From contig OY829328.1 in NCBI GenBank assembly GCA_963691655.1, forward strand, positions 11,362,704 through 11,426,703: a stretch of 64,000 nt of DNA, written 5' to 3'. How positions within the stretch are numbered: the stretch's first letter is position 1; every line of letters begins with the position of its first letter. The notes beneath the pieces are model-generated. The model ran no database searches and was not told the origin of the DNA. It was given only the letters and a program-made list of their open reading frames with translations. Below, piece by piece: positions 1 to 64,000 of this stretch. The translations under genes and the position numbers were made by a program. The stretch is from Toxonevra muliebris. Its lineage: Eukaryota > Arthropoda > Insecta > Diptera > Pallopteridae.

Positions 1-469
1 TATACTTTTTTGCAATAAATTGATTATTGTTGTCAATATTTCTAATATTATAGACCTAACAGCATAGGAGTGCATAGCTTTTAGCGAAGTTTATTGGTCT
101 GAATAGAAAAAATATATTTCTGTTTTAAATTCTACGATAAAGATAAATTCCGCAGCAAATATAATTTGCAAAAATTACTACTAGCAAAATTTATACCGAA
201 AATACCAAAATCAATAACATCATACAAAGGCCGAAACCCAAGAATTTTTAAAACACCTACAATTAAAAATGTTCCGATTTTAAAAGTTGAAAAAGACATA
301 AAAAAATAGGTCACCTTAGCAGTTGCGGTAAATGCCAATTCTGTAGAGTCAATAAGAGCTTCGAGCTTCATCCAGTACTATTTCCCGTTTGAAAGTACCC
401 GTAGTATTTGTAATGTTTTTTAATAGAGCTAGGTTTATACTGGCTTTAATTATTTAGGAAAATAAAAAA

Positions 470-850
470 ATTATCTCCCCAACATCCTTAATCTAGACAT
501 AGCTAGTATTGGGCAATGGAAAAGATTGTGTTCTAAAGTCTCCGTTGTGACAGAGTCATTATAGTATCGATATAGGTCACTTTCCACTAAACCAAGCTTT
601 TTGGGATGATACTTAAGCAATCTTTACTAACTACGCCAATTAAAAAAACTGTTTTTTTTACGAGAGAGCGGGAACTGATGGCGAGATGTTATAGGGCTCC
701 ACCTCAAAGTATACACCTTGCATTGTAAGCTCGTCCGCCACCATTTTACATTTATACCGAATATCCGGGTACCCCGCAAAGTTGTAGCTTATTTTTAGTA
801 CTGAGGGTTTGAAGGTTGTATCATTTAAATATTTACCCATGGATGGCTTT
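470..850 (-). pseudogene. LINE ORF2 fragment, minus strand (R1/Jockey-like)
   Basis: Read on the minus strand, 658-840 is an open stretch containing ISYNFAGYPDIRYKCKMV and FEVEPYNISPSVPAL, which resembles the linker between reverse transcriptase and RNase H in some insect LINEs. Further along the same strand, about 483-590 reads TTETLEHNLFHCPILAMSRL, the Cys/His motif (EHLLFHCPAL type) near the C-terminus of R1/Jockey-group ORF2 proteins. The RNase H part expected between them is absent, so the copy has an internal deletion. The C-terminal motif is clear; the linker match is weaker. It faces the opposite way to the next LINE piece at 955. Confidence 0.55.
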
Positions 851-891
851 CCAATGACTTCAGCGAATCCGAGATATTCTTAAAAAAAACT

Positions 892-957
892 GAAATGAGT
901 CCCTTCTGCACTCGTCACATGATGTGATAACATACTTTCCCTGCAAGACAGTGCTGA
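892..957. repeat. 65-bp dispersed repeat, copy A
   Basis: The stretch from CCCTTCTGCACTCG to CTGCAAGACAG recurs at 2770-2834 with few mismatches. It abuts the start of the LINE RNase H fragment at 955, so it may be part of that element. Confidence 0.6.
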
Positions 958-1375
958 GACAGCCGATCACCTGGCTAGAAAGGCAGCACTTTTAGAAATA
1001 GACAGCAAACTTCTACTGAACGGTGGAAAGAAATGGGTACATGTAGGTTTAGTAAGATCTTCTGGCCCACTTTCTCTACAAATAAAACCAACTATTTACT
1101 TAACACGCTTGCTAATGTTTTTAACAACAGGTCACTGTTTAATAGGCAGGCATGCTTACAAACGTTAGCACAGGTCCTATATTACTAGGCCTTTGCAAGA
1201 TGCACGTTGAAATTTTTTGGCAGTGCCTTTATCAGTTCTTTATACCAATTGGGAGAAAATCCCTTAAAAGATTTACTACGTTCCGCAAATACGACAAATA
1301 TAGTAACAATGGACTTAAGTTCAGAAATGATAAAATAGTGTCACAGGCATGCGATAGTACTACGGACTTTTAAGT
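955..1375 (+). pseudogene. LINE ORF2 fragment: RNase H end and C-terminal tail
   Basis: On the plus strand, ETADHLARKAALLEIDSK matches the last catalytic block of the LINE RNase H domain (NEKADELARKG type). It is followed about 45 codons later by LTTGHCLIGRHAYKR, the block that follows RNase H in R1/LOA/I-type elements. A stop follows. After a frame change, EIFWQCLYQF at about 1215 looks like a decayed EHFLCQCPAF motif. Only the 3' part of the element is present. Confidence 0.6.
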
Positions 1376-1492
1376 TTTCTGCAAAATCGCGTTTTTTGAG
1401 TTATGACAGTTTAGTAAATGAGCGATATGTTAACCATAATGATAATTGTACTGTCAAAAGTAGTAGTGGATCAACTAGGATCGGTCGCCTGA

Positions 1493-1815
1493 TTAGGTTA
1501 GGTTAGAGTGGTGACGAATATCCTCACAACTCTCTCTCTTTAGTCCAATTTCTTTACGTTCCTAAGGTAGAAGATTTTCCTTCATATTCTTTTCATCAAA
1601 GTCGAAAGTACTGATTTTCAATTTTATGGAGTTTGATATGGAGGTTAATATAACCACTTATTTTGATGATGTAAGGAAGGTTTTGCACAAGTAGTTTAAC
1701 CTTTGTCAACTTATCGCCATACAGAAGAATAGTTGATGCTCTGATGCCTCTTCTTCATCCGGTTTATTACAGTTTCTGCACTAGTTGCTTGGCGTGAGCA
1801 ATGCTGACAAATTTG
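1493..1815 (-). pseudogene. LINE 3' end, minus strand, ending in CTAACCTAACC
   Basis: Read on the minus strand from about 1810, CRNCNKPDEEEASEHQLFFC is the zinc-knuckle-like C-terminal motif of R1/LOA-type ORF2. The sequence then runs to a 3' terminus at about 1493 reading CCACTCTAACCTAACCTAA. A tail of TAACC-type units is common on these LINEs. The same terminal string, with one base different, ends the SINE at 3538-3843. Confidence 0.55.
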
Positions 1816-1819
1816 TTTC

Positions 1820-3020
1820 AAGAAAACTGTAAAATATAAAGCCAAAAAAATTGGACAAAAATGTTTACAAGTCGGAAGATCAAAATTTCTCTTTCTTTGG
1901 TAAGTATTCCAAATAGTTTGGCAACTTTACTTTCTGAAGTGACCCCCCCCCCTCACCCCTCTAATTTCCGTATAATATCTTAAATACTGTGATCGTTGTT
2001 ACTGATTTAAAAGAAATTTTTAGGCACTGAAAAGTTTCTAATTCTCTGGATCCGCTATTCCCAGATACTAAGTGGTGAATTTTCACTTTCCGAGCGAACT
2101 TGTAGTTACTAAAACTTCCTTGATCATTTTATCATTTTAATAGTTTATTTTTTGGCTCTATTATGCTTTTGGTTAGTCAATATCCTTAATAGTCTTAGGA
2201 AATCTTACTCTTAAAAAATTTGTTCTATTTGACGAACTTCATCCGAGACTCTTTTTCTAACTGCTACAGAATTGACCTAATTCTATGGTTAGTTTCACTG
2301 CTCAACCTTCACATTATGTTAATAATGAGTCACTTTCACTTGTGTTTATAATTTAAATACTATTAATTCTACATCAACGAACGACCTTGAAAACAAACAC
2401 AAACGAAAAAGAGAAAAATTAAATCGAAATGAATATTTTTTTGCAAGTCCACACGCCGGCAATTTAAAAGCAATTTAGAAATTATTAAAATAAATGAATG
2501 ACAATGGCAATTATGCAGATTAAAAACATTAAAAAAACGAAACCTAGTTGGACGATGTAGACGAGTACGAGAGTACTTATATACACTTTTGAATAAATAT
2601 ACCAATAAAAACGCATCACCCCATAATTATTAGTAAATCCTAAAAGAACCCTTATTGTATATGTTAGATATTCCAACAAGTCTTCAGTTAATCTAAGACA
2701 AATTTTCAATCGATAGAAGAATATATTACTTACTTAGGTTTTATTGAGAAAAGCAAAAAGGCAAAACTAAAATGAATCCCTTCTGCACTCTTAATATGAT
2801 GTGATAGCATGCTTTCCCTGCAAGACAGGGCTGATGGAAACTCCAATGCAGCAACAGAATTTATAGCTTTCACTTACACAATTTCAAAACTTTATATGGC
2901 ATATTTTTAGAAATAATGATAACCAATTTTGTATGGCTTAATCATTCTTGCGTTGTCAAAAGACAGTAACTAGTGCAGCAAACATCGAAAGAATTAAACA
3001 AACAAATTTCAACGAAAATA
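1820..3020. other. AT-rich non-coding DNA
   Basis: No gene or clear element is seen apart from the second copy of the 65-bp repeat at 2770-2834. A short C-run lies near 1943-1957. Open stretches at 2369-2709 on the minus strand look like chance. Confidence 0.4.
2770..2834. repeat. 65-bp dispersed repeat, copy B
   Basis: Second copy of the repeat at 892-957. Here it is not followed by RNase H sequence, so the shared segment ends near GGGCTGA. Confidence 0.6.
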
Positions 3021-3024
3021 GGTT

Positions 3025-3163
3025 TGCTTGGGTAACTCAGTTGGTTAGCGCTTTGATCGATAGTCACAATGCGGAGTTTCAATCACAGTTTAGAGCTCCG
3101 ATAAATTTCATCAATAGAACGTATATAAAATATAGCATTATTTATTAAATAAAAAAAAAAAAA
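3025..3163 (+). mobile_element. tRNA-derived SINE-like unit with A-tail
   Basis: TAACTCAGTTGGTTAGCGC at 3033-3051 resembles the D-arm/box A of a tRNA, and GAGTTTCAATCAC at 3074-3086 resembles box B. The spacing is that of a tRNA. The unit ends at an A13 run at 3151-3163. The folding arms are decayed, so it is not a working tRNA. It could be a tRNA pseudogene rather than a true SINE. Confidence 0.45.
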
Positions 3164-3164
3164 T

Positions 3165-3290
3165 TTAATTTGTAGGGGTTGAACCTAATAAAAAAATAAA
3201 TGTAAACAAATTTCTGGGGTTTGAACCTTGGCAACGAGTGGGTGCGTGCTTACTGACGCATTAGACAACTAGGCTATAGTGTCATGAATT
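3165..3290 (-). mobile_element. tRNA-derived SINE-like unit, minus strand
   Basis: On the minus strand, TAGCCTAGTTG (3266-3276) fits the box A consensus and GGTTCAAACCCC (3216-3227) fits box B, about 49 nt apart. The 3' part runs into T/A-rich sequence shared with the neighbour at 3151-3163. It is a different head from the SINE at 3538. A degenerate tRNA gene is the alternative. Confidence 0.45.
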
Positions 3291-3499
3291 TTGGCAGCCA
3301 CTATTTTGGAGTTTTGTTTTTCTATATGTCTGTTCACACGGGCACAAGTATAAACGCCTGTCAGAAAGAGGAATGCAAGTGAGACAAATAAAACACACAC
3401 TTATAAACTCATACATATTATAAAACCTCAAACGACATCGACATGACATTTGATTTTAATTTCCGTCAATTCGGTATAAATTTTTTTTTCATTAAAAAC

Positions 3500-4231
3500 A
3501 CATTTTTTGAATAATCTGACGAAGTTAAATACTTGGGACGACCTCGATAGCCTAGTGGATAGTGTACTAGACTTTCATCTGGGAGGTTCGGGTTCGATTC
3601 CTGTCTTCGTCTGGTGGTTAATTTTCATTACTTTCTTATATTCACTATCAATATGAAGTGTATGAGAATTATAAGATAGTGTACAAGTGCACACATTGGT
3701 TGGTAATGGCAACACCACCAAGCCGATAAAAAATTACCACACCGCCGTTCGGAGTCGGCGTTAAACTGTAGGTCCAACTATGTGGTATCACAATGGGCCG
3801 TTCAGGCCTAAGTGTGTCTCTCGACAGCCACTCCAACCTAACCTAAATACTTGGGCATCATACTCGATAAACGCAGCGAAGAAGAAAGCGTTCAACATTT
3901 CCTAGGCAAATGTCCTATAATAAAAAAATTCGACATAACTTACTAGGAAAAACATTACTTGAAGAAGATGAAATTATCAACTTATTAAATGGCACATTGG
4001 TTAATTGGAAAATACTAATTACCTTTATTACAAAAAGTCTAGAATACAGAAGGTACTTAATTGAATTTAATTATAACTAAATAGATATTTAAAACTCAAT
4101 CCTCCGACTGACATTATAATATAATAAAGTCGTATGTTCTTTTAAACGTATTAATATTTATAGTTTTTTAAGATAATGAATTGTTAACATTTTTATAAAG
4201 TTTAAATAAAGAACAACCTACTACTACTACT
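3500..4231 (+). pseudogene. LINE ORF2 fragment split by a SINE
   Basis: Before and after the SINE, the reading is EVKYLG (3521-3537) and KYLGIILDKR (3845-3876). Together these are the conserved VKYLGVILD block that ends the LINE reverse transcriptase domain. Directly after it comes SEEESVQHFLGKCPII, the C-terminal Cys/His motif, then KTLLEEDEIINLLNGTL and a stop. RNase H is therefore missing, by deletion or because the family lacks it. The 3' end is a (CTA)n run at 4218-4231. Confidence 0.6.
3538..3843 (+). mobile_element. tRNA-derived SINE, full-length copy 1 with TSD
   Basis: This is a 306-bp unit bounded by perfect 12-bp target-site duplications, TAAATACTTGGG, at 3526-3537 and 3844-3855. 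Box A is TAGCCTAGTGG (3548-3558) and box B is GGTTCGATTCC (3591-3601), both intact. The body contains a conserved core around GCCGATAAAAAATTACCAC and ends CCACTCCAACCTAACC. It is inserted in a LINE reverse transcriptase sequence. A second copy of the same family lies at 27854-28116. The tail shares its sequence with the LINE end at 1493. I do not know a published name for it. Confidence 0.85.
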
Positions 4232-4389
4232 CGATAAAAGACTTAGAGTTAGAGTTAGAGCTTTCACCTTAATAATGTCCTCGAAAAATCCACTAGGGTC
4301 TTTTGGGTTTGCAGAAAACTCTTTGGTAAGACCTGGGGTCTTACCCCCAATATGATTTTCTTGCTGTATACTACGATAATTTGGCCAAA

Positions 4390-5655
4390 TGTAGTATATG
4401 CTGCATTGGTGTGGTGGCCTAAGGTTATCCTCGACTATCAGCAAACTTAACAAGCTTCAAAGGCTTGCCTGTCTCTCAATCACAGGGGCTATGCGAACTT
4501 GTCCCACTCCTGCGATTGAGATATTTATCGGGCTTGTACCTCTGCACATCTTCATAAAGAAGATAGCTGCAATTACTGCCTTGAGGCTGCAAGCATCATC
4601 CAACTTAATAAGAGGTTCCACCGGATATCTGCCCCTTTTAAGTAAAATTCGTAATACCCTTATCTACTCCGTGTCAGATTTTATGATTAGGGATCTTAAC
4701 CTTGGCCGGAAATTTAATATCATCCTTTCGTTCAGGTCCGATTGGAATGCCTGATTTTCCAACTTCGGTCCCTTTGTATTCAATTGGTATACTGACGGCT
4801 CGAAAAACAATTGTGGTTCTGGTGCTGGCGTTGTTGAACCTAGCACTCGAATCTCAATTCCACTGGGCATTTGGCCAAGTGTTTTTCAAGGCGAACTATA
4901 TGCAATTTAGACATGCGCTGGACCTTAACCTTAATAAAGGTCTAAGGTTATAATCATCTTTGACAGCCAAGAAGCTCTCAAGGCAATTTCATCATGGTGC
5001 TCCACTTCGAAGCTAGTGAAAAAGTGTTTTGAAAGTCAGTTGTCTTCCTGTAACAATGTCACGCTTTGTTGGGTACCAGGCTACTGTGACATTATAGTAA
5101 TGTAGCTGCTGATGAACTAGCTAGACATGGTTCAGCGACTTTACACACATGCCCCGATCCGTTCTGTGGGATCGGCTGGACTAGTTGCACATCGATCATA
5201 GAGGCGTGAGCGAGGGACAAAAGGCTATCTTATTGGCGTTCCGCTCAAGGCGTTAGTCAGGTAGGAAAGCTTCTCCTCTCACTCTCACCAAATTCGTGAA
5301 CTTAAATTAAACGGATCTCAGATAGCTAGTAGGCTTTCTACCTGGCCACTATGTAGTCAGATACCACCTAAGTAAATTAGGTCTGTCATATGAGACAGAA
5401 TGTCATCTATATATGAAGGATGATGAGACGACATCTCACATTCCATGTGAATGCCCAAAATTAGCCTTGCGTCGGCATAGAAGGAATATTTGAAACCGTT
5501 TCAATCAACGAACGAAATTAGAGCCTTTTCCACAAAAGATGTGCTAGCCTTCATTAGGATAGCAAATCACCCTTTGTCCTAATTTTGGGGCTTTGACCTA
5601 AAAGAGCAGTACCTGACTTTCGAGTCGCCCCAACCGCTTCTTAATAATAATAATG
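4390..5655 (+). pseudogene. R1/LOA-like LINE, 3' part of ORF2, degenerate
   Basis: The plus strand reads LQRLACLSITGAMRTCPTPA and EIFIGLVPLHIFIKKIA, the block between reverse transcriptase and RNase H in R1/LOA elements. RNase H follows: WYTDGSKNNCGSGAGVV (first catalytic Asp), FDSQEALKAISSW, VTLCWVPGYCDI and AADELARHGSATLHTCPDP. A decayed LTGHYVV and a SHIPCECPKLALRRHRR C-terminal motif come next. Several frameshifts and stops break the frame. The 3' end is a TAATAATAATAATGA run at 5642-5656. It is a typical truncated, dead copy. Confidence 0.75.
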
Positions 5656-5659
5656 AATA

Positions 5660-6055
5660 AATTTTCCTTCAAAGAAAGAATAAAAACTACGAAAACATCA
5701 AATTTAAGCAGTGCTGCGTTTTTATTAGCGCTGGGTGTATTTAAATGTCTGAGCACTAGATTAACTCTTCTACATTAGTTGCAGGATAAGTAACGAGCAA
5801 GTAAATGGAATACAAATTAACATGGTATGAAATCACACATACCTACATATACTACATCGTAGGAGTATGTCGCGTCTGTTGCTGATATGCGTTTAGTGTT
5901 GGTAGGTACAGTATTTTTTTTTTAACAGTGCCAGAAATTGAAGCGCTGCATGTAGCATCAAATTGGTTTTGTTGTACATAGCGATGGTAGATATGAAATA
6001 TCCCTTGACATTAATCCAAACTTAATTGCGATAGAAGTAAAATATGCAATAATAA
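5660..6055. other. Non-coding spacer between two LINEs
   Basis: AT-rich sequence with no gene or repeat that I can name. Confidence 0.4.
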
Positions 6056-6209
6056 TGAAAATATTTATTTATTTATGCATTTATTTATTTATTTCATCTG
6101 CCGAACAATGTTTATCAAATTACAAATCAAACTTAAAAATAAATTGAAAATACTTCAATAAAATTTTTAGATACCTCTCTTGACTGACTTAGGTCGATTA
6201 CACTACATA

Positions 6210-7850
6210 GACATTACATTATATTAAAGTTGACGCACGAGTTAGTAGAAAAAATGTCATGCCTGATAGGCATTTCAGGTGCATAATAATTAAAAAGAGC
6301 AGGAAGTGGAAACTGATTTAAAAACCATTGCGTCATCTGCGAAGATAAGACATTTCGAGTGAATAATGTAATTCGGAAGATTATTGATAAAAAGCGCAAA
6401 TAGGAGAGAAGCAAGGCGACTACTTTGGGGCACTCCAGAAAAATTTAAGATTTGTTTAGCACACTTACATATTTTCGATTTGGACAATTTGTTTGCGATC
6501 TGAGAGATGAATGAAAACACATGAATTTCAACTTATTTATTAATACAGTGTGCGGCACTCTATCAAAAGTCTTAGCAAAGTCGGCAAATACAACATCAAA
6601 CTGATTACCCTTTTCTACTTCATTTTTTTTGTTTTAAATGACAAAATAGAGATAAGTTGGTAGTTGTAAATCTGCCACTTACAAAGCCGAGCTGGCATTC
6701 AGATATCTGGTTTTTAATATAATTAATTATAAACCTGTTTTTTTAACTATTGCCTCGAAGAACTTTGGAATTTACGGCAATTTTGAAATTGGCCTATAAT
6801 TATCCACTTTTTATCTTGATTCTACTTTATAAATTGGAATTATGATTGATTCTTTCACTTTTAGCTGAAGACAAATTGAAGATAGCTGTAAGCAGTTGAA
6901 TCAAGTTAGGAGCACACTTTTGCAGAAATAGTGGTGGAATATCATAAGGGCCACATTTTTATTAACATTCATCTTAGGATATTCAAATTCAACTTCTTCA
7001 CCAAAAAGTATCAGAGACTCAAGGTCTATTAAGGAAGTTAGTTCTTCTATAGAGTGTAGTGTTTTTAGTGGCAAACAGTATAAAAATTATTAACAATAAA
7101 ATTTGAATTGAAAATACGAGGCAAACATGTCTCCCAGTCCGAAGTATTTAGTTTCAAGATACGACATATTTTTAGGAAGTGTGCACGATTTTCTTTTACC
7201 AAAAATTTCTCAAGGATATCATCACGAAAGATTTGGTTAAATTTGGATTTGTTATGACTGAATTTTTAAGGATGGTCAATCGACTATTAAATCGTGAAGG
7301 CTTGTTGCTCTTTTTAACCTTAATGATAGGCATAAAAGTTATAAACGCTTCATTAATGATATTGATTAATCAAACATAATTACCATATAAATTGTTCCTA
7401 AAAATTAAATCCCAATTAATCTCGAATAAGGACAAATAGATCGCAGTGTAATCAGCCTTTGAGAAATTAAATCTTCCAACATTGAAATAAATATAATAGA
7501 GATATCTATACTTATTAACAAAACTTTGTAATGTTTACAAGATTAATAAATACGAGATCCAATGAATTAATTACAATATTAAACTGGCAAAAACCTAGAA
7601 GCATTTACAATTTTCAATAATTTTAAGAATAAAATGAACGAACTGCAATCAGCATACCATCACTACTATTTAAGCCAGAGCTAACCAAGCCACGGTCACG
7701 ACGGAAAACATTGATTTTGCTATCAAACAGTTCGGCAGACAAAATACCATCATGTAGCTAAGTTTCCGTAATCGCAATTATATCATACAGCAAGAGAAAA
7801 TTCCATTGATTTGGTAACCAGACCACCAACGTTCTGGTAGTATTTGATAT
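6210..7850 (-). pseudogene. LINE ORF2 (endonuclease and reverse transcriptase), broken
   Basis: Would encode the nickase and reverse transcriptase that drive target-primed insertion. On the minus strand, YDIIAITETWLHDGILS and VFRRDRG (about 7790-7690) are the APE-type endonuclease core. FNFSKADYTAIY (about 7470) belongs to its end. The reverse transcriptase follows: CGPYDIPPLFLQKCAPNLI (6965-6900), NYRPISKLP (about 6800), VVFADFAKTFDRVPHT (about 6590-6545), SGVPQSSRLASLLFALFIN (about 6440-6380) and FADDAMVF (about 6340), where FADD stands for YADD. Many stops and frame changes make it non-functional. Sequence after the FADD block is mostly lost. Confidence 0.75.
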
Positions 7851-7906
7851 ATTACTATTGGAGTTATTACCACAAGCCAATTGTTTAGTCATTAGAGAAT
7901 CTGTGT

Positions 7907-9154
7907 TTAACAAAAGTCGTCTAGCAACGAGATCAATGTGTTTTTTGAGCGAAATTCGAAGGGCCTAATGCGAATACCTGTAGGCCAAAAACTTGCATTA
8001 AAAACCACATTAGCGCAATCAGCTGGGATAGCAATTTTAAAATTAATCTTCTTCCGGTTTACATCTGATTCACCTTTCTTCAGCAGTTTAAAACATAAGA
8101 TATCAGACGAATTAATTGTTGACATTCGGGAAATGTAATTAATGATCGCTTGGCTAGTAGTAGATGGCCGGAAGCTAGCTAGATGAAACCAACTCATAGG
8201 TTTAAAGACAACGATGCCATCACATTCCATGTGGTTATTGCCAATCACCATCTCGGGCAAAACATTAGTGCTAGCAATAGCATTATTCGAATTATGCATG
8301 TTAGTACTTAATTGATTGTTATTGAAAGTTACAGCATCATCATTGAATATATCAGCAATAGTACTTATGTCTTCATTCAAAGTAGGCATAGGATCAACAT
8401 CTATGACGCCGACAGCTGAATTATTAGCGGCAGCAAAATTATTAGCAATAGCAGAGGCATCAGAATTATTAACGATCGCAGAGGCATTAGAATTATTAGC
8501 GACAGCAGCAACAGGGTTATTGTCTGTGACATTAGTAACAGCATTCGTCAACTTGGTTGAATCATTTGTAACGACAACATCTGATGAGGAGAGTGAACTG
8601 CAAGAGCTTGAACAATTTTTGCTTTGTATACGAGCAGAGTTACGCAGAGCGCGCGCTAAGTTAACAGTATTTTTTGATGTACTCATCGCAGGTTTCTTGG
8701 ATAGTAACAAATCAGATCGTTTGCTGCTCGGGCTGTTCAGGTTAGTGTTCCTGGCCACAACACGAGAGAGAGTAGGCGAGTTAGAATAACTGTTTTTAAA
8801 CTTCATATCCGATGCTGTTTTGTTTTCAGTGTCAGTGGCCTTTGATTTAGAGCGAGTTACTCTTGCAAAACGATTTTCAATTGCACTGTGTTGCACATGT
8901 GCAAATTTTAAAGAGTCGAACACATCTTTTAAATCGGTTAGGGCCTTGTATGCATCATCTATTTTGGATGCACAGATTAGAGGTGATTGGTTAGCGCAAG
9001 AGTCACATCTAAACACGATATTTGAATTTAATTTTAAGAGCTTAAGGCAATCAGCACTGATATTTAGATATTTAGAGTGCACTTTAACGCAGCAGAATGC
9101 ACACGAGATAGAGTCAACGTCTAAGCACTGAATGCACTTAATGCATTTCGACAT
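7907..9154 (-). CDS. LINE ORF1 protein with PHD-like zinc finger (intact frame)
   Basis: A 415-residue open frame starting at ATG 9154; the frame stays open a few codons upstream but without an earlier ATG. ORF1 proteins bind the LINE RNA and form the ribonucleoprotein. Residues 7-53 fit a PHD-type ring: C7, C10, C18, C21, H26, C50 and C53, but the ligand expected after H26 is Tyr29 rather than Cys. The middle (about 60-300) is Ser/Asn/Ala-rich with short repeats around NNSDASAI. Residues 322-415 form a compact end containing WFHLASFRPSTTSQAI, NFKIAIPADCANVVF and GIRIRPFEFRSKN, a conserved C-terminal block of this ORF1 type. ORF2 lies just downstream but is broken. The frame may be intact by recent insertion or by luck; expression is unknown. 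Confidence 0.7.
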   Translation of the reverse strand: MSKCIKCIQCLDVDSISCAFCCVKVHSKYLNISADCLKLLKLNSNIVFRCDSCANQSPLICASKIDDAYKALTDLKDVFDSLKFAHVQHSAIENRFARVTRSKSKATDTENKTASDMKFKNSYSNSPTLSRVVARNTNLNSPSSKRSDLLLSKKPAMSTSKNTVNLARALRNSARIQSKNCSSSCSSLSSSDVVVTNDSTKLTNAVTNVTDNNPVAAVANNSNASAIVNNSDASAIANNFAAANNSAVGVIDVDPMPTLNEDISTIADIFNDDAVTFNNNQLSTNMHNSNNAIASTNVLPEMVIGNNHMECDGIVVFKPMSWFHLASFRPSTTSQAIINYISRMSTINSSDILCFKLLKKGESDVNRKKINFKIAIPADCANVVFNASFWPTGIRIRPFEFRSKNTLISLLDDFC

Positions 9155-9360
9155 TTTCGCTTGATCACTCAATTTAGTTTAAGAAGTGCAGTTTTCACAA
9201 GTAATACCCACTGATAAAATTCAGTTTAGGTGAATTATGTGTCCTTTTTCACTATTTAATAGAAATATATTATTTATCACTATTAATCACAAACAGAGCA
9301 AAACACGTCCGCACGATTTGAAAGTTTATTATGAATTGACCAAATATGAAAGTATGCGTG

Positions 9361-9625
9361 AGCGTGACAGTGGCACAAATAACTAACATCCTGCATAACA
9401 TTAACTTCAACCTCCAGCAGCCTTGATAGAATAATGATGTTATAGTTGATGACGTGCAGACCGCAGCGCAGACTGATACATTTTTTTTATATTGACAAAG
9501 CAGAGGAAATTGTTAGTAAACTCAACTAAATGCATATCACTTTTCATATCCTTTATAAATTCCGCGTAGTGGTTGATAATTCAATATTTCCTTTCTACGC
9601 ACATAAAAGGAGAGTTTAATTGAAC
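9361..9625. repeat. ~265-bp repeat, copy A, upstream of the LINE
   Basis: Shares an ordered set of blocks with 9650-9975: GACA(g/c)..GTG.CACAAATAA, CAGCAGC(c/t)TTGATAGAAT, ATGATGTTAT, GACAAAG.GGAGGAAATTG, and GATAATTCAATATTT..CTTC..ACGCACATAAAA. It may be a 5' promoter monomer of the LINE or an unrelated duplicated element. Confidence 0.65.
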
Positions 9626-9649
9626 TTGCATGCCCATATACTTGCATGT

Positions 9650-9975
9650 TGTGACACACAGTGACACAAATAATTTACATCATGCATACAATTAACTGAA
9701 ACTTGCAGCAGCTTTGATAGAATGATGATGTTATGGTTATTGACGTGTAGAAGGTGTATTTATTTATCTATTTAACCGCAGTAACTACATGTTTCTTTTT
9801 TTAATGACAAAGAGGAGGAAATTGAAAAATAAGTAGCTAGCATTTCACTTTGATAGCAAACACATGAATGCACATCACTTTTTAATATCCTTTATCATTA
9901 ATTTATGCGTTTGTGTTTGATAATTCAATATTTTCCTTCAACGCACATAAAATGAGAGCTTGTTTGTGATTGAAT
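9650..9975. repeat. ~320-bp repeat, copy B
   Basis: Diverged second copy of 9361-9625, in the same orientation. It is longer because of an insertion around 9755-9785 that includes a TTTATTTATCTATTT run. Confidence 0.65.
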
Positions 9976-10269
9976 TGGGAGGAGAGAATTTCTTCTCTTC
10001 TAACGTTTGGCCCAAAGCGTCAAAATTTTCACAAAACAGCTGGAAGGTACGAATGCATGGCTAATGAAAATTCTTGGTATTATAAGAGTCATAGTTTAGA
10101 CAAATTATTCGCGATCTGAACGACTCATGACAGTCGGAGTGGTAGGAGGAGGCGAGAAAAGCAGGAGAAATGGATAAATTTAACGCCAAAACGCAGGAGG
10201 TGGATGGAAACTTCGTTCGTTTTTCGATGTAATTGGCGTGTATTATATGATTTATCTTGTCATGTTACA

Positions 10270-10985
10270 AGCTTCTTTCGCCAGTCACGAGTGTCTGCGA
10301 ATTTGTAACTCCCAGTTTAACCCAGAGCCCACATTGTGGAAGTGATTGCACTTCGGGCTCCACCCACGCCCTATCCAAGCAACCAACCAAATGTAGAACC
10401 AAATTACTTTCATTACATTGACGAACTGAGATTTGTGAAAGAAGTAGGAAGAATCTTGGTAGGAGCGTGCATCTTATGAGGCAGTCCATGCTTTGGCTTC
10501 GCACATCTGAGCTGCTGTTTCAGTGGCCCGCATCACAGTACGCCCAACTACTACTATATGGCATGGATACACTGCAAAGTGCCAATCAGAAATCTGACCA
10601 TCCTCAACTGATAGTTTGTCGATAAATTATTGGTTTATCTGAGTCTACTGAGAACGAGAGGCTCCGCAATACATTCGTCAGAATCTTCCCATCCGATCAT
10701 ATCAAGGTAATTTTGAGCATCGAAGTTTAACTACTATATTATAGCGAATTCTACCCAAGTCCAACTCTTCCCGAGCCTTTCAAGATCTTATTAAGACCAT
10801 TCGTCTTTATGCCTTGCTTTGTGTTCTCTCCCATGTATAGCAGCATGTTCTTTGGCAAGGCAGAAAAGGCTTTAGTTTGGATGAATGACTCATCGTTAAC
10901 CCGATAATTCAAAGAAAGGTAGCATCGAATGACTTCAAAAAGATGGCGAAAACCTTCGGTGATGAAGTTACACCTGCTGATCATG
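10270..10985 (-). pseudogene. Unrecognised coding-like debris
   Basis: Richer in G+C than its surroundings. On the minus strand, two stretches look like former coding DNA. 10751-10984 begins with ATG and reads through SRCNFITEGFRHLFEVIR and LPKNMLLYMGENTKQGIK. About 10490-10635 reads DKLSVEDGQISDWHFAVYP then VVVGRTVMRATETAAQMCE. They are in different frames with stops between. I cannot name the family; a host pseudogene and a transposon remnant are both possible. Confidence 0.3.
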
Positions 10986-11231
10986 AACCGCTGTGGAACG
11001 TAGACCTTTTGTAAGTAAGTATTCCACTAATTCGATTATCTTTTTTGTTGGTTTTTTATTATGGCTTCGGCGAATAATGAAAAAGCGAATTCGAATGTGA
11101 ATAATAAATAGAATAGAAATTTGCGAATGAAAATGGGAATAATTTTAGTACTTAAAATTAAGTAATTGGATCAAGATATATAAAAATATGCCCATATTTA
11201 TTAAAAATGTAGTGACGTTAATTAGTGTACC

Positions 11232-11560
11232 AATGGAGGCTGTTCTGCAGTTGAAACTTGGCATCTTTTGTTGACATAAATTGTTTCGGATTTGCGCCAC
11301 ATATCGGACAAGATTGAGATGACTTTGTGTCTGACAAAACATTTAGGACTTTACCATCAATGAGAGTCATGCTGAGACTGTACGTTACTTTAAGTTTTCT
11401 ACCATCTTCTGTTATCCATTCTAAAAGCGTTAAGTTGGATATTTCTCAGTTTAAACTGCTTTTCTCAGCCAAAATCAGCTCTCTCATTTCTTTGACGAAC
11501 TGTTTTTGGGTCTGCATAAGCGCACAGACTGTGGTGTTCGGTTCAATCAAGCAATCGTAT
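11232..11560 (-). pseudogene. Transib-like (RAG1-related) transposase fragment
   Basis: The minus strand reads VTYSLSMTLIDGKVLNVLS followed by SSQSCPICGANPKQFMS. A leader with ALMQTQKQFVKEMRELILAE lies upstream, with one stop in it. The IDGKV..L...SS..CPICGA.PK pattern is the zinc-binding insertion in the catalytic core of Transib-type DNA transposases as I remember it; RAG1 has the matching CxxC. The frame stops soon after, at LHWYTN. Termini were not found, so this is an internal fragment. The family call rests on memory of one motif. Confidence 0.5.
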
Positions 11561-11619
11561 CTGGTAATAAAATTAATTTCAGTGAAATTATTGAGGTTAC
11601 AAAAATAGAAAAATAGTTT

Positions 11620-14600
11620 TATACTCGTAGATTCGGAATTTGGTTAAGAATAAAAAGCAGAAAAATGATGAAAGATGTTTTTGGGAAAGGCTGTAGAGCT
11701 TTTGGAATGCATAAAAGGAGTAAAAATTCGAGAAAAAACTTTTAATTTTTGAATTTTTTTTTTTTGTCGAAAAAACAACTAAGGTTGATTTTGCAATGTA
11801 AAATAAACATTTAGTTTAGAAAATACTTTTGAAAACACACTTCTTCACTGAGTATAAAAGGTGAAAATTTGAAACATTTGGGAACTTGGATTTATTTTTA
11901 CTAAAGTCAAGTATACATATTTTTTTGTTCAGTGACCTATAGTAAAATTTCATGGGCAACATATTAATCCTCTATCAACCCCCATAATGGGTTAAAAAAG
12001 AAACTTTTTCGAAAAAGGCAAAAAAGACCAATAATAGTGGGTGCCAAAGGGTTAATATGTAGGAAGAAAATATTCTTCGGAAAATTCTACTATAAATTGC
12101 TGGTCATACAATGCTGATGCAGAACTAACAAGTTATCTTATGGTTTATTATACTTAATATGTTAGAAATGGGCAAACTTTGGGCCTACGTAAAAAAAATA
12201 TGACGTATACTTTTAAGACGCCGAGACCAGTATAATTTTTTTGTTCGAGTTCTATCAGCATCCACTTTCAGAACCTTGTTAATTTTTCGTTTGTTGAACA
12301 AAAAACAAATCAACATTACACAATTTTTTTAACACCCGCAGAAAAAAATTCATAAATGATCAACCTTTGATGTCTTTTGTACACAATAGTACCCAAATTA
12401 TTTATTGTACATTAGAGTTGCGTGAAATTTTGTTAGCAACTTTTTTTTTTAGTTATTAATTTTGTACTATGAAATGAAGTTTTAACTTTATAATTGAAAA
12501 AAAAAAGTTTATATACTTGCTCAAAATTTTAAACTTAGTACCTTTACTTTGTAAATTCACACAAATGTAATTAAGACTGTTTTTTAAAATCAAATAAAAA
12601 AAATTGTACTCTCGTTTTGCTCAAACTTAAATTATAAAGAGAAAAAACATGCTTGATTTAAAAAATAATTTTTAATTTTTAAAATTGCCGATAGGTTTGA
12701 AATGAGAAGTAGTGAAATATGAACATTTTTTTGTACATTATATGAGCCAAAAACCACGAAAGGGTTAATATTATTTTCCATTTTAAAAATAATTCCACTG
12801 CTTATTATTCTTTTTTTTATAGAACTCTTGTAATTTCACTTGATTTCATTAAATATGAAATATCAGAAATCATAAAAACTAAACAACAAGCCTTAGTTGA
12901 TGAGTAAACAGGTTATTAGTTACTATATTTACAATAAATTACACAAATTATATTTTTAACAATCGGTTTTGGGCGAGAAAACAGGCCATTTAAGCCATAA
13001 TGCTGTAGGACAAAGTGAAGTGGATTTTCATAACAGGTTAGCCGTTGTGCGGCAAGGGCTGCTACTTATTTTCTATTAATCAATTCTACAGAATATCATA
13101 TTAACTGTAGGGACTATTGTGATGTAGCAGTCTACAGGCATCTTTGGAAAATTTGATTGGGGTGGTGTTCTTTTTAAAAAAAATGATTCATTCATTGTCG
13201 CGGAAAATGTGATATTATAAAATTGATAATGCCAAAGAAGAAAATTCAATTGTTCAGAAAAATAATAAATAAATTTTAATTCAACGGAATTTATTGCAAA
13301 TTCAAACCAAACTCGTAACAATATAAACATTTTAACATACATAACTACATATGCAAATATATATTCTACTCATATACATATATGAATATTCATTCAATTT
13401 CCTCATACGACTGTCAATTTATGTCCTAATTTGTACATACATGCACTTATTTAATAACAATTTAGCAAAAAGAAAATTAAAAAATAATTAAATTGAATAA
13501 CCGAATTAAAAAACTTAAAATGACGGCAAAAGCTAAATGATAAAGCTCCAGTGCAGCTGCCTTCATTTGCCTGCTGCATCAACAACAACAACAACAGCAT
13601 CATCTCACTTGTTGCAAATCAAATTGTGGTTGTGGCTTTGGTTATGGTTTTGCATGCATATATTCAATAAAACATTTTATTTCCAACCAGATATTGCATG
13701 CAATCAAGAATATATTTTTTCATTTCCATTATTAACCGATTTTTAAAATAATATTATTTGCAAGGTAGCTTTTATTTTGTTGTTTTATTTAACTTTTTGT
13801 TTAATTCTATCAATTTTAACATATAGGCGCTTGCTGTATGTACAAAGAATTCCATTTTCATTTTAAAACATTAAATCTGAAATGCTTTAGAAGAAAATGT
13901 TTAAGACATAATGAAGATAAATTATACCTACATATTCATTCATATTGAATTCTTAATAAAATCATCATCTAAGCCTACGATAAATAAGAAGATGAAAAAA
14001 AAAAAAACAAAAACATTAAACAAGTGAGTGAATGAATGTTTTTAATACCGGTATATTACAATATATTATACATATGTATATGTATGTGAAAATTTTGTTA
14101 TCATCAATCATATGATTAAGCTCCAAGTTAATTTTATCATATGCAAAGTAGATGAAAAACGGGAAAAACTTTTATATGATTAAATGTAGTGGAAAAATTT
14201 CAAATAAAGTTAACGAGCATATGTAGGGGTAGAGATAGAAGTAGCAGGTATGCGAAACCCTTAAAACTTAAAAACGAATCGATGTGAGACTCTTGAATAT
14301 TAAATTGGTGCTTCAGCAGATGAAAAATCTGGCTGGGCATATGATTCAAATGAAGGTGCTATAGTGTATCTAGTCTTTTTCTAGTCAGATGTGTAATTAA
14401 GTGATTTTGATAATGTTCGACTTGCGCCGTTACGTGGTTACGGCACCGCTTGGTACAACATTTTTGTTTCGGCTGAATGCGAATGAGGGATACATCTGCA
14501 TAACATGCAGATCGGTGATCGATATAATTCCAGTTTGGACTTCATTGCATTACCCGGAAAGGGTGGAATGAATTGCGTTTATCCCTATTGGTATTCAGTA

Positions 14601-15085
14601 CAATAACAAATGTAAAATACATAAAAATATAGTGTGATCCAAAGAATCGGAAATGTCGAATAAATTTTAATGTTTGTTGAAATCTCTACATATTCTACTA
14701 AAAGAATCTTCATAGAATGAGTTCAATAGAAGAAAAATTATCGTAAGCTTCTAATAATGATGCATTTAAATTTTTAAATCAGTCTTCAATGCTTATAAAT
14801 AAATTGTTTATTGAGACATTAAAAGTAGGTAATATTTCAGTGCGAAAAAAAGATAGAAAATAGAAATGGGCTTTGAAAGTCAACATTTTTTGTAATGATT
14901 AATAATTGATTGGTCTTTCAATATGCTGTATGACATCCATCATCCACTTTGGAAGAGAATAAAAATGTTTTTTACAAATCATTAAAGTAAATGCTCCAAT
15001 TTCTCCAAAATAATTGTTTCCATTTAACTTTCAACATTAGTTTTAATAAATATTTCAAAAAAAACATAAAATTGTTATTTTTTAT
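11620..15085. other. AT-rich non-coding stretch
   Basis: No supported gene. It holds poly-T and poly-A runs, a CAACAACAACAACAGC run near 13580-13600, ATACATATG-type simple repeats near 13330-13390 and 14060-14090, and a slightly more GC-balanced patch at 14405-14610 with short open frames that I cannot assign. Confidence 0.4.
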
Positions 15086-15089
15086 TCGC

Positions 15090-15246
15090 CGCCTGCACCT
15101 CTCTTTTTCCCATCCTTCACTTTTTCTCTCATTCTTATTTCTTTCTTACCTATCACTCTTTATTATCTTTCTCTCTCACCTCTAATTATCTCCTAAGCAT
15201 CCAGCTTTCTTTTTCCTCTCTTGCTTCCTCTTGTTCCCTCTGGAAG
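15090..15246 (+). repeat. Polypyrimidine tract
   Basis: About 155 bases of C/T-rich sequence (CTCTCTTTTTCCC type) ending at the left terminus of the DNA element at 15248. Confidence 0.6.
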
Positions 15247-15698
15247 TTACCCAACAAACCAAATTACGGAATCCAGAGTCGACGGATCCGTTTACGGTAC
15301 AGTAAAAACGGTATCTGTTTCAAACTTTACAGAAAAGGAACATTTACGTACAGTAGAAGCCGTACCGTCATTCAATTTTCCGTTTTCAATCAGTTATTAC
15401 TCCGTCAAAACGTTTTCCGTAAATTCTCCGTCAAAACGGACCCATTTACGTGCCGCAAATACTCCGTTCTAAACGTATCCGTTTATTTTTCGTAAATTCT
15501 CCGTCATGTCTGTATCCGTTTGTATACCGATTGTGCTCCGTAAATTCTCATTTATATGTTTGATTTTTTACAAAATCATTTTGAAAACTGAAAATTTTCA
15601 TCAACAGAGACGACAATTGCTGATTTTGCCAATTTATGTAAGCATATCTTGAAATAATTATTTTTCTCATTTTAAAATCTTTTGAGTCAATCTTTCAG

Positions 15699-16818
15699 AA
15701 TGCGCAGTTACAAAAAATCTAGGACGGAAATTGAAATTCTTTTTAAAAGCTTAATGCGAACGGAAAGCACGACGACCGAAAAAGTGAAATTAATGCAATG
15801 CCCATTCGAAGCTCATATTGATTCTATATCTTCGTCAAGCGATCGAAAATTGGACTTAGAAATGGACTTAGAATCGAACTTAGAATCGGACTTTGAAACC
15901 CACTTATCGCTTTGGAATGATTTGGCTTCATGGGCGGTTCAATATCAAATTACACAAAGTTCACTAAATGCGTTATTTTTTTCCTCGGACATTCATCGTT
16001 ACCAAAGGATTGCAGGACTTTGAAGGAATGTACGCAAACAGAGTGTGCAGAATCAATGGAAGAAGGGCAGTATGTTCACCATGGACTAAAAAAAGGTTTA
16101 GTTGAAGTAATTGAAAAATTGGACATAAGTGAAAACAAAATTCAAATTGATTTCAACAAGAATTACAAGATATAAAAAAGATAATTAGAGAGACATTGAA
16201 AGAAGAACACCAGGCACATATGTTGGGGCAATAAGGGAGTGCCATAAGAAAATTATGGACTTAAAGCATGATATCCGAGGACTGAAAGAAACACAGAGAG
16301 GACCAAGGATTTCGCCTGACATAGCGTTTCAAAATTTAGAAGGTTTCCTGGTCTTTGAAGACGGCTTAAAAATAATACATGAAAAACAACAATTACTGGT
16401 ATGTATGTTACATCTAAGTTGCTACTGAAAATTTTTATAAGTTATGTATATTAATTTACAAGAACTTTGTTATTGTTTGTTTTGGAGAAACGAATTCAAT
16501 AGTATATCTATAAAAGACTCTGGAGCATTCATCAGAGCAGTGTGGCTATGAAGAAGAGGTTCTTCTTAACTTCACATTTTTTGGAACGAAAAACAACAAA
16601 CGGGCAATAGGGACATTAGCAACATACAAAATTTTTTCAGGTAAAATAAAACCCATCTCAATACATACATACATTTATAAAATTTTCTTGAACTTTATAT
16701 TCCTTTAGATTTATTTATTGCGAAGTACCGCGACAACGATCTGTTAAAATTAGGCACAATGAAATTGATAAACAACATTCGGGACAAAAATTTTAAGAAA
16801 TCAAAATTGCGAAATTAA
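15699..16818 (+). pseudogene. Element-borne gene with DUF4806-like C-terminus, broken
   Basis: An acceptor-like TCTTTCAG precedes ATG at 15700. The first part (RSYKKSRTEIEILFKSL, then an acidic stretch of LDLEMDLESNLESDFE) leads into WNDLASWAVQYQITQSSLNA. After a frame change in the T-run at about 15977, it continues SSLPKDCRTLKECTQT and GQYVHHGLKKGL, a pattern I associate with repetitive insect ORFs. After further frame changes come LKHDIRGLKETQRGPRISPD and NLEGFLVFEDGLKIIHEKQ, up to a GTATGT donor at about 16400. EEVLLNFTFFGTKNNKRAIG with TLATYKIFSG ends at a GTAAAA donor (about 16640). The sequence after TTCCTTTAG (16709) reads FIAKYRDNDLLKLGTMKLI to a stop at 16818. The last two exons fit DUF4806. 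Transposase activity is not shown. Confidence 0.55.
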
Positions 16819-17027
16819 AACATTACATTTTCTTTTCCAAATTGTTCAATTGTATTTTTAACATTTGGCTATTTTATTGTTGATGAAGTTGGATTTTCTT
16901 TTTTACTATTAAATGTTACATTTAATTTATATTCAATTATATTTTTTGCTTTTTAAGAATTTATAGTTTCCAATAAAAAATATGAAGGCATATTATTTAC
17001 GGAAAGTCTCCGTTTTCAAGAAAAAAT

Positions 17028-17260
17028 ACAGTCCGGAAACGGGACGTCATATCGAATTATTAACGGATCAAAGAAAAAAAAATACTGTCTGGAAACGGTC
17101 CGTCATATCGTATTATTAATGGACAAGTCTCCGTTTTTTATAAGAATATACAGCCTGTAAACTGTACGTTTTGTCGTATTTTTTACGGAAATGTTTCCGT
17201 TTTAATAAGAATATACAGTCCGTAAACTGTAAGTCTTGTCGTATTTTCACCGATTTGTAT
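17028..17260 (+). repeat. Subterminal tandem monomers, 56-66 bp, four copies
   Basis: Copies begin at 17028, 17084, 17150 and 17215, each starting ACAGTCCG(G/T)AAAC or a variant and continuing with TGTCGTATT or CATATCGTATT. They lie inside the right arm of the element and may be transposase-binding repeats. Confidence 0.7.
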
Positions 17261-17389
17261 GTTCCTTTTTATCCGTTTGCTGTACCTTTTCCGAATCCAG
17301 GAACGGATTCATTTCTGTATACAAATCCGGCACTTCTTTATCGTTTCTGGAACGGAAACGGTACGTTTTGTTTGTTGGGTATTCATGCA

Positions 17390-18960
17390 CTATGCCACAC
17401 TTAAAAATTATGAGAAAATTGATTTGAATAATTTATGGAGAGTATGCCATCATGTGGGCAAAAAAATATATTAGAACATTTTTGTTGCGTAATTTTTATT
17501 ATGTATATACCCATGATTACCTTTACTTCTGATTTCCCTTAAAAACTTTGTATGATTCGTTCATAAATCCTGGAGATATTCATCGGAAAGGTGTAAAACA
17601 CGACTTATTGTTTTACTGCAGAAATGTATAGTATACTTTTAGGCATACATACATACATACGAGTAAACCTTTAATTGTTATTAATAATGCAATTTAAATT
17701 TGATTGGTTAATATCAAATTCAGATAATTTTTCCACACTGCACATACGATTTAATTTAAAGTCAAATAAATTAGCACATCAGTCTATTAAAGCAAAGTGT
17801 CACATATCCACTTTGTAAACAAACCAAACGAATGGCAGCAAAATGCAGTAATTTTAAAGTTAGATATAATAGTAAAATTGATTAAAGAGAGTTTCAATGA
17901 TATAGCTGTTGTTGTAATTTAACAAAAAGTATAAATGCAACATTTTGCTCATAATAGAATTATAGATATCTATGTACGTACATTATACATATGCAAATAT
18001 ATTTTTTTATGAATTTTTCCAATAATTATGCTGATGGTAAAGTCATCATTATTTATGCATCATTTAACATGAAATCTCATAATACCCGTTAAATTACATT
18101 AAAACCACACGTTATCAATTTCGTGGGATCTTTTACGTTTTCCGTATTCCGTTTTCTGCTCATGTAGATTTATTTTTTCTACATGCCTTGTATTAACATG
18201 TAAATACAAGCAATATACATTGTTATGTAGAACAAATGTGCGAGTGTGTTCGTATTTTTATGCGGCCCGCATGCAAAGTAAAGAAATAAGCAAAACGAAA
18301 AAAGCGACAATTTTACATTTGCGCTTACAGTAACAATACAGCCAGCAAGCAGCAATAAAATTACTTTATTTTACCATACAATATAAAACCCAATGTAAGC
18401 CACACCCACCAATTTCACGCGCCCATTTAGATTTCAATTGATGGAGGAGATGATTGTAATGAAAATTACTGCAAATCCAATTTTATTGAAACAGCATGTA
18501 TGCGAGTTTTCTGCACCCATACATACGCACATAAGCACCATCCAGAGATAGAGAGAACTTGGTATCCATGTAGGTATGCAGGCAGTATACGTTTGCAATG
18601 ATTGTGTGTTTGCTTGGGTATGTGCATATATGTATGTGTTTATGCAAAAGGCAGGAAATATATCGAAGGCGCACGCAAAGCAATTGTAATTGATGTAATG
18701 GCATTGAAACTGTGATTTTCTTGTTAATATTATTTCCTTTTCACGCAGGGTGTTTAGTATGAGTGTAGCACACATATACACACACTCACTCACACACACA
18801 CGAACATATGGAGTATCCAGCCTTGGTTTTATTGTTGGTCTAATAGGTTTTCTCTAATCCTTTTATAGCATTTTCGCATTGATTTCTATATTTTTTTGTT
18901 GGTTATATTTGTCAGCGCATATATGCTAATGTGTATTTGTACTACATAGTGCCTACTATG
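17390..18960. other. AT-rich non-coding stretch with CA/TG repeats
   Basis: No supported gene. A CATACATACATACATACGAG run lies near 17643 and a CA/TCAC microsatellite lies at 18766-18802. Open frames at 18434-18799 come from simple-repeat composition. Confidence 0.4.
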
Positions 18961-19071
18961 TGTGTGTGCACAGCTACGATCAGTGAAATAGCAGTGATGG
19001 AAGAAAAATGTTTCAAATCACGAAAACATTCTCCCATAACAAAATCGATATCCTAAAGAGTTTTGCATAAT

Positions 19072-19373
19072 CAGTGTGGCCAACTAAGCGATTTTCTCGC
19101 TGATTTTAGTGCTTTTTGAAAATTAAAACGCGGAAAAAAAGTGATTTAGCGCTAAGCGCGTTTTTTTTCAATTTAAAATATCTTCGAAAAGTCGAAAAAA
19201 TTTTCATTGACTAGAAGTATCAGATGTGTGCCTGTGTTAGTGAAAAAGTTTAAATATATTGAGTTTTCTCGCACTTTTATAAGGAAACAAATTTAACGTT
19301 TTTATTAAGAAAATACGCATTTTATTCTTCATTTTAGCGGATTTTGAAAAGCTAAAGTTGGCCACACTCACTG
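19072..19373. mobile_element. Nested ~300-bp MITE with CAGTGTGGCCAAC ends
   Basis: The left end is CAGTGTGGCCAACT. The reverse complement of the right end is CAGTGAGTGTGGCCAACT, the same motif with four extra bases. Subterminal sequence is also partly mirrored (GCTGATTTTAGTGCTTTTTG against GCTTTTCAAAATCCGC). Ends starting CAG suggest hAT, but no matching 8-bp flank was found. Confidence 0.55.
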
Positions 19374-20193
19374 ACATATCGTGTGATCAAAAAAGTGATT
19401 ATCAAAATCATACCAACAAGTATAATTATCAAAATCAATCCAAGTGAAAACAAAATTTTAGCACCAAATATCTTCTTAATAATATATAATTGTAGAGTTA
19501 TTGTAACATCATTATAAAACTACGTGAAATGTTGTTGAAATAGCAAAAATATATTATTATTATTATATTTCATAGGTATATTTTTGCTATTTTTATTTTA
19601 TTATTATTTTTGTACCGAGAAAAATTATTATTTATTTAATAAATTGAATTAATCTTGAAGAAAAAAATATTATAAAGAAAAAATTTAGTTTTGATTTTCT
19701 TTTGAAATTTAATATTGCTAAGTGACAGTACGATGGTGTAAAGGTAAGTTGTCAAAATCTTCAGCATCCTAAATGGGCACAGTTTTCGCTAACAATTTTA
19801 GTCAATTGGTCTTATGTAGTGAAAACAAGATTTTTACACCTTTCTGGAGTAGTTTTCCCAAACAATTATTTACTATTTTTCTTTATTTTATAATACTGTG
19901 AGAGCGTGCTCTTAAAAATGCATTTTCAATCTGTCCTTACATTACCGCTTGATGACGAGTCAGGACTTAGTAGTGATCATTAGAAAATGCTTCCTCCATT
20001 ATTATGAACATATTTCAATACAATTTTAGTTGATGAATCTGAGTTGATGAAGGATTAGAGATTATATCAGCATTCAACTTTGATTTCAGTGATACAATTT
20101 TTATTATACTACCCTTATGCAAATATTCTGAAACTATTTTCCTCTTTGAGATGCCTTAGATGTCAATAATGAATACATATATATATACATAGT

Positions 20194-20340
20194 TTTTTCA
20201 ATACTACAAAAAAATTATTTCTCGTGACATATTTTTAGGCTTAGCTTTTTTAATATTACAAAAAAATATTTTTTGTAGCATATTTATAGGCTTAGCGTTT
20301 TAAATTCAAATAATTTTTTGTGGCATACTTTTAGGCTTAT
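20194..20340. repeat. ~50-bp tandem repeat, three copies
   Basis: Each copy has TTTTTTAATA(C/T)TACAAAAAAAT..TTTT.GTGACATATTTTTAGGCTTA in varied form. Copies end near 20243, 20293 and 20338. Confidence 0.6.
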
Positions 20341-20559
20341 TCTTATATTTTAATTATTTGAGCTTTTGTAAAAGTTATTTCATGTCACACAGCGTGACGG
20401 TGAGGTCTTGTGGAATTTGTGAAAAAACCCCTCAGTAAAAATGTTATCACATCCAAAAACTTGAAGCTGTTAATATTTAGTTTTTAAAAATATTGTTGGC
20501 ATGTGATGAAACATTTCTCTTTCATCACTGCTATTTCGTTGACCGTAGCTGTAGGTGTT

Positions 20560-22430
20560 TGTTAGTATGTTTGTTGAGAATTAGTAGTTAATGGTAATGA
20601 AGACATTTTGCTACGTCTTTAGAGTTAGTTACGCATTACGAGTTTTATTCTGTTGCAAAAATAAGTTATTGATATCACAATTTGAAGACTTTCGTTCAAT
20701 TGGAAAATATTTTTGGGGAATTACTTAAAGAAATTCAACTTAATTAAACCGTACGACAAAAATTTACCACTTGTAGCCATTAAGAATATAGTTAGACTCA
20801 TAAATAAACAACTAGTTAATCAATTTTTTGGTATAAAGTGTTAGAATAATATTTACATAAACTCAGAAAATAAATTGCTATATATATTATATATGTATGT
20901 CTGTTTATCTACCTACCTAATTGAATTTCATCAAAAACAAAAGACCAACCAAATCGCATTCATTCAAGTTGTCATTTACACAAGTAAATAGTTGTAATTA
21001 TGTCAAAAAAGTAAAAAAAAAAAAAAAGCAACCAGAAATTTTCGTAAATAAGTTTTAATTGAATGTAAATAAAATGCGACAGCCACAACAGCCAGTACAG
21101 CAACAAAAACAATTTCCATTTTTCCAACAACAATATTGTCAACATTTCCACGTTCATTGCCCATTGCTACCATTGCTTGCCACCTTTTTAATAGTAAAAA
21201 TCTACCAAATATTTCTACTAAACGTTCGAACTCAATGTTTTTGTTGTTGCGTGCTATTGCAAGTGACAGTTGAAGTTTTAGTTCGAGCGCAGCTGAAAAA
21301 CTTTCAATTTACTTTACTGGCTGGTTTAGCAATTATTTGTTTTTTTTTTGTTAGCTGTTGAATTTTTCTTGGCGCGTTTCCAGCCACCAACAAATATTAG
21401 CTTAGGACAAAAAAGTTATTAAATACTTATATTTTGAACCAAGGCATAAAAATTTCAAGGTGATTTTCTTTGCATTCCTTTTTGGATTTTTCGATGACGA
21501 TGCTTTTGTGCATAGCAAATAGTGTAGTAAAATGGAATTGCTTTAATATTTTCTTTAATATAGAAGAAAAAACAAAGTTTTCTTTCCAACCCTCATATAT
21601 CTATAAATGGCACATTAACCTGCTGCTGATAAAAAATATACATGTTATTTATTTTTCTAAGATAAAATATAGGCATACATAAATACATAAGAGACAATTG
21701 TGTAAAAAATATGCTGAAGTTGAGTAAATATGCAGACAAGAGAGGCAGAGAGAGAGAGAGAGAGAGAGGGAGAGAAAGGGGTAGTGGCCAGATTTGGTTT
21801 TACAAATAGCAATACAAATAGAAACAGAAAACTGGAAAAAACCAGTTATATTTGGATATATTAACAATAAATAAAAGCATTTTAATATGCAGAATTAAAG
21901 TAAAAGTCTCAAGTCATTTTGAACTAAAAAAAAAAATTAGTTTTGCATCTGTGTTTTGGAGTGCGTTAAATCTCGAAACTTTAAAAATATGTGTGTCCTG
22001 CAAAAATCGTCCGCTAATTATTTGTTAATAAAACTTTCAGTTTGGAAAACAAACGTATACAAATGCACTTATATCTTGTTTATGTTAATCACTAGCAGGC
22101 ACAAAGGTTGTGGAAGTGTTAAAAAATCTTTTAAATCGGAAGCAATGCTCATAATTGTTGAGATATTTATTGGGGGACTATGCTCCTGAAGTCTAAATGA
22201 AACCAAACCGATTTTAAAATGAATATTATTTATTTAATAATTTTAGTTTTGAGTTACTTGATACCATGCAGAACTTTTCACGCTATGAGATTTTAAAAAA
22301 AAAAAAAAAAAAGTTGCTTTAGTAAAAAAATGGCAAAAGCCGAAACTCAAACTGTTTGAACATTGTTTTTTATACCATTAAGAAAATAAGCTTTTCTTTT
22401 AGAGCACATATGCAGATCGCTACTGCTTTA
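20560..22430. other. AT-rich non-coding stretch with a GA microsatellite
   Basis: No supported gene. Poly-A at 21011-21028, an (AG)n run at about 21742-21770 and poly-A near 22294-22312. The open frame at 21059-21361 is glutamine-rich from CAA/CAG runs and has no recognisable domain. Confidence 0.4.
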
Positions 22431-22439
22431 AAATCAGTG

Positions 22440-22810
22440 AAGGAGGGAGGGGACGACAGGGTGTAGGGTGATTGCATATGCCGATGACATTGCCATTTTG
22501 TATAACAACACATTCAGGGATATCTGCAAACTGCGTGAAAGAAATTTTGTTAGATGGGTGGTCCAGAGGTAAAGACTTAAAAGACAGAATTGGTACTCAT
22601 TACTAGGAAATACAAAATTCGTAAAGTGAACTCTTCAAAGCTACTGGGAACTTACTTGCTACAGAAAAAGATAGGTACTTGGCTATTTTTTTTAGATAGA
22701 ATTAGATATAAAACCAATCCTATGGTTAATGAATGATTTAATTCATCAGCAAACAAAGTGTGTTGCGGCCAGCTGAGATTTTTCGTACGTATATCAACGT
22801 TACAATTCTA
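22440..22810 (+). pseudogene. LINE reverse transcriptase fragment (R1-like)
   Basis: The plus strand reads CRVIAYADDIAILYNNTF at 22460-22515, containing the YADD catalytic motif of reverse transcriptase. A few frame changes follow, with pieces like LITRKYKIRKVNSSKLLGTY (around 22600-22660), matching the ..LFTRKYK... region after the active site in R1-type LINEs. Both ends are lost. Confidence 0.65.
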
Positions 22811-22819
22811 TGAAATCCT

Positions 22820-25260
22820 TGTTAATTTATATTGTCGGCATAAGTTTAATATTAGAACTTTTTATCTCTTAGCTCTTAAGTCTTGATACTAAATTGATTA
22901 AAATGAAAATAATGGACTAAATTTATTGTAGTTGAAATACTTCAGTTTAAGCTGTACTAGAGCGATTTCAAAGTTTGTTAAGTTAGTTTTATTTAAAAAA
23001 TTTCTCACATTACACCTAGATAGAATTTATGCATTCATATTCATGTGAAAAGTTCTACATTATAAAAGTATGAACCGGCACTTTTCATATTTATTTTCTG
23101 AATTTTAGAGCAAAACAATTTTTTTTTTCGTTTGTTGAAATTTCAGAAATTTTCTACCTATTGCACTCAAAAGACTTTTTGTGAACAGTTTTACTTGAAT
23201 ATTCAATTTCATTTGCTGCACACATAGACATGACATATGTTTGCACACTAGCGAATACAGACATTTCTAAAGGGGGCTTACTTTATTGCCAGCGATCGAA
23301 ATGTACGTACAACTGGAGGGGGGGGGGGGCGGGGAGGGAAGAAGTGGCATTTGTCCCCAGGACTTCCCTTAGGATCCGCTAGTGCATTCGCATATATGAC
23401 AAATGCACTAGAAGAGTAGGATACTTATATTTGTGCTGTTTGTTGTTTGTTTGCACTCGTTAAGTTCCTTTAGAATTTTGTGTGCTCGTTTATTGTTGTT
23501 GTTGTTTTTGTTATTGTTACTGGTGTATATCCAACGCTTATCGCACACAGTCAAGCAAAATATTGTATTTAGACATAGTGAATTGCCATGGCAAATGTAT
23601 GTAGCTCTAGTTAAGTGTATGTTAGTTGTATATACACATATACATATTTGCAACTATATTCTGATGGTTATTTAGTGTAGTCTAGTGTTCAGTGTACAAA
23701 TAATGTAGTGCAGGTTTGCAATTTAGAGGAGGATTAAATATGCCTTTTGGCGATTTACATACAAAACATACACATGCACGTATTTCTTTAGTTAAGCTGC
23801 TGATTTCAGGATGATGATGATGTTGATCACAATAACGATGATGATGAAAGACCATTTTAACTTATATTTATATAGCTAGCAGCATAGTTGCTCCTCATTG
23901 CTATGGATGATGAGCATTAGGCTTATGATATGTCTCTCTCTCTCTAAGTAGGAAATGGTTGGTTGTTAGTTGATTGTGTTGTTGCTGCTACTGATGAATG
24001 TTGCTTGTCTTTGTATGTTGGTATGAGCCTGTTAAAGTCATATACAAGTATTTTGTAGGAATGATAAATACATAAGTGTGCAATTCGTATGCTCATTTAG
24101 TAAAAATTCTTCTTTAACTTTGTATTTACATATACATATGTATGTATCTGTTCATATTAAGTCGTAGTTGTTTTATATAACGACAAGATAGAAAGACAGA
24201 CATATAGACAGATAGCCAATAAAAATGTTTATTTACAAAATTTAATGCTTGACAGTTTTGTTTGTAATAGTTTAGCAGTGTTTTCTTGTGATGTGTGCTG
24301 ACAGTAAATTGTTGTCTCATTGTAATGACTTTTATAAGTTCCTAGATGGAAAATTTAATTTATTAAATCGTGTCACAAAATAAAATATCAAATTTCATTT
24401 TTACAAACAAATACAAATACAACTACAACTATAAAACTTAACTGTCATCATGTCTCACCAATACCATTGTGTAGTCATTTTGTCTTTCATTTTCATTTTT
24501 TTTTTTCGTCAGTTTATTATTTTCTTATTGCAATTTACTTTCATCTTGTTGTTGTCATTTCATCTCAGCCACACTGTTGCTTGTGAGTGTCTGTTCATCT
24601 CTAACAATTGTTTACTTACGCATGTAGCATTTTAGATGAGCTCAACATGACATTCGCTCTTCTCAATGTTATTTCATCAATTTAACCATACATCATTTGG
24701 ATAAAAGCAAAAGAAGAAGTGGAAATAGAATAAGCTGTACAAAAAAACTAACTATATATGTAGTTGTAGTTGTTCTCCTGTTTGCTTGTTTGCTTTGCAA
24801 TTGAAAATGACAATGAATGGATTGGAATTGATCGTTTTCTGATTTGTGCCACGAGTGCAAATACCAAAAAAAAAAAAAAATACCGAAAATATCGAAACTG
24901 TTGCCAATTGTGTCAATGTGTGGTTGAGATATCAAAACATTGATTTACAATTTTTTAGTACTACTACAATAATATTGCCATTTTTTTGTGAGTGCAAAAA
25001 GAACTGCACGTATTTTCATGAACACCATAAGTCACAAATGGATGAATGGTGGCAACTGAATGTGAGTTGAAATCAAGCGATCAATGAGCAGTGAGCTTTT
25101 AGTACATGAGTGAAATATTACTCTCTTTGTGATTATATTTCTTTTAATTTTAAATACTATTTAGTATTGAAGAATAGCAACTTAAAATTATTTATGCCAA
25201 TTTGAAGACTATTTCCAAGGACAAATGGTGGCATTTTTTACGAGTTTCTTACCTTGAATA
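22820..25260. other. AT-rich non-coding stretch
   Basis: No supported gene. It includes a small inverted-repeat element at 23246-23384, a G-rich run at 23317-23338, GATGATGATG-type repeats at 23811-23848, and many CAT/TATG simple motifs. Short open frames here follow simple-repeat composition. Confidence 0.4.
23246..23384. mobile_element. Small MITE-like unit with CACTAGCG ends
   Basis: CACTAGCGAAT at 23246-23256 and ATCCGCTAGTG at 23374-23384 are inverted copies with one mismatch. The interior has a G-run (23317-23330) and GGACTTCCC. Flanking 8-mers match at only 5 of 8 positions, so the duplication is uncertain. Confidence 0.4.
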
Positions 25261-25269
25261 AGATGCATG

Positions 25270-25965
25270 GCATACAATTATCGTAATCCTCTTAGATCTT
25301 TTATTTTTAACAAATATGCAGTGGGACGAAATGAAGAAAACATCGACATCTCCAGCGCTATCTTTTATAAGAGTGTCATGCTGCTAGCATACGCTAATGA
25401 TATTGACACCTCTGATGTTATTGATGCCTCAATGCGTGATTAGTTAGGGCAGCTTTCTCAAACCTGAAAAAGGAATATCGTCAAGTGGGTTGATGACAAA
25501 ACGAAATACCATGTGACAACTAACAAAAAGTCATTAAAGATTTCAAATATGTATCTGGAATCTAGTATTAAGAATAACCGTTGTTGCAACGGGAGAGAGA
25601 GAGCTCTCTCTCCATAATTGAAAATAATGCTCTATAAGGCCCTAATCCTTCCCATTCTAATGTTACTGAGACGTGGACGATAACGATCAATGATGAGAGG
25701 CTGTTGAAAGCATTCGAGAGGAAGATACTTCCCAAGATCTATGGTCCAATATTCGTGAAAAAGGTGTATGGAAGAAGGTGGAACCATGAGCTATATAAAT
25801 ACTAGCGTATAAAAATACAGCGGCTTCGCTGGCTGGGTTGTTTTGAGCGAATGAAAAAAATGCTCCGGCTAGGAAGATGTTCTAGCGGTGGTGGAGTTCG
25901 GTGGCGGTAAGCGCGACTTCAATGCTTTACTGAAGTATCCGATCGTCGGGTGTAGTGTCAACTAA
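25270..25965 (+). pseudogene. RTE-type LINE reverse transcriptase, 3' part, degenerate
   Basis: The plus strand reads VMLLAYANDIDTSDVIDAS (about 25377; YAND for YADD), VDDKTKYHVTTNKK, MLYKALILPILML (about 25628), then pieces matching FERKILPKIYGP, WNHELYKY and QRLRWLGCFERMKK (to about 25860). This string is the typical thumb and C-terminal region of RTE-like reverse transcriptases in insects. Stops and frame changes are frequent. No 3' tail is visible. Confidence 0.7.
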
Positions 25966-25969
25966 CTAA

Positions 25970-27780
25970 GTATGTAAGTTCATAACTAAGAAATTTATCA
26001 TATATTTTTTCCAATAATATGCTATATCTGGATAGCAGCTGTACATGAATTTTCCCATAAACACTTTTGTTCAATTTTATAATACTCAGGACCAGCAACA
26101 TCCATGTAGAAATGTTAATTAAATTGTACACAATTGTGCTACATACTTTTTATTTTCATACAAATATTACATAATATATTACTATGGAAACTACTAAAAC
26201 AGCTAGTGGACTTTAGAGAAAGCAGTATATATTCTCTTTTATTTCTTTCTTTCATTTTTGTTTTGCTGTTAGAGCAGAGTTGATAATATTATAAATATAT
26301 TTGCGTTTATTCTGAAAACACGTTAACACTTCAATCACTTCAATTCATATATATTACATTATATCCCTGGGGGAAATGGTACCGATTCTGGAGCCTATCA
26401 CGTGACTGGTTCTTTAATTTAGAAACCGGTTCCAGGTTACACTTTTCTGTATGAAATGAACCGGTGACTTTAACATGGAGTTTTCATTGGAAAGGGTGAA
26501 TTGGCCTCTAATAGATAACTTGGAACTGGTCACGCTACCGGTCCAAAAGCGTCAGTTACAGTACCCCTTCAAATAAGCAAAAAGAAAAAAAACAAAAAAA
26601 TTTTTTTTTTTGTATATATTTATTTATACTTATACATATTTTAATTTATTTATTTGTATTTTTATGAAATATGAAAATTTATTTCGATGAAAGATTTCAA
26701 GGCTCAATTATCGACTAACTTACTTATTCACTGAGCCACATGAACATAATTTTTGTGACAAATTTTAAACCAATATGAAAGACAAAGAACAGAGTGGCAC
26801 CGCTAGCAAAAGAACCACTCTGAGTTAATACAAAAAAAAAGTTGTCTTGGTTCTGATGGGAAATTTCACTCATAAAAATACTGAGTATAAAAGAGAGCTT
26901 TGCCACAACGCCAACCAGTTAGTGTGTAGCTTAGATGAACATCCACTTCGTTCGCAAAAACCGAGTGGTTGCAGTTTCGAGCCCATAAACCGACGATGAT
27001 ATTTGTTTTTTTTTTTAAATTTATATGGGGAAAAAGATATGGAAATCCAAACGAATTGTCTCTCTCTGCATCACCTTTGAAAACCAGCTTTGGTACCGAT
27101 TGCTTTGAACTACATACATATCACTTTTAGACAATTCACCCATAATTTCCCGTAGGGATATAAGCATGTGTGTGTGTGTGTGTGTGCTTGTTTCTAGCTT
27201 GTTACATTGTCAATAGCACTTAAATACTAAAATATGGTAAAGTTTGTAAACACAATTATGAGTTAAGGAAACCATAGTAGAAGAAGAAGTCTAGCAGTAA
27301 GAAGGAGAAGACACAACTTCATTTCCTGCTGTCATACAGAAAATCTCAAACAAGCAAAATAGAAATAAAGAGACAGATGGATAGGAGAAAGGAAATTTAA
27401 CACTTTAATAGAAAGTGAATTTGATAAAGTGCAATTGGTTATTGGTAATTTGGTTTTGCTTAATTGGCGTTAATTTTATTACAAATGCATATACACTTTA
27501 CTCATTATTTAGTTTAACAAATAACATATTTAACCCTAGGATAGGCACCTGAGCCATTTTGAGTTTAAACATATAAATGTTTTTTTTTTTTTTTTGATTT
27601 GCAACTCCATGATTTCTTGCGCCAATATTTTCTGAGCTGAAAGAATTCGTTTCGATCGGAATAAGTTAGTAGAACAAAATTCTGTTTTGTTGTCTCAATA
27701 TCGAAAGCCTACGTAGGACCATGTGTTTCTTTTTGTGTGTTGGTGTTAGCACTTATGTACTTAGTTCAGCAATAAGTTCT
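25970..27780. other. AT-rich non-coding stretch
   Basis: No supported gene. Contains the inverted-repeat unit at 26370-26567, an A/T homopolymer pair at 26579-26612 and a (TG)n run at 27167-27187. Confidence 0.4.
26370..26567. mobile_element. ~200-bp inverted-repeat unit with GGGG ends
   Basis: Left GGGGAAATGGTACC and CCTATCACGTGACTGGTTC are partly mirrored by the right end, whose reverse complement reads GGGGTACTGTAACT then CCGGTAGCGTGACCAGTTC. ACCGGT-type motifs recur inside. It is a likely decayed MITE; no duplication was found. Confidence 0.4.
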
Positions 27781-27781
27781 G

Positions 27782-28960
27782 TTACAAGTTTAAAACAAAA
27801 GTTAATTCGAGATGATCGCCTTTTACTTTTGTGCAGGTCTTTAAATGGTCCGGATGACCTCAATAGCCTAGTCTTCGTCTGGTGGTTAACTTTCATAACT
27901 TTCTTATATTCACTATCAATATGAAGTGTATGAGAATTATAAGATAGTGTACAAGTGCACACATTGGTTGGTAATGGCAAAACCACCAAGCCGATAAAAA
28001 ATTGCCACACCGCCGTTCGGAATCGGCGTTAAACTGTAGGTCCAACTATGTGGTATCACAATGGGCCGTTCAGGCCTAAGTGTGTCTCTCGACAGCCACT
28101 CCAACCTAACCTAACCTTAAATGGTCCGGCCATTTGGCTATAGCGGCACGCACCGTTTCTATAGATATCGCTGACGCTGCTGGAGTCAATACTTTTTTCA
28201 GACTTTGCAAATTTCGATGAGGTGTTTTGCACGCAATGCCCTCTAATTCTGATCACAAATAATAAGCCAGAGGATTCAGATTTGGGCTTCCCGAGAGCCA
28301 CTCTTGTGTTGCTTTAGCCTTGAGTGCAGGAGCAAAATTCTGCTGGAATACCCATCTTTCTCCATTGAATAGAGTATTTGTGAAACAATTTACTACGCCC
28401 TCTATAACATCATTTTGGCACACTTTAACCACAGTTTTAACCTCATTTTCGCATAAACGAAGAGATGTGGCACTTTTGTGACCGCCAAAACATTACTAAT
28501 GCAGTGTGATGACCCCGCAGAACCCTTGGAACCACAAAAATTCCTCCACAGTAAAGATTTTTTCGTCTTTGAAAAGAATATTTTCATGACTATTGTCCGC
28601 TTGCCACTGCAATAGTCGTTTGCAACTTTCAAGGCTAATTTTTTTCAACTGTGGTGTTAACAAATGTCCAGTTGGCCGACGGAAGCTTTCATACTCAGAT
28701 CATCTCGAATAAGTCTAAACATGGATCTGGAGGAAATATCCAGATCTTTGAACATTATTTTCTGTTTCCGAAGAGGGTTTCTGCGAGTACGTTCTTGTAC
28801 AGCTTTTACGACTGCATTTGTCCGGGCAACGCGCTGGCGACCACCTGTTTTCTACTTAAGACGATTCAGAGAAACGATCAATAACACGATAAACAAACTT
28901 CCTTGATACTCCAAGGTTTTTCTGTAATGTGAAAATTTGACCAGCACTTTTCTCGCACTT
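27782..28960 (-). pseudogene. mariner-type transposase pseudogene split by a SINE
   Basis: The minus strand reads RVARTNAVVKAVQERTRRN (HTH region, about 28830), LLQWQADNSHENILFKDEK (first catalytic Asp, about 28600-28560), GERWVFQQNFAPALKAKATQ (about 28350-28290), SGSPNLNPLAYYL (about 28270) and SIETVRAAIAKWPDHLKTC, to a stop at 27782-27784. The second catalytic Asp (QQD) is Asn and the final LDY is LAY, so two of three catalytic positions are lost. A block just before SGSP, and much between the first and second Asp, is deleted. The SINE at 27854-28116 interrupts it near the C-terminus. Confidence 0.8.
27854..28116 (+). mobile_element. tRNA-derived SINE, copy 2, missing box B
   Basis: Same family as 3538-3843 and nearly identical over the body. 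It is flanked by perfect 13-bp duplications TTAAATGGTCCGG (27841-27853 and 28117-28129) inside the mariner pseudogene. A precise 48-bp gap after TAGCCTAG removes the rest of box A and all of box B. It carries one more CTAAC tail unit than copy 1. Confidence 0.85.
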
Positions 28961-29076
28961 GTATAAGGTAATTACCGCAATGCGGTTCTCTTTGACACCC
29001 CACTACATTGTAATCAAACAAAAGCTGAAATTAAACAAAATTTGTTTTTAATGCAAAGTTGGTGATTGTGTGCACA

Positions 29077-30034
29077 ATGGAAGCTGCAAATAGAAAATTG
29101 ATTGTGAACAAATTTATTGAAAACCCGTCGTGGTCTGGTTCAAAGATTGCGAAAGTGTTAAATATCTCAAAAAGAACGGTATGTAGAGTTATAAAACGAT
29201 ATAAAGAAACTCTTAGTGTTGAAAGAGCTAAAAAAGTTGTGAACAAAACGGGAACCACCAACCTAAAATTAAAGGCAAAGATCTTGAGGTCCATCAAAAG
29301 CAATCCCGGACTATCGGATAGCGATCGTGCCAAAAACTTCAATACCAACAAAAGTACTGCTAGACGAATACGCATAAAAGCTGGGCTAAAGTGCTATCGT
29401 GCTATAAAATATCCAAATAGAACAGACAAACAGAATTTGCTGGCCGAAAAACGTGCTCGTCTTCTTTATAATAATGTTTTGACCAAATTCAATGGATGCA
29501 TTATTGTGGATGACGAATCATACGTAAAATTTGATCTTAAACAGCTTCAAAGGTCAAAAGATTTATATGGCAACGAATCGTGGTAATATACCCTCAAAAT
29601 TCAAGTACATAAAAATGGATACATTTGCAAAGAAGGCAATGGTGTGGCAGGCTATTTGCAGCTATGGTCTCAAATCCAGGGCATTTGTGACATCCTCTTC
29701 TATGACGTCTGATATTTACATCAACGAGTGCCTTTCGAAACGACTATTGCCATTTGTTCGCCACCACCATTCGCCAGTGAAGTTTTGGCCTGATTAAGCC
29801 AGTTGCCACTACTCTAAGAAAACCATGGATTGGTATCAGACAAATAAAGTAGATGTAGTGCCCAAATATATGAATCCACCCAATTGCGCCCAGCTTCGAC
29901 CGATCGAAAAATACTGGGCTATTACAAAATATAAGTTGAAGAAAAATGCAGGTATTGTCAAAAATGTGAATCAAAGGTTGATGGGGTCCATTAAAAGGAA
30001 TACCCGGAACTTTTTGCACAACAAAGAAATTTAA
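29077..30034 (+). pseudogene. Tc1/mariner (DD37E-type) transposase, two lesions
   Basis: Start ATG at 29077 (MEAANRKLIVNKFIE). Two helix-turn-helix regions follow: SGSKIAKVLNISKRTVCRVI, and LSDSDRAKNFNTNKSTARRI with GLKCYRAIKYPNRTDK. The first catalytic Asp lies in IIVDDESYVKFD (about 29505). A frameshift near 29535-29560 shifts to KFKYIKMDTFAKKAMVWQAI. The second Asp is in VKFWPD (29792-29794), followed at once by a stop (29795-29797). The third acidic residue is Glu in LRPIEKYWAI, 37 residues after the second. That spacing fits the DD37E group. The frame ends at 30032-30034. Full length is about 319 codons, normal for the superfamily. Terminal repeats were not found. Confidence 0.85.
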
Positions 30035-30169
30035 ATCTTTTAATATTATAGTATTAAAACACAATATTAAACTTATCATTTAATACATTATTTGGTATTC
30101 TGAGTGTTCTGGTTAAAAAGATACAGCAACTTTCCTGCGTGCCAATTTTGCGTGAACCGCGCTTTATAG

Positions 30170-30600
30170 GTAAGTGTGTGGGATATCTCTGAATCCATTA
30201 CTGTGTAGTATTGCAATTGGTTGAAAATACCATGATACAAAAAAATGTGGTGAGATTAAAAGAGGAGGTGTGGTACATCCCAAATAAACTGAGTATTCGT
30301 TATGGGATATCTCCGAACTGCAACTACTGAGTTTGCTGTAGCTTTTGAAACCTTAATTTCAAATGGGCCTGACATCTCCCATACAACCGTAATGCGTTTT
30401 GTGGGTATATTTCCAGACCCATTAATAGTAAAGTACTGAGATTTGCAATAAACAAGTTGGTTGATAATGTTTTGCTATAGAAAAAGGGTTTTAAAATAGG
30501 GCACGGCACCCTCCCAATAAACCTGAATATTCATTATGGTATATCTCAAAAGCCATTTGTGGTACCATACTAGGATTCAATATGAAAATGATACATATTT
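30170..30600. repeat. Degenerate tandem repeat, period ~100-135 bp
   Basis: The core ATGGGATATCTCCGAA recurs in varied form near 30178, 30300, 30400 and 30538, preceded in two cases by CCCAAATAAACTGAGTATTCG or a variant. It looks like an old satellite-like array. Confidence 0.45.
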
Positions 30601-30639
30601 GTAATTGTTATTCTCCGAAAAAAAAAATGGGAATGTTTG

Positions 30640-30912
30640 GATTAGTGGTCGTGACACCTACTATACAAAAGAAATGTTTGAAACGGCATATGTACGAATC
30701 ATAGCAAGGAAATCAATGAAAATGTGTGTGTGAAGGCGATATGCTGGTAGTTGTTATAGGGCGGAATTTGACCGTTTTTCAACAAGTGAATGTGACTTCA
30801 TCCATATAAAGGAAATACTTGAAACTGTATTTCAGGCAAACCGTAGCAGGAAAGGTGACGATGATGATGCCACTATTGAACAAGTGGGAGTAAAACTACT
30901 CATGCTAATGGT
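30640..30912 (+). pseudogene. Unrecognised coding-like remnant
   Basis: One plus-strand frame reads SGRDTYYTKEMFETAYVRII, ARKSMKMCV, a stop, then RRYAGSCYRAEFDRFSTSE and CDFIHIKEILETVFQANRSR, then KGDDDDATIEQVGVKLLMLM up to a GTATGA donor-like site at 30909. Its codon content looks protein-like and the single stop sits mid-frame. I cannot name it; transposon or host pseudogene are both possible. Confidence 0.35.
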
Positions 30913-30919
30913 ATGATAT

Positions 30920-32860
30920 AATTTTTTTTTAAATATATACTCAAATTTACTCAAATATCTACTTAGTAAACAAATTTTACCATTGCATTTTGAAGGTAAG
31001 AAAAATCACTAGATTGGTGGTATGAATTTCAACTACCATCCCAGATAGAGTTAAGGTCCATCTTAATGGTCTATGATTATGTAAATACAGTTTTTTTGCA
31101 GTCATAGCTTTTGGTATTGTTTTAAGAAATATTTATTCGTAGTGTTATAACTATTCTCTCCCAAATATTTTTAAAATTTTTAAAAAGTGTCATTATTTTT
31201 GCCACTGGAGAGGAAGCTTCTTAAAAATTTCGTTTATAATAAAGGCTTACAACATGGAAGGAATGATATTTCCATAGAACTAAAAAATTCATATTTAAAG
31301 AAAATTATCATATTGCTCACTTTCTCTTTGATTGAAGTCAATAAATATTAACGCGCCAACACATTGAACTTATGCAACTTATATACGATTGCGCATATGT
31401 GTGTGTATGTTAATAAATATAAATCTTATTTCAATTACCAGTGCCATAAAATAGACAATAACAACAGGCAACAAAAGAACAACTAAAGCCAAAGCAGTAA
31501 TAGCCAAACCAACATTTTCAAATTTGCTGCTGCTGCTGTTGCCTTTTTCGTAATTTCTCAACAAAAGCATTGAACGAAATTGCCATAATAAAACAAAGAG
31601 GCAGAGCACAAAACAAAAAACAAAACAGAATAGAACAGAACAGCACAAAAGAAGCATAATGTTATGCTCAGATAATAATTGCTCTTTATGGTAAAGCGTC
31701 AACGCATACACACACACACACACCCACAAAGTACATGTTCAGGCCTTTGATTAATGAAGCACACAAACACAGACACAAACAAAACGTTTGCATAAGTGCA
31801 CATTTCTGTTTTGGTAATAACAAGAAAAGCGTTACGAGCAGAAGAAGCAGCAGCAACACGAACACTTAATGCCGCAAAAAGGAAGTGGTAATTATCATTT
31901 TGCAATTGTGATAATTTTGTATGTGTAGGTAAGTATATGTTTATGGAAATAATGTTAGACTTTCCTTTCACGTGCATAATTTATATGTAAATGTTATAGT
32001 TATATTGAGTGTATAGCAAAGGCCTGCGATTTTAATGTTTCAATAAAATGAAATTATAAATCACTTGAAATGTGTTTTGATAATTTTGGTTTTAAGTAAT
32101 ATGCACGTAGAATATGGTGTTTAAACTAGATAATAACAAAGCATTATTAATTTCAATTAAAGTGGCATATTAATATATCCTCATCATCTCAGATTTATTC
32201 AACAAGAGTCAGTTCAAGGGAAACATAGATTTCATGAAGTTCTTGTTGCAATTAGGTTGAATTTTCTTCTATGCTTGAATAAAATTAATGCAAAATTTTT
32301 TAAATACAGTAATCCGCATTTAATTAGTTAGCCTCAGTTTAATTTAGTTTCCTGTTATACTCAAACTCTTTGGTAAATTGCGCTCTCTCGTTAATTGAAC
32401 GTTCTCATCAACACATTTAAGCCGAGATTCATCTAAGAAAAATAGATTTAGAGAAAGGCAATGTTTTTATTTAGGGGAACCAGCAAACTTTTATCAAAAA
32501 ACAAGACCAAAAAGAAAATTAAATAAAATTTATAATTATTATATCACAAAATTCACTTAAAAAATACTTTATAATTTAAATTAATTTTCTGAAAATAAAC
32601 AATAACAACGAAAAAGAGCCGTTTCAGAAAAATTACACCAATATCATTTTTCAGTGTAATACTTAGAAACACACCCACTCTCTCATGTAGTACAACTAGA
32701 CAATTCATAATCAACTGTTATGTAGATTAGTTGCAATGAGAAAATCCTTACAACGAAAAGTATACATATAGAACAGTTGTGGTAGATATTTGAAAATAAT
32801 TTCTTGCAATGCTCGGTAAGATTTTATTAGATAATAATATCACAAGGTCGTTAACCTTGG
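30920..32860. other. AT-rich non-coding stretch
   Basis: No supported gene. (CA)n at about 31706-31724. The minus-strand open frames at 31379-31977 come from CA/CAA-rich simple sequence. Confidence 0.4.
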
Positions 32861-32870
32861 TAGTCTAATG

Positions 32871-33931
32871 CAAGGCCGTATTTAGAGGGGGGAGGGGGTG
32901 GGGGTTCTGACCCCCCCGAAATTTGGAAGTTTTATTCTAATTTTTAAGATTAATTGCCAATGGATGGAAAAAAAGTCAAAATAAAATCTACTTAACAATA
33001 TTTTTTACTTCCAACGGTTTTTTTTTCTAAAAAGTCAAATATAAAAAATAGATTTGAAATCTTAGTTACACTATGCGATCAAATCCGATTTGTTTTCTCC
33101 GACATGAGGTTTGACTACGGATTCAAAAATAGAAGGTGATACTGAGCACTCCTGCATTCATAGTTTTTCTAGGTCAGTAACTGTTTTTGATTTAAAGTTT
33201 CGCCCTGAATTAGTTTGAAAAGTTTAAAAATTAATAAAAAATAGAAAAAATTATCGGATCCATGTAAAATTAGACTTGCTTGAATCCCATTTTTTTCCTA
33301 AAACGTGACGTGATGGGAATTTTTGACCTCTGATTCGTGTTCAACGTGAAAAATTCTTTCGCAAACACTCCATCTTATTATCAAAACCCATGCAGTTTTA
33401 GGAGACAATCTTCAAATGTAATTAAGTTTTAACCCATTATTGCTCAGAGCACCAAGACTAGAAAGATCTCTTTCAATGCTGTGACTTCACGAATTCAGGG
33501 AATGTAAGCCAACCTCATCCGGGTTCCTTATCATTGATAATGGCCCAAATTCCCAATGATGATCATTTGGAAAAAATGAGCCTCTACTATTTTTGGTAGT
33601 GGGAAGTCAATGAGTTAACGAAATTATGTCCTTCACGATAAATAAAAAAAATCATTAGAATGCACATTGAATTAAATTTATTTGAAAAAATTTAATTTGA
33701 TTATTCTGTAAATGTTTTGGCCATTTTTTGAGGTTAAGATTAAAAAAAATCGGAAAATTTTTTTTAAAGTTTTAAGACAATTATCTACTTTTGTCCTTAG
33801 TCTGATAGGGTCCATCAAATGTATCATCGATTTAATTTATTGTATTTAAAAAACAGTTTGATAAAAATTATATATGAATATTTTCTTCGAATGAAAAACC
33901 CTCACGAAAAAAATTTCTGGCTACGGCCCTG
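32871..33931. mobile_element. hAT-like non-autonomous element with 8-bp flank match
   Basis: The left end is CAAGGCCGTATTTAGAG. The reverse complement of the right end is CAGGGCCGTAGCCAGAA. The flanks GTCTAATG (32863-32870) and GTCTGGTG (33932-33939) match at 6 of 8 positions, as for an old 8-bp hAT duplication. Near the left end a G-run and a C-run flank TTCTGA and can pair. The 1,061-bp interior shows no transposase frame. Confidence 0.6.
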
Positions 33932-33944
33932 GTCTGGTGGGTAA

Positions 33945-34880
33945 TGTAAATAAAATAAAAATGAAACAAAAGGATAAATTGATAATAAAATATGAAAGAA
34001 AAACAAAAATATAAATATACTTCTTCTTCTAAGTACAAAAAATAGTTAAAAATGATAGATTCAAAAGAAAAACCTTGAATTAGTGAAAGTGACCGCAGCT
34101 CTCACTCACCACTAACATATAGTGATCGCTGGTAGCTACTACAGTGACATAGAGGTCGCTGGTATAAAATCACCGGTATCTATATATCGCTCATTTCTAG
34201 TGCCCACCCTCTCATCTCGGTACCATACTTCATCCAGTGTTCGAGTAACTTCATTTTATTTGCACAATTCATCTTTTTAAGTTTCGCCTTGCAGATTTTT
34301 TATTAATTTATATAAATAAATACAAATAAATAAAAATAATTTTTTTACAGGTTTATTTCCTGGACTTTATAAATGCCACGTATTCCCCAGTAGTCGCCAC
34401 GTCCATCCCGAGCATTCTGCTGTAATCGAAGCCGGGGCTATGATTACACAGCAACGTAATCATTCGACAAGAAAAAAGCTTTCAAAATTTCTATTTTTGA
34501 AGTCGCTGCACTTTATAAGACATGTAAAACTATTTAAAAATTGTATTTAAAATTTCAAATTAATTTCATTAAAGTAATGCACAATATTGTAATATAGAAT
34601 CTTGCCCAAATATCTATTTTGTTTTCATTCACTTAAAAATTAAAAAGGTTTGTTAAATATATCTTTATACCCATCATATGATTTTTTTGCTACATTATTT
34701 AGTAGCAATAAAGAAAACATATTTATATTTTTAGGCAAAATATCGATACAATAGTTATATTTTCGGTCCGATATATCGATCGACCCATGTTTTCCTTCCC
34801 CAATACCGATGTTAGGAACAACAATGTTTTTTAGACGATGTTTGGATCTCTACATTCAAGACCAACAGTTAAGAAAAACA
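33945..34880. other. AT-rich non-coding stretch
   Basis: No supported gene. Short repeats of AGTGA..CGCTGGTA occur at 34088-34165, and AT(A)TCGAT motifs occur near 34200 and 34740-34785. These may be old MITE ends but cannot be bounded. Confidence 0.35.
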
Positions 34881-34889
34881 ACAAAGATT

Positions 34890-35190
34890 TAAGGAGAAAA
34901 AATATTTTCCATCAAAATTTAAAGAAGGCCTTCAAACAACAGAATGGTCCCAGCAACACTTTTTTTTTTTAGATTAACGGATCCAAAAGTAAAAATTTTC
35001 ATTCCATTTATTCTTTGTATAACTTAAGGATTTTGGCTCTAAACCCATAAAAAAAAAATTATAAACTTACAGCAAGAATGAATAAAAAAAATAAAAATTT
35101 TGACGTAAATCCAAAATGTGTGGGGTTAAGACAATTTTATCGTTAAAGAATCCCCTTAATTTTTGATGGGAAATATTTTTTTCAACAGTA
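34890..35190. repeat. ~300-bp imperfect foldback
   Basis: AAAAAATATTTTCCATCAAAA near 34899 is mirrored by TTTTGATGGGAAATATTTTT near 35162. Internal sequence (TCCAAAAGTAAAAATTTT against AAAATTTTGACGTAAATCCA) is also partly mirrored. It is probably a decayed foldback MITE. Confidence 0.45.
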
Positions 35191-35199
35191 GATTCTGGA

Positions 35200-37050
35200 G
35201 GCAAAATCTAAAACAACGCTCGTTAAAAAATGCCAAACCTTAAAAAAAAGAGAGCTGTATTGGAGTCGGTAGTGTAAGAATAAAACATAATTAGAATTTT
35301 ATAGCAAGTAAAATTTTCTCAGATACCAAAATATAATATTTAAAACTAGTATTTTTTAAGATACATCCCAGATATAACCAACTTTAACTAAAAGTATTTT
35401 GAAAACTTGGTGAGCTGCAAAAATGGATTCGTGAATAAAAACCCCAAATTAATCTGAAACATTTTTCAAATTTGTAACTAGTTTTTATCTGTTGCATAGT
35501 GTTAAGTATTATTTTTAGTGCAAAAATTATTTTGAGTTTTCAACAAATTCAGCAGCGAATAGCAGCTCTCAGCGTTTTCTGTGACATCTCCCCCAAACGA
35601 GTGAGTTCTGCATATGATATTTGTACAAGCAATGAAAGCCCTGCTTGCCGTTGTAAAGCCTAACAATTTTCCAAATTTTAATACTAACACAGTTCGAAAT
35701 ATTTTTTTTTCAAAAAAAAAAAAAAAAAAAAAACAACCATGAATGTTTCATGTTGTTTTCAAAAATAAATGAGATGAAAATAAAATTCGTGCACATACAC
35801 AGATTTGGTTCTGCCACAAAAACAAAGAAAAAAAATAAAAATCAGTCAGTCAACAAATAGCACTAGACACATTAAACAAATATTCAACTATACATAGATT
35901 TTTATAATTTATTATTAAAGTTTTTAGCTGAATTTAAATGCTTTAACAACAAACGAAAATGTTTGAAATTCAAATTGAGATTTTTTTTTTGGAAATTAAT
36001 GAAAAATATTTTATTTATACTGAATCACATAATCGTTCTCTCAATATACATACCTTCAATGCCAGATTCTAAATGGAAACCTTTGCAACACCAACGAAGT
36101 GTAGCAGTAGCAATAAACAACATAAACGAAACAGAAAATAGCAACACAAATACATGTAAACTAAAGAAACTAAAGAGTATACGAGTAGAATGCTTTAATG
36201 TTTGCGCCAAGAAGTCTGCAATGAAATATCGAAAAAGCAGACAAAAAAAAACAAAAATAAATAAATAAATTGAATTTGCATACATTTCTCGTATACGAGG
36301 ATGATGTTTACTTTAGTTTTTTTTGTTTATTTTTTTCCTGTAGCATGCTCTCCTTTTTAACAGTTTATTTGTTTTGGTATTTCCTAACAGAAGGTTGGGA
36401 CTTCTTTTTTGTTCATTTTTGGTCAAAAGTAAAATTTAAGTTGAATGAGAAGAGAACAAAAGTTATGACAATGAAATGAAAGAACTTAAGAAAATACTAG
36501 CCAAATAGTTGAAACTGGTTAATTTAGGGTTGGGGTATAATTAGACAATATGGCCAACAAATTGAATTGAGTATTGTTTTTGTGTTTCAATTTTACGGTG
36601 TTATAACAAATGGATTCGTTTTAGATACTTGTGAGTTTAAAATTCGATAGCGCAACGAAATTCGAAAGCATTTTTTTGCGTATATTACAGATTTGTTTTT
36701 TTATTTTGTTATTGGCCTGGTCGAACTACAGTATTATGGAAACAAAATTTTAAATGATTTGCATTTTGCGTTAGCTTAATTAAGATTGGTGAGGCTAAAA
36801 GGCATTGCCTAAAAACTCTATGCGTCTACAGGGAACAAAATTATATCGCTATATTTGGTATGATTATGACTATGATTATGATGCCGCTATACCTTGAACA
36901 ATTTACCTACCTTTCATTTAACTTAGTATACTTTATACTTAATAAACCGTATTAGATTTGTTGGTGGAATATCAGCTAGATTTTCGAGCTATCTGTCTTG
37001 GAATTAAAAAAACTAGACAACAATTTAAATATAATTTAAAACAAATTGTT
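35200..37050. other. AT-rich non-coding stretch
   Basis: A T-run and an A23 run face each other at 35701-35734. A short GC-balanced patch at 35520-35690 has an open frame without a recognisable domain. No supported gene. Confidence 0.4.
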
Positions 37051-37059
37051 TAAAAACCC

Positions 37060-37440
37060 GAACAACGGTCAGTCAAAAAATCAGACAAAAATTCAAACTA
37101 AAATTCAAACAAAAACTCAAATCAAAACTATGACTCACACCGGAATTTAGACAAAACAAGCAGTAAATTAAACCAAAAAATCAGGTTAAAATTTGCTCAA
37201 AAACTCAGATTAAATTTCAAACCAAATTCACACCCAAACTCGGGTTAAATTCAAACTAAAAACCAGACTGTAATTCAGGCCAATAATTATACCAAAAGCC
37301 ACGCCAATCTAAAATCAGACTAAAATTCGGAGCAAAAAGAGTCAAAAAACTAAACAAAAATTTGACAAAAAGTCAGACAAACCTAACATTAAAATCAAAC
37401 CAAAAAATTTATCAAAACCCAGACTAAACACCGTATCTAA
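37060..37440 (+). repeat. Degenerate A/C-rich low-complexity array
   Basis: About 380 bases made of variants of AAAATTCAAAC, AAAACTCAAA and AATCAGAC, roughly every 11-13 bases. The strand is strongly poor in G. Confidence 0.6.
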
Positions 37441-37497
37441 AAGTAGGACATCTGTAAACTAACCCTGAAATTTCTAAGTAAATATAATAAACAGTGG

Positions 37498-37640
37498 CAT
37501 CAGGTCCGCCTCCAGGGTTATCCCATGAAAGGGTATTGGATAAAAAATATATAAGCGATATTTAAACGTATATATGTATGTATTATGAATATTTAGAAAA
37601 AAAACATTAATGAACTTCCAGTCCCAATGAGGGCGTTAAC
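37498..37640. repeat. Dispersed repeat, copy A (CAGGTCCGCC)
   Basis: CATCAGGTCCGCCTCCAG and GGGTATTGGATAAAAAATAT match 53082-53140 in order and spacing, with weaker similarity onward. The CAGG(C/T)CCGCC start resembles a hAT-type terminus, but no second end was found. Confidence 0.5.
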
Positions 37641-37779
37641 AGTCAAATTTTCCGCACTGGCGGGCGGCCACAAGTTGCGTTGGTCTCTTTGAATTTGTCT
37701 CTACGACATTATCTTTCCATTCTTGTATATTAGAAAGAATGGATCAGGAGTTTGTTATTACCTGTGAGCGGATTTTGTG

Positions 37780-37875
37780 GACCTAAGAAAAAGGCAAAAT
37801 AAAATTTCAAAAAAGGCACTAAAAAACACAAAAAAAAAGGCAAAATAAAGCTAAAAAAAGGCACAAAAAACTCTG
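37780..37875 (+). repeat. AAAAAGGCA array, cluster 1
   Basis: Four units of AAAAAGGCAAAAT or AAAAAGGCACTAAAA lie within 100 bases. A second cluster in the same orientation lies at 38432-38545. Confidence 0.6.
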
Positions 37876-37879
37876 GAAG

Positions 37880-38430
37880 TCAGTTGCAATTTCAAATTTT
37901 TTTCAGTTTATTAAAAAAAATGGATTCAAATGCTTTTTCAAACGAAGTTTTGCATCTATCGATATGTAGACATTTATATTTTAAGTACTTGCGAAATCTT
38001 AGTTCGTATAGTTGAAGGCATTAAGAAGCATACTTACATAAACATTGATTTTTCAAACCAAAACAAGAAATGGTTCTAAAGGAAGCGAGGTTAACAAAGT
38101 CGCAAATTTTTTCATGGCATGGCGTCAGTTACAAAAGCAAAACAAGATGAAGGAAGCCGTCAAAAAAAGATGCACATGAGTTTACCTTTTTTGAAATTTC
38201 CATAGGCAAAATATACCAATTTCCGTTTTCAACCAATGAGCCAACATTGACCTTAGTTACAGTCAGTTTTGCTGGTTGTTTCATCAATCGCAATGGAAAT
38301 AGGTTTTCCACGAATTTAAGACCGGATTTTTATAGCTTTTTATCGGTTTACATCCTGCATATAAAATTATTTTTTGTGACAAAAGGTAAAAAAAAAACGT
38401 TTCTATTTGTGCTAATATATATATAAAATA
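37880..38430. other. Spacer between the two AAAAAGGCA arrays
   Basis: About 550 bases lying between direct repeat clusters. A minus-strand open frame at 38129-38311 contains PAKLTVTKVNVGSLVENG but matches nothing I know. The whole 37780-38545 interval could be one element. Confidence 0.3.
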
Positions 38431-38431
38431 G

Positions 38432-38545
38432 TAAAGGATTAAAAAGGCACATTGGGTAGAAAACCCCAAAAAATGCATTTATTACTTAGAAAAAAGGCAT
38501 TAAAAACTCAAAAAGGCACTAAAACAGTGAAAAAGGCAACATTTT
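38432..38545 (+). repeat. AAAAAGGCA array, cluster 2
   Basis: Variants AAAAAGGCACATT, AAAAAGGCATTAAAAACTC, AAAAAGGCACTAAAAC and AAAAAGGCAAC recur at about 16-55 base spacing. Confidence 0.6.
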
Positions 38546-38559
38546 TGAAAAATAGCAAA

Positions 38560-40580
38560 AAAATACCAAGAATTGGTATTAGTGCAAAATATTATATAAC
38601 ATTTTGGCCCAAAGAAATGAATAATCGTGAAATGCATTTTATAAAAGGTAAGTCACTTCTCCGAATTAGATTTGATATTTTCCAAGTATAATAAAGAGTT
38701 CGAAGTAATATTCTTCGAATAAAAGAAAATAATAACCTGTGAAAAAATGTTAAAGTATTCAAAATGCCCTGAACAACTTGCAACATTGATACTAGTTAAT
38801 TCTTTCAACAAAACCTCATTTTTACAAATGCAAAACAAGAGAAATTAGTAGTAAAATTTTTATACCTGCACTAAACCTTTTTGCTTTACACTCAAGTACT
38901 TAAAAGTTATATTCTTCACTAATTAGAGTGAAAATTTCGGAAAACTCAAGTACTTAAAAGTTATATTCTTCACTAATTAGAGTGAAAATTTCGGAAAATT
39001 TTATAGTTTGGCAAAAAATTTGTGAAGTAGAAATATTTCATAAATGGGATAATAAATGAAGGAGATATCATTTAGACTTAGCCAATTCACAGAATTTCAT
39101 GCTAAATCGTGTCTATTCTAAAATAATAATTTATTTTTAAACTTGAATTTTTTATTTAATAATACCAATAGAAAATTCTGGAAAAGTGGCAGCAAAAATT
39201 TGCATAAAGTTTTGTATTGTTTTTGGCATGGTTACACTCCCACACACACCGTACATAAATTTCAACTTAAACTGAAAATGACAACAATATTGCACATGAA
39301 CAGGAAAAATACAAGTTAAAAAATATACAAAAAAAAAAGAAAAATACTACAAAAAAAAGCTACACATATACATATAAACGGCAAAGTGAAAATGAAAAAA
39401 AAGAAGAATATGAAGAAAAAACCGTTTTTATTTATTTACTGAGCGATAAGACATTAAAAGGCTTTCAAAGATTTGCGTAGCTTAATGTGCCTAAATCCTT
39501 CTAAGTCATGTTGAATCAGGCCAAGTTGATTCACAAATGAGCAACGCACAAACGTACACATGCACATATAAGCGTGCAGACAAACAAAGACAAACAAGAA
39601 AAGCAGAAGCAAGCAGTAATACAAACACAAAAGGATCCGAAAAATGTGTGAATAAAAAATAAACGCAAGATTCAAACTGATGGAAAAAGCTGCAACAGCA
39701 ACAACAAATATGACGGTGGTAGTTTTTAGCAGCAGGAGCAAGAGTCTCAATGCCAACCAACGGCAACAAAAGGCTACAAAATGGCGTGAGAATATTCTGA
39801 GATAACATAGAGAGGTGCAGAAAAGCAAAACAAATATTTATAGCGGTCAAAATGAACGTCAATATGTCCGAGGAGTATGAATGCAGAGTGAAGACTGAAG
39901 AATGAAACAACAGCAACAGTATCAGTGTAGCAGCAGGGAAGTAAAGGAAACCTTAAAGGAAGGAAATGGTTTATTTTTAGCCAATTTCCGTTTGAATACA
40001 ATTTGATTACATTAAGTCTCTCTCGTAGTATACAAAGTTATTTGAATTTATTGATGGTAGTTACATACATATGTATATGTATTTGCAGTATAACTATAGT
40101 GAATATTGGCAATATTGTTAAAAGCAGCATAAATATCACATTAGTTACAAACAGCTTTTGCACATATGTACAAACTACAAATATACATTTGTATTATGTG
40201 GAATGAAAAAATAAACAAATCTCTTAAAAAACTATCACATTCAAGATTTCATGATTTTTGTTATGACCTTCTCAGATTCGTGTTTGTTTCTTTTTTTTTT
40301 GAATTTGGTTGTTTGGTAGTGTCAATAAAACATGAATTATTCTATCATTGTTCAAGGCTCATCTATTAGTTAAATAAACAGCAGAAAATTTAGTTTCTCT
40401 ATTGATGTAACTGAAGTATTCTACTACCATAGAACTATATTACATATTACGTGTATTACTACAGTACAAATCAAGTATGTCTGGCGTTGAGGAATGCGTG
40501 TGTATTCAGAACATAGCAATCATGATTAGCAGTAATTCGAACTGAATGTAATTCGAGTATTTTTCTGATTTCGCTTGTTT
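38560..40580. other. AT-rich non-coding stretch
   Basis: No supported gene. It includes the exact tandem duplication at 38891-38998. Open frames at 39454-40001 (minus) come from CAA/CAG-rich and A-rich simple sequence. Confidence 0.4.
38891..38998. repeat. Exact 54-bp tandem duplication
   Basis: The unit starting CTCAAGTACTTAAAAGTT and ending TTTCGGAAAA occurs at 38891-38944 and again at 38945-38998 with no difference seen. Confidence 0.9.
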
Positions 40581-40584
40581 ATAT

Positions 40585-41095
40585 GGAAATGCTGAGGAAC
40601 TTTTGTCCTTTCTTGGGCAGAGAGTAATCCACAGCGGTATCAAGATTCTCTATTATATCCGGAAAAACTTACTGTTTGGTGTGGTGTTTGGTCAGGTGCT
40701 GTCATTGGGCTATTCATTTTTCGAAACAAGAATGTCCAGATGGTGACTGTCAATGGCGAACGGTATCATGCCATGGTATCTGACTTTTTGTAGCCTCAAT
40801 TGGATGGCGTGGACTTGGAGTACATGTGGTTCCAACAAGATGGTGCAACGTATTACACAGCGGGCATTACATTGGAGTTGTTGCAAGAAAAGTTCCCGGA
40901 AAGCTTTATTTCCAGAAAAGCGATGTGGAATGACCGCCAAAATCGTACGATTTAACGCCCTTTGACTTTTTTCTCTGGTGCATCATTAAAACTATTGGTG
41001 AGATCCAGCCCAACTTATGCAACAGAGTCACTCAAAATTGAACCTGTAAAAGAAGCCGCGCAGGCAATTTGATTAATATCATTTTTAAAACATAA
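40585..41095 (+). pseudogene. Tc1/mariner-like transposase fragment
   Basis: The plus strand reads WAESNPQRYQDSLLYPEKLT, WCGVWSGAVIGLFIFRNKN, VTVNGERYHAMVSDFL, a stop, LDGVDLEYMWFQQDGATYYT (second catalytic Asp in QQD), and LLQEKFPESFISRKAMWND. After a frame change it reads YDLTPFDFFLW, where LDFFLWG-type sequence carries the third acidic residue. This is the central and C-terminal part of a common insect Tc1/mariner-superfamily transposase. The N-terminus is missing or scrambled upstream of 40585. Confidence 0.75.
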
Positions 41096-41104
41096 TTGTA
41101 TATT

Positions 41105-41340
41105 AGTCTTATGTGGAGCACTGATCCACAAAAGAAGGAAATGTCTGGGCATGCACCAAGTGCCCAGTACCGAACTGGCATCCATAGATCCGGGCGCAAT
41201 ACTCAAATTCTTGAGGGAGACTGGACTGGATGAGGTACTCTAGGCAGATTAGACTAGAAAGAAAAGAGGGATGTACAATAGATCTTATAGGTCGCGGTAC
41301 AACGACAGAAACCTCTATAATACAATACAATACAATATTA
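41105..41340 (+). pseudogene. LINE 3' end (R1-like) with ATACA tail
   Basis: CGALIHKRRKCLGMHQVP then ASIDPGAILKFLRETGL (41110-41225) matches the final segment of R1/LOA ORF2 (CPAL..RR...LG ... FI+.SGW). After a stop, a short 3' UTR ends in AATACAATACAATACAATATT (about 41318-41338). It abuts the transposase fragment. Confidence 0.65.
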
Positions 41341-41624
41341 GTCTTAGAATTTATTGCAAGATTAATAAATTGTAATAATAATAATTATAATAAAACATAA
41401 TGTCGTATAATCATAATGTCCTTTAATTTTGTACGAAAAACAAATGAGAGGATACGACACCGAATAAGACAGAAAGTGTATCGGCTTTCTAAGGCGGTAT
41501 AAGAAATATTTCACTCTGACTAATTTCCTTTTAAACCACATCACCTATATTCATCCCAGAATAATAATCTTTATGAACGAAAGTGAAGCTCTAGGATCTT
41601 ATCCAGCATCAAGTGAAAAAGCTA

Positions 41625-41970
41625 ATAGGAGACGGTGGGGTTTCCAGCTTTACTCACTCCTTGGAGCATCGTAGAAACGAGGCCTGTTACTCTATTCTAC
41701 CGTTATTTCCATGGTAGATGTTCTGCTGAAATGCACGGCTTTATGCTACCAGTTCGTGCTTTCGCGAGAACTACGTGAACCTTATGCGGAACTCACTTAT
41801 TTCAAGTGGAAACGATACTCGAACGCACTGAGCATAACCGAAATAGTTTTTGTTTCTCTATCATTCCGCCATTTTATGGAATAAGCTCCCTGCAAACGTT
41901 TGTTCTGTCGGTTATGACTTTACCGAATTGTAAGTGAACGTTCGCCGATATTTTCTCTTATTTCTTTTTC
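41625..41970 (+). pseudogene. CR1/Jockey-type LINE reverse transcriptase C-terminus
   Basis: With a few frame changes the plus strand reads LEHRRNVACYSILYRYFHGR, CSAEMHGFMLPVRAFARTT, FSIIPPFYG..WNKLPANV and VMTLPNCK, closely matching the common C-terminal block HRRNVASL.LFYRYF.GRCSSEL ... FFP.TA.LWN.LP..VFP of CR1/Jockey-type elements. Confidence 0.7.
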
Positions 41971-41979
41971 TCTCATACC

Positions 41980-43920
41980 TATCTTCCACTCTCAATCAGA
42001 ACAATAGTTTGTACTCATAGAGGTATTCTATTCATTCTTTTCTTACTCTAAAAAGTAAACATTAAACTGAAAAATATTTCAGTGGCTGCATTGAAATGAG
42101 GAGTTAAAAAAAAGTTTCACATGTTTTCTACATTTGGGGCATTATTCAAAACATCAATTCAGTTTTGTTTTTCTGTGTACCTTTTATTAAAAGATATTAA
42201 AAAATAGAACATTTTTCAAAAAAAAAAATGTTATTAAGATGTAAACAAATTATAAATGCTTAAGACTCAAATTTAGAAAAATCAGTACAACAACAATATA
42301 TAATAAAAAAAAAAAGACTGCATTCTAAAATAAGTATTTAAAAAAAGAAAAAAGTACCAGAAAATCATTGCATGTACTGACAAAATTACTACGTTTGGCT
42401 ACCCTAACCATTATCTCATTATTTTTGAACTTGAAATTGAAGTAAACTCAGAAATTTCCAAAGCTTTGCATACTTCTAGGTGAAACTATAAACTGACAGT
42501 TTGTTCAATCATGCATGAATTTAGTTTTGCTAAATTAATAACAACTTTTATTTTTTTAAATATGTATTCAGTAAACAAAAAATTGTTTGTAAAATAAAAA
42601 CTCGGAAAAAATAGTTAATAAAAATGTTTAAATTGTAATAAATTTTTATGTGCATCATTGGCCATTTTTATTTATTTTATATTTATATTTCGTTTGTGAA
42701 AAATAAAATCGTTTGCTTGCCCATTGTTGTTGTTTCTCTCTCCCGAATTTATTTAAAAAAAACCTTTTGAATTTATTTTTTTTTTTTTTCGTGAGTGAGT
42801 GCGTTTCACACTTTGTTGTTTTGTTTTTTATAAAGGCTCGTGTTCTTTTTAGTTCATGCTGCTAGTATTTTTCATTTATATTCATTTACTAGTACAATTG
42901 TTTTTTGTGCCGCAGTAAGCGTTGCCGACTGCTACTATTTTTAATTATCGTGTACGAAATACTTCTGTATATATGTTTGTGTATGAGCATATGCAGTGAT
43001 GGTAAACTATGAGCATTAACTCACATGGAACTATAACATACTGCAGAGGATGCGTATAGATAGAATGTGCAACAGCGAAAGAAAACAAAATAGAAAACAA
43101 AATATGGCCGCTGCGGATTTAATTAACACTTGTTTCTAGCAGTTGGTATTGGCAATGTGTTTCCGTTATGCGCTTATATACGAGACGGTGGTATCTATGT
43201 ACACTATTCTTTATATGTGCACACATACATTATCAATAATGGTAAATATTTTTAACATTTTTTGTTTTCCTTATATATACATAACAAATATTTTTACTTC
43301 TATCAAAATATATGCATAATTTAATATTTTTAGTATGTCAACTCCTCTCAGCGTTTAACCCTGTGCCCTTATTACTGTAAACGAAAGATAATATTGTGCA
43401 CCGCGATAATTATGAAATATTATTAAAACAAATTTTTTATTTCTCTTTCGTGCAAACCCTTCTCAAAATGATGAAGAAAGAAAAAGAATTGCGGTTACCT
43501 AATTAGCTCAATTGTATACTTTGTGCACTAAATTTTAGCATGAAAAATATGCAAAATGAGAATTCTCATTAATTTAAAATGTTCACTTTGATTGCGAATG
43601 TTGCACATGATTGCTGCGGCTTAAATTAGTTTATTAAATGAGACACAATTGCAGTCATCAGTGTTAAAAGCGGCTTTGAGGTTTTTCTATTTTTTATTTG
43701 CTTTTATATTCTTCTGGTTCTTGGAAAATCACAACAACAACAACATTTTAACAAGCAATTATGTTGGTTAGTGAAGGTAATGAAAATAAAAGTAGGGTGA
43801 GATCTTGCCAATTATATTTATTGATAACAATAATGCCACAATTGCGGCTAACAATTTAAACTATTTTTAAGTGTAATCAATTACAGATGGCTCTGGTTTA
43901 AACTTAGACTTATTTTGCAC
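41980..43920. other. AT-rich non-coding stretch
   Basis: No gene or bounded element seen. Long A/T homopolymers near 42216-42228, 42300-42316 and 42773-42790. Confidence 0.4.
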
Positions 43921-43924
43921 TCTA

Positions 43925-44303
43925 GGGAGCGAGTTGGGTGTGACAGAAGAGAAGAAGGGGATGGGAGAGAGAAAGGGGTAGATAAAGAAAGAGGGAGAAG
44001 AGAGAGGGTCAGATAGGGAATGTTAGAGAAAGGAATAGTAGATAAGTAGAGTAAAAAAGACAGAGAGAGGAAGAGAAAATAGAGATTGAATAAAAGAGTC
44101 AGCCGAAATAGAGGTGGGATGGAGATAGAGAGAGAAAGGGAGAGATGGGAAAAAGATAGTTAGATAGTGGGACGAGAGATAGATAGGGTTGTTAGAAAGG
44201 ACCGGAAAGGGGAGAGGAGAAGGAAATTAGCTATATAGATGAGAAACTAGAAGGAGATCGAGTTTGGAGGGAGATCAAGAGGAGGAGGGAGACAGAGGTA
44301 AAG
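43925..44303 (+). repeat. ~380-base polypurine tract
   Basis: The plus strand is almost wholly A and G with few pyrimidine breaks (GAGAGAGAAAGG-type variants), far longer than any other strand bias here. Confidence 0.9.
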
Positions 44304-44450
44304 TTGGCCGTTATGATCATTTAAGCAAGTTTCGTTTTTTTTTTTACACCAATACTCATTATCTTTCTTTACTGCTCGGGGATTCTGGTGCAAATGTCCC
44401 CTAAAAATATATGTATTGGGTGAAATTGATCAGGGCAGTACTCTCTTTAA

Positions 44451-45262
44451 CCCTCAAATGCATGCATTTTTTTGTTTAATAAAAATTGTTCTTAGAATAA
44501 TTTGGGGCTGGAAATTACGAATATGTTGATAAATTTTCGATTTTTGCCTTACTTTTTCCTAAGAAGCCCCAAATGTGAATTCCGCCTCAAGGCGGATCTA
44601 TGCAGTGCTCACTGCAAATTAATGGTCTGAAAAAATAAGTTCAAACGTAGAATTGTAAAGCTTTTAAAATATTTTATTATTTTAACGTTTTAAAACAAGG
44701 AAACCAAAGCAATACACATTGCTTTCCTATACTATGAGTGACAAAATAAAATACTCAAAGCCAGCATATGGTGTATTTGGATCAGAAAAGTCGGCAATAT
44801 TGGGGGCTTAAAATTCCATCTCTCCCACAAGTAACTGAAGATTAGCTTTTTTCCAGATACATTTTTAAATTCAGTACTGTTATTGCGTATTTTGTGTGCT
44901 GTTCCATCAAACTCAAAAATAGAATACTCAGGTGGTTCTTCGCAAAAGGAATTATGCCGCCAAGGGACTGCTTAACTCACCTGAATATATTTAGGTTCAG
45001 TTGGGAGCTTTTTATTTGATAAAAACAATTGGTTTCCTTCACGGATGATATGTTCGGTGTTGCTGATGTAAATCCCAAATCAAATGCAATTATGCATTTT
45101 CCGAGTTGCACGCTAGAGTTGCTAAAAAATATGCTTTCTGAAAATCTCTCTAAAAACTAGTGAAAAGACATGGGGTCGGCCATCGATTTTAAATAAATTT
45201 ACATTGGGGTTTAACTTAAAGACATATGTTAATCCGCCTTGAGGCATTTATGCATTTGAGGG
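44451..45262. mobile_element. piggyBac-like non-autonomous element, TTAA TSD
   Basis: TTAA (44447-44450 and 45263-45266) flanks perfect 13-bp inverted ends CCCTCAAATGCAT (44451-44463) and ATGCATTTGAGGG (45250-45262). An internal 14-bp repeat, GCCTCAAGGCGGAT (44584-44597), is perfectly inverted at 45232-45245. It sits 120 bp from the left end and 4 bp from the right end. TTAA target, 13-bp termini starting CCCT and an asymmetric internal inverted repeat are the known piggyBac layout. The 812-bp interior has no transposase frame that I can recognise. Confidence 0.85.
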
Positions 45263-45269
45263 TTAAAAA

Positions 45270-46180
45270 AATCACTGATTCGTTGCCATAGAAAATATTT
45301 TTTTTCGCGGACTGGGCATAAATAGTTTTCATTGGCTTCTGTATATATAAAAATTAGGCTGCAGTTATTCGGACTACAGAAAATGAGGCCTTGTTGCCTT
45401 AAAAAATTGGAAACATCTTTGTTGACCGAAATTTTAATCAAAAATATAAATTTGATTAAAGCCACGTCTACATACCGTCAAAACCAATGGGGTGTTTTTA
45501 TTAAAGGATGTGTGAGATGCATAAAGTACTGACATACTCGAACTTAGCTTTCTATCTTGTTTTTCTATAAGAGTTCATTAGGCACTAAGTAATGAATTTA
45601 TTTTCAATAAAAAAAAATTTCTTTTCCGTCTGTTTGGTAGGTTTCCTGCTTGTAGTTTCTCTTTTTCAATCAAACAATTTTATTTCGCCACTCCATTTTT
45701 TCGCTGGGTTATAGCACGTGGCGTATTTTTGTGTTATCATTGTGTTATCAGTAAGTATTGTTTTTTTTTTATTATGCTGCTGCTGGTTTCTCTGTTGGTG
45801 TGGTGAATATTTTAAAGCGCTCTGAATACACATTTAAAATTTTAACACTTTGAAGCGCTGAGAGAAAAGCTAAATTCATTTGAGCGCATGCGTTGGAAAT
45901 CTATGTTTTTCTTTCCTAATGGACAAAAAAAAAACTCTTTTTACAAGATGCTAGGATTTAGAATTATGATTTGTATGTACGTGAATTTAAATTTTTTGAA
46001 ATTTCTATAATAAAAATATGTAAAAATAAAATATATAGCATTGGCAAATCTTCAACTATAAAAATTATTATAAAGTCATATTAATTTTCCCGTTTGTATT
46101 TGGCATAAAATGATATTCAAAAAGTTGTGAGAGATTAGAGTTCAAAATTTGATGCAGTATTTCAAAACACCTAGCACTAT
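45270..46180. other. AT-rich non-coding stretch
   Basis: No supported gene; homopolymer runs only. Confidence 0.4.
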
Positions 46181-46189
46181 TGATGCTAC

Positions 46190-46580
46190 TTTAGCAATGA
46201 GTTTCACGGACCTAAAGGAACTGACAATTTTATGCCGAGCCCGACCGGAAAAGCGAAATCTTTTCTAAAGTAATGTTTAACTCTTAGGGGTTTGCTATTG
46301 CCAGCCGTGTAGAAAAATTTTTATTTTCGTCAAAATTATGACATTAACCGTGTTGAGTATTGAGCCCGGCCACGGCGGCCATAGTAGTTTTTTTAATCAT
46401 CAATCTACATACGATGGATAATCCTATTAATGCAAAGCATTATGTTGGTTATGAAAGAAAGAACGGAAGAAAGAAAGATATATAGATAAGAAGCCATGTC
46501 TTAGTCGAGAATCAAGCACGGTACTCCTGAGACAGGGGTCTAGCACGCAACCACTAGATCACCGAGGTGGTGCTAGTACT
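46190..46580 (-). mobile_element. tRNA-derived SINE, related to the 3538 family
   Basis: On the minus strand the head reads CCTCGGTGATCTAGTGGTTG then GTGCTAGACCCC and GTGCTTGATTCTCG, which aligns with the head of the 3538 SINE and has box A- and box B-like blocks. A second tRNA-like piece, GGCCGCCGTGGCCGGGCTC, follows. The body piece CGGCTGGCAATAGCAAACCCC and GGTCGGGCTCGGCATAAAA parallels GGTTGGTAATGGCAACACC and CGTTCGGAGTCGGCGTTAAA of that SINE. It is old and diverged; ends and duplications are not resolved. Confidence 0.5.
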
Positions 46581-46589
46581 ATATATGTA

Positions 46590-48900
46590 TACCTATAGGA
46601 TCGGCGAAGTCATAGTAAAGCCGACAAATACAAATCTGAAATTCTTATCTTATCAGTATAAAACATAGAAACATAAACTCCGCCGTAAATAATAATATAT
46701 TACGCGATATTGGAAAACTAGAATTCAACAAATTCACCACTCTTTTGTGAATCGTAACAGTTTCAGGACAAACGAACTAAACTGAACCAGTAACTTCTTA
46801 ACCTGCCTCAATAAGAACTTGGGAGTATTGGGCGGCAAGTAGGTGACTTTCGTTTTCTGCCCTACAGATACACTTCGTCAAAAATACGAACAAACGTTCG
46901 TATTGGATTGTATTCACCATGTAATGAGATGAAACTGGTGAATTGAAACAGCAATGAAATCTGTTGGTCGGTTGAATTAATGGCAGTTTGTGTTTGAATC
47001 TTGGGTATTAGTTTGATTAAAAGCGTGACGCGATGTGGTTGTACTTGTTAAAATAACGGTGATTTCACAGTTGAATTTAAAAATAAATAATAAATTTAGT
47101 ATGCTTTATATAGAATATAACAACAATAATAGCTACTAATGAGTGAGTAGTGTAAATTTTTAGTTTGATTGAGGGTTAGAGAAAATAATTCCAATAAAAT
47201 TCTTTGTGCTAAAAAAATACTTAAATATTCATTAAGTGATCGTGATATCCTGACAAAATGTTTTGCAAATACATTAAACATAAAACAAATGTTGACGCCT
47301 ATCTTTTAGCAATGCAACTATGTTGAGGTTGTAAACATCATCCGCAATGCTGTAAAGGCTTAAAGGAAATTCATTTCTTAATTAAAATTAATATACAGAT
47401 TGTGACGATTTCAATTTGAGAGCTTTATTTTTTTAAACAAGAAACAGTACCAAATAACTAGGAATAGATGTCTGTGAAAATATATGGAAATTTTGCCGCT
47501 TGCAGATAGAAAAAACAAAAAAACTCTATTGGTGAGTTTTGAAATAATTTCAATTAAACCTTTCCCAATTTCATTTCATAAATACACCTACATTTGCAGT
47601 ATGAAATTCTTCGTTAATTACCAGAATGAAACAGATAGATATTCTTAGAAATGTCTCTGTATTTTTCCTATCTGCTTGCAGCTATTTGCAAAACTAAAAT
47701 GGAAATTTTAATTTTCACTTTTTTTGAAGAATTTTTGAATTCTCTATCACATAGTGTGGAGAATTTGGCTCTGAATAGTGCAAGAAAAATTCCAATAAAT
47801 TATTCAAATCAAAAGCCGTGTATGACCTCAAAAATTCTGAAAATTTTACCAAGTTTTAAAGATTTTCACTAAATTTAGGATTTTTGAAATCTTTTTGAAA
47901 TTTTACGCTTTACAAAAGTTTACGTCTCAGCTAGAAATAATAAAATTTTACCAACCAAAGTATTTGGTTTCAACTGACTGAAATAATCTATCCATTATCA
48001 TAAGTTGTGATATTTATTTCCGACATAGGCTTGGCTCACTTTACTGCTTCTCTATTTGTCGGATTTAAAATATATGCCAATCTAATATAAATTTAATATT
48101 CTAATAATTTCTCAAAAGTAACTACATATTCTACATAGTGGTTTTTAAAATGCTTATAATACATTTTTTTTTTAATATACCGTGACCAGCTAATAATCAA
48201 CCTTTCGTGAACTTTAATTTGATTGTTGTTAAGTTTAAGCAGTTACATTTTTTAAAGAAAAGCCAAGTTTTCTTTTTGTGAAATTCGTAGCATGTAAACT
48301 TACCTAATTTGTAATCGGAGAATCCAATCTAAACTTTTCGAGTCAAATGCCAATCTAAATATTTGACTTTATGCTTCCAAAACTAACTATGTAACTGAAA
48401 AAAAATTATACCATAATTCAAATTTATATCGCACACGTAACTAAATCACATAAAATGTTCGTTAGTTCAAACAAATCAAAATGTTTTCTTATTTCTAATC
48501 AGATTTTCCTTTTGAATTCATTCATTATATTCATTTTCAAATCCTAATAAAAATAATGAAACGAAAAAAATTGCTATCCTTGATAAAAAATCTTTTTTTT
48601 CGCTCAACTTTCAATCTTATGAACAAAGTCAATAATATTTATGACATCCGTTAAAAGATTTTATGACCTCAATTTCATTACATTATATTATATATTTTAT
48701 ATAAAAATAAAACTAAGTATGAAATAGATCAATATTGAAGGTAAACATGTTCATAAAATATGTTGAATGAATTGAAATAATCTTAGTATGTATATATTAA
48801 TTTTAAATATATCATTAATTCCCAAAATGCTATTCAGTAGTCATGAAGCATTACGTGTACGTTTGCCTCATCAGCATCCATGTATGTATGTTAAGCCCTC
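46590..48900. other. AT-rich non-coding stretch
   Basis: No supported gene. A perfect small palindrome, ATACGAAC-aaac-GTTCGTAT, lies at 46884-46903. Confidence 0.4.
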
Positions 48901-48913
48901 ATATATTCATTAA

Positions 48914-49039
48914 CCCATTAAGGACGAGCGGGAACCAAAGCAGATAGGTCAAGAAAGTAACTTGTGAGAAAATTGTTTTTGAACCTGGCTCAGGAACGGC
49001 TCAGTGACAAGGTGCCATATGGTAGCGCTAAGCTATGGG
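48914..49039. mobile_element. 126-bp TTAA-flanked mini-element
   Basis: TTAA (48910-48913 and 49040-49043) flanks CCCATTAAGGACGAGCG on the left, and the reverse complement of the right end is CCCATAGCTTAGCGC. Only CCCAT is strictly shared. It is more GC-rich than its surroundings. A very small piggyBac-type derivative is plausible; chance is not excluded. Confidence 0.4.
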
Positions 49040-49220
49040 TTAACCATAAAAAGCAGATGCTTTTTAGATACCTTAACGCGTCTGGGTAATTAATGGAAAT
49101 TTATAAAAATTGTACTCTTGATTACTAAAGATTTTAAAATAATCTGTGAAATGCTGTAGTAAAATTACATGATTTATACGAAAATCAAAGTTGCAAAATT
49201 ACATCAGTACCATCACAATT

Positions 49221-49337
49221 GCCAGTACCAGTACCAGTACAAGTACCAGTACAAGTACCAATACAAGTGCCAGTACAAGTACCAGTACAAGTACCAGTGC
49301 AAGTACCAGTGCAAGTACCAGTACAAGTACCAGTACT
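49221..49337 (+). repeat. Minisatellite of AGTACC/AGTACA units
   Basis: About ten 12-bp units of AGTACCAGTACA type with point variants (GTGC, AATA). Sparse AGTA/GTAC-type repeats continue to about 49580. Confidence 0.9.
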
Positions 49338-49349
49338 TATGGTACGGGT

Positions 49350-52300
49350 ACTAGAAAAATCTCAATTATCAGTATTTTTCAAGTATCCGTACTCAGCATT
49401 TCATTTTTAAATATTTTCAAGTATTTTAAGTATTTAAGTTTTTCACAGCCAAATCTTCCAAATTTCGGCGACAATATTTTAAAAATCAAGCTTTTAAGAA
49501 TATTAGTCTTAATACTTACTTATCAGTACCATAATACTTAGTATTATTAGTATTAACCTTTGTACCGATACTTATGGTATACTCGTGCTTGAAAAAACAT
49601 CGATTATAAAATATCGTTAAAAACAGATGGCAATTGCATATGCACATTTGAATACAGCCACTTCAATGTGCTTCTTCTAAAATGCCTGCAAAAAAAATAG
49701 GTAGTAAGAAAAAAATAGAAACTCGCCTGCCTTTTTCTAACTACCTGCTTTTTCTTCCTTTCCCTTTCAGACAGAAGTTCATGCTTGTGCCCGTGTAAAC
49801 AGTTACTATAGTAAAAAGTCTGCTCTACTTCTGAAGTACTTTCCAATGAATTAATCTGCTATAGAAATACTTTTTGTGAGTGTGCAGAATTTGTAAATAG
49901 ATATATACAAAAACGCTTACAGAATATTTCAAATATTTTGTTTGCTTTTTTATTAAATACTCTCTCTTCATTATCTTCATTAAGTATAAAAACCATGAAA
50001 ATCATTGAAAAAAGAGCATTCATATTTTTTAAAGTTTGATGTAAACATAAATTAATTATGACTATGAATTTGCATGCTATTATAAAATATTCCATATGCA
50101 TTGCATACTTATAGGCAAAACTTTAGCATGCTTTGTATAAGTTTTAATTTCCATTTTGAATGAAAATTTAAAGCAAATGATGTTCTACAAAAATGTTTTA
50201 GGTAAATTCATTCATTGAAAAATGCCAAACAACAACAAAAGTAGATAAACAATTATTTTTTTTTTTTTTTTGATTATGCCAAAAAATATTCGTTTAGAGT
50301 TTTATATACCTAATGTCAGATGAGATGCTATAAATTTGTATACGTGTCTATATGCTTTCAAACATTTTTCACCCAACCAAATATAATTTTCATTAATAAC
50401 TTTGATTAAATTACCATAATTTATTCTTTTGTTTCGGCAAGGCATAAAAAATAAAACACAGAAAACAAGTAAAAGAAAATAATAAGAAGAGCAAAAAAGT
50501 AGCAATAGAATGCCTAAATGTATGCTTAACTAAAATTACACACAAAGGCGCAGGATACACAAAGCAAGTGAGAGTACAACAAAAATATATTATGTGGAAA
50601 ATTTTACGATGCTCCTGAGAGAGAAAAGAAAAGCGTTTGACATTGAAAATTTACACAAAGAAAGAAAAGTGAAATGTGCGAAATTTTCATAAAAAGAAAA
50701 GAAAAAAGATTCCAATGAAAGAAGATGCGCGCGCCATAATTGTGATGATGCTGAAGAGGAAGTGGAAGTAGAGAGTAGGAAAAGGAAGAATATAATTTAA
50801 TATTTCCTTAAAATATTGCCTTAAACATGCATAATTGCTAATAAGATGAAATTTTACACAATATACTTTAGGCATTGGTGTTTCGCGGTGGTGGAGATGA
50901 TGGTGGCGGTTGGTATTGGTATTAATGGTGAAAGTTAAGGTTTGGTTATGTTGCGTTTTGTTGATTTAATAATGTAGGTATGAATGTATGTATGTGGGCT
51001 GTGTTGAGTGTGATTTTTGTGTGTAGTGGCTGTGTTTTATGTGAAAGTTGCAAAATTAATCTAAGGTTATTAAGTAGAAAGATAACTTATAACAAGAATA
51101 ACATAAAAGTGTGAGTTGAGAAAAAATTATTGTCTGTATACGTCGTACTATAAATTGTGAGTTGTTTCTGAATGTTGTTATTAAGTAAAAATTCTAGTCA
51201 TATGAAAACATTTTGTTGTATATTCAAATTTGTAAGTAGCATTTTAATTCGAAGGTTTTTTTTTTGGTTATTGAAATTATGCATTTACAAAAATACTCTG
51301 TTTATTTTCTTACAAAATTAAATATCTTTCACTTGGAATTATAGCTAGAACCAGTAAAGAAGTTGTAGTTAACGAATTATAAGTTATTTTTTGATAATGT
51401 TACTGATCAACTGAAAAGATTTCACATTTTAACACGCTCAGAGCTGAGTTGCTGATTACTTAAGGAGTTAAATTCCTGCACAATTTAAATTTGTGGCAAG
51501 TGTAATTTATAGTTAACACTTTCAGTTCCTTGTAATAAAAATTAACATTTCCAATTCCCTGGAATTAGGAATGAATACTTGAAAAAATTTGAAGAGATTT
51601 TTCCTGCATTTTTTTTTTACTGCCCTCTCAAATTTATGTATAATTCGTTATTTTTCGATAAATTTTTTTTGATTATTATTTAAGATTGTTTTACAAACAG
51701 GGGATTTTAAAATTATGTTTTCCTCTGCAAACATAAGTATCGCGATAAAATGTATTCACGCATTACAACGACTAATTCTGTACCAAATAAAATCACTTCA
51801 TAATATATATATTGCATAGTTTTAGGCTTTTTAGTCTAATCAGCATCTAAGAACAACATAGAAATATCGCAAAAACAAGTTAACAGTAATTTTGTAGTAC
51901 TAATAATTATTAATATTCTATTAGGTTCTAAGGTTTAAGAAGAGAAGTTTTAAAAAATATGAACCCAAAGCGTACCCAATCTGACAGTTTCAGTGCTTTA
52001 TATATATTTTTGAGATTACAAAGTACTAAAATTAGATCATGAAAACTGTGTATTTACATATCATCGCAGGGTTTTATGTCCTTGAACATTTTTTCCCCAG
52101 ATTTAATTTTTTTTTACATTTTTTCTAAAATCCTTCGCAATAACTTTCTAATGAGCTAAATATTGTTAAATTATAATTCCCAAAATGGGTGTCTAAATCA
52201 ATTTTAATGAACCTATCAAATTGTATTCATTTTTATCTACCGCTTTCAGAATTGCTTACTCCTTGATGCTCAGAGTACAATACCACAATGCCAATCTTAT

Positions 52301-53500
52301 GATACTGTGCTAGAAACCGTTACTTTTGATCTAATGTTATATAAGTAGTCCAAATGATTAACAACTAATTTTCAGTGTTTTACAAGTTTTTCCTTTTAAA
52401 CCAAAATGTTATCTAACAAACTCAATTACAAAGTTTTCCAAGGAGCTGATCCCATTCACAAATTATACGCCGTTGATAAGTTTTACAAATTCTTTAATTT
52501 GCTGGAGTGTGTAAGTTTTTACATCGTTCGCTCTTTTGTCATTAGATTTCTTGTATTCACATTCTCACATTTTTCTTTATTTAATTTTTCTACATGAAAG
52601 CATTCTCCAAATAAAAACGTAATGAAAAGTTTTCTTTGCTCTATTTGATAGTTTTTATAATTAATTAATTAGCTCTCGAGAAAAATTGTTTTCGTTACGT
52701 TGCCGACACACACATACAAAGGACCTTTTGTAGTTTTAACTCTAACTAACAGTAACATACCCATGCTACTTTATTCATACCATGAGTGCAAACATACGAA
52801 TGTTGCTTCTAGCAAAGCTTCTAGTGCAGTGTCAACACTGACACATACACAGATACATGCATACATATGCATATAATAAAATTGATGCTGATGGCAATAG
52901 AGTTCGGAAGGATGAAATCTTAAAAATCGGAAAATTTTCAATCAAATCAGTTCTTTTTTCTGTGCGTCTTTGCTTTTTTGCTGCTGCAGCTGCTTCTTGT
53001 TTGTTATGTTGCTGCAGCTATTCTAAGTGTGTACGCGTCGTAATGGATAATGAAGTGCTTTAGCTTGAAAGTGCTTTAATCAGGCCCGCCCGCAGAATTT
53101 TCTCATGGGGAGGGTATTGAATAAAAAAATATACAAATGTATGCATCTATAAATATGAACATAAAAAAATGGATGAAATTCCAGTAGCAGTGGGGAAGAG
53201 ATTGTACCCCCAAACCACCCCTCTTGTGGGCTACCCTGGCTTTAACTCTTTTCTCTGTCTTGTGCCTTCTCTTTCGCCCTCTAAAACAATATTGTATATG
53301 CAGATATGTAAATGCGTTTGTGTGTGTATTTCAGTGTAAATACCACATAATGGTGTGTTTTCAATTAGCAAAGTGATGACAACAGCAATCAATGTTTAGA
53401 GATTATTTTTTGCAAATTAATTTTACAAATGAATGAAATGCTAAAAACTTTTTTTTTTTGATTTTTCATCTGCATTTTATTTTCCTTTTTGTTTTAATTT
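49350..53500. other. AT-rich non-coding stretch
   Basis: No supported gene. Poly-T at 50252-50271, purine-rich DNA at 50540-50790 and G/T-rich DNA at 50880-51050. Repeat copy B lies at 53082-53225. The open frame at 52406-52597 has no recognisable domain. Confidence 0.4.
53082..53225. repeat. Dispersed repeat, copy B (CAGGCCCGCC)
   Basis: AATCAGGCCCGCCCGCAG and GGGTATTGAATAAAAAAATA match 37498-37555. Later shared features include TGTATG, a short A-run and a CCAGT block. It is the better-preserved end of the pair. Confidence 0.5.
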
Positions 53501-53509
53501 TTTTTCCAG

Positions 53510-53792
53510 CAATTAATTTTAAGTTTGCAGAATAGAAAAGTGAAAACAACAACAGTAAAACAACAGTGATAACGACAACGTTAATGCCAGCAACACACAG
53601 CATCACAAGCAACAAAACAACAGAACGATTAAAAGTGACAAATTAGCTGATACAGTTGAATTTATCTTTTTAATTGATACAAAAATACGAAAAAAGTAAA
53701 TTGTAGTTACAGCAGATGCAACTCAACCACCGCTGCTAGTTAACAAAATGATGAAAAGTTGAAAATGATTTTATTTCAACAGTATCTTTTCG
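53510..53792 (+). other. Candidate 5' exon with start codon and splice donor
   Basis: A polypyrimidine tract ending TTTTTTTCCAG (53498-53509) is followed by 255 bases rich in CAACA, like a fly 5' UTR, with short upstream ORFs starting at 53584, 53716 and 53747. ATG at 53765, in context GAAAATG, opens MILFQQYLF, which could begin a signal peptide, and runs straight into CG|GTAAGTG at 53793, a near-perfect donor. This would be an intron-flanked first coding exon of a host gene in phase 1. No downstream coding exon is identified. Confidence 0.3.
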
Positions 53793-53799
53793 GTAAGTG

Positions 53800-54510
53800 A
53801 TTGGGGGAGATAAAGTGTAATTACCGTAAAATAAAAACTTCACTTCAACTTAATATTAATCGTGAAATTTAATTTAAATTTATTATACTCTATGTAAATA
53901 TATCAGATTATTTTACTTTTGACTTTGACGCAGTCAAAGAGAGGGAAATGTGGTCGTGGTCGGGTGTCACAAGTTATTTGAGTAATTGAGTCGTTTCCAA
54001 ACCAACCTCAAATTATTTAACTGAGTTAAATTTCTGTATTTGTTTTCTTTTGATAATTTTGCCTTTATAATTTAAACAGCGTTTCGATTTCGAGCTGTGC
54101 ATTTGACACTTTGATGATTGGATCATGCCACCTGTCGTGCGTAATAAATGTAGTAGATAAACTATTCATTGTTTCATACGGGGGAAAAAATATTGAATCT
54201 TTTTTAATAAAAAGAGAAAATTTGAGGTAATTCAAATTTTTAAAATTTTTAAATAAGTTTCAATGATATTCAAAAAGCTGTTGCAAGCTATGTTTGAATA
54301 CTAAAGTTATGTGAAAAAGAATTCGGCAAAAAACTTGGTATCTGAATTGAAAAAAAAAAACTTCTGATGCCAAGCATAAAAATATCTTGAATTATTTTTC
54401 GATAAATTATTGTTCACACTTACACGTTTATGATATTCAGTCTTAAACATACAAGAACTTTTGAAACACTTGACAAGTGGCAGTCAAATAATAGTGCCTC
54501 TAGGTTGGGT
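53800..54510. other. AT-rich non-coding stretch
   Basis: No supported gene or repeat; presumptive intron if the 53510 exon is real. Confidence 0.35.
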
Positions 54511-54511
54511 T

Positions 54512-54590
54512 AGGTGGTTATACATCAGAAGAAACTAAAGTCAAACGGCGGATCGCTGTGATATCATGTGGGTGGGGTGTTCATTCCACT
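54512..54590 (-). repeat. Decayed SINE/LINE 3' tail
   Basis: The minus strand reads ATGATATCACAGCGATCCG, CCGTTTGACTTTAG, then AACCACCTAACCCAACCTA, which follows the order GTGGTATCACAATGG, CCGTTCAGGCCTAAG, CCACTCCAACCTAACC at the end of the 3538 SINE. Confidence 0.45.
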
Positions 54591-54594
54591 CCCT

Positions 54595-55950
54595 TTCTCA
54601 TTTTTTAATAAACCGGGGTTTTGAGAGTTTGAAATGTACGTTGTTAGGGTTCCCGTTTTAACTAATTCCAGGGCAGACAGGTTTACCATAATAGCATTTC
54701 GGAATAATGTTTGGCCAACTTATTTCAGGCTTTTTTCCACCATTTCCAAGTGTATTTCAGCCTTTTTCGTTCATTTGCAGATTTTCTCATTGATTTTCTA
54801 CGGTGTTCAGATCTTGAGAAAAATGTTTTCTTTTCGAATTCCCATAACTCCGAAACTACGGATCCAATCATTTTCTATTGTTCACCAAAAACAGATCTTT
54901 CCAACCATATTTTATGTTACATGAAATTCGGAAATTATGGGCAAAAGTCAGTTCGTTGCTTCCTTTGTCAGATAGACGAAAGGATCTTCTTAAGCCTAAC
55001 TACTTAGGAGAATATCCTTCCTCCTTTAGTTTAGAAACATCTTTCTTCACCTTCTGTTTCGTTGAAATAAAGCCCAACAAGCAAAAACATTTGAATTTAG
55101 GTTTATTATTAACTTATTTCATCAAAGTTTTGTTTAAAATAAGCTTGCGAAAACACCCGGAAAGTAAGTTATCAGAAAAGTGAAAAGGAACGTTGAACGT
55201 AACTGCTCTCTTTTTTTTTTTTAAAGAAAAGTAACTGTCAATATAACATTCGGAGAATACAACAGCGAATAAATGCTTGCCAATTTTTTAAATACATGAG
55301 AATATAAATATTTGTGAAACGTTTGCAAATGTAAACATTTATTAAACCTTTATAAAACGTTTACGTTTTGGTTTAGAAACAAGCTTCTTCCAAATGTGCA
55401 AATGAAACACTTGCAATAAGGCTTGTTGGAAAATTATAAAGTAATTGTCGAAGAAGGGTATGGTGAAGGTGTAGTAAATGTTTCCTAAAAAATTGAGGAA
55501 TGGCTCAAGAAACGTTCAGACTAGGGTCTAACTAAATTCAGCCTGAAAGCCGAATTCCCTGGAGCTGCTTTTCAATATCTTTGGGAAATATACGATAAGA
55601 GTTAATAAGAGAATGGTATTTATGGCGAAAAAATAGGATTGTTCTATGTTCTTCTGAAATGTAAAAGATTGAATCTAGGGATGAAGACAGTGATAAAGCA
55701 TTAATTTGAAATAATTCTATGTCTGGTATTTGAGACAATTTTTGCCATGAAGATGAATCTATATACAGCTTTAAAAAATACTATCGTGAAAGTTTCTAGG
55801 ATAATAGTTCTAGTTTTGCAAATCTATTTCCATTTCTCAAAAATGCTTATGGATTTGCTAGAGAAAATGTCGGTAACTTATCCGGTTCCAAGAAATTCTG
55901 TCACTATTGCTGCTATTGACCGCAACCTTTTATTGGTGTTAATTTTGAGG
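54595..55950. other. Non-coding, with open frames of unknown meaning
   Basis: Overlapping open frames at 54634-55183 (plus) and 55538-55738 (minus, SQIPDIELFQINALSLSSS and FPKDIEKQLQGIRL) are longer than expected for such AT-rich DNA but match no family I recognise. They could be decayed transposon sequence. Confidence 0.3.
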
Positions 55951-55954
55951 CCAT

Positions 55955-56034
55955 GTTAGGCTAAGTGACTGTCGAAGGACACTTGGTGATTGGAATCGAA
56001 ACCGCAACTCCAGGGTGAAAGTCTAATGAGGTCA
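55955..56034 (-). mobile_element. Internally deleted SINE, third copy
   Basis: The minus strand reads GACCTCATTAGACTTTCACC, GGTTTCGATTCCAATC (box B), then CTTCGACAGTCACTTAGCC. The head and the tail of the 3538 SINE are recognisable but box A and most of the body are missing. No duplication was found. Confidence 0.55.
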
Positions 56035-56039
56035 TAACT

Positions 56040-59000
56040 TTTTAAGGTCTACTTTTATAAACTAAATATATGTACAGTAGATGGCTTATTTTTCTAAAGT
56101 ATTTCAGATCCTAATTGTGACAGCAGAATATGAAAATAAGGTGTTAAAAACCAATTGAAATGAAAAAAAAAATTTAAATTTGTGAAAACTGGATGCGCTA
56201 CTCCGAAAACCGTGATTTTTAAGGATGTTTTACAATAGGTTTGGGATTTTGTATGGAAAAAGCATTTAACTTACATATAAAAGCTAAAGCGAATGGCGTA
56301 CGCAGTTTTTTGATACAACTGAACCCAAAGCGCCTAAAGTGACCATTTAGCATTTTTTTTTATGAATTTTTTAATTCACCCGTTAGGGTTTTGAATATAG
56401 CGGTAATTTTTTTAAAACTAAAGTACGTAGAATTGTAGATAATTTAATTTAGTTTATTTAAAGTACATAAATTCTTCAAATCGAGTTATATTTGAACTAG
56501 TAAATTAACTTTTAGTGAACCCATGTCGAGTACAATCAAGTTCACCTTTGACAAATGTCGTCAAAAAATTTCACGAAAAAACAAGACAGGAGTTGAAAAA
56601 ATTGTCTTATCGTGGAAATTTGTATTCTTTATTTTCGTCTGTCAATTACAGAATTATATGTACAGGTTTCCCATGTACAACACGGCAGTCGTAGAGCACG
56701 ATTTCGCTCGAACACGATTTGTTGATAGCAGAAGTCCCCATATAACACGATGACACTATAGCATGATTTCCTTCCAACACGATTTGCAAATAGCTGAATC
56801 CCTGGTATAACATGATTAGTGAAAATAATTTGGAAATTCAAATCGCTTTTTAAATTTGTTAATAAGCTATTTAACTACAACTCTATTTTTTATTTGCTAA
56901 ATTTATCAAATTCCAGTTCACTCTGTGTTCTAGTTTCATTGTTATTTTTGCTTGTTAAATTCAAATTTTTTCTTTAAATCTTCCAATAAATTATCTGTTA
57001 AGTGCTTATTGTTAAAAATTTTTTAGTTTCATTTAGTTCACAAGAAGTTTCACTTCTGCATCGTGTTCGTTAATACACAACTAATTTGTTTTTTGGGATT
57101 AATGCTAGAACAAAAATTGCAACTCTATACCGGTAATGTCGATGACAATTGTAGCGAACTCTTTTTGTGTGCGACATCTTCATGTAATTCCTTGGACATT
57201 TGCGCCATCTGTATGTGAAATGTATAACTGTCATAAATCTTAAGATGGCGACGCTACACATTGTTCTTTCTGCCATAGGCGTGTGTGTGTGTGTGTAATT
57301 AATATGTTATATTGAATTAAAACTATTTATGAATCGTTTATTATATAGTTTGCTCGTGAATTCAATTGATATTTAGCCCCTCATGCACATTGCTCGACAA
57401 AATTATATCGCATTGCAAACTTACGCGCGACGTCACATCCAGCTGGTTTTTCTCTAGGACAAGAGAAAAGAAGTTTCACTTCAAAAGAAGTAGAGTCTCA
57501 TGGCCGGTAGTTAAACAAAACAAATACATGTTGTAAATAAAGCTTTCTCCCATAGGATTTTGCATATTTTTGAAAAACAAAAATTAAAAAACTCGCCCAT
57601 TTCTCGAATCATTTCCCCCTGGGAAATTTTTTTTGGGATTTTTCGAAATAAATGTGGTCAATTCCGGTGTGAAATACATTAACGAAAACAACGCAGCGGA
57701 AATTAACTGTTGACCATGCAAAAAAGTAAATTTTGAGAAAAACGCGTATAATTTAAATATAAAATTAATATTGAAAGAAAAAAATTGTGTTCTTGAAAGC
57801 ATGTGTTAAAATACCTTAAATTTTTTTTTTTCAAATTCTCGGTTTTTTCACACGAGAAACTGTAGTCCTACCTTTATAGGCATTTTGGGCCTTATCTTTC
57901 TAGCAGTTTGTTTCATAATCATTTAATGTGTGTGTGTGTAAATTGCCTTAATAAACATTAAAGAGTTTCAAAATCTTAATAAAATTCAAGTCAATAAAAT
58001 ACTAAAAGTGGGGGGAAAAAATAATAGGTACAAAAGAAAAGCTCACAATATTGCAATCAAAATAAACAATAAGAAAAGGTAAAGATTTACAGAAACAAAT
58101 TGTAAATGGGTAATTGGTTAATGGTAATTATGTGTTTGGGTGTGTATATGTCTGTCTGATATACCAGCATAAGCACAAAGAATACTTTGTTTTTGGATTA
58201 ATTCAATTGTACAATTTCAGCAACATGCACAAAATTAGCACGACGCGCTCTTAATTATTTATTTTCGTAAATGTATTTTATAGACATATAATCCTGCAAG
58301 ATTGTAGTTAATTTTCTTGAGCATCAGCCCGAGGCATGTAGACTATTTAAATACTTGCCTAGAGGCAGATAAGTAGGCAGAGGGAAAATATAGAGTCAAA
58401 CAAAAGTGACATTTATATTGAATCCGGTTATGTAAAACATAAGTAAACTTTTCACTTTTAAACCTTAGGTTCGTGAATAAATATAGCTTGCAAAACACGA
58501 AAGGATACCAAAACTGAGCCTAGGCCCTCTATAGGCTGTTAAGTTGCGTGTAGTATATTAACGTATACGCTTTATTCATTTTAATTGGCTCATTTCTGCT
58601 TAAATGTTATTTTCCTTTTTACTTTTCTCATTAGGAGCTATGACTTTCTTTATGCACAATAAGCTTGCTTGACCCCTATTATAATTTTCATGTATTTAGT
58701 TTTTGCTTGCTGCTGACTGCTTGCAATTGTTGCCTGTTGTCAGCTGTGGGCTTTATTGCCAGTTGCCGTTATAACTGCTTAAAATATTGTGTTGCTACTC
58801 TTGGGATTACAACATTTTCACTTCATGAGAAATTCTTTTTGTTTTTCTTTAGTTTTCTTTTCTTTTTTTTTTTTTGTTGTTTGTGAATGGAAAATTTTTA
58901 TGTCTCATTATGAGTGTACGAGACTTGAGCAGATTTTCTTTGAATGTACTTCTTTATATTTATTCGTTGCTTTTTTGTTTATTGGTCTTCTCACTTACTT

Positions 59001-59280
59001 GCCTGTTAGAGTTTTCTTAATATTTCTTCCCTTTCCAAATTTATTTTTTTTTTGCTTAATCATCTTTTTCTTTCATTCATAGTTGTTGTTCCTTTTTGTT
59101 GTTGCTATTTGTTGCTGACTTAATGCCGAGGCAACAAACTTCAACAAGTTTTTGCATATGAAAATAGCAATGAAAAAGCAGCACGTGAAAAAAAAAATTT
59201 GTTTGTACTTCTCGTGCGAAACTTTAACAAACCACGAGCAAAGTAAGTTTATTTTTTGTTTGTAACTCTTCTCTTGCTCG
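56040..59280. other. AT-rich non-coding stretch
   Basis: No supported gene. It contains the tandem array at 56671-56815, a (GT)n run at 57279-57296 and poly-T at 58866-58877. A hairpin pairs GCGCCATCT near 57202 with AGATGGCG near 57243. Confidence 0.4.
56671..56815. repeat. ~67-bp tandem repeat with AACACGATTT motif
   Basis: Copies begin at 56671 (CCATGTACAACACG), 56738 (CCATATAACACGATG) and about 56802 (TGGTATAACATGA, partial). Each contains CCAACACGATTTG or a close variant and a TAGC.GAA block. Confidence 0.7.
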
Positions 59281-59286
59281 TTTTAA

Positions 59287-59832
59287 GGGGTTATATGCAG
59301 TTAGAATTAGACAATTGTAATGTATAAATATTCTTGAACTGACAAGCATATTTGTAAAGATGAATTCACTATGTGTAAAAAGCTTTTAAAAATTTGAACA
59401 CGTTTTTCTTAAAGTCAGTGAGCAAAGTTTCTCAAAAACGGCTGAACCGATTAGTAATTAATCGAAGGATTTATGTTCCCGATAAATATTTATCAACTTA
59501 TAAAGAATTAAAGGCCAAAATTGTCATCAAGAATCAATATTTTTTTTTTTTTTGTAAAGCCGCCATTTTGTTAAAAATTATTTTGATTATTCCTTCGATC
59601 AATTATTCACTTATTTTGGATGATGCAATCCAGAGATATCGTGCTCACTGCAAGACGTCTGTTTTAAAGGATTTCCCGGAGATCATCTACAGAAGCTTTA
59701 AAAATTATTATTATAAGAAAAAAAAATTGCTGATAGAGTTAAACATTTTTTATGTAAATTCGATAAAGTGCCTTTTCAGAAAAAATGCTTGAAAAATCAT
59801 TTTTTTTCAGTGCCCTAAGTGCGTATAACCCC
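59287..59832. mobile_element. 546-bp MITE with TTAA flanks and GGGGTTATA ends
   Basis: TTAA at 59283-59286 and 59833-59836 flanks inverted ends GGGGTTATATGCAGTTAG and CTAAGTGCGTATAACCCC, matching at 16 of 18 positions. The interior includes AAAACGGCTGAACCGATT, a motif seen in many fly MITEs. An open frame at 59394-59792 has no ATG start and no domain. TTAA duplication fits piggyBac- or Kolobok-type transposition; the GGGG start is unlike the element at 44451. Confidence 0.75.
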
Positions 59833-59892
59833 TTAAGGTAAAATTGATTTTAAAGATAATTTTCCGGGAAAAAATTTAATACTGTGATAAAA

Positions 59893-59936
59893 ATAGAAAC
59901 TAAGAAAAGGAAATATAGAAACTAAGAAAAGGAAAT
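59893..59936. repeat. Exact 22-bp tandem duplication
   Basis: ATAGAAACTAAGAAAAGG with AAAT occurs twice back to back (59893-59914 and 59915-59936). Confidence 0.9.
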
Positions 59937-60126
59937 ATGCATAAAATATAAATTTAATATTGTAAATTTCTGCAAAGAAGTTTTTCCCAAGAATATTAAA
60001 GCTGTAATCTGCAATATGTTTTGATATTATAATGAGGCAAATAGCAATATTATAATAGGCAAGCAGTAGCGTGGTGTCTAAGGTAGACACAACTATTTAG
60101 AAGGTATTTTGTGATACATTCAGGAC

Positions 60127-60994
60127 CAGAGCTGTAAAAGAATGCAATCAATTGAGGGAATAAGTCACAAATGAATAATAATTTTTGATTGCAGTTATTG
60201 AATGACATATTTGACTCCAAAATAAAAAATGCAATTGGAAGTCTCTTTTGGAGTCGATGATTGGTTATTCATTTAGAAAAGTCTTTGTTAGAGTCAAGGG
60301 AATGAAATCTTTTTTGAAATCATGAGACTGAATCCAAAGTCTTGACTGCTTTGAAGTCATTTGGAGCCACTTGGAGTCACTTGAAGTCACTTGGAGTCAC
60401 TTAAATACCATTGAAGTCAAATGCAGTCATTTGGAGTCAATTGCAATTTGGAGACAATTGGAGTCACTTGAAGTCTTTTGAAGTCAATTGTGATTTGGAA
60501 GTCAATTGGAGTCAGTTGAAGTCATTTGGAGTCAATTGGGGGCTTGAAGTCAATTGCAGTCATTTGGAGTCAAATGGGGATTTGAAGTCACTTGGAGTCA
60601 TTTGGAGGCAATTGGAATCAAATGACTCCAATTGAATTCAAATTGCAATTGACTTCAAGTAACTGCATTTGACTTCAAGAGTATTCAAGTTACTCCAAGT
60701 GACTTCAAGTGACTCCAAGTGACTTCAAGTGACTCCAAGTGACTTCAAAGCAGTCATGAATTTGGAGTCATAAGATTTGCAGTCTCATGATTTCAAAAAA
60801 AGACTGCACTCCCTTGACTCTAAAAAATACTTTTCGAAATGAATAACCAATTGGCGACTCCAAAAAAGACTTCCAAATGCATTTTTCACTCTGAAGCCAA
60901 ATATGTTATTCAGTAACTGCAATCATAATTGTTGGTTATTAACTGTGACTTCAAGGTATTGCAATTAAATTGATTGCATTCTTTTACAGTTCTG
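60127..60994. mobile_element. Foldback hAT-type element built of 10-bp monomers
   Basis: The left end is CAGAGCTGTAAAAGAATG and the reverse complement of the right end is CAGAACTGTAAAAGAATG. Flanks TTCAGGAC (60119-60126) and CTCAGGAC (60995-61002) match at 7 of 8 positions. The ends fit hAT. Almost the whole 868 bp is an inverted repeat centred near 60615. Each arm is mostly tandem AAGTCACTTG and GAGTCACTTG decamers with variants. Further out, blocks such as GGTTATTCATTT and GAAATCATGAGACTG are mirrored on the other side. No coding frame. Confidence 0.85.
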
Positions 60995-61002
60995 CTCAGG
61001 AC

Positions 61003-63700
61003 AAGCTTATGGATATAAGATATGTAGTTAAGGTTTCCTAATGAGCTCCAAGCCTTCTCAAGAATTTTCAAGAACCAAGAACTTAGCCGCATTTACAAAC
61101 TGATTGGAAGTTTACTTCTAAAATATTGACTTTAACTATAAATTCATAAAGAATGTTCTTACTCTGATTAGAGCTAGTTCTATTATACACAGATATTTAT
61201 TAATCCAGTTAAACGCTGCCTGCTTTCTGTAGGCTAATATTCAGTCTGAATTTACCTTGATAATTCTTGGTTTATGTTTTTTGCTAATACACATTACCAT
61301 TATAGATATTGTAATGGATAATGCTATAGCAAATAAATTTAACTTCTTTTAAGACACAACTGCCTACGGAAGGCTTAGACGAAGATTCTTTTTATGATTT
61401 TCCTCTCATTAATTTTTGTCTCCAGAACGCACAAACACCAATGCAATATTGCGTTTAAGTTTTTCTTTTGTTGGTAAATGCACGTTTAATCATTAAAATT
61501 CAAACAGAATATTTTTAAATTTTTAACGAAAATATATATTAATTACAGAAAAAAAACTATTGTAGAAAAAACTAATATTCGAACCGGTATAGCACATGAA
61601 TCAAAATTACCACTATTCTTGGAGTTTTATATAAGCAGATAAATATTGATGATGCAACCATCAAAAATTAAATTAATTTTTTTTACTATATTTAATAACA
61701 ATTTTTGGTTTTTACAAAGAGAGTGCACATAAAGGAACGAGACAAAGGTTAGCAAATGTAGGCAATTGAAATTTCAATGTAATTAACGTGCAGTTGAAAT
61801 TTAATCTAAATTGCAAAAGCAATTAAAAAAATATAATGGGAAAAATTGTAACTGAAAAGTGGAGAAAAATAAAATCTACAACGGAAATGTAGCTCATTTG
61901 ATGTTATTTATTATTGCCATGGGAAATGCAAGTAAAAAAAAGAAGCAGAAAATATATGCAATGAAATCGGATTACATCAATGCCATGGAGTACGCATAAA
62001 TTTGACTCTAAAAGTGGCTGCTTTTCCTCTTCGTTCTTTTCCTCTCTTCTACAGATAAATGCAATTTAATTTACTGCTGCTGTTACAAAATACGAAAATT
62101 AGTTAGCAGTAAAGTTAGTTTTCAAATATGCGTGTCAACAAAAGTTAATGCTGTTAATTTTGTGTTTTCTATATTCTGACATTGATTGACATTGATATTG
62201 ACATTTTACCTCAACTTTTTTGTAATGAATATTTACAAACTTCCACCAAATAACTGTCAAAAACTGTACATTATTAAAAACGGCGATTGAAACAATCGAT
62301 GGTTCAAAAATTATTGCTATCAGAGCAAAGGAAATGAGTCTAAGTATAATTTATGTAATTTACATTGCATTAAACGGATTTTAAATATTTTGCATTTCTA
62401 CCCTTTTCTATCTCACACACAAGGAAATTCGAATTATAATGGAATTATAAATTTGAGAATCAATTCAAATTATAATAAAAAAGAACTTTTTCCTTGCTTT
62501 TTATATTGTATAATTATGTATTTATGTATATTGAATAATTATATGAGACCAATTTCGTTTTCATCAACGGTTGTCTTCTTTATGAAAAATCTTTAATTGA
62601 AATGAGGAGAGAGATACACCGCTGATGAATGCATATATTGTAACCTGATTGTTTGTAATAAATGTAATTTTAATTTTTATTCTCTATTTGCGTATTTTAC
62701 ATTTTGTTATTATAGTTATAGTTTTATTGCACATTATTATTATTATTTTTGATTCATTTTTATGCTGGACTATTATTGTGCTGTAATTTATTCAATAAAC
62801 TGAAGTTGAAAAAAGGACGCGTTGGCGGCAGCTATAACAATAACTAAAATGTTTTTGTAGTTTCCAAAGATAACAAATAGAAAGAAATAAAACAAAATCA
62901 TTAACAGCTAACAAAATAACAAAAACAAAAAAAATAAATAAAAAAGGCAACTAAATTAATTGACGAAATTTTGTGTTGATTATATTTTGTGTTACGGATT
63001 TATCGTTAGAAATAAAACAAAAGAAAAAAAACAAAAAAAAAAATCAACTTTATACACTTTTTCTACATGTTTCTATTTTTATTTATTCTTGTTGCTGTTA
63101 AAGAGTCAGTCTCTTGTACATTTGCTGTATACTTCAACTGTTTTGCTACTTTGTTTCTTTTGTTTTTAAGTGGATTTTTGTAACATTTGTGTTGTTGACC
63201 TGTAAATCTATGTGTGAGTGTGCGTGTGTTTGGCCTTTACATATGAGTGTTTTATTCTTTTTGGCTATTTTCATATACGCACATACATACATTTGTATGT
63301 ATTTGTAGTGTGGATATTTTTATGAAATTTTGTTGCATGTCTTCTTATCTGTATATACATAGTTATGTACATACGCAACTCATGATGTCCTCTACTCATG
63401 AATTGTAATTAATCAGTTTATGTTTTAGGTAGTTCTAATTTTGGGTTTTATTTATTATTTGTGTGCAAAGCGCATACATACATATTTAATACATACAAGC
63501 AAACATACAATTATGAGAATATACGTGTGTAATCTTTTATTTTGTCAAATACTTAAATTTATTATTATTATTATTAGCGTTTATTATTATTTTATTGTGA
63601 AAAAGATAATTAACTGCAGTTGAAAATTACCGAAAATCTTTGTATTTTTATTTTTTATTTTTTTTGTGTATGCTATTTTTTATTTTTTTTTTATTTTCAG
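61003..63700. other. AT-rich non-coding stretch
   Basis: No supported gene. (TTA)n at 63558-63577, TATT runs near 62740-62760, CATACATA motifs near 63280-63305 and 63473-63510. Ends in a long T-rich tract that leads to the candidate exon at 63701. Confidence 0.4.
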
Positions 63701-63746
63701 TTTAAACACTAATTACTATGAGGAGGATGACCTGAATTCTTTTTAA
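63701..63746 (+). other. Candidate short terminal coding exon
   Basis: A 60-base T-rich tract ends in TTTATTTTCAG (to 63700), a very strong acceptor. With one leading base the next sequence reads LNTNYYEEDDLNSF and a stop at 63744-63746, an acidic C-terminal tail. It cannot be the direct partner of the donor at 63793 minus 10 kb (53793), because that join gives an immediate stop. It may be a chance site. Confidence 0.22.
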
Positions 63747-63749
63747 TAT

Positions 63750-64000
63750 GGGCATTTGATACGATTAAGAAGAGTTTTTGATCCATTGATTAGTTTCAAT
63801 CAAGGTGGATTGGTTGGTTAGTTAAAGTGGTGGCTGGTGCCATGAACCGAATTACCGTTTTGATAGGTGGCTTTCTTATTAGCCTGACAAGAGGATAATA
63901 TTCATCTCCACAGGTTTAGAAAGTTTGTTAACTTATTCGTGCATACTTTAGATCAGGGCTGATCAGCCAGAAGCTCAATTGGCTCATTTTCAAATTGTGT
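63750..64000. other. Window end, nothing recognised
   Basis: Less AT-rich than the preceding DNA (for example GGTGGATTGGTTGG and GGTGGCTGGTGCC). No frame or repeat assigned. Confidence 0.35.

Follow-up and report, generated by a model that had tools for sequence, protein, structure and literature searches.

In maize Spm the TNPA protein binds subterminal repeats, and the En/Spm elements of maize have CACTA ends and create 3-bp target duplications, unlike the element described here. Proteins of the DUF4806/BEN type are widespread in animals and their role is not settled; we know of no relationship between TNPA and DUF4806. Transposition of Spm requires both TNPA and TNPD, with TNPD stabilizing the binding of TNPA to DNA, according to the available part of DeMarco et al. 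2006 (PMC1636069). TRC elements, an animal group within CACTA, are presented in the same text as having ends that start with CCC (CCCAGTCAAC in Aedes) and 2-bp target duplications. TRC transposases are characterized there by motif I ([ILV]x[ILVF]x[ILVF]xxDGxxx[FY]x7-9WP[ILV]), box A ([LVI]Dx[LM]Hx3LG) and a CXXC motif. For the TRC element SmTRC1, the authors anticipated TNPA-like DNA binding by a second protein, SmTRC-PrA (PMC1636069, available part). DUF4806 (PF16064) has been called a DNA-binding subtype of the BEN domain in the accessible portion of another report (PMC11075544).

We read positions 15250-17379 of the window, the 64,000-nt stretch of DNA analyzed here (C3:11362704-11426703 in a genome of 491 Mb), as what internal deletion has left of an animal CACTA transposon with two genes (En/Spm, TRC group), a copy that is non-autonomous, with a probability of about 0.92. 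The initial annotation had noticed inverted ends, and the arms at 15248-15263 and 17366-17381 are indeed 94% complementary. The outermost TA of either arm is a copy of the target duplication, which leaves 15250-17379 (CCCAACAAAC...GTTTGTTGGG) as the element itself, flanked by TA at 15248..15249 on the left and at 17380..17381 on the right, as seen by end reading and copy comparison. The left terminal inverted repeat, CCCAACAAACCAAA (15250..15263, + strand), is complementary at 13 of its 14 bases to the right terminal inverted repeat, TTTTGTTTGTTGGG (17366..17379, - strand), which was placed by this pairing and by comparison of copies.

The arms had also been described as rich in CCGTTT/ACGGA variants, and counting bears this out. 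The left subterminal arm (15250..15560) contains 13 TCCGT/ACGGA sites, where 1000 shuffles gave a mean of 1.81 and a maximum of 6, and the right subterminal arm (16990..17379) contains 11 (shuffle mean 1.58, maximum 8). The interior of the element holds 2 such sites (shuffle mean 1.40), and the remaining window has 0.47 per kb. The four monomers previously reported in the right arm are present at 17003..17252 as diverged tandem copies of a 63-nt unit (repeat family D1) with spacings of 56, 66 and 65; the other three are 63-73% identical to the reference copy.

Searching the genome with the left arm gave at least 40 matches scored, from 114 candidates, and the whole element gave at least 68 matching pieces, with 40 of 190 candidates scored. 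Forty further loci were inspected together with the window copy, 41 copies in all. Both terminal repeats are clean in 17 of these 41 (no more than one mismatch in the first 10 bases of each), in agreement with the suggestion of the initial annotation that the locus is a transposon. The ends had been expected to pair at about 2.1 kb. The 17 clean pairs span 572-2130 bp and the 2.1-kb size is that of the window copy alone; 14 of the 17 measure 572-1102 bp, so judging the element by whether its ends pair at the expected length would have misled.

Target duplications of 2 bp flank 13 of the 17 clean pairs; in 2000 trials with randomly paired flanks the average was 4.0 of 17 and the highest count 10. 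Duplications of 1 and 3 bp are at chance level (5/17 and 1/17, with shuffle means of 4.7 and 0.5). The four clean pairs that lack a 2-bp duplication are L041, L042, L049 and L060. The duplicated dinucleotide is TA in seven cases, the window copy among them, which is what a Tc1/mariner-like or other TA-specific element would leave. The remaining six of the 13 duplications are AA, GT, TC, CA, TT and TT, which fails the TA-only rule of Tc1/mariner, and the coding remnants are of CACTA type; we consider a TA-specific element extremely improbable. The initial annotation had suggested looking for TA or longer duplications; those found are 2 bp long and are not restricted to TA.

The copies that carry gene sequence are the window copy, L039-L042, L044 and L047. 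A larger group consists of copies of ~1 kb with an interior of their own that is common to many of them; the ~450 bp interior of these copies (L048, L051 and many others) matched neither the window element nor the queries used for transposase and DUF4806. Left arms are 90% identical on average among the 28 alignable copies, with a minimum of 82%, so the family does not stem from a recent burst. When the flanks of each of the 17 clean pairs were joined and searched against the inspected loci, they yielded no usable empty site, the sole spanning match (76.7%, at L025) overlapping the query's own locus. Two of the gene-bearing copies have been interrupted by other sequences. L044 holds a nested insertion of 1453 bp in a simple repeat (positions 1051-2503; C2:42270750-42272202), with ends CAGGGATGCCAACT and AGTTGGCATCGCTG, CATACATA on both sides and a hAT-like look. 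The transposase remnant of L039 (within C1:55408369-55409276) contains a palindromic insert of ~75 nt, a small foldback element, which starts with CGTCGCCTGA, ends in the complement and has ATAA nearby on both sides.

The initial annotation described a decayed multi-exon gene inside the element, in which a region reading LPKDCRTL was combined with a DUF4806-like end, and proposed that this protein might be that of the transposon. The decay is real, with a frame change near 15970-16000; the gene is two genes joined at 16156-16158. The first is the N-terminal remnant of a CACTA/TRC transposase at 15700..16158 on the + strand, which begins with an ATG at 15700 and is cut inside motif I, two residues before DG. 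An N-terminal profile was built from five other transposase loci of the same genome. Among 1583 ORFs, the window ORF at 15921-16172 matched it with an E value of 3.4e-10, and the match stops two residues before the conserved DG. An upstream frame, 15676-16023 (WAVQYQITQSSLNAL), runs into this ORF across the frame change. The LPKDCRTL region is part of this N-terminal piece of a separate CACTA/TRC transposase; the DUF4806 protein is not the transposase, and the fusion is a deletion scar.

The junction was located by comparing the window with L041, L045 and L039, and it lies at 16156..16158, where the letters ACA are shared by both sides and the transposase remnant is joined to the second gene. 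Several of the whole-element matches break at element positions 909-911. Beyond window position 16158, copies L040, L041 and L047 enter motif I of animal CACTA (TRC) transposases (...NIDGLPLFKSSQNQ...), reading QVDFNIDGLPLLK, QVDFNIDSLPLFKSSQNQLWPILANI and QVDFNIDGLPLFKSSQNQLLPILANI, respectively, and they match transposases at other loci with E values down to 1e-15. In L045, the second gene starts from the same junction point behind a different upstream sequence, without a transposase. L039 has the window junction followed by a further deletion, which places the deleted form at two sites. By these comparisons, the hybrid gene of the window is a deletion chimera of two genes, formed at a 3-bp microhomology at 16156-16158. 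The initial annotation had looked to the copies for an intact gene, and no member of the family was found to have kept its transposase whole: with a probe of 58 aa taken from L041, just three places of the family were met (L041, L047 and L040), each of them broken. Outside the family, the same probe matched transposases of other families at no more than 61% identity (45 of 45 candidates scored).

The two-gene arrangement is kept in two complete-looking relatives in the genome, L091 and L092. In L091 (C2:103365500-103371500), a frame of 655 aa contains motif I, box A and CSKC. Downstream of it, in the same orientation, is a second gene with three likely exons; one exon matches DUF4806 at 30.5 bits, the curated cut-off being 25. 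L092 (C10:167000-173000) is 97.6% identical to L091 and has a 645-aa frame and a DUF4806 match at C10:170998. Comparison of the two sets the limits of the element at 611-4884 in L091 (4.27 kb) and 740-4965 in L092 (4.23 kb), CCCAATCGG...CCGACTGGG. Both elements have CCC ends (CCCAATCGG / CCCAGTCGG), with target duplications of AT in L091 and GT in L092. Because these ends enclose both genes, the DUF4806 gene lies inside the transposon, which is what the initial annotation had suspected of such genes. Just outside the 4.2-kb element of L092 are inverted repeats of ~130 nt (~608-739 and 5347-5478), and this copy may have landed in another inverted-repeat element. At G000:C1:72095139-72097493, transposase pieces in several frames are 53-80% identical to L091, and one open frame reaches 792 aa.

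Transposase and DUF4806 gene are separate genes in L091 and L092, and this bears on whether the fused protein of the window could be a genuine one-gene product, a transposase with DUF4806 that would belong to an undescribed superfamily. The fused arrangement is common to the window and L039, as a single gene would have it. Against such a product, transposase sequence continues past the junction in L040, L041 and L047, the second gene stands without the first in L045, and ACA is common to both sides of the junction. One fused transposase is rejected on the read-through of the three copies and the N-terminal profile match, and a one-gene product is judged very improbable.

DUF4806 was found at 14 places in the genome, all above the cut-off and some with stop codons. 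For seven of the 14, L091 and L092 among them, a transposase of the same orientation lies upstream at a distance of no more than 5 kb, where random placement would give ~0.004 (56 merged transposase loci). An eighth, C4:18046751, was found by reading to have an upstream transposase (28% identity, E 9e-21). No transposase was found near the remaining six, of which C4:53982224 was read over 5 kb and five (C2:15838635, C2:81383305, C3:53580123, C3:24603465 and C3:2516444) were checked against the transposase lists alone.

The second gene of the window copy lies 3' of the transposase, as the DUF4806 genes of related elements do. Its first retained exon (16159..16398, + strand) is decayed, has a homologous stretch in L045 and ends at a donor at 16399-16400 (phase 0). 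The middle exon, which holds the DUF4806-like core (16517..16640, + strand), has its donor at 16641-16642 (phase 1), and the last exon, with a stop, is at 16709..16818 (+ strand) by exon reading and intron comparison. The places and phases of the introns (0, then 1 after G) equal those in L091, L093 and L096. Pfam gave no DUF4806 (PF16064) match for the exons, single or joined, and a small local DUF4806 profile ranked the core exon 4 of 1374 ORFs with a non-significant E value of 0.56, below an unrelated ORF of the window. Three sequences of solved RRP9 structures matched the second gene at E ~0.04; these were taken as chance. The gene is taken as a divergent DUF4806 gene because gene order and intron places and phases agree, a gene-arrangement test that is our own criterion and not Pfam's. 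In comparison with DUF4806 (PF16064), the window gene is thus alike in order and intron pattern without a significant match, and the L091 second gene is above the cut-off; the DUF4806-like end claimed initially stands on arrangement and falls short on profile scores. The read-through gene had no match at E<=1 among 1416 candidates from a large public protein collection; animal proteins seem to be scarce in that collection, and the result is therefore no evidence of rarity.

Assignment to the TRC group draws on ends, duplications and transposase motifs. Inverted repeats that start with CCC are present in the window (CCCAACAAAC) and in the relatives, and the 2-bp duplications of the 13 clean pairs are joined by the AT and GT of L091 and L092. 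Motif I in its strict form is present in L091 and was not found in L093-L097. In the three copies of the window's family that reach the motif, it has G changed to S (L041), W changed to L (L047) or is broken after DGLPL (L040), and the window copy keeps just the residues before DG. Box A and CXXC are present in L091, and box A of L092 has N for D; neither was seen in the inspected copies of the window's family, where that part is absent. Pfam matches stayed below the cut-off for the relatives (Transposase_21 in L090, E 0.12; DUF4218 in L091, E 0.026, and in L090, E 0.0026), and Pfam gave nothing relevant for the transposase pieces of the window's family. The predicted fold of a relative's transposase had a mean pLDDT of 40.9 and was too poor for use; in its least poorly modeled stretch, residues 161-243, the order strand-strand-strand-helix-strand is that of an RNase-H fold and may serve as a hint only. 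The window element is a new family within a known superfamily, the TRC group of CACTA as set out in the available part of PMC1636069. The family had been proposed as undescribed, which is right at the level of the family and not of the superfamily.

The locus and its relatives present subterminal repeats and a cut-and-paste signature; among them are relatives with two genes and non-autonomous copies whose ends are intact. A complete element would have supplied the transposase that moved the window copy in trans. The DUF4806 protein is hypothesized to coat the CCGT/ACGG subterminal repeats and to draw the two ends together for the transposase, the way TNPA does with TNPD in maize Spm. By this analogy, we give the DUF4806 protein about an even chance of being a TNPA-like binder of subterminal repeats. 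The wider proposal, that in animal CACTA transposons the second protein is DUF4806/BEN, a TNPA counterpart that binds the subterminal repeats and brings the ends together, is tentative, a shade under even odds. Identity as a deleted two-gene CACTA copy, stated jointly with this role as the leading guess, is quite probable.

The main rival to an end-binding role is a repressor or chromatin role. More broadly, the element could be as described while its DUF4806 protein acts in repression, on chromatin or in escape from silencing, or is a passenger that some families have picked up, a possibility that we hold to be considerable and clearly short of even. TNPA-like binding is something that we infer here, no transposase was found near six of the 14 DUF4806 places, and BEN domains have been suggested to recruit chromatin-modifying factors (available part of PMC11075544), all of which leave room for such roles. 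The constant order and strand of the DUF4806 gene beside transposases of different families speak against a passenger.

A tie between DUF4806 and a transposon was not found in the available passages of the open-licence papers searched, a scope outside which Repbase reports fall; a Hydra table, in the part available, lists DUF4806 among transposase domains. A DUF4806-type second protein of CACTA elements may be known to repeat annotators; the less familiar point is that DUF4806 is a regular second protein of related CACTA elements. The idea of a TNPA-like second protein was voiced for SmTRC1 (PMC1636069, available part), and the DUF4806 kind is the added point. DUF4806, a domain of unknown function, thereby gains a testable job. 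If the repeats are bound, animal CACTA elements would be a two-protein system like maize Spm, with a DNA-binding module perhaps of other origin. If the proposal is true, the DUF4806 expansions reported from Hydra, zebrafish chromosome 4 and a beetle would for the most part consist of transposon genes or of genes domesticated from them. Such expansions, as listed in the available parts of PMC7642931 and PMC13270666, should with caution not be counted as host gene families.

Among described systems, SmTRC1 and the TRC group (PMC1636069, available part) share with the window's family the CCC ends, 2-bp duplications, motif I and more than one protein per element. They differ in end sequence, and the second proteins of SmTRC1 are described there as having no detectable relatives, whereas the relatives here have DUF4806; the window copy, moreover, is deleted and non-autonomous. 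Spongebob / EnSpm-4N1_HM is likewise a TRC element, with ends CCCAGCCAACATTGAC, a 2-bp duplication and non-autonomous copies, but it is a different family, and its description in the accessible part of PMC4298943 has no second protein. Maize En/Spm, as described in the available part of PMC1636069, resembles the window element in being a two-protein element with subterminal repeats and with internally deleted derivatives that keep their ends.
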